43,072 nucleotides of DNA from an uncultured Pelagibacteraceae bacterium (GTDB taxonomy: Bacteria > Pseudomonadota > Alphaproteobacteria > Pelagibacterales > Pelagibacteraceae): contig CACHRX010000006.1 of assembly GCA_902582385.1 (NCBI GenBank), forward strand, positions 1 to 43,072. Reading direction: 5' to 3'. A program made the translations under genes and the position numbers. The stretch's first letter is position 1, and the number at the start of each line of letters is the position of its first letter. Shown in pieces: positions 1-43,072 of the stretch. Below the pieces are notes generated by a model. That model was given only the letters and a program-made list of their open reading frames with translations, ran no database searches and was not told the DNA's origin.

Positions 1-1
1 A

Positions 2-184
2 GATATTACGAATGAATTAATGAATATACTAAAATCTAAAAGAGACGAAATTGTCTTTAAAATGAAACTTACAAGTAAAGATGAATTTAGTGTCTTGGCA
101 AAAAGGGTAGAAATTCTTGAAAAAAAAATTGAAAGATTTAAAACTCCAAAAAGAGAAAAAACTAAAAAGGCAAAAAGATCTTAA
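2..184 (+). CDS. C-terminal end of a small coiled-coil protein, UbiK/BMFP-like (partial)
   Basis: An open frame enters from the left edge and stops with TAA at 182-184, giving about 60 residues. The order is an amphipathic stretch, a 'TSKDEF' turn, a heptad-like helix (VLAKRVEILEKKIERF) and a Lys/Arg-rich tail. This resembles the C-terminal half of UbiK/YqiC (BMFP family), in which a 'SREEFD' turn precedes a coiled coil. UbiK is an accessory factor of the aerobic ubiquinone biosynthesis complex and self-associates at membranes. The 5' end is outside the window, so length and start cannot be judged. It converges on the kinase gene and overlaps its end by 23 bases. Another short coiled-coil family is possible; the family call rests on the motif alone. 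Confidence 0.5.
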   Translation, partial: DITNELMNILKSKRDEIVFKMKLTSKDEFSVLAKRVEILEKKIERFKTPKREKTKKAKRS

Positions 185-1481
185 CTTCTAGTCCATTTAA
201 AGAGGATTTATCTAATTTAATATTTCCTCCATGAGATCGAATTATATCTGAAGTTATAGAAAGACCAAGACCCACACTTGATTTAGAGTCTGCTCTACCT
301 TTATTTATTTTATAAAACGGTTTAAAAACATTGTCATATTCCTGTTCTGGAATTCCGGGTCCATCATCTTCAATTTTAATAATGATATTATATTTTTCTT
401 TTGAAAGATTTATAATCAACTTATTCCCATATTTAATTGAGTTATCAATTACGTTGTTAATACATCTTTTAATTAAGTTTTTTCTACCATTGAAATAAAT
501 ATTGGGTATCAAAATTTTCGATATATTTTTATTGTTATATTTTCCAATTATTTCTTCAAGAAGATTACTTATATTAAATAATTCATCCTTTTCTAAATAT
601 GATGAACTTGTAAACTGCAAATACTCATTCAGCATTTTTTCCATTTCGTTTATATCTTCTGTTAACTTATCTGAAATAGTTTTATCTTTAATAAAAGCAG
701 TTTGTAATTTCATTCTTGTTAAAGGTGTTCTAAGATCGTGACTAATTCCAGACAACATTTCAGACCTTTGACTGAGATGTCGAATAATTCTTTTTCTCAT
801 TCTATCAAACTCAATTCCTGCTTTCCTGATTTCAGCAGCACCTGAAGGTTTAAATTCCTCAATTTCTTCTCCCCTTCCAAATCTCTCAGCAGCTTTTGCT
901 AATGCCGTTATAGGTCTAGTTTGATTTTTGAGAAATATTAAGGATATGACAATCATTATTAATGCAGGAACTGTTATCCATAATCCAAATATTCTTGCAG
1001 AAGAACTTGTTAATCTGTCTCGTGGAACTAAAAATTTAAAGTAGCCATTTTGATATTTAATTCTTAAATCAATCAACTCTTTATAATTCGTTGTATTAAA
1101 CCAAAACTCCTTTGGACCAAATCTAGATTTTAGTTCTCTTCTTAACGTTCTGTCAATTGGACTAAACCATCTTTCATTATAGTTAAAAATAAAATTTTCT
1201 TGTTCGATAAATTCAAAATTTAAATCTTGATAGATTGAGAAAAGATTTGTGATCTCTTCTTTGTTAAAATCTTCATTGTTATAAACTTCTATAAATGTAC
1301 TTATTTCATTTACGAGTGCTCTTGTCATACCTTTGGTAGTTTTAATCCACAAGCTATCAAAAAAAACTATAGTTATAACAATTTGTAAAACTAATACCGG
1401 AACAGCTACTATTAATAGTGCTCGGTAGAATAATCTTTTTGGAAGGATATTTTTTACAAACTTATTCAATCCATAAAACAT
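162..1481 (-). CDS. envZ: EnvZ-type sensor histidine kinase
   Basis: Inner-membrane sensor kinase, 439 residues. Two transmembrane helices (about 21-42 and 163-184) flank a periplasmic domain of about 120 residues. A HAMP linker (about 185-235) and a dimerisation/phosphoacceptor domain follow, with the H-box SHDLRTPLTR (His248), which is the EnvZ version of this motif. The ATPase domain shows an N-box (Asn347), G1 (DDGPG, 372-376), an F-box (FKPFY) and G2 (GLGLS, 404-408), so catalysis should be intact. It is the last gene of a marR-ompR-envZ operon and overlaps the regulator gene by 20 bases, the usual kinase-after-regulator order. Expected role: autophosphorylate, then phosphorylate the adjacent OmpR-type regulator, with dephosphorylation as the reverse activity. 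The stimulus cannot be read from the sequence. Confidence 0.88.
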   Translation of the reverse strand: MFYGLNKFVKNILPKRLFYRALLIVAVPVLVLQIVITIVFFDSLWIKTTKGMTRALVNEISTFIEVYNNEDFNKEEITNLFSIYQDLNFEFIEQENFIFNYNERWFSPIDRTLRRELKSRFGPKEFWFNTTNYKELIDLRIKYQNGYFKFLVPRDRLTSSSARIFGLWITVPALIMIVISLIFLKNQTRPITALAKAAERFGRGEEIEEFKPSGAAEIRKAGIEFDRMRKRIIRHLSQRSEMLSGISHDLRTPLTRMKLQTAFIKDKTISDKLTEDINEMEKMLNEYLQFTSSSYLEKDELFNISNLLEEIIGKYNNKNISKILIPNIYFNGRKNLIKRCINNVIDNSIKYGNKLIINLSKEKYNIIIKIEDDGPGIPEQEYDNVFKPFYKINKGRADSKSSVGLGLSITSDIIRSHGGNIKLDKSSLNGLEVKIFLPF

Positions 1482-2139
1482 AACCTGCTCCTCTTATGGT
1501 TTGGAGAAATTTTGGATTTTTTGGATCTAGTTCAATTTTTTTTCTTAACCTTGTTATAATTACATCAACAGATCTTTCTTTATCCAAATTTATTAGTTTA
1601 CCAATTTCCATCCTTTCAAAAGTTTTACCAGGATTATTAATCATTTTTTCTAAAATAGTTTTTTCAGCAGTGTTTATTTTGAACTCTAGTTTATCTTTAA
1701 AAATTAATTGTTTGTTAAGATCAATTTTAATGTTTTCAAATTTTATAATTCTTTTTAAATCACTTTTTTTTGTTTTATCTAAAATGTTTTTAATTCTTAA
1801 AGCAAGTTCTTTTGGTTCAAAGGGTTTTGAAAGATAATCATCTGCTCCGATTTCTAGTCCAAGAACTCTATCATTTGCTTGTCCTTTAGCAGTTAATAAT
1901 ATTATAGGAGTATTAAGCTCATTCTTATGGTCTTCAATAAATTCTAGACCACTTTTTCCTGGCATCATTATATCTAATATTATTAAATCAAATTTTATAA
2001 TCTTGATTTTTTCTGTTGCATCCTCTGCAGTGTCAGCAGTAGTAACTAAATAATTATTTTCATCTAAATACTTTTTAACTAGAGACCTTATGCCGTCATC
2101 ATCGTCTACAACAAGTATATGAGCTAAAATATTATCCAT
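1462..2139 (-). CDS. ompR: OmpR-family response regulator
   Basis: Cytoplasmic two-component regulator, 225 residues, normal for the family. The N-terminal receiver domain has the acidic cluster VDDDDG (11-16), phosphoacceptor Asp56 in LDIMMPG, Thr83 and Lys105 (SKPFEP). The C-terminal winged-helix DNA-binding domain ends with the typical IRGAGYVL hairpin. The start overlaps the end of the marR-like gene by 8 bases and the stop overlaps the kinase start, so the three genes should be translated as one coupled unit. The EnvZ-type H-box of the partner kinase supports the OmpR assignment over other members of this large family. The regulon is unknown; porin control as in enterobacteria should not be assumed. 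Confidence 0.87.
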   Translation of the reverse strand: MDNILAHILVVDDDDGIRSLVKKYLDENNYLVTTADTAEDATEKIKIIKFDLIILDIMMPGKSGLEFIEDHKNELNTPIILLTAKGQANDRVLGLEIGADDYLSKPFEPKELALRIKNILDKTKKSDLKRIIKFENIKIDLNKQLIFKDKLEFKINTAEKTILEKMINNPGKTFERMEIGKLINLDKERSVDVIITRLRKKIELDPKNPKFLQTIRGAGYVLWIE

Positions 2140-2569
2140 TAATTACTTTACTTAATACACTATCAAAATTAATAACTTCCTCAGATTTAGAATTTAGTAA
2201 GGCGTTATAAATTCTTTTTTTTTGTGTTTCAAAAATTTCATTAAAAATTTTTTTTCCTTTATCATTTAAGAATACATGCTTAACTCTAGTGTCTTGTTCG
2301 TCTTTTTTAAAATCAATAGCTTCAAGCTTAATTAAATCTTTAAGTACTCTGTTCAGGCTCTGTTTGGTGACTTTAAGTCTTTTAAGAAGTTCAGAAATAG
2401 AGATTCCCTCATACATTGATAATAAATGAATCACCTTATTATGTGCTAAACCAATAGAATATTTGTCTAAAACCTTTTTTGAGTCTGAGAAGATTTCACG
2501 ATAACCTACAAACAATTTTTCTATCAAATCTTTTAACTGTTCGTCTTTTAAGTAAAGAAGTTCTTTCAT
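2132..2569 (-). CDS. MarR-family transcriptional regulator
   Basis: Winged-helix regulator of 145 residues. The helix-turn-helix is seen as SISELLKRLKVTKQSLNRVL (about 56-75) and the wing as KKDEQDTRVKHVFLNDKGKKIF (about 93-114), the standard MarR dimer layout with flanking helices. MarR proteins are usually dimeric repressors released by small phenolic or oxidised ligands; no ligand can be named here. It is the first gene of the operon with ompR and envZ, overlapping ompR by 8 bases, which suggests that it and the two-component pair are co-expressed. A TATAAT-like -10 lies on the minus strand at 2597-2592, inside the divergent ilvE promoter region, so autoregulation that also affects ilvE is possible. 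That last point is inference. Confidence 0.82.
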   Translation of the reverse strand: MKELLYLKDEQLKDLIEKLFVGYREIFSDSKKVLDKYSIGLAHNKVIHLLSMYEGISISELLKRLKVTKQSLNRVLKDLIKLEAIDFKKDEQDTRVKHVFLNDKGKKIFNEIFETQKKRIYNALLNSKSEEVINFDSVLSKVING

Positions 2570-2584
2570 TGTTAGTAAGTTATA

Positions 2585-2613
2585 TTGACATATTATAGAT
2601 ACAAAGATATTTT
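2585..2613 (+). promoter_or_regulatory. Likely sigma-70 promoter of ilvE
   Basis: TTGACA (2585-2590, perfect -35), a 17-bp spacer, then TATTTT (2608-2613, 4 of 6 for a -10), with the ilvE ATG 25 bases further on. The 69-bp gap is shared with the leftward marR operon, whose TATAAT-like -10 (2597-2592) lies within this spacer. The two promoters therefore overlap and may compete. Confidence 0.5.
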
Positions 2614-2638
2614 TCAGTAAGAATTTTTATTTCATAAC

Positions 2639-3520
2639 ATGATACCCTACGATAAGAGATCTGGCAAAATATGGTACAATGGCCAATTAGTTGATTGGTC
2701 AGATGTAAAAGTTCATGTATTAAGCCATGGTCTTCATTATGCAAGCTGCGTTTTTGAGGGAGAACGAGTATATGATGGAACTATATTTAAGCTAGAGGAA
2801 CATACTTCAAGATTGTTCCATTCAGCCAAAAGAATGGGATTTGAAATTCCATATAGTGAAGATGCAATTAACAATGCATCTAATAAGATAATTAGAACTC
2901 AAAAAGTTGAAAATGGATATGTAAGACCTGTTGTATGGAGAGGAAGTGAAATGATGGCTATTTCTGCTCAACAAACAAAAATTCATGTTGCGATTGCAAC
3001 CTGGGAGTGGGGTTCATATTTTGATCCTAAACTTAAAGTTGAAGGTATTAAATTAAATATTTCTAAATGGCGAAGACCTGCACCTGACACAATTCCTTGG
3101 GATACAAAAGCATCTGGACTTTATATGATTTGTACACTTTCAAAACATGAAGCAGAAAAGCAGGGTTTTACAGACTCACTTATGTTAGATCACGAAGGAA
3201 ATGTTGCTGAGGCTACAGGTGCAAATATTTTTTTCAAAGATATTAATGGAGAATTACATACTCCTATACCTGACTCCTTTTTAGATGGAATTACTAGGAG
3301 AACAGTTATTGAAATAGCAAAGTCAAAAAATATAAAAGTAAATGAAAGAAAAATAAAACCTGATGAATTAAAAAATTTTGCTGGATGTTTCTTGACTGGA
3401 ACTGCAGCGGAAGTTACGCCAGTTTCATGTATTGCTGATAATCAATTTAAAGTTTGTGAAATGATTATTGATCTAAATGAAAGTTATCAAACCTTGGTAA
3501 AAAAGAAAAAAGCTGCCTAA
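2639..3520 (+). CDS. ilvE: Branched-chain amino-acid aminotransferase (class IV, PLP)
   Basis: Transfers the amino group between glutamate and the 2-keto acids of valine, leucine and isoleucine, the last step of their synthesis and the first of their breakdown. At 293 residues the length is normal. Class-IV features: N-terminal SHGLHYASCVFEG (29-41), the PLP lysine Lys157 in WDTKASGLYM, EATGANIFF (Glu192) as the cofactor-contacting strand, and FLTGTAAEVTPV near the C-terminus. D-amino-acid transaminase and aminodeoxychorismate lyase share this fold, but the 'HGLHYASCVFEG' start and the length favour IlvE. It is a single-gene unit with its own promoter. No good Shine-Dalgarno sequence is visible before the ATG. 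Its end overlaps the convergent pgsA by 4 bases. Confidence 0.92.
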   Translation: MIPYDKRSGKIWYNGQLVDWSDVKVHVLSHGLHYASCVFEGERVYDGTIFKLEEHTSRLFHSAKRMGFEIPYSEDAINNASNKIIRTQKVENGYVRPVVWRGSEMMAISAQQTKIHVAIATWEWGSYFDPKLKVEGIKLNISKWRRPAPDTIPWDTKASGLYMICTLSKHEAEKQGFTDSLMLDHEGNVAEATGANIFFKDINGELHTPIPDSFLDGITRRTVIEIAKSKNIKVNERKIKPDELKNFAGCFLTGTAAEVTPVSCIADNQFKVCEMIIDLNESYQTLVKKKKAA

Positions 3521-4101
3521 TCTTTATTATCTTCGGAAATTGCGTGATCAATTCCTTTTCGCATATAATCATAGCCTGTAAAAAGCGTTAAAGCTGCTGA
3601 AAGCCAAAGCAAAATAATACCAATTGTTTGTGCATTATAATCTTGAAAATTTATTATTTTGTTTCCAGTTTCTCCTGACAATAAAAGGGCTATGGAAATC
3701 ATTTGCAAAACTGTTTTAAGTTTAGCTAAATTTGAAACTGGAAGTTTAATTTTGCCTTTTGCTAAAAATTCTCTGAGACCTGATATCAAAATTTCTCGTG
3801 TAAGAATAATTATTGCAGCAATGACTTCATAATGACGTATTGTTCCATCCATAACTAAAAGAATTAAAGCTGTTGCTACAATAATTTTATCAGCTATTGG
3901 ATCTAATAGCTCTCCAAGCTTAGACTCTTGTCCAAGAAATCTTGCCAACATCCCATCTAGAAAGTCTGTGAATGAAGCAACAATAAATAAAATTAGAGCA
4001 GTTAAATCTCCATAAAATCCTGGTAAGTAAAATGCTAAAACAAAAAAAGGAACAATTAAGATTCGTCCAACGGTTAATATATTTGGTATTTTTCTGAGCA
4101 T
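3517..4101 (-). CDS. pgsA: CDP-diacylglycerol--glycerol-3-phosphate 3-phosphatidyltransferase
   Basis: Inner-membrane enzyme that makes phosphatidylglycerol-phosphate from CDP-diacylglycerol and glycerol-3-phosphate, the committed step to phosphatidylglycerol and cardiolipin. At 194 residues it has the usual size and four to six hydrophobic helices. The CDP-alcohol phosphotransferase signature is complete: DFLDG (46-50), AR (53-54), G63, D67 and D71, i.e. D-x2-DG-x2-AR-x8-G-x3-D-x3-D. The N-terminus (MLRKIPNILTVGRILIVPFF) is typical of PgsA and separates it from the phosphatidylserine synthase branch. It ends the uvrB-to-pgsA block, 6 bases after uvrC; the uvrC-pgsA neighbourhood is common in alphaproteobacteria. 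Confidence 0.93.
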   Translation of the reverse strand: MLRKIPNILTVGRILIVPFFVLAFYLPGFYGDLTALILFIVASFTDFLDGMLARFLGQESKLGELLDPIADKIIVATALILLVMDGTIRHYEVIAAIIILTREILISGLREFLAKGKIKLPVSNLAKLKTVLQMISIALLLSGETGNKIINFQDYNAQTIGIILLWLSAALTLFTGYDYMRKGIDHAISEDNKD

Positions 4102-4107
4102 ATTTAA

Positions 4108-5944
4108 TTATTCGTGAAAGAAGTTATATATCTTTTTTGCAACTTTTACCTCAACACCTTCCACAGATTTTATTTCATCAAGACTAGCTGATTCTACTGC
4201 TCTAGCAGACCCAAAGTGATTTAAAAGCGCCCTTTTTCTAATAGAACCGATCCCTTCTATTTGATCAAGTAAAGATTTACTTATGCCCTTTTTCCTTTTT
4301 GCTCTATGAGCGCTAATTGCAAAACGGTGCGACTCGTCACGAATTCTTTGAAGAAAGAACAAGGTAGGATCATTTTTTGTAAATTTAAATTCTTTGCCAT
4401 TATGAAAAAAAGTTTCATTTCCGCTATTTCTGAATTTACCTTTAGCTATAGCAACAATAGGGATGTCGTGAAGTCCTAATTCATTTAAAGCTTCTCTAGC
4501 CACAGAATACTGTCCTTTTCCACCATCAACGATAACTAAATCTGGAAAAGACAAATAATTATCTTTTTCTTGAACTGCTCTTTTAAATCTTCTATTCAAC
4601 ACTTCTCGCATCATTCCATAATCATCTTGATCATTTTTTTTATTTTTAATATTAAATTTTCTGTATCTTTTTTTTATAAATCCTTCATCTCCATAAGCTA
4701 TTAAAGCACCCACACTGTTAGTTCCCTGAATATGACTATTGTCATAAACTTCAATTAGATTTATGTTTGTTTCTAGATTAAACTTACTTGCAACTTCATC
4801 AAATAATTCTCTATTATTCTGACTTTCATAAAGTTTTCTATTAAGGCTATCTTTTGCATTCTTAATTGCTTGATTAATTACTTTTAGTTTTGAACCTTTC
4901 CTCGCGACAGAAATATTTATTTGCTTATTTTCTTTTTGAGAGAGGGTTTTTTCTATTAAAACTTTTTCTTTAATCTCCTCTGATAGAATTATTGACGAGG
5001 GGACACTTTTATTTTCATAAAATTGTGAAATAAAAGAATTAATTATATTGTTTAATTTTTCATCTGGGTCGTGCTTAGGGAAAAAAGCTTGATTGCCCCA
5101 ATTTTGTTTTGATCTATAAAAAAAAAACTTGAATACAAGTTTTGCCAGATTCTTTATATCCTGCAATTACATCAGCTTCTATTAGGTTAGCTTCATTAAT
5201 TCTTTGCGAAGATTGAATAATATTTAAAGATTTTATCCTATCTCTTAAAATTGTTGCTTTTTCAAAGTCCAAATCCTCACTAGCCTTTTCCATTTGATCT
5301 GAAAGACTTTTTTGAATTTTTCTAGACTTACCAGATACAAATTCTATTGCATCTTCTACTGTTTTTTTGTACTCATCTTTTTCTATATAACTAACACAAG
5401 GACCTGAGCATCTTTTAATTTGGTATAAAATACAAGGCCGTTCTCTATTTTTGAAAACTGTATCGTCACAAACTCTTAAGTGAAAAATTTTTTGTATCAT
5501 TTTTATTGTCCAGTTGGCTGAACCTGCTGAAGCAAAAGGACCAAAATAAAAACCTTCATTTGTTTTTTTTCCGCGATGTCTTTTTATTTGTGGCCATTTT
5601 TCTTTATTACTAATAAAAATAAATGGAAAAGATTTGTCATCTCTTAATAAAATATTGAATTTTGGTTTATGTTTTTTAATTAAATTTGCTTCAAGAAGTA
5701 ATGCTTCACTTTCATTTGAAGTAGTTGTTATTTCGAGCTTTCTAGTTTGAGAAAGCATTCTATCAGTCCTTATAATATGATTTTTTTCAGCTATATAACT
5801 TTTAAGTCTGTTTGGTAAATTTTTTGCTTTGCCGACATAAAGAATATCTCCTTTATCATTAAGCATTCTATACACCCCAGGTAATTTAGGAATAAGAGTG
5901 AGTTCTTTTTTAATTACTTCTTTTCCTATATCAGAACTTATCAT
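4108..5944 (-). CDS. uvrC: Excinuclease ABC subunit C, reading frame broken by +1 base in an A10 tract
   Basis: UvrC makes both incisions in nucleotide excision repair after UvrA/UvrB recognition. The N-terminal part (5944 to about 5127) carries the GIY-YIG nuclease (GVYRM...[18 protein letters not shown]), the Cys cluster ([15 protein letters not shown]) and a UVR motif that binds UvrB ([18 protein letters not shown]). The C-terminal part, in another frame and ending at 4108, carries the RNase H-like nuclease ([13 protein letters not shown]) and tandem helix-hairpin-helix motifs ([25 protein letters not shown]). All domains of a roughly 600-residue UvrC are present, but the frame changes at the A10 run 5118-5127: ten A give ...QVFFL-stop, nine would give ...QVFFYRSK, which is continuous. 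Start chosen at 5944 (MISSDIG), within the end of folB; an in-frame ATG at 5974 is less likely. Sequencing error, a real mutation and slippage rescue cannot be separated here. Confidence 0.85.
5118..5127. other. A10 homopolymer that shifts the uvrC frame
   Basis: Ten consecutive A on the plus strand (ten T in the uvrC coding strand). The upstream frame terminates at a TAG five bases past the run, while the downstream frame continues without interruption for about 340 codons if one T is removed. Both sides encode conserved UvrC sequence, which fixes the break to this tract. Confidence 0.85.
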
Positions 5945-6356
5945 GACTCCTTTTTTTGGTAATTTGAATACCAACTGATGAACAGTCTTTTAAAATTTCT
6001 AATTTTTCAATTTTTAACATTATTTTACCAATCCTTTTATCTTTAAATAATTCATCAAAAACTGCCTCTGCAAGGGACTCTAAAAAATTGTAGTGTTTCT
6101 TTTTAACTAGTTTTGTTATCAATTTAACAACTGTTCCATAGTTTACTATAGACTTAATATCTTTATCGTTTGTAGGTTTTTTATCTTCATAGTCAATCTC
6201 AAGACTAAATTTAATTTTTTGGGATTTCTTTTTTTCAAAATCATAATAACCAAGTTTAAGATTTAAAATTAGTTCATTAATTAAAATTTTTTTCTCGTAA
6301 TTAAATAAGCTCTTGTTTTTATCTATTTTTACAATTTTTAGATTGTTTTTTTTCAT
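5931..6356 (-). CDS. folB: Dihydroneopterin aldolase (FolB)
   Basis: Converts 7,8-dihydroneopterin to 6-hydroxymethyl-7,8-dihydropterin in folate synthesis. The family pattern is visible: an opening strand [19 protein letters not shown] (compare 'l..l.v.a.iGvy.wE'), the [12 protein letters not shown] segment, the catalytic-helix motif [14 protein letters not shown] (normally 'LvEtLAe.va'), and a closing strand with [12 protein letters not shown]. The protein is 141 residues; FolB is usually about 120, the surplus being a Lys-rich N-terminal extension of about 24 residues. It lies 2 bases after the secreted hydrolase gene and overlaps the start of uvrC. The SDR two genes upstream resembles pteridine reductase, so a small pterin/folate group is embedded in this block. 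Confidence 0.83.
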
Positions 6357-6358
6357 GG

Positions 6359-7369
6359 TTAAATTCTAGATTCAATAAATTTAATAATTTCTGGATGGTA
6401 ATAACTAAAACAAGAATAAGAAACTAAATAATGGCCTGCTGCACTCTTTTTCATTTCTTTCTGTAATTTCTTATCAAGAACTTCAAATTTTTTTTCACTT
6501 CTAAGTTTTTCTTTACCTTCAGGCCAAACCTCTTCCCATCCTCCTTTCATTTTTTCTTTAACTTTACAATCTTTTCCATTAATAAAAATTTTTCTATCTG
6601 TGTGGCTAGGTGTATCAATCCATTTTACACCCGGAATATTTCCTAAATCTTTTTTCATCCAGACGCTATTGCTATGCCAATCTCCTTCACCATCTACAGG
6701 GCTATGAAAAACTAAAGCATCTATTCTTTTAAAACTTTTTAGTTCATCAATTTGCATTTTTCTGAGTGGAGTGTTTGGATTTCTATCCCAACAATTAGGC
6801 ATGAATGAAATAGTTGCATTAAAGTCCTCTGGATAAAGACCTTTGTGTCTAAGTGTATCTATGCCTCCACAGGATAATCCAGACATAAATATTTGATTTC
6901 TTGGAGTTCCTTTTGAAACTAATTCGTCAATTATTTCTTTATTTACATTAGCTCTTTTACTTATTCCCCATTTTTCTAAAATACAATCATACCAAGGTTG
7001 GTGAAATGCACCTTTGAATTTCCATCCACATCCATATCCATCATCTCCACCTGCTTTATGTAATCTTCCATTAAGCATTAAAACTAATTCTTTACCTTTT
7101 ATTTTTGTCCCTGATATTTGACCAAGTTGTTTAGGAACATGATCTTTACATTCACCCCATTTTTTTTTAACCACCCAACCACCTTTATTAAAAATCATAA
7201 TAATTTTATTTGCAGGGTCTGGAATATCTGTTCCTTTAATAATTTTTACTTTTTTTCCGTCACTATAGATAAATGCGTCTCCCTTTATATCTCCACTTTT
7301 ACAATCACGTGCATATGAAATTGAGTTAAATAAAAATAGTATAGACAATGCAAAAAAAATTTTTTTCAT
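6359..7369 (-). CDS. Secreted alpha/beta-hydrolase-like protein of unknown substrate
   Basis: A 336-residue protein with a clear signal peptide ([20 protein letters not shown], cleavage about residue 20-21), so periplasmic or exported. A GxSxG nucleophile elbow is present as GLSCGG (Ser166), preceded by a hydrophobic strand (NQIFMSG) and followed by a helix, as in esterases and polyhydroxyalkanoate-type depolymerases. Candidate acid and base are Asp226 (HSPVDGEGDWH) and His313 (AAGHYLVSY) or His256; these are guesses from position. Eight cysteines (23, 74, 114, 129, 167, 193, 268, 320) in the mature region suggest disulfides. It overlaps the SDR gene by 4 bases and ends 2 bases before folB, although an exported hydrolase has no obvious place in folate synthesis. 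I do not recognise a named family. Confidence 0.6.
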   Translation of the reverse strand: MKKIFFALSILFLFNSISYARDCKSGDIKGDAFIYSDGKKVKIIKGTDIPDPANKIIMIFNKGGWVVKKKWGECKDHVPKQLGQISGTKIKGKELVLMLNGRLHKAGGDDGYGCGWKFKGAFHQPWYDCILEKWGISKRANVNKEIIDELVSKGTPRNQIFMSGLSCGGIDTLRHKGLYPEDFNATISFMPNCWDRNPNTPLRKMQIDELKSFKRIDALVFHSPVDGEGDWHSNSVWMKKDLGNIPGVKWIDTPSHTDRKIFINGKDCKVKEKMKGGWEEVWPEGKEKLRSEKKFEVLDKKLQKEMKKSAAGHYLVSYSCFSYYHPEIIKFIESRI

Positions 7370-8102
7370 TCTTTACCTTTAAGTATATCTGGTGTTTGCC
7401 AATTCAAACTTTGACCACTATCTATTGCCAAAACTTGACCTGTAATAGAACTATTTTTTATAAAAAAGTCAACTGCATTACAAATCTCATTAACATTAAC
7501 TTGCTGTTTAAGTGGTGTAGCTAAATATTGACTTTTAAAATGTTTTTCCGATTGTCTTTTGTTTTTAATTGTTGGTCCAGGGGCTATTCCATTAACTCTT
7601 ATGTTTGGTGACAAACTCATCGCGCTTGTTTTCGTTAAAGTATAAAGGCCTGTTTTACTTAATGTGTATGAGAAGAAATATGGAGTAAGCTTAAATATTC
7701 TTTGATCAATTATGTTGATAATATTGTTATTTTTGCCTCTGACATTTTTTGAAAACTCTTTTGATAAAAGAGCGGGAGCTTTAAGATTTGTAGAAATATG
7801 TTTTTCCCAGCTTTTAGATGTAAAATTTTCTAACTTATCATTTTCAAATAATGAGGCATTATTTATTAAGCAGTCAAAAAATTTCATTTTTGATTTTGAG
7901 AATTTAATAATTTTGATAATATCTTTTTCTTTACTAAGATCTCCCTTTACTAAATGAATTTTCGACCCATTATTTTGAAGCCTCTTTTTCAAATTTTCAG
8001 CTTTTACTTTTGATTTATTATAATGAATTATAATTTGTTTATTTGGTCCTGATAATTTTTCAGCTATTGCAGCACCTATTCTAGTTGCTCCACCAGTAAT
8101 TA

Positions 8103-8121
<19 letters not shown>
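7366..8121 (-). CDS. Short-chain dehydrogenase, pteridine reductase / FolM-like
   Basis: NADPH-dependent SDR of 251 residues. The cofactor motif is TGGATRIG (9-16); an Arg at this place (TGxxxRxG) is characteristic of pteridine reductases (PTR1/FolM). NNAS (87-90) and the catalytic YxxxK (Tyr152, Lys156 in [13 protein letters not shown]) follow. Where ordinary SDRs have the catalytic Ser, this protein has Asp139 (NIIDQR), as PTR1 does with its Asp-Tyr-Lys triad. With folB two genes downstream, reduction of dihydropterin, monapterin or dihydrofolate is a reasonable role. It overlaps uvrB by 19 bases and the hydrolase by 4. Family membership is well supported; the exact substrate is inference. 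Confidence 0.75.
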
Positions 8122-11500
<3,379 letters not shown>

Positions 11501-11506
11501 GTAATA

Positions 11507-12454
11507 TTATTGTTGTTCCAATATTTTTCTAGCAGGTGTAGTCTTTTTTATCCAAGATTTAGGGATAGTGTTCACTCCTTTTAATGCTGCGAAATATGCT
11601 CCAATAAAGTTGACTCTTGAACAATTACAGCCACCAGCTTTAATTGTTCTTAAAATCGCATTTTTATAATTTTTTGAATTAATAATTGAGTGAATTGAGC
11701 TGTTAAAAGTTCCAGGATAGCTACATGCCATTCCCAATTTTCTAACTATCATAGGGTGAGGCTTTGATTTATATTTTTTCACTTTTAGAATATCTTCTAT
11801 AACATTTTTAAAATATGAATTTTTTTTGAATTTTTTTATGAATTCGTTTATTGGATCTTTGCTACCTTTAAGAGCAAAATCAAGCAGATAAAATTTTGCT
11901 AAAGCATATTTGAGGCTAATTTTTGAAGCAGTTACTGTGGAGATAATTTTTTTTACACTATTTAAATTGTAGCCATACAAAAAATAGGGAAGAGCAGCAC
12001 AATAACCATCTGACTCATTTACCTTTATACCTCCAGTTATTTTTTTTTCAGCCTTTATATTTTTGACAGTTTCTATTATATTTTGATGAATCCAAGGTCC
12101 TTTAATTATTCCTCGCCAATCCTTAACTTTTCTATATTTCGCTCTTAGTCGCAAATTTTTCCAGTACATACTTCCTGGACCAAAATTTTTTATAATATTT
12201 TTTTTAAATCTTTTCTCAATATTTTTGTTATCATCAAGCAATGTTTTAAACATTACTTGACCAATTTCATTATATCCTGAAACTTTTCCAGTCTTGATAT
12301 TATAAAATGGACTTTTATTTTTTTTTAAGAAAGTAAAATCTTTTTTTCCCTTAATGTAACTTAGAAGTTTTTTTTGATTATAAACCCAATGCAATGGTCT
12401 AGCCGCTGCATCAGCCACGGTGGCTCCTAAAAAAACGTGTAAATTGTTCTTCAC
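11507..12454 (-). CDS. ADP-ribosylglycohydrolase / J1-crystallin-like protein
   Basis: About 315 residues, mostly helical and very basic. The N-terminal GATVADAAARPLHWVY matches the family's opening helix ('GAlvaDAl..p.HW.Y'), and the C-terminal AGGCNCSRVNFIGAYFAA matches the closing metal-site helix, where canonical enzymes read GGDTDT.A.i.GA. Both Asp of that DxD are replaced (Asn and Ser/Arg context), as in crystallin-like members, so classical Mg-dependent ADP-ribose hydrolysis is uncertain. I chose the GTG at 12454, one base after the trxB stop; an in-frame ATG at 12487 would overlap trxB by 32 bases. Neither has a good ribosome-binding site. It likely shares the trxB transcript. The substrate is unknown. 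Confidence 0.6.
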   Translation of the reverse strand: MKNNLHVFLGATVADAAARPLHWVYNQKKLLSYIKGKKDFTFLKKNKSPFYNIKTGKVSGYNEIGQVMFKTLLDDNKNIEKRFKKNIIKNFGPGSMYWKNLRLRAKYRKVKDWRGIIKGPWIHQNIIETVKNIKAEKKITGGIKVNESDGYCAALPYFLYGYNLNSVKKIISTVTASKISLKYALAKFYLLDFALKGSKDPINEFIKKFKKNSYFKNVIEDILKVKKYKSKPHPMIVRKLGMACSYPGTFNSSIHSIINSKNYKNAILRTIKAGGCNCSRVNFIGAYFAALKGVNTIPKSWIKKTTPARKILEQQ

Positions 12455-12455
12455 T

Positions 12456-13403
12456 TTACTTATGCGAAAGATGCTTTTCAGCCTCAAGAGCTGCCATACA
12501 TCCCATTCCCGCAGCAGTTACAGCCTGTCTAAAAGTTTTGTCCTTCACATCTCCTGCAGCGTAAACTCCAGGAACATTAGTTTCTGTAGAATCTGGCTTG
12601 GTAATCAAATATCCTTCATTGTCCATTTTTAATTGATCTTTGAATAGAGAAGTTGCTGGATCATGACCAATTGCAACAAACAATCCATCAACCTTAATTT
12701 CTTCTATTTTATTTGTTTTCACATTTTTTACCTTAATACCTTTAACATTCTTAGGTTCTTTATCACCTATTACATCTTCAATGACTGTATCCCAAATGAT
12801 TTCAATTTTTTTATTCTCCATTAATTTTTTTTGAAGCAATTTTTCAGCTCTCAAACTATCTCGTCTATGAATTAATTTTACTTTTGAAGCAAATTTAGTA
12901 AGAAAAATTGCCTCCTCTACAGCTGCATTTCCACCACCAACTACTGCTACTTCTTTTTCTTTAAAGAAAAATCCATCACATGTAGCACACGCTGAAACTC
13001 CAAAGCCTCTAAATTCTTGTTCTGATTTAATATTAAGCCATCTTGCTTGAGCACCAGTTGAAATAATAATACTATCCGCAGTAAATTTTTGACCAGTATC
13101 TCCTACTGCCTCAAATGGTGTAGATTTTAAATTGACTGACTGAATATGATCTTGGATCATTTCTGTTCCAACTGCCTTGGCCTGATCTTTCATTTGATCC
13201 ATTAACCAAGGTCCTTGAATAACATCAGCAAATCCCGGGTAATTTTCAACATCTGTTGTTGTCGTTAACTGTCCTCCGGGCTCAGATCCATAAACTAAAA
13301 TTGGATTTAACATTGCACGCGCCGCATAAACTGCAGCAGTATATCCAGCTGGACCGGATCCAATTATTAACACTTTTGTGTGTTTAGTTGGATTTTGACT
13401 CAT
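12456..13403 (-). CDS. trxB: Thioredoxin-disulfide reductase
   Basis: FAD enzyme passing electrons from NADPH to thioredoxin; cytoplasmic. At 315 residues it is typical of the low-Mr bacterial type. Seen: FAD-binding GSGPAGYTAAVYAARA (16-31), GGQL, the redox-active CATCDG (Cys139, Cys142) in the NADPH domain, the NADPH motif VVGGGNAAVEEA, and the C-terminal FAD contact YAAGDVKDKTFRQAVTAAGMG. It starts 21 bases from the divergent ELM1-like gene and is followed directly by the ADP-ribosylglycohydrolase-like gene. Confidence 0.96.
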   Translation of the reverse strand: MSQNPTKHTKVLIIGSGPAGYTAAVYAARAMLNPILVYGSEPGGQLTTTTDVENYPGFADVIQGPWLMDQMKDQAKAVGTEMIQDHIQSVNLKSTPFEAVGDTGQKFTADSIIISTGAQARWLNIKSEQEFRGFGVSACATCDGFFFKEKEVAVVGGGNAAVEEAIFLTKFASKVKLIHRRDSLRAEKLLQKKLMENKKIEIIWDTVIEDVIGDKEPKNVKGIKVKNVKTNKIEEIKVDGLFVAIGHDPATSLFKDQLKMDNEGYLITKPDSTETNVPGVYAAGDVKDKTFRQAVTAAGMGCMAALEAEKHLSHK

Positions 13404-13424
13404 ATGAAAGCTATATAGTAATTA

Positions 13425-14369
13425 ATGAATAAATTAAAAGGTATATTATTGACTCAAGGTATGCATGGAATGATTAGCCAAGTAGAGGGACTGGCAAAAG
13501 CATTAGATATTGATTTTACACACCATACAGTTGAACTAAATAATTTTTGGAAAATGATTCCACCAAAACTTACACCAATTACTCAAAGTGTTTATAAAAA
13601 GATTAATCAATCAGAGTTTGATTTAATTATTTCTTGTGGACGAAAGAGCGTAATTCCGTCAATTCATTTAAAAAATAATTCAAAAAAAAAAGTATTTAAC
13701 ATTCATATCCAAGATCCTAAAGTAAACTTTAATCATTTTGATTTCATTGTTGCTCCTGAGCACGACTCTATAAATGGTCAAAATGTAATTAATACAAAGG
13801 GAGCAATTCACTATCTCACAGATGATGAAATTATCAAAAATAAAGATTATCTAAATTCCTTTGTCAAAAAAGACCAAAGAAAAATTTGCTCGTTAATTTT
13901 GGGTGGTCCAACAAAGTATTATGATTATTCTTCAGCGAATATAAAAAATATTTTTTCCAATTTAAATGATTTACTAAAAAAAAATGATTTTCAACTTGTT
14001 GTAATTCCATCAATGAGGACTCCGAAAAATTCAATAGATTATGCTAGAGAATATTTTGGCAAAAATCATACAATTATAGATAATGTAGATAAAAAAGCTT
14101 ATTTATCTGCTCTATATATGTCTGAGGTTATAATTATAACCTGCGACTCAAGCTCAATGATCTCAGAAGCAGCATTAACTGGAAAACCTATATATGTCGC
14201 AAATATTTTACCAAAAAAAAATGATAAAAGATTTCAAAAATTTAGAAACTTATTCAGAGAATTAAATATAATAAGAAATTTAGGTGAAGAAGAGCAAAAT
14301 TGGAACTACCAAAAACTAGATGAAACGAATAGAGTAGCAAAAATAATCAAACAAAAAATAAATTCTTAA
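13425..14369 (+). CDS. ELM1 / DUF1022 family GT-B-like protein
   Basis: A 314-residue protein resembling the 'mitochondrial fission ELM1' family of alphaproteobacteria (formerly DUF1022). Its two Rossmann-like halves look like a GT-B glycosyltransferase. Matching parts are the N-terminal LTQGMHGMISQVEGLAKAL, SCGRKSVIPSIHL (the family 'aGRrt.p...l'), HIQDPKVNFNHFDFIVAPEHD, and in the second half LILGGPTKYY and TCDSSSMISEAALTGKPIYV, the last like the nucleotide-sugar acceptor site of MurG-type enzymes. Plant ELM1 acts in mitochondrial fission; the bacterial role is not established, and a sugar transferase in envelope synthesis is a fair guess. Its stop and the next ATG share one base (TAATG). 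Confidence 0.75.
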   Translation: MNKLKGILLTQGMHGMISQVEGLAKALDIDFTHHTVELNNFWKMIPPKLTPITQSVYKKINQSEFDLIISCGRKSVIPSIHLKNNSKKKVFNIHIQDPKVNFNHFDFIVAPEHDSINGQNVINTKGAIHYLTDDEIIKNKDYLNSFVKKDQRKICSLILGGPTKYYDYSSANIKNIFSNLNDLLKKNDFQLVVIPSMRTPKNSIDYAREYFGKNHTIIDNVDKKAYLSALYMSEVIIITCDSSSMISEAALTGKPIYVANILPKKNDKRFQKFRNLFRELNIIRNLGEEEQNWNYQKLDETNRVAKIIKQKINS

Positions 14370-15034
14370 TGACTTTTTTAAATTCAATTCAAAATCAATC
14401 TAAAAAGCATGAATTTCCTTTTGATCATTATGAATATCATAACGCTCTCACAAATGAAGCGATAGAGGAAATAGTCAAAGCCGACATTCCAGATTTAAGT
14501 AAACATAATCTTAACTACGATGGCACAAGAGCAATAGATGGTGGAGCTGCGGAGTTTAGGGAAGGTGATTCTTCAGGTGGTAAGGCTATTAAATTCAGAT
14601 GTTTTGTTACAAAGCAAAATGCTCTACAATTTCCTCATTTAGTAAAATTTATTAATGAATTACAGTCTAAGGAAGTTTATGAAAAAGTTTCAAAAATGAT
14701 AAATAAAGATCTATCAAATTCATATGTTAGATTAGAAGTTATTTGTGATCGAGAAGGTTTTTGGCTTAAGCCTCATTGTGATATTAAAGAAAAACTTATG
14801 TCAGGATTAATATTTGTAAATAATGCAAATGAATCTGAAGATTTGGGCACAGATTTTTACAATGAGAAATTAGAAAAAGTGAAAACGGTTCCTTATAAAC
14901 ATAATTATGGTTATTTATTTACTAGTGGACCAAATACTTGGCATGGGATGGAAAAGAAGAAAATAGCTAAAGAAAGAAGATGTATCCAGGTAAACTATGT
15001 AACATTTGAAACTGATTGGAAAGTAAATAATTAA
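14369..15034 (+). CDS. 2-oxoglutarate/Fe(II)-dependent oxygenase-like protein
   Basis: A 221-residue soluble protein with the double-stranded beta-helix metal pattern HxD...H...R. His136 and Asp138 lie in [19 protein letters not shown], distal His192 in [10 protein letters not shown], and Arg203/204 in [11 protein letters not shown] for 2-oxoglutarate. The spacing of 54 residues from Asp to His and about 12 to Arg fits the family. Substrate unknown: related proteins hydroxylate sugars, lipids or peptides. It is translationally coupled to the ELM1/GT-B-like gene upstream, which suggests a shared pathway, perhaps modification of a glycan or lipid. It ends with a 4-base overlap onto the convergent carB. 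Confidence 0.7.
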
Positions 15035-18000
15035 ATATCCTGAAGAGAGGTAACTTCAACTCTTTTAGTTTTAAGTGACTTAATAGCCTCTAAACATGCT
15101 AGTGCAGTTGACATATTTGTACAGTAAGGAACTTTATTTTTAAGAGTTCCTCTTCTTAAAGCAATTGCATCATCTAATCTATGTTCACTTACACCTCCAC
15201 CAGTATTAATAACAAGTCCAATTTTTTTAGAGTCTAAAACGTCAACTATGTGAGGAGAACCACTACTTACTTTATTTATAATTTTACATTTCATTTTATG
15301 CTTACGAATATATTCTGCTGTGCCTTTTGTTCCACATAATTTAAAATTTAACTTTATTAGTTCTTTGGCTAAATAGATCCCTTCATCTTTATGAGAGTCC
15401 TTCAATGATATAAATGCAAGGCCGTTTTTTGGCAATGAGTTTGCCGATGCAATTTGACTTTTGGCAAACGCCATTCCAAAATTCTTATCAAAACCCATAA
15501 CTTCACCAGTAGACTTCATTTCTGGACCTAAAAGCAAATCACTATTAGGGAATTTATTAAATGGGAATACAGCCTCTTTAACTGCATACATATTTTTAGA
15601 TTTATCTTTTAAATTAAATTTGGATAGTTTTTCTCCAGTCATTACTCTTGATGCAATTTTAGCAAGAGGCAAGCCTTTAGCTTTTGAAACAAATGGAACT
15701 GTTCTGCTAGCTCTAGGATTTACCTCGATTACATAAATTTCATCTTTTTTGATAGCAAACTGAATATTCATAAAACCTCGAACTTTTAAAGCTAAAGCTA
15801 ACTTTTTTGTCTGATTTTCAATTTCTTTTATTAAGTAAGGTTTGATTGATACTGGAGGTAAGCAACAAGCAGAGTCTCCTGAATGAATTCCAGCTTCCTC
15901 GATATGTTGCATAATTCCTGCAACATGTACTTGCTTTCCATCTGATATTGCATCTACGTCGACTTCCATCGCATGATCAATAAACTTGTCTATCAAAATT
16001 GGGTTATCCTCAGCAGCTTTGAACGCCTCCTGAACAAATTTTTTAAGCTGACTTTTTTCATGAACAATTTCCATTGCTCTACCACCTAATACATATGAAG
16101 GTCTAATGACTAGTGGTAAGCCAATTTTTTCAGCAATTTGGATTGCTTGTTTATAAGTTTTTGCAATTCCACTTTTCGCTTGTTTTAGTTTTAATTTATT
16201 TAGAAGATTTCTAAATCGATTTCTGTCTTCTGCTAAATCAATTGAAGTATATTGTGTTCCTAAAATAGGAAGTTTATTATCATGTAAAAATTTAGCTAAT
16301 TTAATTGGAGTTTGTCCTCCAAACTGAGCAATAATACCAATTAAATTTCCTTTTTCCTTCTCTTTCTTGATTATATTAAAAACATATTCCTCTTTTAAAG
16401 GCTCAAAATATAATCTGTCACTAGTATCATAATCAGTTGAAACTGTTTCGGGATTACAATTGACCATAATTGTCTCAAAACCGGCATCTTTTAGTGAAAA
16501 GCTTGCCTGACAACAACAATAATCAAATTCAATTCCTTGTCCTATTCTGTTTGGTCCTCCACCTAGTATAATAATTTTTTTTTTAGCTGATGGATTGGCC
16601 TCACACTCAGAATTTATTGAGAAATTTCTTTGATAAGTTGAGTACATATAAGGTGTGAAGGATTTGAACTCAGCTGCACAAGTATCAACTTTTTTAAAGA
16701 CGGGTAAAATTTTGAGGGCAGTTCTTTTTTGTCTAACTATATCTTCTGAAATATTAGATAATTCTGCTAATTTTTTATCGGAAAAACCAATAGATTTAAT
16801 CCTATTCAATTCGTTAAAATTTTTTGGAAATCCTTTTTTTTTAATTTTTATTTCATTATCCACTAATTCTTTTATTTGTTCTAAGAACCATGGATCAATT
16901 TTAGATAATAAAAATATTTTTTTTAAATTAATTTTTTTTCTAATTGCCTCAGCAACCAGCAGCAATTTATTTGGAATATTGTCTTTTAGTTTTTTTTCAA
17001 TTTGATTTTTACTTAAATTAAATATTCTGTCTAATCCTGAAAAACCAGTCTCAAGAGAAACCAAAGCTTTTTGTAGCGACTCTTTAAAATTTCTTCCAAT
17101 TGCCATTGCCTCTCCAACAGATTTCATTGAAGTACCTAGAGTGGCTGGAGAAGTCGAAAATTTTTCAAAAGTAAATCTTGGAATTTTCGTAACTACGTAA
17201 TCAATACTTGGCTCAAATGATGCTGGGGTGACTTTAGTAATCTCATTTTTTAATTCATCCAATGTGTAGCCAATAGCAAGTTTTGCTGCGACCTTTGCAA
17301 TTGGAAAACCTGTTGCTTTTGATGCTAGAGCTGATGATCTTGATACTCTTGGATTCATCTCAATTATAACCATACGACCATTTTTAGGATTAATAGCAAA
17401 CTGAACATTTGAACCACCAGTTTCAACTCCAATCTTTCTCAAGCATGCTATCGAAGCGTTTCTCATAATCTGGTATTCTTTATCAGTTAATGTAAGTGCA
17501 GGAGCCACTGTGACTGAGTCTCCGGTGTGTATACCCATTGGATCAACATTTTCAATTGAGCAGACGATTATACAATTATCTTTTTTATCTCTTACAACTT
17601 CCATCTCAAATTCTTTCCATCCCTCTAAACATTCTTCGACAAGTACTTGACTTACAGGAGACTCGTGTAATCCGTTTTTAATAATCCTTAAGAAGTCCTT
17701 TTTATTTTTAGCTATTCCACCTCCAAGACCTCCAAGTGTAAATGCTGGTCTAATAATTGCAGGTAAACCAATTTTTTTTAAAATTCTCGATGCTTGATTA
17801 ATGTTGTTAACTATTTTGGATTTAGGCAAATCTAAACCGATATCGATCATGTTTTTTCTAAACTTCTTTCTATCCTCTGCATTTTCAATTGCTCTTGAAT
17901 TTGCTCCAATTAATTCTATTTTATATTTTTTCAAAATTCCTTTTTTTTCAGCTTCAATTGCAAGATTAAGAGCTGTTTGGCCACCCATTGTAGGAAGAAT

Positions 18001-18255
18001 TGCATCTGGTTTTTCTTTTTTAAGAATTTTTTCTAAAATTTCTAAAGTAATAGGTTCTATATAAGTTTTATCAGCAACGTCAGGATCAGTCATGATAGTT
18101 GCTGGGTTCGAATTAATCAAAATAACTTTATAACCTTCATCTCTTAAAGCTTTACATGCTTGTGTTCCTGAATAATCAAACTCACAAGCTTGACCAATAA
18201 TAATTGGTCCAGCACCAACAACTAATATTTTTTTAAGATCTTTTCTTTTTGGCAT
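15031..18255 (-). CDS. carB: Carbamoyl-phosphate synthase large subunit
   Basis: Makes carbamoyl phosphate from bicarbonate, ammonia (channelled from CarA) and two ATP, feeding pyrimidine and arginine synthesis. At 1074 residues it is full length, with two homologous ATP-grasp halves. The first half starts [23 protein letters not shown]; the second begins around residue 555 with [26 protein letters not shown]-grasp signatures include [12 protein letters not shown] and [11 protein letters not shown], with [18 protein letters not shown] and [18 protein letters not shown] for metal binding. The last 140 residues form the MGS-like allosteric domain ([17 protein letters not shown]). It overlaps carA by 23 bases. 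Confidence 0.97.
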
Positions 18256-19426
18256 TTTTTTTTATATTGTTAATAAATTCTTGAAATAAATACACACTAT
18301 CTTGCGGACCAGGATTTGACTCTGGGTGGTATTGAACAGAAAACACTGGTTTATCTTTTAATTTTATACCTTCGATACTATTATCAAATAAAGACTTATG
18401 AGTAACTTTGATAGTTTTAGGCAAGTTTTCTTCTACAACTTCAAAGCCATGATTTTGACTAGTTATTTCTACTTTATTACTTATCAAATTTTTAACAGGA
18501 TGATTTGCACCTCTATGTCCTAGTTTCATTTTCTTTGTTTTGCCACCTAATGCTAAAGCAAGAATTTGATGGCCAAGACAAATACCAAATAATGGTAAAT
18601 TTTTTTTAATAAGATCTTTAATTATACTAATTGCATATTTTCCAGTGGCAGCTGGATCCCCTGGACCATTAGATAAGAAAATACCATTTGGTTTAAGTGA
18701 TAGAATTTTTTCAGATGATGTTTTGCAAGAAACTACTGTAACTTTACAATTAAAGTCAGAAAAATATCTCAAAATATTTTTTTTTATTCCATAATCTATA
18801 GCAACCACATGAAATGAACTTTTAGTATTTTTTTTATATCCATATTCCTTTTTCCAAGTCTTAAGCCCTTTCCAAATATAATTTCTTGGTGTAGTTACTT
18901 TCTCCGCAAGATCTAAATTTTTTAACCCACTCCATTTAATTGTGGAATTTGTAAGTTTACTTATATTAAACTTACCCTTTTTTGAATATGCAATTGTTCC
19001 TTTTGGAGCACCTTTATCCCTTATAAAATTAGTTAAACCTCTTGTATCTAAGCCTGTTATTCCAACTATTTTATTTTTTTTAAGCCAGGAGTTTAAATGT
19101 TGAAAGGATCTATAATTTGATGGTGAAGTTATTTCTGAATTAAAAATTACTCCTTTAGTCCATATCTTATCAGATTCAAAATCCTCTTTGTTGGTTCCAA
19201 CATTTCCAATGTGTGGGAACGTAAAATTTATAATTTGTCCTGCATAGGATGGGTCTGATATAATTTCTTGGTATCCTGTTAATGAGGTATTAAAGCAAAC
19301 CTCTCCTGTCGCATGCCCTTGATAACCAATGCCAATACCTTTAAAAACTTTCTTATTTTCAAGAACTAAAATAGCTGTGTTGATTTGTATATTTTTTGAG
19401 TTAGTTTTTTTTACTTTTTTGATCAA
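18233..19426 (-). CDS. carA: Carbamoyl-phosphate synthase small (glutaminase) subunit
   Basis: Hydrolyses glutamine and channels ammonia to CarB. 397 residues. The N-terminal CPSase-specific domain shows [26 protein letters not shown] (40-65). The class-I amidotransferase domain has Cys283 ([11 protein letters not shown]) and the His367/Glu369 pair (QYHPES), so the triad is intact. The start is a TTG at 19426: the codon before it is an in-frame TAA and there is no ATG before the conserved [16 protein letters not shown] promoter fits upstream (TTGCGA, 17 bp, TATTAA). carA-carB form a two-gene operon divergent from yqeY-dnaG-rpoD. No pyrimidine- or arginine-responsive leader is evident in the short upstream region. 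Confidence 0.95.
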
Positions 19427-19447
19427 TTACAACTCATAAGTTAAAGG

Positions 19448-19476
19448 TTAATACAATAATTGATTTATTATCGCAA
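19448..19476 (-). promoter_or_regulatory. Putative promoter of carAB
   Basis: On the minus strand TTGCGA (19476-19471) and TATTAA (19453-19448) are separated by exactly 17 bp, each 4 of 6 to consensus. The expected start lies about 15 bases before the carA TTG. The match is modest in such A+T-rich DNA. Confidence 0.35.
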
Positions 19477-19516
19477 CAGAGATGTATTAAAAAATTGTAA
19501 AAAAACAATTTTTCTT

Positions 19517-19544
19517 TTGAAGATTTTTATCTTTAAAGTAGATT
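19517..19544 (+). promoter_or_regulatory. Putative promoter of yqeY-dnaG-rpoD
   Basis: TTGAAG (19517-19522), 16 bp, TAGATT (19539-19544), then eight bases to the yqeY ATG. If used, the transcript would have almost no leader. Just upstream an inverted repeat AAAATTGT/ACAATTTT (19491-19498 and 19505-19512) could be an operator or merely A+T bias. Confidence 0.3.
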
Positions 19545-19552
19545 AAAAAATT

Positions 19553-20014
19553 ATGCTATTAAAAGAAACAATCGAAACTGAATACAAAAATGCTTTAAAG
19601 GCCAAAGATAAAACAAAAATCTCAACTTACAGGTTAATTCTGTCCTCAATCAAGGATCTAGATATATCAAATAGATCCGGCCCCAACAAAAAAGAGACAG
19701 ATGATGATGATATAAAAAAGCTTTTAAAAAAAATGGTTAAACAACGAGCCGAATCGATAGATATTTATAAAAAAAATAACAGAACAGACCTTTTAGAAAT
19801 AGAGCAAAATGAATTTAATATTTTAACAGGATTTTTACCTAAACAACTTAGTGAGGAGGAAACTAAAAAAATATGTGAAGAGATAATTTCTAAACTTGGA
19901 GCAAGTTCAATTAAAGAAATGGGTAAAGTAATGGGGGAGCTTAAAAAACTACATGGTGACGAAATTGATTTTGCTAAGGCTGGTTCTCTAATAAAAGAAT
20001 TATTAAATAATTAA
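19553..20014 (+). CDS. yqeY: GatB/YqeY domain protein
   Basis: A 153-residue soluble helical protein of the YqeY family, whose C-terminal part is related to the tRNA-binding tail domain of GatB of the Asp/Glu-tRNA amidotransferase. Typical parts are YKNALKAKDKTKISTYRLILSSIKDLDI, the middle KKMVKQRAESIDIYKKNNRTDLLEIEQNE, and LPKQLSEEETKKICEEII followed by GKVMGELKKLHGDEIDFAKAGSLIKELL. The biochemical role is not settled; tRNA-related binding is assumed. It is frequently found beside dnaG and rpoD, as here, taking the place that rpsU has in enterobacteria. Its stop overlaps the dnaG ATG by one base. Confidence 0.9.
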   Translation: MLLKETIETEYKNALKAKDKTKISTYRLILSSIKDLDISNRSGPNKKETDDDDIKKLLKKMVKQRAESIDIYKKNNRTDLLEIEQNEFNILTGFLPKQLSEEETKKICEEIISKLGASSIKEMGKVMGELKKLHGDEIDFAKAGSLIKELLNN

Positions 20015-21789
20015 TGAAATATCCTAAAGAATATCTTGATGAAATAAAAACAAGATTAAAAGTTTCAACCGTTGTATCAAAATCTGTTTCTTTGAAAAAA
20101 AGGGGAAAAGAGTATGTTGGTTTGTCTCCTTTTAAGAATGAAAAAACACCATCTTTTACTGTAAATGATGAAAAAGAATTTTACCATTGTTTTGCAACAT
20201 CAGAGCATGGAAATATTTTTGATTTTGTAATGAAAATTCAAAATCTAAAATTTGGTGAAGCAGTTAAACATTTGGCTCAATTAGCAGGGATGCAACCTTA
20301 TATGTTTTCAAAACAAGATGAAATTAGAGAAAAAAAATGGAAGGAGTATCTCTCTATCTACAGTCAGTATGTTGATTTTTATCATAATGAGTTACTTAAA
20401 AAAGATGCTTATTTTAACGTAAGAGAATATTTAAAAAATAGATCTTTAGGTAAAGAGGAAGTTAAGAAATTTAAAATTGGATTTATAGAAAAAAATCCAA
20501 ATTATTTTGATAAATTAAAAAAAGAATTTGATGAACAAACATTAGTTGACAGTGGTTTATTTTATTTAGATGAAAAAAAAAAAGTTTTTGTTGAAAGATT
20601 TAGAGGTAGATTAATTTTTCCAATAAACAATATATCAGGACAACCAATAGCTTTAGGGGGAAGAATAATTGAAAAGTCAGATTATTTAGCCAAATATATA
20701 AACTCCCCTGAGACCACTTTTTTCAAAAAAGGTTCAAATTTATATAATCTGGATCTAGCAAGAAAATTGTCGAATAAATTAGATCATATATATTTAGTTG
20801 AAGGTTATATGGATGTAGTGGGTTTAAGTAAAAATGGAATTGAAAATGCTGTCGCAAATCTAGGTACATCACTAACTGATAGACAAATTTTAACACTTAA
20901 TCAGTTTTTTAATGATATTATTATTTGTTTTGATGGAGATGAAAGCGGATACAAAGCTGCGCTAAGAGCTGCAGAAAATTCTATCAAAGAATTAAAACCT
21001 GAAAAAGAAATTTCTTTTTTATTTTTACCAGAAAAAGAAGACCCAGATAGTTATATTAATAAAAATGGTAAAAAAAGTTTTATAGATTTTACTAATCAAA
21101 CTAAATTATCGATACATCAATTTATTTTTAGTCATTATAAAAAACAGACTGAAAACAATCCATCATCTAGGGCAGTATTTGAAAAAAAACTAAGAGAAAT
21201 AGCCAATACTATCAAAGATGATTTTATTAAAAAATATGTCCTTGAATATTTCTTAGAAAATATTGCTGAGTTAACCCCACACATAAATCAAAATAAAAAA
21301 AAGTTTTATGTTAAAAAAGCAAAAACATTAGAGACTACAAAAAAATATTTTAATGAAAGTCAGTCACTGACTGGTGTTGAACTTAAAGAATTTTCATTGC
21401 TTTATTTAATTATGAATAACTTAGACTTGTTAAAATCAAAAATTCATTTGATTGAAAATATAAAATTATTTACTAAGGTAAATATTCAAATATATAATAA
21501 AATTATTTCAAAATTAAAATCAGAAGATAGCTTATCAATAAAAACACTAGATTTAGACATTCAGCTAATAAACAAAATAAATAAGTTTGCTCCTATCAAA
21601 CATATTTTGAAAAATAAGTCTGATAATGAAAATCAAATAATTGAATTATTAGATGATATTAGTCGTGATCTAAATAATTATGATTTAGAGTTTAGAATTC
21701 AAGAATTAGAATCAAAGTTTTCAAAAGATCTAAGCGAAGCCACATTTAACGAGCTAAAAGAGCTTAAAAAAAAGCAAAATATCAATTAA
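20014..21789 (+). CDS. dnaG: DNA primase with degenerate zinc-binding domain
   Basis: Synthesises RNA primers for replication. 591 residues. The CHC2-type N-terminal domain is recognisable (YVGLSPFKNEKTPSFTVN, EFYHCFATSEHGNIFDFVM), but of the four zinc ligands only Cys59 remains: Ser38, Lys41 and Thr62 replace Cys, His and Cys. From memory, several alphaproteobacterial primases also read 'GLSPF..EKTPSF', so this may be a lineage trait. The catalytic core is intact: RFRGRLIFPI, the TOPRIM glutamate in LVEGYMDVVG (about 255-264) and the metal-binding DGD in CFDGDESGYKAALRA (about 303-317). The last 150 residues should be the DnaB-interacting domain, poorly conserved as usual. It sits between yqeY and rpoD. 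Confidence 0.93.
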   Translation: MKYPKEYLDEIKTRLKVSTVVSKSVSLKKRGKEYVGLSPFKNEKTPSFTVNDEKEFYHCFATSEHGNIFDFVMKIQNLKFGEAVKHLAQLAGMQPYMFSKQDEIREKKWKEYLSIYSQYVDFYHNELLKKDAYFNVREYLKNRSLGKEEVKKFKIGFIEKNPNYFDKLKKEFDEQTLVDSGLFYLDEKKKVFVERFRGRLIFPINNISGQPIALGGRIIEKSDYLAKYINSPETTFFKKGSNLYNLDLARKLSNKLDHIYLVEGYMDVVGLSKNGIENAVANLGTSLTDRQILTLNQFFNDIIICFDGDESGYKAALRAAENSIKELKPEKEISFLFLPEKEDPDSYINKNGKKSFIDFTNQTKLSIHQFIFSHYKKQTENNPSSRAVFEKKLREIANTIKDDFIKKYVLEYFLENIAELTPHINQNKKKFYVKKAKTLETTKKYFNESQSLTGVELKEFSLLYLIMNNLDLLKSKIHLIENIKLFTKVNIQIYNKIISKLKSEDSLSIKTLDLDIQLINKINKFAPIKHILKNKSDNENQIIELLDDISRDLNNYDLEFRIQELESKFSKDLSEATFNELKELKKKQNIN

Positions 21790-21856
21790 TAGTCTCAAAT
21801 TAATAATGGATTTTTACAGATTTGACATTATATAAGACTCTTCAAATTTAATTGCT

Positions 21857-23677
21857 GTGGAAAGAATAATTACTAAATCATTTGCCAGATTAATGGGTCG
21901 AGGTACTCATAGAGGTTTCATTACTTACGAAGAATTAAGTAAATCACTAGGCAAAAGAAATTTATCTGATGAAAACTTGTCTCAAGCTTTCATTCATATT
22001 TTAAATGAAAATGTTGTTTTGGTTGAAAAAAAATCTGATTTTAAAGTTTTAAGAAAAAAAGAGTCAACAAAAGAAGAGGGAAAAACAATTGAAAAAAGTG
22101 ACGATCCAATAAGAATGTATCTTAGAGAAATGGGTGGTGTCGAACTTCTTTCAAGAGAGGGTGAAATAGCAATTGCAAAAAGAATTGAAGCAGGAAAAGA
22201 TGTAATGTTAATAGCATTATCTCAGAGTCCAATTACAGCATTACAATTTTTTGAATGGAATGAAAAATTACAAAAGGATGAAATTTTAGTAAGAGAGATT
22301 ATAGATATCGATACAAACTATATGGAGGATGAGTCAACAGGTCCTAGTGCTAAACAAAAAAATGCTGGAGAAGTAGATAAAGAGGATGGATCAACTGAAG
22401 ACGATGATGATTTTAATCCCACACTTGCAGCAATGGAAACTGAAATTAAACCAAAAGTACTCAAAACAGTTCATACTCTTACAAAAGAATATAATAAATT
22501 AATTAAATATCAAAAAGAAAAGTTGGACTGTCTCTTAAATTCAAAAATTTTTTCAAATGCAAAAGAAAAAGGCTACGAAAAAATAGTAAAAGACATACTT
22601 GAAAATATTAAATCCCTACAATTATCTCCATCTGTCCTAGAAGACCTTGTTCAGAAACATTATACAGAGAATAAAAAAATTATTTCTTTAGAAGGGAATC
22701 TTTTGAGGCTTGCTATGGATCATAAAATTTCTAGGAATGAGTTTATCAAGTTTTATATTGGAAATGAAATCAACCCTAATTTAAAAAAGTTTTTAGATAC
22801 TAATACAGTTTGGAAACAATTTTTTACAAAAAATAAAAATGAATTTAAAAATATAAGAGAGAGGCTAATCGAAATAAGTACAAAACTTGGAATGTCTGTA
22901 ACAGATTTTAAAAAATTAGTAAGCAGAGTACAAAAAGGTGAAAAAGAATCCAGAATAGCAAAAAAAGAAATGGTCGAAGCTAATTTAAGATTAGTTATTT
23001 CAATAGCAAAGAAATATACAAATAGAGGATTACAATTTTTAGATTTGATTCAAGAAGGTAACATTGGGTTAATGAAAGCGGTTGATAAGTTTGAATATAG
23101 AAGAGGCTATAAGTTTTCAACTTATGCAACTTGGTGGATAAGACAAGCAATAACGAGATCTATAGCTGATCAAGCTAGAACAATCAGAATTCCAGTTCAT
23201 ATGATAGAAACAATTAATAAAATTGTGAGAACTCAAAGATTAATTTTAAGTGAATTTGGAAGAGAAGCTACCCCTGAAGAATTAGCAAAAAAACTTAGAA
23301 TGCCATTGGATAAAGTAAGAAAAGTTTTAAAAATTTCAAAAGAACCAGTTTCTTTAGAAAAACCAGTAGGGGATGAAGAAGATAGCAGTTTAGGTGATTT
23401 CATTGAAGATACAAAAGCTTTGGCTCCATTAGAACAAGCAATAAAATCAAATTTAGGTGAGGCAACAACAAAAATTTTATCAACTTTAACTCCAAGAGAA
23501 GAAAGAGTTTTGAGAATGCGTTTTGGTGTAGGGATGAATACCGATCATACTTTAGAGGAAGTTGGACTTCAATTTTCAGTTACAAGAGAGAGAATTAGGC
23601 AGATTGAGGCTAAAGCTTTAAGAAAACTAAAACATCCTAGTAGATCAAAGCAATTAAAAAGCTTTTTAGAGAGTTAG
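21857..23677 (+). CDS. rpoD: RNA polymerase primary sigma factor (sigma-70)
   Basis: Housekeeping sigma factor, 606 residues. Region 1.1 is visible ([21 protein letters not shown]), region 1.2 as [21 protein letters not shown], an acidic non-conserved insert (about 165-200, with DEDDDD-like runs), then region 2 ([67 protein letters not shown]), region 3, and region 4.2 helix-turn-helix ([30 protein letters not shown]). The start is GTG at 21857; an in-frame TAA at 21833 prevents a longer form and no ATG precedes region 1.1. A perfect TTGACA stands at 21822-21827, but the possible -10 (TTTAAT, 21847-21852) lies only 4 bases before the GTG. tRNA-Val follows 8 bases after the stop. Confidence 0.97.
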
Positions 23678-23685
23678 CTTTAATT

Positions 23686-23760
23686 GGGCCGTTAGCTCAA
23701 TAGTAGAGTACTGCATTGACATTGCAGGGGTAGTTGGAGCGTAACCAACACGGCCCACCA
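23686..23760 (+). tRNA. tRNA-Val (GAC) with non-standard D- and T-loops
   Basis: All four stems pair: acceptor GGGCCGT/ACGGCCC, D-stem GCTC/GAGT, anticodon stem CTGCA/TGCAG around loop TTGACAT (anticodon GAC), T-stem GTTGG/CCAAC, and CCA is encoded. The T-loop is AGCGTAA instead of the near-universal TTCRANY form, and the 7-nt D-loop (AATAGTA) has a single G where GG is expected. Position 48 is A rather than a pyrimidine. U8 and A14, and a possible G19-C56 contact, are kept. The other tRNA in this window has normal loops. It lies between rpoD and a glycosyltransferase gene whose ribosome-binding site begins at the final A of CCA. Confidence 0.8.
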
Positions 23761-23769
23761 GAGGTAAAA

Positions 23770-24669
23770 ATGGATAAATATCTTAGCAAAGAAAAAATCA
23801 CAATTGGAGTTGCAGCACACGGAAATTTGATATCTACAAAAAACTGTATTCAAGCAATAAAGAATTCACTAGATGGTGTCTATGAAGTTATATTAATTGA
23901 TGATTTTTCACCAGACAAAGGGGAAATTAAAGATTATTTTTTAAATCAAAAAAAAGAGTTTAAGGAAATTAAAGTTTTTCATTTTTCAGAAAACCTGGGA
24001 TATACGCAAAGTGTTAATTGTGTTTTGTCAAATTCAACTAGTGAAAAGACTATTTTCGTTTCTAATGATATCTATATAACTCCTTTTTTTTTAGAGGAAT
24101 TAATTAATATATCAGATTTCAATGAGAATATTGGCTATGTAAGAGGTGTTTCAAACTTTGTTGATAATAATTTAGAAACACATAATATTAGTCTTAAAGA
24201 TAAAAATCATATTCACCTCAATGAAATTTCTAAAGAAATATTTTCAAAAGAAAAAAATAATTTTATTGATGAAGATTATCTAGTTGGAGATTGTTTTTTA
24301 ATTAACAGAAAATTGTTGAATAAAATTGGATATTTTGACTGTAATAATTTTAAAGATTATTTTTCAGATCTTGATTTCAGTATTCGCACTAAAGCACTTG
24401 ATTTTAGATGTGTATTGTCCAAGGGGGCTTTTTGTTATCACCATAGAAATATTAATTTTGATTATCTTCCAAAAAATGAAAGAAATAAAAAATTATTTAA
24501 AAGACAATATACTTTAGCTGAGGATTGGGCTCGTTTTAAAATCAAGTATAATTTTCCAATTAATTTGGTTTATCCAGGAATTAATAAAATGAATTTTGAT
24601 GAAATCAAAAATAGAGTTGGTAAAAAAGATTTTATTGAAAAAAAAGATTATTCTCAATATCTTATTTAA
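23770..24669 (+). CDS. Family 2 glycosyltransferase
   Basis: A 299-residue GT-A fold sugar transferase without a membrane segment. Opening strand TIGVAAHGNLISTKNCIQAI, nucleotide site VILIDDFSPDKGE, the DxD-equivalent strand TIFVSNDIYITPFFLEEL (here SND), VGDCFLINRKLLNKIGYFD (acceptor-side helix), and FSDLDFSIRTKALDFRCV (family 'ED.dl..R...G'). The start is ATG at 23770 with AGAGGT at 23760-23765 a few bases upstream; the frame also opens at 23734 but that would begin inside the tRNA. It is followed 26 bases later by a multi-pass membrane protein. The donor and acceptor sugars cannot be read; a surface glycan is likely. This pair looks accessory compared with the core genes around it. Confidence 0.8.
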   Translation: MDKYLSKEKITIGVAAHGNLISTKNCIQAIKNSLDGVYEVILIDDFSPDKGEIKDYFLNQKKEFKEIKVFHFSENLGYTQSVNCVLSNSTSEKTIFVSNDIYITPFFLEELINISDFNENIGYVRGVSNFVDNNLETHNISLKDKNHIHLNEISKEIFSKEKNNFIDEDYLVGDCFLINRKLLNKIGYFDCNNFKDYFSDLDFSIRTKALDFRCVLSKGAFCYHHRNINFDYLPKNERNKKLFKRQYTLAEDWARFKIKYNFPINLVYPGINKMNFDEIKNRVGKKDFIEKKDYSQYLI

Positions 24670-24695
24670 TTGAAATAAAATTATAAATTTATTAG

Positions 24696-25574
24696 ATGTT
24701 TAAAAAAATCAACTTTAATTATTTTTTCTATTTTTTTTTAATATTTACTTCAATAATCTTAATTGAAGGAGTCTTTAATCATTACCATTATTTATTTCAC
24801 AATTTTACTAGTCCGTCTAATTGGTATAATTGTACAGTATTTTATACTAAGCATCATGGAATATTAGATCAAATAAGTAGAACTATTTGGTTTGAAAATG
24901 GTATTGTCGAAAATCTTCAATTAATCTTGTTAATATTAGCAACTTTTTACTTTTATTTTTTCATGAAAAATAAGAACAATCTAAATTTCAAATTAAGTCA
25001 ATATATATATGTAATATACATATTAGGTTTATTGTATTATTTTTTTGAGGAAATGTCATGGGGTCAACATTTTTTTAAATGGGATACACCAAATTTAATT
25101 TCTGAAATCAACGATCAAAATGAAACTAATATACATAATATTTCAAATTTATTTAATCAGTTACCCAGAAATTTACTTTTGATATGGTGCTCATTAACTT
25201 TCTTAATCATTAAATCCTCATTTATTAGTAAAAATAGAAATTTATATTTATTTTTATATCCAAATGATAATTTAAAGAAAATTTCTAAAATATTGATATT
25301 TTTTACGTTAATCTTATTAATATATAAATTTTTTCCATCAAATTTATATTTGATTGATGCAGGCTCTCATCAAGAACCAGCTCAACTTATGTGGAAAAAT
25401 AAGATTATAATTAATCCTGAAATAAAAGATAAGATCTTAATTTTTGGCTTGGATATTTTGTCTTTTAAATTTGTTAGAATAGCTGAATTGCAGGAGCTAT
25501 TAATAGATTTTTACTTATTAACTCATGCATATTATTTATACAAAATAGTTAAATCAAATAATTACGAAAATTGA
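24696..25574 (+). CDS. Multi-pass membrane protein of unknown function with an EExSWGQ motif
   Basis: A 292-residue integral membrane protein with hydrophobic segments at about 9-26, 73-90, 102-117, 158-173, 196-212 and 265-280. Conserved-looking polar residues cluster at the membrane: FENGIVENLQ (Glu67, Gly69, Glu72), EEMSWGQ (118-124), then NDQNETNIHN (139-148: Asn139, Gln141, Glu143, Asn145, His147, Asn148) and a C-terminal ELQELLIDF (Glu264, Glu267). From memory the pattern 'ENGxxEWL ... EExSWGQ ... NxQxExNxHN' recurs in an uncharacterised bacterial family, often near glycosyltransferases. So many conserved acids, Asn and His suggest an enzyme or carrier rather than a structural protein, but no function is known to me. 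It follows the GT2 gene and precedes a tRNA. Confidence 0.65.
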   Translation: MFKKINFNYFFYFFLIFTSIILIEGVFNHYHYLFHNFTSPSNWYNCTVFYTKHHGILDQISRTIWFENGIVENLQLILLILATFYFYFFMKNKNNLNFKLSQYIYVIYILGLLYYFFEEMSWGQHFFKWDTPNLISEINDQNETNIHNISNLFNQLPRNLLLIWCSLTFLIIKSSFISKNRNLYLFLYPNDNLKKISKILIFFTLILLIYKFFPSNLYLIDAGSHQEPAQLMWKNKIIINPEIKDKILIFGLDILSFKFVRIAELQELLIDFYLLTHAYYLYKIVKSNNYEN

Positions 25575-25762
25575 TGTGTGGGTTAGTATCATATTTCAAC
25601 CTGAATGAATTTTTAGCCAGGTTCTTCTGACTGCTATGGGAAATGATATTATTCATCAGATAATAATAAAATTACAAATCTAATAAAATTGTGCTAAAGC
25701 AAAATAAAACATCTGTTCTTGTCTAATTCTTGAAAGTGTTGTAAGTACATATTCAACTTTAA

Positions 25763-25839
25763 GGGCCTGTAGCTCAGTTGGTTAGAGCAGTACACTCATA
25801 ATGTATTGGTCCCAGGTTCGAGTCCTGGCGGGCCCACCA
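25763..25839 (+). tRNA. tRNA with CAT anticodon (elongator Met or lysidine-type Ile2)
   Basis: A complete 77-nt cloverleaf: acceptor GGGCCTG/CGGGCCC, D-arm GCTC..GAGC with loop AGTTGGTTA, anticodon stem GTACA/TGTAT around CTCATAA, T-arm CCAGG/CCTGG with the canonical TTCGAGT loop, and an encoded CCA. The acceptor and T-arm look more like the tRNA-Ile2 that is modified by TilS than an elongator tRNA-Met, but CAT anticodons cannot be assigned by sequence alone. It is not an initiator: it lacks the three G-C pairs below the anticodon and the unpaired first acceptor base. Confidence 0.93.
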
Positions 25840-25851
25840 AAAACGTGATTA

Positions 25852-26436
25852 TTAATTAGAAAATTCTTCTAGAGTTTTGAACAATGCGTTAATGTTACCA
25901 TTGTTAGAATTTAAGACTGAAGCAAATTCTTCCTTCTGAGTTCTTGCCAAACTTAGTCCCTCAATTATTAGATCTCTAATTAATGGGTTTTCAGGATCTT
26001 TAGTATAAACTCTCCAATCTATTTTTATTTCAGGCCTTTCATCAGTAGCCTTTAAAACACTTTTCACAATAGTGTAATTTTTATTAAGAATTTCTTTTTC
26101 TTGAACATCTATCTCAGGATTAGTGTATTCTGCTAACCTGCTAGAAAAACTTTTCAAAAAATATTGCTCAAATAATGAGGTGTATTTAACTTTTTGTTCG
26201 TCAGTTAAATTTTTTCTAGTGGCGCCCAGTGTATAAAAACCAATGCCCTGAATATCAACAGTATCTTTAGCAATTGATTTCAATTTTTCTATTTTTTGAT
26301 CTTTTGTTATATTTTCAGAAAGTAGTTTAGAAGCTCTATTAACTGTAGACTGAACAAAAATATCAGGCTCTATAGAAAATGAATTAGTTGAGAATATTGT
26401 TAATATAAAAATAATTGATATTAATTTATTAGACAT
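25852..26436 (-). CDS. mlaC: MlaC-type periplasmic phospholipid-binding protein
   Basis: Periplasmic carrier of the Mla pathway, moving phospholipids between the MlaA outer-membrane complex and the inner-membrane MlaFEDB transporter. With the ATG at 26436 the protein has 194 residues and begins with a clean signal peptide (MSNKLISIIFILTIFSTNSFS). The frame also opens at 26478, but that start lies in the end of mlaA and would put a charged leader before the signal sequence. Family features: DIQGIGFYTLGATRKNLTDEQKVKYTSLFEQYFLKSF, then the beta-sheet part with VKSVLKATDERPEIKIDWRVYTKD and LIRDLIIEGLSLARTQKEEFASVL. It follows mlaA after 20 bases. MlaFED genes are not in the window. Confidence 0.88.
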   Translation of the reverse strand: MSNKLISIIFILTIFSTNSFSIEPDIFVQSTVNRASKLLSENITKDQKIEKLKSIAKDTVDIQGIGFYTLGATRKNLTDEQKVKYTSLFEQYFLKSFSSRLAEYTNPEIDVQEKEILNKNYTIVKSVLKATDERPEIKIDWRVYTKDPENPLIRDLIIEGLSLARTQKEEFASVLNSNNGNINALFKTLEEFSN

Positions 26437-26456
26437 TAGAGCTTTAAGATTAATAA

Positions 26457-27242
26457 TTAGTTTTCTATTTCTTCCCAATCACTATCATTTTGTGTATTCG
26501 TGACTCTCTTACTATTCAATATTTTTTGTTGTCGATCTTGTAAATATAAACTTTTAACCGATGCATAAAAATCCAAAGAATTTTTTTCTAAATTTTCAAT
26601 TGAATCATAATTTTTTGCTCTGAAATCTACGCCCGCCGTACCTTTTGAGGTATAATAGTTTGCATCGTTAAAGTACTGTGTATCATTTTTAACAGTTACA
26701 TTATACCAAGGATCTCCTCCAAAAAAATTTAGAGTAGAAGCTACAGCATCTCTTGCAGTACTAGGACCTAAAATTGGCAAAACAACATAGCAGCCCGGAC
26801 CAGCACCCATTTTAGCAAAAGATTGTCCATAATCCTCTTTTTCATAACCTGTAAGACCAAAGTTTTCAGCAACATCCATAATACCTAAAACACCAATAGT
26901 GGTATTGATAATGAATCTTCCTGTATTGATACTCGCTTGTTTGAAATCCCCTTGTAAAATATTATTAGGTATAGTTGCTAAGTGAGATAAATTTTCTAGA
27001 GAATTACTAACACCTGTTTTAGCTGGAGATGGCAATTTTCTATAAACTTTTGCTAGCGGTTTAAAAATTACTCCATCCAATGTTTGATTTAGAGCAAAAC
27101 TTGCTCTGTTAAATCCCTCCCAACATTCTTTTATCTCAGCTGGATTATTTTTTTTTAATAATAACTCACCATCTGATGAGGCACTAACATTTACAGTTAG
27201 CGCGATAGTTGTAATTAAAATTAATGAAATTTTTCTAATCAT
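26457..27242 (-). CDS. mlaA: MlaA/VacJ outer-membrane lipid-asymmetry protein, apparently not a lipoprotein
   Basis: MlaA removes misplaced phospholipids from the outer leaflet and hands them to MlaC. 261 residues. Family core: ECWEGFNRASFALNQTLDGVIFKPLAKVYRKLPSPAKTGVSNSLENL, NTGRFIINTTIGVLGIMDVAENFGL, DYGQSFAKMGAGPGCYVVLPILGPSTARDAV. The export signal MIRKISLILITTIALTVNVSA is clear, but no cysteine follows it (the first Cys is at 39), so the lipobox of E. coli MlaA is missing and a signal-peptidase-I product is predicted. First gene of mlaA-mlaC. A promoter sits close upstream (TTTACA, 16 bp, TATAAG) and ends 7 bases before the ATG. Confidence 0.92.
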   Translation of the reverse strand: MIRKISLILITTIALTVNVSASSDGELLLKKNNPAEIKECWEGFNRASFALNQTLDGVIFKPLAKVYRKLPSPAKTGVSNSLENLSHLATIPNNILQGDFKQASINTGRFIINTTIGVLGIMDVAENFGLTGYEKEDYGQSFAKMGAGPGCYVVLPILGPSTARDAVASTLNFFGGDPWYNVTVKNDTQYFNDANYYTSKGTAGVDFRAKNYDSIENLEKNSLDFYASVKSLYLQDRQQKILNSKRVTNTQNDSDWEEIEN

Positions 27243-27249
27243 TATTGTT

Positions 27250-27277
27250 CTTATAATGTAATTTAAATTGATGTAAA
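27250..27277 (-). promoter_or_regulatory. Putative mlaA promoter placing the start site at the ATG
   Basis: On the minus strand TTTACA (27277-27272, 5 of 6), 16 bp, TATAAG (27255-27250, 5 of 6), then 7 bases to the mlaA ATG at 27242. A start 7 bases past the -10 would give a leaderless or nearly leaderless mRNA. Confidence 0.45.
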
Positions 27278-27305
27278 TTAAGAATTGTACTTAAATTAAG
27301 CAAAA

Positions 27306-28037
27306 ATGTGGCCTAAAATAACAAAAAATTACTCACCTAACTTTAGCTTACCTAAAAGAGCAAAGAAAAAAATTCAATTTATTATCATCCATTACACTGG
27401 AATGAAAAAAGAAATTTCAGCAATCAAAAAATTATGTGATCACAAATCTAAAGTAAGTGCTCATTATTTTATTAAAAAAAATGGGGAAATAATTAACCTT
27501 GTTCCTGACTTGTATGAAGCTTGGCATGCAGGAAAATCAAATTGGAAAAGATATAACTCTCTTAACAAAAACTCAATTGGTATCGAAATACAAAATCAAG
27601 GACACCAATTTAGGTATGAAAAATTTTCATTAAAACAAATAAATTCTTTAATAAGATTGATAAAGAAACTAGTAAAATTATATAAAATAAACAGTAATAA
27701 TATTTTGGGTCATTCTGACATAGCCCCAGAAAGAAAAAAAGATCCAGGTGAAAAATTTCCATGGAAATATTTGGGAAAAAATAAGTTGGTTAAATGGCAT
27801 AACTTAAACGATAAAAGTCTTAAAAAACTCAGGTTAAAAAAATTAACTAATCTTGAGGAAAAACAATTCTTAAACAATATTTACTCTATTGGATATAATA
27901 GAATTAAGAATTTAAGATTAAGTCAAAGTAATAAAATTTTATTCCAATCATTTCAAAGAAGATTTAGGCAAAATTTAATTAATGGAAAATCTGATAAAGA
28001 ATGTCTGATTATTAGTAAAAACCTTGTAAAATATTAG
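27306..28037 (+). CDS. N-acetylmuramoyl-L-alanine amidase, Amidase_2 (AmpD/AmiD) type
   Basis: Zinc amidase that cuts between MurNAc (or anhydroMurNAc) and L-Ala. 243 residues. Zinc ligands are recognisable: His29 in IIIHYTG, His136 in LGHSDIAPERKKDPG and Asp146, with Glu94 in IGIEIQNQG as a probable catalytic residue; SAHYFIKKNG and AWHAGKS are family loops. There is no signal peptide, so it probably acts in the cytoplasm on recycled muropeptides like AmpD. The C-terminal 75 residues are basic and helical and look like the peptidoglycan-binding-type tail of the AmiD group (LEEKQFLNNIYSIGYN, FQRRFRQNLINGKSD). It is divergent from mlaA and ends about 40 bases before rnpB. Confidence 0.88.
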   Translation: MWPKITKNYSPNFSLPKRAKKKIQFIIIHYTGMKKEISAIKKLCDHKSKVSAHYFIKKNGEIINLVPDLYEAWHAGKSNWKRYNSLNKNSIGIEIQNQGHQFRYEKFSLKQINSLIRLIKKLVKLYKINSNNILGHSDIAPERKKDPGEKFPWKYLGKNKLVKWHNLNDKSLKKLRLKKLTNLEEKQFLNNIYSIGYNRIKNLRLSQSNKILFQSFQRRFRQNLINGKSDKECLIISKNLVKY

Positions 28038-28067
28038 ATAATTACTGTTGAAAAAAATTATATAAAT

Positions 28068-28073
28068 TATAAA
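28068..28073 (+). promoter_or_regulatory. Probable -10 of the rnpB promoter
   Basis: TATAAA sits 7 bases before the expected 5' end of RNase P RNA at about 28080. The -35 is unclear: TTGAAA at 28048-28053 would leave only a 14-bp spacer. Confidence 0.35.
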
Positions 28074-28079
28074 TTGTCA

Positions 28080-28440
28080 CTGCCAGATAAATGACTTGTC
28101 ACTTTAATTTATTTTAAAGAGGAAAGTCCGGGCTCCGCAAGGATACAGTGCCAGGTAATACCTGGCGGGGGAAACCCCAGGGACAGTGCCACAGAAAATA
28201 AACCGCCATAACATGGCAAGGGTGAAAAGGTGTGGTAAGAGCACACCGGTTCTATTGGTAACAATGAACGCTGGAAAACCCCACTGGGAGCAAGACTAAG
28301 TAGAGATGACATTGTTGAAAAACTAAAAGCCATCCTTGGCTAGTCATCAGGGTTAGTTGCTTGAGCTTAAGAGTGATCTTAAGCCTAGACAAATGATAAG
28401 TTTAAATGACAGAACCCGGCTTATAGTTTATCTGGCAAAT
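28080..28440 (+). ncRNA. rnpB: RNase P RNA (catalytic subunit)
   Basis: The ribozyme that trims tRNA 5' leaders. The ends pair perfectly as helix P1: 28081-28091 (TGCCAGATAAA) with 28427-28437 (TTTATCTGGCA). The conserved core is present: GAGGAAAGTCCGGGCTCC at 28120-28137, the ACAGTGCC and GGGTGAAAAGG segments, the AGTAGAGATGA region and the 3' ACAGAACCCGGCTTATAG that forms P4 with the 5' core. The length of about 360 nt is type A. It occupies most of the 559-base gap between the amidase gene and mraZ. The RNA begins shortly downstream of a TATAAA. No clear hairpin terminator follows; the dcw promoter begins about 75 bases later. Confidence 0.96.
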
Positions 28441-28509
28441 CTTCTTTAAAACTTTTTATAAATGTTCACGTTTTGACTCACTTTTTATAGGTCTAATAAT
28501 CTTAAATAA

Positions 28510-28521
28510 CCCAAATTTGGG
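28510..28521. promoter_or_regulatory. 12-bp perfect palindrome upstream of the dcw promoter
   Basis: CCCAAATTTGGG is a perfect palindrome just upstream of the mraZ -35. It contains one TGGG half-site in each direction, the element recognised by MraZ, so it may be an auxiliary operator; a site for another dimeric regulator is equally possible. Confidence 0.4.
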
Positions 28522-28525
28522 GCTA

Positions 28526-28554
28526 TTGACTCTGTTCAAAAAAACCCATAATAT
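28526..28554 (+). promoter_or_regulatory. Promoter of the mraZ-dcw cluster
   Basis: TTGACT (28526-28531, 5 of 6), a 17-bp spacer and TAATAT (28549-28554); CATAAT at 28547-28552 is an alternative -10. The start would be near 28561, 36 bases before the mraZ ATG. The first MraZ repeat lies immediately upstream of the -10. Confidence 0.55.
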
Positions 28555-28568
28555 CCCATATATTCCCA
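28545..28568 (-). promoter_or_regulatory. Triple MraZ operator (three TGGG repeats, 10-bp period)
   Basis: CCCA occurs at 28545-28548, 28555-28558 and 28565-28568, exactly 10 bp apart; read on the minus strand these are TGGGN repeats separated by 5 bases. This is the arrangement reported for E. coli MraZ, which represses its own dcw promoter through such repeats. They straddle the -10 and predicted start site, as autorepression needs. The family rule is known; occupancy here is inferred. Confidence 0.65.
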
Positions 28569-28596
28569 AATTAAGGAATATAAAAATTTATGAATT

Positions 28597-29052
28597 ATGT
28601 TTTTATCGAGTTACGAAAACAAATTAGACAAGAAAGGGAGGGTGTCAGTGCCTGCAAATTTTAGGTCTTACCTGTCCAATCTCGGTTATAATGGAGTAAT
28701 TTGTTACCCATCATTTAATAATCAATCCATAGAAGCTTGGCCACAAGATAGAATAGAAAAGATTTCGAACACAATTGACTCATTAAATCCCTTTGAAGAA
28801 AAAAGAGATTTTTTTGCAACTTCAATTTTATCTGAAAGTATTAACTTACAATTTGACAGTGAGGGAAGAATCACACTTACAACAAAGTTATTAAAACATG
28901 CAAAAATAAAAAATAGTATGTTGTTTGTTGGTCAAGGAAAAATATTCCAGATATGGGAGCCAACAGCTTTTGAAAAATTTAAGGTTAACGCAAAGAAAAA
29001 ATCAAATTTAAATCGTGCTAGCCTTAAGTGGGAGCATCAATTAAATAAATAA
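28597..29052 (+). CDS. mraZ: Transcriptional regulator MraZ
   Basis: A 151-residue DNA-binding protein with two AbrB-like SpoVT swapped-hairpin domains, forming rings in crystals, and the repressor of the dcw cluster in E. coli. First half: MFLSSYENKLDKKGRVSVPANFRSYL, with the DxKGRVxVP motif. Second half: INLQFDSEGRITLTTKLLKHAKI, the matching DxxGRI motif, followed by MLFVGQGKIFQIWEPTAFEKF. The ATG at 28597 fits the family's 'MFL(S/G)xYEN' start. It opens the division and wall cluster and lies directly under its own likely operator. ftsZ follows 17 bases later. Confidence 0.94.
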   Translation: MFLSSYENKLDKKGRVSVPANFRSYLSNLGYNGVICYPSFNNQSIEAWPQDRIEKISNTIDSLNPFEEKRDFFATSILSESINLQFDSEGRITLTTKLLKHAKIKNSMLFVGQGKIFQIWEPTAFEKFKVNAKKKSNLNRASLKWEHQLNK

Positions 29053-29053
29053 C

Positions 29054-29060
29054 GAGGGGG
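29054..29060 (+). promoter_or_regulatory. Strong Shine-Dalgarno sequence of ftsZ
   Basis: GAGGGGG, 9 bases before the ftsZ ATG, right after the mraZ stop. Most genes in this window have no clear purine box, so ftsZ appears set up for high translation independent of mraZ. Confidence 0.6.
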
Positions 29061-29069
29061 ATAAACAAA

Positions 29070-30554
29070 ATGACAATTACCTTTAAAACACCAGAGATAA
29101 AAGAGCTACAACCAAGACTTTTAGTTTTAGGAGTTGGTGGAGCAGGCGGAAATGCAATAAACGAAATGATAGATAACGGTATGCAAGGAGTAGAGTTTGT
29201 TGCTGTTAATACAGATGCCCAAGATTTAAAACATAGCAAAGCAAAAGCAAAAATACAAATAGGATTAAACTTAACAAAAGGTTTGGGGGCTGGCGCAAAA
29301 ATAGATATTGGTCAAGCGGCAGCTGATGAGTCTTTAAATGAAATAGTAAACACTTTGCAAGGGGCAAATATGGTTTTTATAGCTGCTGGAATGGGAGGTG
29401 GAACTGGAACTGGAGCAGCTCATGTTATTGCAAGAGCTGCAAAAGAGTTGAATATTCTAACAGTAGGTGTTGTTACCCTTCCTTTTTTATATGAAGGTCC
29501 ATCAAGAATGAGAAGAGCTCAACAAGGTCTTGAAGAATTAAGAAAACATGTGGATACAATTATTGTAATTCCCAACCAAAATTTGTTCAAAATTGCTAAT
29601 GAACAAACTACATTTAAAGAGTCCTTTAACCTTTCCAATAATGTTTTAATGCATGGAGTACAAAGTGTTACAGATTTAATGGTAAGACCAGGCATTATAA
29701 ATTTAGATTTTGCTGATGTTGAAACTGTAATGGCTTCTATGGGTAAAGCAATGATGGGAACTGGTGAGTCTGAAGGAGAAGGAAGAGCTATGAAGGCTGC
29801 AGAAATTGCAATTAGTAATCCTTTAATTGATGATTATACATTAAAAGGTGCAAAAGGATTATTAGTTAATATTACTGGAGGTGAAGATCTTAAACTTTTT
29901 GAGGTTGATGAAGTGGTTAACAAGATAAGATCTGAAGTAGATGTAGAAGCTGAGGTTATTATTGGAGCAATAACAGACACTGCTCTTGATGGAAAAATAA
30001 GAGTTTCAATTGTTGCAACATCTTTGGATGGTCAACAACCAGAGTCAAAATCAGTTATTAATATGGTTCACAGAATACAAAATCGAAACCCAGGTTACTC
30101 TGACTTTTCTAATTTGGGACCAACACCATCGTTTAATTTTTCTGCTAATAATTCTGGTCCAGTATCACATGGTGCTAATGCATTAAAACTTGAAAATGAA
30201 ATTACTTCTGAGACAATTAATCAGTCTGGAGTTCAAGAGGAAATAAATCAAGTTAATAATCAATATCATGAGGAGTTATTAAAAAATCAACAAGCTGAAA
30301 ACATCGTTGAAAATACCTCAAAAGAAGAGGAGATTTCTTTTGCTCAAGAAGCAATTACAGAGTCACAAACTCCTTTAAATGAAGAAACCCAGGAAGATAT
30401 TGACCTTAAAGAATTTGGAGTAGACTCTGAAGCTCCAGATTTATTTAACACAGATACTGATGAAACTATTTCAAATGACCTATTGTCTTCTGACTCAGAT
30501 GAAAAAGAAGATGATTTAGAAATACCAGCATTTTTAAGAAGACAAAAAAACTAA
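29070..30554 (+). CDS. ftsZ: Cell division protein FtsZ
   Basis: Tubulin-like GTPase forming the Z ring. 494 residues. GTP-binding GVGGAGGNA (21-29), tubulin signature GGGTGTG (109-115), synergy-loop NLDFADVE (211-218, the catalytic Asp pair of the T7 loop), globular part to about 325. A long acidic linker of about 160 residues rich in Glu, Gln, Asn and Ser follows, then the conserved tail EIPAFLRRQ (about 484-492) for FtsA and other tethers. All elements of a functional FtsZ are present. Its place is unusual: second gene of the dcw cluster, between mraZ and rsmH, rather than after ftsQ-ftsA at the far end. rsmH begins 18 bases after its stop. Whether another ftsZ exists beyond the window cannot be seen. 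Confidence 0.97.
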   Translation: MTITFKTPEIKELQPRLLVLGVGGAGGNAINEMIDNGMQGVEFVAVNTDAQDLKHSKAKAKIQIGLNLTKGLGAGAKIDIGQAAADESLNEIVNTLQGANMVFIAAGMGGGTGTGAAHVIARAAKELNILTVGVVTLPFLYEGPSRMRRAQQGLEELRKHVDTIIVIPNQNLFKIANEQTTFKESFNLSNNVLMHGVQSVTDLMVRPGIINLDFADVETVMASMGKAMMGTGESEGEGRAMKAAEIAISNPLIDDYTLKGAKGLLVNITGGEDLKLFEVDEVVNKIRSEVDVEAEVIIGAITDTALDGKIRVSIVATSLDGQQPESKSVINMVHRIQNRNPGYSDFSNLGPTPSFNFSANNSGPVSHGANALKLENEITSETINQSGVQEEINQVNNQYHEELLKNQQAENIVENTSKEEEISFAQEAITESQTPLNEETQEDIDLKEFGVDSEAPDLFNTDTDETISNDLLSSDSDEKEDDLEIPAFLRRQKN

Positions 30555-30572
30555 TGGTCTTCGAAAAAATAA

Positions 30573-31583
30573 ATGGACGCCACCATAGTATCGGATAGCT
30601 TAAAACACTATCCAGTACTGCTAAAAGAAATTATTAGCGTTATTTCCCCTCTACATGGTGGCACATTTATTGACTGTACTTTTGGTCAAGGTGGATACAG
30701 TCAAGAAATTTTAAAAAATAAAGACTCCAAAGTAATTGCTTTAGATAGAGATGTTGAAAGTGGGATTATTGCAAAAAAAATACAAGAAAAATTCTCTAAT
30801 CGTTTTATTTTTAAAAACTTAAAATTTAGTAAATTAGATAATCTAAAGTTAAAAAATGAAAATATTAAAGGGATTGTATTTGATTTAGGTTATTCATTAA
30901 CTCAGATTAAAAATTTAGAAAAAGGTTTATCATTTAATTCATCTGGAAAGTTAAACATGAAGATGGGAATAAATGATTTTTCTGCAGATGAAGTTATCAA
31001 CAATTTAGAACAAAAAGAATTAGAAAAAATATTTAAGTTTTTTGGAGATGAAAAAGATGCGAAATTAATTTCAAAGAATATAGTTAAACAAAGATTAGTT
31101 GAAAAAATTGATACACCTACCTTAGTTGATATAATAAAAAGATCTATAAAGAAGAAAAATCATAAGATCCATTGTGCAACTAAAACTTTTCAAGCTTTAA
31201 GAATATTTGTTAACAAAGAAATAAGTGAACTGATTTATGGGTTGATAAATTCAGTAAAAATCTTGAAAAAAGATGGAGTTTTAGCAGTCGTAACTTTTCA
31301 TTCTTTGGAGGATAAAATTGTAAAGTATTTTTTTAAAAGCTTGTCTGAGCAAAAAAGTATTTCTAGATACGAACCTAAAGTAGATCAAAAAGAGTTTTTT
31401 TTTAAAATGCCATTAAAAAAGCCCATCGTCCCTTCTGAAAAAGAATTAAAAGAAAACCCACCATCAAGATCAGCTAAATTAAGATATTTAATAAAAAAAG
31501 AAAATGTTTATGAAATAGAGACTGATATTTTAAAAAAATTCGGTTATTTAATCGAAATAGAAAATTTAGGTTCTAAATTATGA
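30573..31583 (+). CDS. rsmH: 16S rRNA (cytosine-1402-N4)-methyltransferase
   Basis: SAM-dependent methyltransferase (formerly MraW) acting on C1402 in the ribosomal P site. 336 residues. SAM-binding [19 protein letters not shown], followed by [11 protein letters not shown]; the family block [34 protein letters not shown] (usually 'DLGvSS.Qld...RGFSF...GpLDMRM') is somewhat divergent; C-terminal [31 protein letters not shown] and [11 protein letters not shown]. The catalytic-domain insertion is present. It is conserved next to mraZ in most bacteria; here ftsZ lies between. It overlaps ftsL by 4 bases (ATGA). Confidence 0.94.
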
Positions 31584-31891
31584 AAAAGTCCATAGTACTT
31601 TTTTTAATTTTTTTTTTAATAATAAGCACTCCCTTAGTTAAAAATTCAACTAAAGATATAGATTATGAAATTTATTTGATTGAAGAAAACTTATTGTTTC
31701 TAAATAAAAGATTTAATGACTCCAAATTAGAATTTGACTATCTAAGTTCATCTGAAAAGTTATTAGAGTACCAAAAATTGTATTTTGAAAATTTATTAAA
31801 AAAAAAATCAATTAAAGAGATGAAGATAATGAATATTTCTCAGGGTAAAATATTTATTAGTGATTTATCAATATTGAAAAAAGATGAATAA
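31580..31891 (+). CDS. ftsL: Probable FtsL, septal membrane protein
   Basis: A 103-residue bitopic protein. A very short cytoplasmic N-terminus (MKKS) is followed by one hydrophobic segment (about 5-20), then a charged helix with leucine heptads ([35 protein letters not shown]), as in FtsL, which forms a complex with FtsB and FtsQ and activates FtsW-FtsI. Sequence identity in this family is minimal, so the call depends on topology, size and position between rsmH and ftsI, where ftsL is standard. The start overlaps rsmH by 4 bases and the end overlaps ftsI by 8. The cytoplasmic tail is shorter than in E. coli. Confidence 0.75.
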
Positions 31892-33572
31892 GATCTCAAA
31901 AAAATTTGTTTTACAAGAAAATAATAATGAATTTCATTATCAAAAAAATAAATCAGAGATAAATATAAAATTTAATCGTGTAGCATTTATTTTTTTTATA
32001 TTTTTTTGTATTTCGATAATTTATTCAATTCATTTAATTCATCTTGGTTCAAGAGAGGCAAACTTAGTTGACAATAATCAGTCTAAAGTAATTAACAAGC
32101 TTCACCGTTCTGATATCATAGATAGAAATGGTAATTTTTTGGCCAAAACTGTTAGTTCGATTGATATAGGGATAAATCCTACTGAGATAATAGATAAAAA
32201 AAAATTATTATTAAATTTGGGATACATCTTCCCTAATAAAAATTATAATTTAATTCAATCAAAGTTTGAAAAAAAAAAATTTTTTTGGTTTGAAAAAAAA
32301 ATCTCTGATGAAAATTATGAAAAAATAATGATGCTTGGAGACAAGTCTATTAAACCAGAAGAAAAAATAACAAGATTGTATCCGCAAAAAAATTTATTTA
32401 GTCATATTATAGGACAAATTGATGACGATAATTTAGGTATTTCTGGGTTAGAAAAATCTTTAGATCAAAAATTAAAAAAAAATAAAAATGCAATTAGGTT
32501 AACAGTAGATAAAGATATACAGTTTTTAATAAGGAATGAATTATTAAAATATAATCAAATATTTAAGGCATTAGGAAGTACTGCAATACTCATGAATGTA
32601 GATAATGGTGAAATTATTTCATTAGTTTCAATTCCTGATTTTGATCCTAACGAAAGAAAAAGTATTAAGGATGTAAATTATATTAATAGAGCTACAAAAG
32701 GAGTTTATGAATTAGGTTCTGTTTTTAAAACTTTTACTTTAGCAGCAGCTTTAAATGAAGGTATTATAGACTCTTTTACAGAATTTAAAGATTTAGAAAG
32801 AAGTATCAGATGTGGAAAAAGTATTATTCGTGAATATGATGAAAAAATCCCATCAAACCTTACTGCTGAACAAATATTAATAAGATCAGGTAATATAGGC
32901 TCAGTAAGAATTGGGCAGCAGTTAGGTTTAGAAAAATTCAAAAATTTTATGAATGAATTAAGTCTAATTAATTCAATTGAATTTGATATTAAAGAAGTAG
33001 GAGTTCCAGTACCATTTAGATGGGGCAAGTGTAAGTTGGCAACTGTTTCTTATGGTCATGGGATCACAACAACCATTCTTCAGTTGGCCACTGCTTATTC
33101 AATAATAGCCAATGGAGGTTATAAAATTAAACCAACTTTAGTCAAAAAGGATCTTATTTTAAAAAGAAAAAAAATTCTGAAAAATGATGTTTCAAAAAAA
33201 ATTAATCTTATTTTAAGAAAAATCGTAACTTCTAAAGAGGGAACTGCATCTTTGGCAAATGTCGAAGGTTATGAAGTTGGGGGAAAAACAGGTACTGCTC
33301 AAAAAAGTACTGTTGGTGGTTACTCAAAAAAAAAAATTAACACTTTTGCTTCAATATTTCCTGCTTCAGATCCAAAATATACACTTGTTGTAATGTTAGA
33401 CGAACCTAAGACAAATAGTGAATATGTTTATAATTATCGTGATGGATCTGGTATAAAATATAAAGGTACACCCTTTAACACTGCGGGATGGACTTCAGTT
33501 GAGGTGGCTGGACAAATTATAGAAAAAATTGGGCCTATTTTAGCCACAAAATATAATGAAATTGATAATTAA
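31884..33572 (+). CDS. ftsI: Septal transpeptidase FtsI (PBP3)
   Basis: Class B penicillin-binding protein that crosslinks septal peptidoglycan. 562 residues. One membrane anchor at about 33-55, a pedestal domain starting around HRSDIIDRNGNFLAKTV (74-90), then the transpeptidase with active-site Ser279 in SVFK (279-282), SGN (335-337) and KTG (468-470). YPQKNLFSHIIGQID and GISGLEKSLDQKL are conserved class B linker motifs. All catalytic residues are kept. A Lys/Phe-rich insertion (about 128-140) is encoded by A- and T-runs of up to nine. It is coupled to ftsL by overlap and to murE/F by one shared base (TAATG). Confidence 0.95.
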   Translation: MNKISKKFVLQENNNEFHYQKNKSEINIKFNRVAFIFFIFFCISIIYSIHLIHLGSREANLVDNNQSKVINKLHRSDIIDRNGNFLAKTVSSIDIGINPTEIIDKKKLLLNLGYIFPNKNYNLIQSKFEKKKFFWFEKKISDENYEKIMMLGDKSIKPEEKITRLYPQKNLFSHIIGQIDDDNLGISGLEKSLDQKLKKNKNAIRLTVDKDIQFLIRNELLKYNQIFKALGSTAILMNVDNGEIISLVSIPDFDPNERKSIKDVNYINRATKGVYELGSVFKTFTLAAALNEGIIDSFTEFKDLERSIRCGKSIIREYDEKIPSNLTAEQILIRSGNIGSVRIGQQLGLEKFKNFMNELSLINSIEFDIKEVGVPVPFRWGKCKLATVSYGHGITTTILQLATAYSIIANGGYKIKPTLVKKDLILKRKKILKNDVSKKINLILRKIVTSKEGTASLANVEGYEVGGKTGTAQKSTVGGYSKKKINTFASIFPASDPKYTLVVMLDEPKTNSEYVYNYRDGSGIKYKGTPFNTAGWTSVEVAGQIIEKIGPILATKYNEIDN

Positions 33573-36415
33573 TGTATCTAGGAAATTTCATAAAAAATTT
33601 AGATAAAAGATATCAAAAAATTTTTTTTTCTGGAGTAGCTTTCAATAGTTTGAAAGTCAAAAAGGACAACATTTTTTTTGCTATTAAAGGAACCAAATTC
33701 GATGGTAATGATTATATACCATTAGCAATTAAAAATGGATCTAAAATAATTATCTCTGAAAAAAAACATAATAAATTTCATAATGGAATATTATTTATTC
33801 AAACAAATAATATTAGAAAGTTATTAGCAGAGATTTGTTTTAAAATTTTAAAAAAAAAACCAAACAATTTAATTGCTGTTACAGGAACAAATGGAAAGTC
33901 CTCTGTTGCTGAATTTTTTTATCAAATATTAAGTTTGATAAATAATAAAGTTGCCTCAATAGGAACCCTTGGAGTAAAATCAAAAAATTTTAACCTTAAT
34001 CTTTCAAATACTACAATCGACCCAATTCAATTAAGCGAGATTTTATATAAATTAAAAAATAAAAAAACAGAACATGTTATTATGGAAGCATCAAGTCATG
34101 GTTTAAAACAAAAAAGATTAGATGGTTTATTATTTAATTCAGGAATATTTACAAATTTATCTCAAGATCATTTAGATTATCATAAAAATTTGAATAATTA
34201 TTTAAATGCAAAACTTTATCTATTTAAAAATTTAATTAAGAAAAATGGAAATCTTATTACAGATAAAAATATCCCAGAATTTAAAAAAATAAAAAAAATT
34301 GCTACAGACAAAAAATTAAAACTTTTTACAATTAATGATAAAAAAAATAAATTTCATATTTTATCACATACCTTTCGAGGAGAGACTCAAATACTTAAAA
34401 TAAAATTTAATGATAATATAGAAAATGTTAACCTAAATCTTATAGGAAAAATTCAATTAAAAAATGTTTTAATGGCAATTACAGCTGCAATTCAAAGTAA
34501 GATAGATATCAAAAAAATCTTAAAAGTAATTCCAAGATTAAAATCTGTAGAGGGAAGATTTGAAAAAATTGGAAAACTTAAAAACAAATCAAAAGTAATT
34601 CTTGATTATGCCCATACCCCACAAGCTTTAAAGACTTGTCTCTCTAATTTAAAAGAACAATTTCCAAATAAAAAAATTATTTTACTATTTGGTTGTGGAG
34701 GAAATAGAGACCAGAATAAGAGAGCAAAAATGGGGAAAATTGCACAAGATTTTTCAGATAAGATTTATCTTACCGACGATAACCCAAGATTTGAAAATTC
34801 AAATAAGATTAGAAGAGATATAAAAAGAGGAATAAATAAAAAAATTTTCACCGAAATTCCAAATAGAGCAGAGGCAATATTAAAAGCGGTAAAAAACTTA
34901 AATTCCGGTGAAATTTTATTGATAGCCGGAAAAGGTCATGAAAAAACACAAAACTTAGGTAAAAAAATAATTTTCTTTTCAGATAAAAAAATTATTCTAA
35001 AGGCTATTAAAATAAAGAATTTAAATTTATATAAAAACTTAAAGCTTAACTTAATTACAGAGTTATCTAATATCAAAAGATTATTAATTAATTCAACTTT
35101 TAATCAAGCAAGAATTAATTCAAAAGAGGTAAAAAAGAACGATGTTTTTTTTGCTATAAAAGGTATAAAAAATGATGGAAATAAATATCTAAAGGAAGCT
35201 TTTAAAAAAAAAGCATCTTTGGCTGTAGTTAATAAAATCCAAAAAAATCTTAACATCCATCGTCAAGTAAAAGTTAAAGACACATTAAAATTTTTGAGTC
35301 TTTTATCAAAAAATTTTAGAAAAAATATAAGCACAAAAATTATTGCTATCACTGGGAGTGCTGGAAAAACGACTCTAAAAGAGTTATTAGGAAATTCATT
35401 GAAAAAGATATCAAAAGTAAGTATTTCCCCAAAATCTTATAACAACAAATATGGTGTGCCATTAAGCCTTTTAAATTTAAAAGAAAATGATGTTTTTGGA
35501 GTTCTAGAAGTTGGGATGGACAAAAAAGGTGAAATAGATTGTTTATCAAAAATCATACAGCCTGATGTAAGTGTTATAACAAACATTAATTATGCACACG
35601 CAAAAAATTTTGCAAATATAAAACAAATAGCTTTAGCTAAATCAGAGATTATTAACAACACTAGGCCGAATGGTTTCATTGTTTTGAACGCTGATGATAA
35701 TTTTTTTAAATTACATAAAAAAATAGCAAATAAAAAAAATCTTCAAGTAATATCATTTGGTATTAAAAGTAAAAAAGCAGATGTAAGATTGATAAATATT
35801 ATTAAAAAAAATAGAAAATTCGAAATAAATGTTAAAGTAAATGGTTCATTTAAATATTTTTTTACCCCTAATAATTTTCAAAATAATATTTATAATATAT
35901 TAGCATCCTTGGCAGTGATAAGTATCTATATAGATGTTTCTAAATTGAATAAAAATAACTTTATGAATTTCAAAGTACCCGAAGGAAGAGGTGATATTTC
36001 TCGAATTAAAATAAACAATAAAAATCTTAATTTGATTGATGAAAGTTATAATTCTAATCCCCTGTCCCTTAAATCTGCAATACTAAATTATGGTATGATT
36101 GACTCAAAAAAATCAAAAAAGTATCTTTTACTTGGTGATATGTTGGAATTAGGAGTTTTTTCAAAAAAACTTCACGAGTCTATCGCACCAATTATTAACA
36201 AAACTGATATTTATAAAGTTTTTGTTAAGGGTAAAAGAATTTCTTCAACATTCAATAGGCTCTCAAAGTATAAAAAGGGAAGAATTTTCAATAGAAAGTC
36301 TGACATAACAAAATTTATGAGAAATGAATTGAATAATAACGATTTTTTAATGATAAAAGCCTCAAATGCGACAGGTTTCAATAAGATATTAAATGAATTT
36401 AAAAGTTTTAATTAA
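33572..36415 (+). CDS. murE-murF: Fused MurE-MurF ligase
   Basis: One 947-residue frame holding two consecutive Mur ligases. Residues 1 to about 480 are MurE: AFNSLKVKKDNIFFAIKG, ATP loop GTNGKS (105-110), ASSHGLKQKR, LSQDHLDYH, GCGGNRDQNKR, and DDNPRFE (402-408), the pattern that specifies meso-diaminopimelate. From about 485 is MurF: INSKEVKKNDVFFAIKG, ATP loop GSAGKT (595-600), SYNNKYGVPLSLL, NYAHAKNF, DESYNSNPLS, LLGDMLELG. The two halves would therefore add mDAP and then D-Ala-D-Ala to UDP-MurNAc-L-Ala-D-Glu. Each half has the three Mur domains; the linker is short (about 10 residues). Fusion of these neighbouring genes is plausible for streamlined SAR11-like genomes. Starts at the ftsI stop; mraY follows without a gap. 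Confidence 0.94.
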   Translation: MYLGNFIKNLDKRYQKIFFSGVAFNSLKVKKDNIFFAIKGTKFDGNDYIPLAIKNGSKIIISEKKHNKFHNGILFIQTNNIRKLLAEICFKILKKKPNNLIAVTGTNGKSSVAEFFYQILSLINNKVASIGTLGVKSKNFNLNLSNTTIDPIQLSEILYKLKNKKTEHVIMEASSHGLKQKRLDGLLFNSGIFTNLSQDHLDYHKNLNNYLNAKLYLFKNLIKKNGNLITDKNIPEFKKIKKIATDKKLKLFTINDKKNKFHILSHTFRGETQILKIKFNDNIENVNLNLIGKIQLKNVLMAITAAIQSKIDIKKILKVIPRLKSVEGRFEKIGKLKNKSKVILDYAHTPQALKTCLSNLKEQFPNKKIILLFGCGGNRDQNKRAKMGKIAQDFSDKIYLTDDNPRFENSNKIRRDIKRGINKKIFTEIPNRAEAILKAVKNLNSGEILLIAGKGHEKTQNLGKKIIFFSDKKIILKAIKIKNLNLYKNLKLNLITELSNIKRLLINSTFNQARINSKEVKKNDVFFAIKGIKNDGNKYLKEAFKKKASLAVVNKIQKNLNIHRQVKVKDTLKFLSLLSKNFRKNISTKIIAITGSAGKTTLKELLGNSLKKISKVSISPKSYNNKYGVPLSLLNLKENDVFGVLEVGMDKKGEIDCLSKIIQPDVSVITNINYAHAKNFANIKQIALAKSEIINNTRPNGFIVLNADDNFFKLHKKIANKKNLQVISFGIKSKKADVRLINIIKKNRKFEINVKVNGSFKYFFTPNNFQNNIYNILASLAVISIYIDVSKLNKNNFMNFKVPEGRGDISRIKINNKNLNLIDESYNSNPLSLKSAILNYGMIDSKKSKKYLLLGDMLELGVFSKKLHESIAPIINKTDIYKVFVKGKRISSTFNRLSKYKKGRIFNRKSDITKFMRNELNNNDFLMIKASNATGFNKILNEFKSFN

Positions 36416-37501
36416 ATGCTTTATCAATTTTTATTAAATTTTGTTGATACTTTTGGGTTCTTGAATGTTTTTAAATATTTAACATTTAGAACAGGTTTAG
36501 CTCTTTTTACTTCTCTGATTATAGTTCTATTAATTGGTGGTCCTTTCATCAAATTCTTCTCTCAACAAAAAATATTAAACCCAATAAGAGACGATGGGCC
36601 TGAAGACCACATTATCAAAAAAATAGGCACCCCCACAATGGGCGGTGTGATCATTTTATTTGGTTTATTAATCTCAGTTTTGTTTTGGGGTGATTTATCA
36701 AATATTAATATTCTGTTTTGTATATATATAGCTATTTCCTTTGGCTTACTTGGTGCATTTGATGATTATAAAAAAATTAAATATAATAATTCTTCAGGTA
36801 TTTCATCAAAATTTAAATTTATAACTCAAATTTTCATTACTGTTGTTGGTGTTAGTTTTTTTGTTTACTTTGTAGATTATCAAGAAATTACAAACTTATA
36901 TTTTCCTTTTTTTAAAAATTTAATTATAAATTTAGGGTGGTTCTTTATTCCTTTTTCAGTATTTGTAATTATTGGATCCTCAAATGCCGTAAATTTAACC
37001 GATGGACTTGATGGGTTAGCTACAGTGCCAGTGATATTAGTTGCAGGTTGTTTCGCTTTTATTAGTTATGTAACTGGAAATGTTGTTTTTTCTAACTATT
37101 TACAAATACCTTATATTGAAAATACAGGAGAAATTTCAATTTTTTGTGGGGCGATTATTGGTTCATGTTTAGGATTTCTTTGGTTTAATGCTCCTCCTGC
37201 AAAAATCTTTATGGGAGATACAGGATCATTATCTTTAGGAGGATCCTTAGGAGCTGTAGGAATAATTACTAAACATGAAATTGTTTTAGCTATCACTGGT
37301 GGCCTTTTCGTTCTGGAAGCTGTCTCAGTGATGGTTCAAGTAATATCTTATAAGCTAACTGGTAAAAGAATTTTTAAAATGGCCCCTATACACCATCATT
37401 TTGAAAAAAAAGGATGGCCAGAGTCTACTGTAGTAATTAGATTTTGGATTATTTCAATTATTTTAGCATTGATAGGTTTAGCCACTTTAAAATTAAGATA
37501 A
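36416..37501 (+). CDS. mraY: Phospho-MurNAc-pentapeptide transferase (lipid I synthase)
   Basis: Integral membrane enzyme that transfers phospho-MurNAc-pentapeptide to undecaprenyl phosphate. 361 residues with about ten membrane helices. Landmarks: GTPTMGGVIIL, the Mg/acid site GAFDDYKK, NAVNLTDGLDGLATVP, FMGDTGSLSLGGSLG, and the histidine-rich loop MAPIHHHFEKKGWPE. The N-terminal 40 residues (LNFVDTFGFLNVFKYLTFRTGLA) are also typical. Its stop shares one base with the murD ATG (TAATG). Confidence 0.97.
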   Translation: MLYQFLLNFVDTFGFLNVFKYLTFRTGLALFTSLIIVLLIGGPFIKFFSQQKILNPIRDDGPEDHIIKKIGTPTMGGVIILFGLLISVLFWGDLSNINILFCIYIAISFGLLGAFDDYKKIKYNNSSGISSKFKFITQIFITVVGVSFFVYFVDYQEITNLYFPFFKNLIINLGWFFIPFSVFVIIGSSNAVNLTDGLDGLATVPVILVAGCFAFISYVTGNVVFSNYLQIPYIENTGEISIFCGAIIGSCLGFLWFNAPPAKIFMGDTGSLSLGGSLGAVGIITKHEIVLAITGGLFVLEAVSVMVQVISYKLTGKRIFKMAPIHHHFEKKGWPESTVVIRFWIISIILALIGLATLKLR

Positions 37502-38796
37502 TGAAAAAATTTAATAATATTTTTTTAAAAAAAAAAATATTAATTTATGGGCTTGGTAAAAGTGGATTTTCTTCCTATAAATTTTTAAAAGATAAAGCCG
37601 AAATATATTTGTTCGATGATAGTAAAAAAATTACTTCAAAATTTAAACAAAAAACTATTAATTTTAAAAAAATCTATAAGTTTAATTTTGATATCATCGT
37701 TATTAGCCCAGGTATTAACTTATTAAAATGCAAGTTGTCAAAATTTTTAAAGAAAAATTTATCAAAAATTTATACCGATCTAGATATTTTTTATTCGTTT
37801 TATAAAAATAAAAGTATCACTATTACAGGTACAAACGGAAAATCAACCACATGTCAGTTATTGTATGATGTTTTAAAGAAACAAGGTTTCGATGTCAAAC
37901 TTGTAGGAAATATTGGGAATCCAATATTATCAACAAAAAATATAAGATCTAAGACTATTTTTGTTATAGAGGCTTCTTCTTATCAACTGGATTATAGTAA
38001 ATTATTTAATTCAAAATACGCTGCTATATTAAATATTTCTCCAGATCATTTAGAAAGACATAAAACTATAGAAAATTATGTCTCTGCAAAATTTAAATTA
38101 ATAAAAAATCAAAAAAAAAACTCATTAGCATTTATTAATTATCAAGACAAATATATATTACAAAAAATTAAAAGAAATATTTGTAAAAGTAAAATTATTA
38201 AAGTTAATACAAAATTAGATAGTAAATTTATTACCTCTCTTAATAATGATTATTTCTTATCATCATCTAATAAAGAAAATTTATCATTTGTAATAGAAAT
38301 AATCAAAAAATTTAAAATTAAAAAAAGAGCAATTGTTGATACAGTAAAAAAATTTAAAGGGCTTAAATACCGCCAACAAATTATTTTTGATAACAAAAAT
38401 ATATCTGTAATTAATGACTCAAAGTCCACAAGTTATTCTTCCTCTATTGAAATGCTCAAGAAATCTAATAATATTTATTGGTTATTAGGAGGGATTCCTA
38501 AAAAAGGTGATAAGCTAAACTTGCCTAAAACTTATTATAAAAACATAAAAGCTTTTATTTTTGGAAAAGAATGCAGAAAGTTTTCATTAGATTTAAAGAA
38601 TAAAATAGAATTTAAAAAATTTCCTAACTTAAAAAAAGCTTTAAATACAGTCTTCAAAGAAATTAAAAAAGATAATTTTAACAAAAAAACTATTTTATTT
38701 AGTCCTTCAGCAGCTTCCTTTGATACTTTTGAAAATTTTGAAGATAGAGGATCTTATTTCAATAAAATAGTAAAAAAATATTTAAATGATAAATAA
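37501..38796 (+). CDS. murD: UDP-MurNAc-L-alanine--D-glutamate ligase
   Basis: Adds D-Glu to UDP-MurNAc-L-Ala in the cytoplasm. 431 residues from the ATG at 37501, which overlaps the mraY stop by one base; the frame also opens at 37444 but that start is inside mraY. Seen: ILIYGLGKSGFSSYKFL (UMP-binding), ISPGINL, ATP loop TGTNGKSTTCQLL, EASSYQLDY, NISPDHLERH, NDSKSTSYSS, LLGGIPKKGD, LFSPSAASFDTFENFEDRG. The protein is unusually rich in Lys/Asn/Ile. It overlaps ftsW by 11 bases. Confidence 0.95.
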   Translation: MKKFNNIFLKKKILIYGLGKSGFSSYKFLKDKAEIYLFDDSKKITSKFKQKTINFKKIYKFNFDIIVISPGINLLKCKLSKFLKKNLSKIYTDLDIFYSFYKNKSITITGTNGKSTTCQLLYDVLKKQGFDVKLVGNIGNPILSTKNIRSKTIFVIEASSYQLDYSKLFNSKYAAILNISPDHLERHKTIENYVSAKFKLIKNQKKNSLAFINYQDKYILQKIKRNICKSKIIKVNTKLDSKFITSLNNDYFLSSSNKENLSFVIEIIKKFKIKKRAIVDTVKKFKGLKYRQQIIFDNKNISVINDSKSTSYSSSIEMLKKSNNIYWLLGGIPKKGDKLNLPKTYYKNIKAFIFGKECRKFSLDLKNKIEFKKFPNLKKALNTVFKEIKKDNFNKKTILFSPSAASFDTFENFEDRGSYFNKIVKKYLNDK

Positions 38797-39907
38797 ATTT
38801 TTTAATTATTTTTCTTATTATCAATGGTGGAAAAATCTGGATAAATTTATTCTGAGCTTAATAATAGCTTTATTTTCTATAGGATTATTTTTTTCTTTAG
38901 TTTCAACCTCTCTTATTGCATCAGATAAATTAGATACAAATAGCTATTTCTTCTTCTTCAAACATCTAATTTTTGTAATAATTGGATTCATAATTATCTT
39001 TATTTTTTCTTATATGGATCAAAAAATTCTTTTCAAGACTTCAATTTACGTTTTTTGTTTATCTTTTTTATTATTATTTTTGGTTCCAATTATTGGTATT
39101 GAAGTAAAGGGTTCAAAAAGGTGGTTAGATTTAATTTTCTTGCCTAGGTTACAACCTATTGAATTAGTAAAACCTTTTTTTATTATAGTTTTAAGTTTAA
39201 TTATAACTAATGAAAAATTGTCAAATTATAGTTTGAAATTTTGTTTGTCTTTAATATTAACATTATCTATTGTTTTACTTTTAATTATCCAACCAGATTT
39301 AGGTCAAACATTGTTAGTTGGGTTTAGTTGGATAATTTTAATTTTTGTTTCAGGGATTAATTTGTTATTTTTAGTTTCTATTTCAGTCATAGGTATACTC
39401 TTATTATTGTATGCCGCGTTTTATATTCCTAAGTTTGAATATATAAAAAACAGATTATTATCTTTTTTTGATCCTGAAACTGGTACGCATAATTTCCAGT
39501 CTGATAAAGCAATAGATTCAATTACTAGTGGAGGTTTTTTTGGAAAAGGGATCGGAGAAGGAATACTTAAGAATCGAGTACCAGAGGCCCATACAGATTA
39601 TATAATTTCAGTCATATCAGAAGAATTTGGTGTTATTGTAATAATGTTAATTTTAATTTTATTTTTGATCTTTATTTTTTCTATTTTAAAAAAAGTTAAT
39701 GACGAGATTGATAATAAGGTTAAATTAATTTTGGTCGGGTCTATAAGTTTAATATTAATACAAGCAATGATCCATATTGGAGTTAATATTAGATTATTTC
39801 CTACCACTGGAATGACACTTCCATTTTTAAGTTACGGTGGTTCATCTATTATTAGTGTTTCAATTTTATCAGGTATAATTTTGAATTTAACAAAGAGAAG
39901 AATTTGA
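38786..39907 (+). CDS. ftsW: Septal peptidoglycan polymerase FtsW
   Basis: SEDS-family lipid II polymerase partnered with FtsI. 373 residues, about ten membrane helices. Motifs: GSKRWLDLIFLPRLQPIELVKPFFIIVLS, IQPDLGQTLLVGFSWIILIFVSG, the extracellular loop with SDKAIDSITSGGFFGKGIGEGILKNRVPEAHTDYIISVISEEFGV, and the C-terminal TTGMTLPFLSYGGSSI. RodA shares these features; position between murD and murG identifies FtsW. It overlaps murD by 11 bases and murG by 4. Confidence 0.94.
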   Translation: MINKFFNYFSYYQWWKNLDKFILSLIIALFSIGLFFSLVSTSLIASDKLDTNSYFFFFKHLIFVIIGFIIIFIFSYMDQKILFKTSIYVFCLSFLLLFLVPIIGIEVKGSKRWLDLIFLPRLQPIELVKPFFIIVLSLIITNEKLSNYSLKFCLSLILTLSIVLLLIIQPDLGQTLLVGFSWIILIFVSGINLLFLVSISVIGILLLLYAAFYIPKFEYIKNRLLSFFDPETGTHNFQSDKAIDSITSGGFFGKGIGEGILKNRVPEAHTDYIISVISEEFGVIVIMLILILFLIFIFSILKKVNDEIDNKVKLILVGSISLILIQAMIHIGVNIRLFPTTGMTLPFLSYGGSSIISVSILSGIILNLTKRRI

Positions 39908-40980
39908 ACAAAACAGTGGAAAAAATACTTATTACAACTGGCGGAACGGGAGGTCATGTAATACCTGCTGAAATTATTGGTGATCATTTAAAAGAAAGTT
40001 ATGAAATAAATTTTTCAACTGATCTAAGAGGCTTGAAGTATTTTAGATCAAATAAAAATGAAATTATAATTATTGATACACCTAAATTAGATTTAAGTCT
40101 TTTCTTGCCACTTAAAGTTTTAAAGTTATTTTTTTTAGTTTTGCTTTCTATATTTTATTTAAAAAAAAGAAAAATTGATAAAATAATTTCCACTGGTGGG
40201 TATATGTCATTACCAATTTGTATAGGAGCAAAAATTTTACGTCTAAAGATTTTTTTATTTGAACCAAATCTTACTTTAGGAAGAGGTAACAAGTTTTTTT
40301 TAAATTTTTCTGAAAAAATAATTTGTTATTCTGAAAATTTGATTAATTTTCCAAAAAAATATATTAAGAAAATAAGATTAATTAAGCCATTGGTTTCCAA
40401 AAGTTTTTATGAAATAAAAAAAAATGACGATATAAATGAAAACTTTTGTTTTTTAATTTCAGGTGGGAGCCAAGGGGCTGAAATTTTTGATGAAATAATT
40501 AAGGAAACTATGGTTAATTTGTCTAAAAAACATTCAATAAAGGTAATTCAGCAGACAAGTGTAAAAAATATTAAAAATTTAGAAAATTTTTATAATATTA
40601 ATTATGTGAAAAATAAAATTTTTAGTTTTGAAAAAAACTTTATTAATTTAATAAATGAGGCGGATTTATGCGTTACAAGAGCAGGTGCTTCATCATTAGC
40701 AGAAATTTCAATCATGAATAAACCTTTTATAGCAATTCCTTTACCTACTTCTAAAGATAATCATCAAGCAGAAAATGCTAAATTTTACGAAAAAGAGGGA
40801 TGTTGTTGGGTTTTGAATCAAAATGACATTAATAAAGAAAAAATGATGAATATTTTATCAGATGTTCTTAGTGATAATGAAGATTTTTTTAACAAGAAAA
40901 AAAATCTTAAAAAATTAAATTATCAAAATTCATGGAATAATGTTAATCAAAAAATAAAAAAGATTATTGATGAAAATTGA
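39904..40980 (+). CDS. murG: Lipid II synthase, GlcNAc transferase MurG
   Basis: Peripheral membrane GT-B enzyme adding GlcNAc to lipid I. 358 residues. N-terminal glycine loop ITTGGTGGHVIPAEIIG, acceptor-side STGGYMSLPICIGAKIL, FEPNLTLGRGNKFF, then the donor domain with LISGGSQGAEIFDEI and the UDP-GlcNAc site TRAGASSLAEISIMNKPFIAIPLPTSKDNHQAENA. Start taken as the TTG at 39904, which overlaps the ftsW stop by 4 bases; a GTG at 39916 would remove four residues and is an alternative. No ATG is available. It overlaps murC by 11 bases. Confidence 0.95.
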   Translation: MNKTVEKILITTGGTGGHVIPAEIIGDHLKESYEINFSTDLRGLKYFRSNKNEIIIIDTPKLDLSLFLPLKVLKLFFLVLLSIFYLKKRKIDKIISTGGYMSLPICIGAKILRLKIFLFEPNLTLGRGNKFFLNFSEKIICYSENLINFPKKYIKKIRLIKPLVSKSFYEIKKNDDINENFCFLISGGSQGAEIFDEIIKETMVNLSKKHSIKVIQQTSVKNIKNLENFYNINYVKNKIFSFEKNFINLINEADLCVTRAGASSLAEISIMNKPFIAIPLPTSKDNHQAENAKFYEKEGCCWVLNQNDINKEKMMNILSDVLSDNEDFFNKKKNLKKLNYQNSWNNVNQKIKKIIDEN

Positions 40981-42367
40981 GCTAGCAAAAAAAGAAATAA
41001 TTCATTTTATTGGAATAGGTGGGATAGGAATGAGTGGACTTTCATTAATCATGAAAGGGAAAGGTTTTAAAGTTCAAGGGAGTGATATTTCAAACAATAA
41101 AAATATAGAAAGACTTAAAAAAGAAAAAATCAAAATTTTTTTTGGTCACTATAAAAAAAATTTGAAGAAAGTAACAATTGTAGTCATTTCCTCTGCAATT
41201 AAAAAAAATAATCCAGAACTAATTGAGGCAAAAAAAAAAAGAATTCCAATAATTAAAAGAGGTAAAATGTTAGCAAGCATTGTTTCTTTAATGAAAAATA
41301 TTGTCGTAGTAGGCTCGCATGGAAAAACTACAACAACTTCATTAATAGCTTCAATTTTTCAACAAACAAAATTAGATCCAACTATAATTAACGGAGGAAT
41401 AATTAATTCAATAAAAAATACCGCCAAACTTGGAAAGAGCGATTGGTCTATTTTGGAAGCAGATGAATCGGATGGCAGTTTTGTACATATTTCGCCTACA
41501 TATTCAATTATAACAAATATTGATAGAGAACATATGGATTTTTATAAATCAATGAAAGATTTGAAAAAATATTTTGCAGAGTTTGCGAAAAAAATACCAT
41601 CTTTTGGTAAGTCATTTATTTGTATTGATGACAAAATAAATAATGAAATGATTACAAAAATTAAAAGTAAAAACTTTTATACTTATGGTCAAAAAAAGGG
41701 TTCTAATTTTAGAATAAAAAATATTAAACAACTTAAAACTTATTCTGAATATGATGTTGAGGTTAATTTACCAAATAAAAGAACATTTAATATCAATCAA
41801 ATAAAAATACCCTTACTTGGTATTCATAATATTAGGAATTCAGTTGGTGCATTAGGTATTGCTACTTCCATTGGAATTCCTATTCAAAAGATTAAAAAAG
41901 GATTAATTGGTTTTAAAGGAGTTCAAAGAAGATTTAACAAGATATTTACTTATAATAATATTGATTTTTATGACGATTATGCACATCATCCTACTGAGAT
42001 AAAATTTGTTTTGGACGGAGTAAAAAAAGTTTTTCATAATTATGAAAAAGTTTGTATTTTTCAACCCCACAGAATTTCTAGGTTAAAAGATTTGAAAAAA
42101 GAATTTACAAACGCCTTTAATGATGCAGACACAGTAATTTTATGTCCAATTTTTACTGCTGGAGAAAAGATGAAATTAGGCTTCAATTATAAAAATTTTG
42201 CAAAAGAAATTATAAAGAATTCTAAAGTAAAATTATTTATGATTGAAAACAAATTTCAATTAGCAAAATTTTTAAAACAGAATATGTATGGAAAAAAAAT
42301 AGTTATTGGTATGGGTGCAGGATCAATCTCTAATTGGATGAAAGATTTACCTGATTTAATGCGATGA
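40970..42367 (+). CDS. murC: UDP-MurNAc--L-alanine ligase
   Basis: First of the Mur ligases, adding L-Ala to UDP-MurNAc. 465 residues from the ATG at 40970 (a TTG one codon earlier is also open). Seen: IHFIGIGGIGMSGLSLIM, VQGSDIS, ISSAIKKNNPE, ATP loop VGSHGKTTTTSLIAS, EADESDGSF, ITNIDREHMDFY, GVQRRFNKIF, DDYAHHPTEIK, FQPHRISRLKDLKKEF, GMGAGSISNWM. An unbroken run of 11 A (41230-41240) encodes part of EAKKKRI and stays in frame. The final ATGA overlaps the murB start. Confidence 0.96.
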   Translation: MKIELAKKEIIHFIGIGGIGMSGLSLIMKGKGFKVQGSDISNNKNIERLKKEKIKIFFGHYKKNLKKVTIVVISSAIKKNNPELIEAKKKRIPIIKRGKMLASIVSLMKNIVVVGSHGKTTTTSLIASIFQQTKLDPTIINGGIINSIKNTAKLGKSDWSILEADESDGSFVHISPTYSIITNIDREHMDFYKSMKDLKKYFAEFAKKIPSFGKSFICIDDKINNEMITKIKSKNFYTYGQKKGSNFRIKNIKQLKTYSEYDVEVNLPNKRTFNINQIKIPLLGIHNIRNSVGALGIATSIGIPIQKIKKGLIGFKGVQRRFNKIFTYNNIDFYDDYAHHPTEIKFVLDGVKKVFHNYEKVCIFQPHRISRLKDLKKEFTNAFNDADTVILCPIFTAGEKMKLGFNYKNFAKEIIKNSKVKLFMIENKFQLAKFLKQNMYGKKIVIGMGAGSISNWMKDLPDLMR

Positions 42368-43072
42368 AAACTAAACAATTGAAAGAATTATTAAAAGACT
42401 TTAATTCACAAATTATTTTCAATGAAGATTTAAAAAAAAAAAATTGGTTTAATATAGGTGGAAAAGCTAAAGTTTTTTTTAAACCTAACAACCTTAAAGA
42501 CTTGGTAGAATTTTTAAAAATTTTAAATAATAAAGAAAAAATTTCAATAATTGGAGCAGGGTCAAATACACTTATTACAGATGATTTATATGACGGTGTT
42601 GTAATTAAGTTAGGAAAAAATTTTAATAGAATATCGCTTTTAAATAAAGATATAATCATTGCAGGCACAGCAGTTTTAGATAAAAACTTAGCTGATTATG
42701 CAGCCAATAATAATCTTAGTGGTTTTGAGTTTTTAGCTTGTATACCTGGAACGATAGGAGGCGGCATAAGAATGAACGCAGGGTGCTTTGGTAGAGAGAT
42801 AAAAGATATTCTAATTTCAATTCAGGCTATTGACAAAATTGGAAATATTCTAACAATTCCAGTCAAAGAAATAAATTTCGAGTATAGAAATAATGACTTA
42901 CCAGAAAATTTGATATTTCTGAGTGCTTCTTTTAAGGGATTAAAAGAAAGTTCTAAGAAAATTAAAGATGAAATGTTAAAGTTAAGAACCCAAAAAGAAA
43001 ATAATCAACCAACTAGAATAAAAACTAGTGGGAGCACTTTTAAAAACCCTGTTAATCAAACAAATAAAAAAG
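42364..43072 (+). CDS. murB: UDP-N-acetylenolpyruvoylglucosamine reductase MurB (partial, runs off the right edge)
   Basis: Flavoenzyme reducing UDP-GlcNAc-enolpyruvate to UDP-MurNAc. The frame is open from ATG 42364 (inside the murC stop, ATGA) to the window end, 236 codons. FAD-linked oxidase fold landmarks are NWFNIGGKAKVFFKP, ISIIGAGSNTLITDD, GFEFLACIPGTIGGGIRMNAGCFGREI, EINFEYRNNDLP, and the catalytic-serine loop KTSGSTFKNP at the extreme end. The FxYR-type arrangement (EYRNN, no insertion) fits a type I/IIa enzyme, but the C-terminal third is not visible. A run of 12 A (42432-42443) encodes LKKKN in frame near the N-terminus. The next cluster genes (ddl, ftsQ, ftsA expected) lie outside. 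Confidence 0.95.
   Translation, partial: MKTKQLKELLKDFNSQIIFNEDLKKKNWFNIGGKAKVFFKPNNLKDLVEFLKILNNKEKISIIGAGSNTLITDDLYDGVVIKLGKNFNRISLLNKDIIIAGTAVLDKNLADYAANNNLSGFEFLACIPGTIGGGIRMNAGCFGREIKDILISIQAIDKIGNILTIPVKEINFEYRNNDLPENLIFLSASFKGLKESSKKIKDEMLKLRTQKENNQPTRIKTSGSTFKNPVNQTNKK

Follow-up and report, generated by a model that had tools for sequence, protein, structure and literature searches.

Two contacts of the tRNA elbow, G18-Psi55 between the D-loop and the T-loop and T54-A58 within the T-loop, are regarded as near-universal, and Pan et al. (2006) reportedly linked the 18-55 pair to fast translocation. Zagryadskaya, Doyon and Steinberg are said to have obtained suppressor tRNAs from libraries of D- and T-loop sequences, from which it reportedly emerged that other loop combinations can work. 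Staphylococci, in turn, set cell-wall glycine tRNAs aside from translation. In the normal elbow, residue 18 is inserted between residues 57 and 58 and is bonded to residue 55 (PMC4810234, PMC7912444). Natural departures from this arrangement include the eukaryotic initiator tRNA, in which A54 pairs with A58 and U55 and G18 stay (PMC7912444), as well as tRNA-Sec, for which a 16-59 contact has been reported, and tRNA-Pyl, which is without the GG and TPsiC motifs (PMC7609411).

Here we describe a real tRNA-Val(GAC) gene with a truly non-standard elbow. It lies in a 43,072-nucleotide stretch of DNA (the window, contig CACHRX010000006.1 of assembly GCA_902582385.1, G000) from an uncultured bacterium of the Pelagibacteraceae (SAR11), with the following features:

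21857 to 23677, + strand: rpoD-type sigma-70 gene, with its stop 8 bases upstream of the tRNA (a linkage that recurs in the genus)
23686 to 23760, + strand: tRNA-Val(GAC) gene with encoded CCA (ARAGORN, Rfam and sequence)
23699 to 23705, + strand: D-loop AATAGTA, with A18 at 23702 and G19 at 23703 (numbered via alignment to 7-base normal loops)
23718 to 23720, + strand: anticodon GAC (sequence and ARAGORN)
23728 to 23732, + strand: variable loop GGGTA including A48 (sequence and comparison with normal copies)
23738 to 23744, + strand: T-loop AGCGTAA, that is A54, G55, C56, G57, U58, A59 and A60 (sequence)

ARAGORN and the Rfam model RF00005 agree on a start at 23686 on the + strand and on the anticodon GAC, the RF00005 score being 53.6 bits versus a gathering score of 29. 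The intact stems and encoded CCA of the original prediction are borne out by both programs and by the sequence itself, in which the acceptor (GGGCCGT/ACGGCCC), anticodon (CTGCA/TGCAG) and T (GTTGG/CCAAC) stems and a D-stem with one G-U pair (GCTC/GAGT) form a complete cloverleaf that is followed by ACCA at the 3' end. The identity bases for valine are A35, C36 and A73, and the gene has the GAC anticodon along with the A73 discriminator, as expected for a bacterial elongator tRNA-Val(GAC). The predicted T-loop AGCGTAA, inverted 54-58 pair, A48 and possible G19-C56 contact can likewise be read directly from the sequence. The assembly (973,546 bases in 44 contigs, 82.6% complete) has 25 other tRNAs, including tRNA-Val(TAC), and all 25 display a TTC-type T-loop and a GG D-loop; tRNA-Phe is missing from this assembled set. 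The same prediction had described the D-loop as having one G in place of GG. The GG is indeed absent, but no base has been lost: the loop has 7 bases as in the normal forms AGTGGTA and AATGGTA and, because normal copies of equal length exist, the change is a substitution of G18 by A18. A48 was dismissed as part of the swap since several normal copies carry it.

Compared to the canonical elbow (G18-Psi55, G19-C56, T54-A58), the window tRNA retains the cloverleaf, the loop lengths, the G19-C56 pair (as aligned with normal copies) with its C56 and a purine at position 57, but has A18 and G55 instead of G18 and U55 (Psi55), A54 and U58 instead of U54 and A58, and A60 instead of a pyrimidine. With the eukaryotic initiator tRNA (PMC7912444) it has A54 in common and differs from it by U58, G55, A18 and its nature as an elongator-type valine tRNA. 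tRNA-Sec and tRNA-Pyl are likewise natural tRNAs with other contacts between D- and T-loop (PMC7609411), yet they feature altered arm lengths and special amino acids, unlike the ordinary cloverleaf and standard amino acid seen here. The staphylococcal cell-wall tRNA-Gly is said to share with the window tRNA the altered D- and T-loop bases and to coexist with normal isoacceptors, whereas no second Val(GAC) was found beside the window tRNA. The suppressor tRNAs of the Steinberg group, finally, come from laboratory libraries and may already contain A18-G55. In a search of open-access literature, neither an A18-G55 elbow nor odd elbows of SAR11 tRNAs were found to have been described, and any novelty of the A18-G55 elbow is limited to that literature.

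In odd copies the change from G18 to A18 is accompanied by a change from U55 to G55. Among 177 distinct SAR11 tRNAs, taken from loci fetched mainly for Val(GAC) so that the counts are not frequencies, 28 have A18-G55 and the other 149 have G18-U55, with no mixed form (the tally required a 7-base T-loop and C56, both of which all 177 have). The A18-G55 form occurs in 21 Val, 5 Phe, 1 Thr and 1 Tyr tRNAs: the complete genome of G012 (32 tRNAs) carries it in Val(GAC), Phe(GAA) and Thr(GGT), G190 (another genus of the same family) in Val(GAC) and Tyr(GTA), and G037 (another family of the order) in none of its 27 tRNAs. As A18-G55 is found in different tRNAs of different genomes, these sequences indicate several separate swaps of the 18-55 pair. 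Inversion of the 54-58 pair from U-A to A-U, as in the window tRNA, is separable from this swap. G222 combines A18-G55 with a normal U54-A58 and thus represents an intermediate, the Phe, Thr and Tyr forms of SAR11 resemble G222 in this regard, and phages also have A54-U58 together with the normal G18-U55 (T-loop ATCGTAA; this pattern matched 4 viral contigs), so that the two modules are seen in every one of their four combinations. Pairing between positions 16 and 59 is possible in 20 of 20 distinct SAR11 sequences with inverted 54-58 (16 as U-A, 4 as A-U), and in some phage copies this pairing is broken (U16 with U59). By analogy with tRNA-Sec, we suggest that tRNAs with inverted 54-58 may gain an added 16-59 contact.

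We propose that A18-G55 would take the place of the G18-Psi55 pair between D-loop and T-loop, with G19-C56 retained. A18 would slot in where G18 normally sits and would touch G55, such that a purine pair of another shape would join the loops and keep the L shape. G55 could plausibly make the sharp backbone turn that is normally made by U55, much as the leading G does in a GNRA loop. The inverted A54-U58 pair would represent a further adjustment.

In the genus, the odd tRNA is widely conserved. Among 36 further genomes, 22 have a copy that is 99-100% identical over all 75 bases (100% in 20), 6 have a variant or a piece of it and 8 have no match. In the variant copies the acceptor, anticodon and T stems are altered by compensating pairs and the odd loops are unchanged. 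We then scanned 397 genomes of the order with a covariance model [271 from the window's genus (g1), 50 from g8, 7 from g9, 4 each from g5 and g6, 5 from g7, 1 each from g10, g11 and g12, and 53 from the family f2] and found that approximately 226 of the 271 genomes of g1 score like verified odd copies (best E ≤ 1.2e-24). Of the remaining 45 genomes of g1, normal copies were read in 12 and one intermediate was read as well, the others giving their best match to other tRNAs only. A scan of named genomes for the window's form, although no proof of absence in other groups, matched at least 120 loci; the 120 retrieved are all listed under Pelagibacteraceae, Pelagibacterales or Candidatus Pelagibacter, and each of the 118 Val(GAC) calls made by ARAGORN in them has the odd loops. 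A Phe-like A18+G55 pattern matched 2 of 385 genomes of the class, both from the window's genus, and a slightly wider one matched 0 of 398 genomes of the phylum; both patterns fix the D-stem and a U54-A58 T-loop and are blind to the window's own T-loop, making these narrow negatives. In G028 (L037:1501-1532) only a 3' piece of the odd Val tRNA is present, running from the variable loop to the CCA with the 5' half not nearby. An intron in this copy was rejected, as Rfam gave no match and only the 3' piece is there; the piece may be what is left of a mobile element's attachment site.

The odd and normal Val(GAC) genes both adjoin rpoD within the genus and represent alternating forms at one locus. 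Among 238 loci (200 odd, 24 normal and 14 without a Val(GAC) call), an rpoD match was found at 162 of the 200 odd versus 11 of the 24 normal loci, and 12 of the 13 normal loci without such a match belong to other genera. In a tree built from rpoD at 61 loci (9 of them normal and 52 odd, from genome-search loci with at least 280 aligned residues), the normal state is unclustered: it requires 9 changes, at least 4 of them forced by well-supported branches, compared to a mean of 8.5 after shuffling, bearing in mind that the rpoD tree need not equal that of the tRNA. Between sister genomes, differences in this gene are almost confined to the elbow. The window's form and that of G286 differ only at one acceptor pair and at positions 18, 54, 55, 58, 59 and 60, and the forms of G198 and G316 differ at one T-stem pair and the same six positions, indicating from these alignments that the elbow positions change as a block between near-identical pairs. 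Under the original prediction, normal T-loops at this locus in related strains, if paired with raw reads that contradict the assembly, would have counted against it. Normal copies do exist (12 were read in the genus), but as a form that alternates across many species, which is no sign of an error. The downstream GT2 glycosyltransferase was rejected as a partner of the tRNA, as it is matched in just 3 of the 238 loci; in the window, its longest frame (23734-24669) begins within the tRNA, and an ATG lies at 23770, ten bases past the CCA end. Farther downstream, the window holds a class A RNase P RNA (28083-28439, + strand, 289.6 bits).

We also wondered whether a normal tRNA-Val(GAC) accompanies the odd one, as the original prediction had proposed to check. 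Neither the complete genome of the relative G012, with 32 tRNAs, nor the window's assembly, 82.6% complete and with 26 tRNAs, was found to have one. From its sequence, the window tRNA thus looks like the sole valine tRNA with a G34 anticodon, facing GUU and GUC, which together make up 319 of the 512 valine codons in 27 reading frames of the window. On the basis that anticodon, A73 and CCA are as expected and that G012 has no other Val(GAC), it most likely reads GUC and GUU, and tRNA-Val(UAC) might share the reading of GUU. We envision that it would be charged with valine and would act as the main decoder of both codons. The earlier suggestion that it might be read less efficiently or serve another purpose finds no support here.

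The alteration of two normally universal loops could be taken to mean that the window tRNA is a decayed pseudogene or an assembly error, and a decayed odd copy does exist in the relative G338, from another genus (L091:1501-1575, - strand, with stem mismatches and the T-loop AGTGTAA; its normal Val(GAC) lies on a different contig). Such an origin is ruled out, with virtually no probability left to it, because the same loops recur in many independent genomes with compensated stems. This conservation, together with the coordinated changes at 18-55 and 54-58, upholds the earlier proposal of a rebuilt elbow rather than decay. A tRNA that is set aside from translation, akin to the staphylococcal cell-wall glycine tRNAs, would be in line with altered D- and T-loops that weaken the usual elbow contacts. 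We consider this very improbable, as no companion normal isoacceptor exists in G012 or G000, as GUU and GUC account for the majority of the valine codons counted, and as Phe, Thr and Tyr tRNAs share the swap. Instead, conservation, compensated stems, covariation of positions 18 and 55, separate modules and alternating forms at one locus, all of them sequence features, lead us to conclude with good though not full confidence that the gene probably encodes a functional elongator tRNA-Val(GAC) in which non-standard but covarying tertiary contacts hold the elbow.

As Psi55 is made by TruB, we determined the distribution of this enzyme with a search that was positive in 14 of 14 control genomes. 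TruB was matched in 56 of the 397 genomes of the order: in 14 of 14 from g5, g6, g7 and g11, in 42 of 53 from f2 and in 0 of 330 from g1, g8, g9, g10 and g12. This pattern reveals a clean, lineage-specific loss of TruB in five genera, including the window's, with TruB present in sister genera. With TruB undetected in the genus, its tRNAs probably carry no modification at position 55. The escape from TrmA and TruB that had been predicted for the window tRNA holds insofar as the bases they modify are absent, but escape from TruB is moot in a genus in which TruB is undetected. Many TruB-less relatives have a normal Val(GAC), and since these include five genomes of the genus, TruB does not explain the state of the elbow. 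A search for TrmFO in 21 genomes gave nothing above the cut-off of 428.65; 20 of the 21 have partial matches only (49-58 bits, covering positions 276-387 of the profile, in open frames of 622-640 codons) that we take to be MnmG, and TrmFO looks absent in all 21 genomes tested.

The A18-G55 elbow is also found in viruses. An A18+G55 pattern matched at least 120 contigs of IMG/VR, and in 120 such loci ARAGORN called 238 G55 tRNAs of 48 named anticodon types, located in 107 of the loci. When the tRNAs that match the pattern, as well as any lacking a 7-base T-loop or C56, are left out, these phage loci contain 477 distinct tRNAs, of which 111 are A18-G55, 333 G18-U55 and 14 G18-C55, with a few unassigned; 12 of the 477 break the rule for A18-G55. 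Some clusters are dominated by the A18-G55 form (18/18 tRNAs on L513, 18/18 on L452, 16/18 on L491, 14/15 on L414 and 11/13 on L481), and most of the other clusters have one or a few such tRNAs. Mixed forms occur as well and argue against an absolute rule: by pattern counts that come without a tally of the normal G18+U55 form, A18+U55 had 62 matches in IMG/VR viral contigs (55 called as tRNAs, 27 of which also have GG in the D-loop) and G18+G55 had 9 (5 called as tRNAs). A first scan of viral sequences hit 4 loci, of which 2 lack a tRNA, and two large viral contigs (519 and 210 kb) encode a Val(GAC) with the T-loop AGCGTAA or AGCGTTA. A relaxed pattern gave 9 loci, of which two were known, and ARAGORN called Val(GAC) in none of the other seven (the matched stretch was read in three of these). 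The window tRNA had no match in the phage collection. Since seven annotated cultured phages have no G55 tRNA (some have A54), A18-G55 is not a general phage trait.

What might have caused the swap is a separate matter from how the odd tRNA folds. Constraint could have relaxed in such a manner that, without TruB, position 55 is not Psi, G18-U55 offers little advantage, and A18-G55 is neutral or nearly so, drifting in and out. The distribution of TruB across the genera fits with this notion, as does the fact that tRNA-Phe is swapped in the copies read from the TruB-less g1, g8 and g9 and not in the TruB-bearing G190 and G037. Yet g7 has TruB and nonetheless has odd Val(GAC) (G131, G362 and G190) and odd Tyr tRNAs, by which loss of TruB as sole cause is rejected, and the odd Val form is identical across many species, unlike what drift would give. 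We hence regard relaxed constraint as possible, with the balance of evidence against it, and concede that having no Psi55 to keep after the loss of TruB may conceivably have eased the swap in the genus. Another cause could be conflict, the odd elbow being a device shared by phages and hosts that shields a tRNA from an enzyme (of a phage, a toxin or a defence nuclease) that reads or cuts the normal elbow. This would accord with the spread of the odd elbow among phage tRNAs, including those that fill some clusters, with the two large viral contigs whose Val(GAC) has the same loops, and with the alternation of the two states at one SAR11 locus. The idea is rather unlikely, more so than relaxed constraint, as it names no particular nuclease, as the seven annotated phages are without a G55 tRNA and as the window tRNA is unmatched in the phage collection.

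Whatever its cause, we lean towards the broader interpretation that A18-G55 in place of G18-Psi55, with or without the inverted A54-U58, could constitute a second natural tRNA elbow that would have arisen repeatedly, affect several SAR11 tRNAs, alternate with the normal form at one locus and fill nearly whole clusters in some phages, while removing the target base of TruB and altering the face shown to factors that read the elbow. The window tRNA, with A18 and G55 and G19-C56 kept, belongs to this proposed class. The recurrence of A18-G55 in both SAR11 and phages, as a matched replacement for a contact that is nearly universal in tRNAs, suggests that there is a second natural means of holding the L shape. 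A covarying natural substitute in a very abundant bacterial group offers a direct test of the necessary role of the 18-55 pair, to which the sister genomes lend themselves, as their copies of this gene are almost alike outside the elbow. Such a substitute is also relevant to the ways in which TruB can be lost, to tRNA-finding models in which TTC is expected and to the question of why certain phages hold whole tRNA clusters with the A18-G55 elbow.

Other elbow variants were seen in phages. A54 accompanies the normal G18-U55 in L356 (LR745206.1), L357 (Synechococcus phage S-CBWM1) and L590 (Mesorhizobium phage Cp1R7A-A1), with the T-loops ATCGTAA, ATCGTTC and ATCGAAA. tRNAs of L342, L357, L359, L395 and others have G18-A19 with U56 (T-loop TTT..), that is A19-U56 in place of G19-C56. 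Of the 14 tRNAs with G18+C55 (T-loop TCCGA..), 11 reside on L500 and L488 from IMG/VR. Lastly, Bacteriophage DSS3_MAL1 (L592:11705-11778) encodes a tRNA with a CTA (amber) anticodon that is annotated as tRNA-Pyl.
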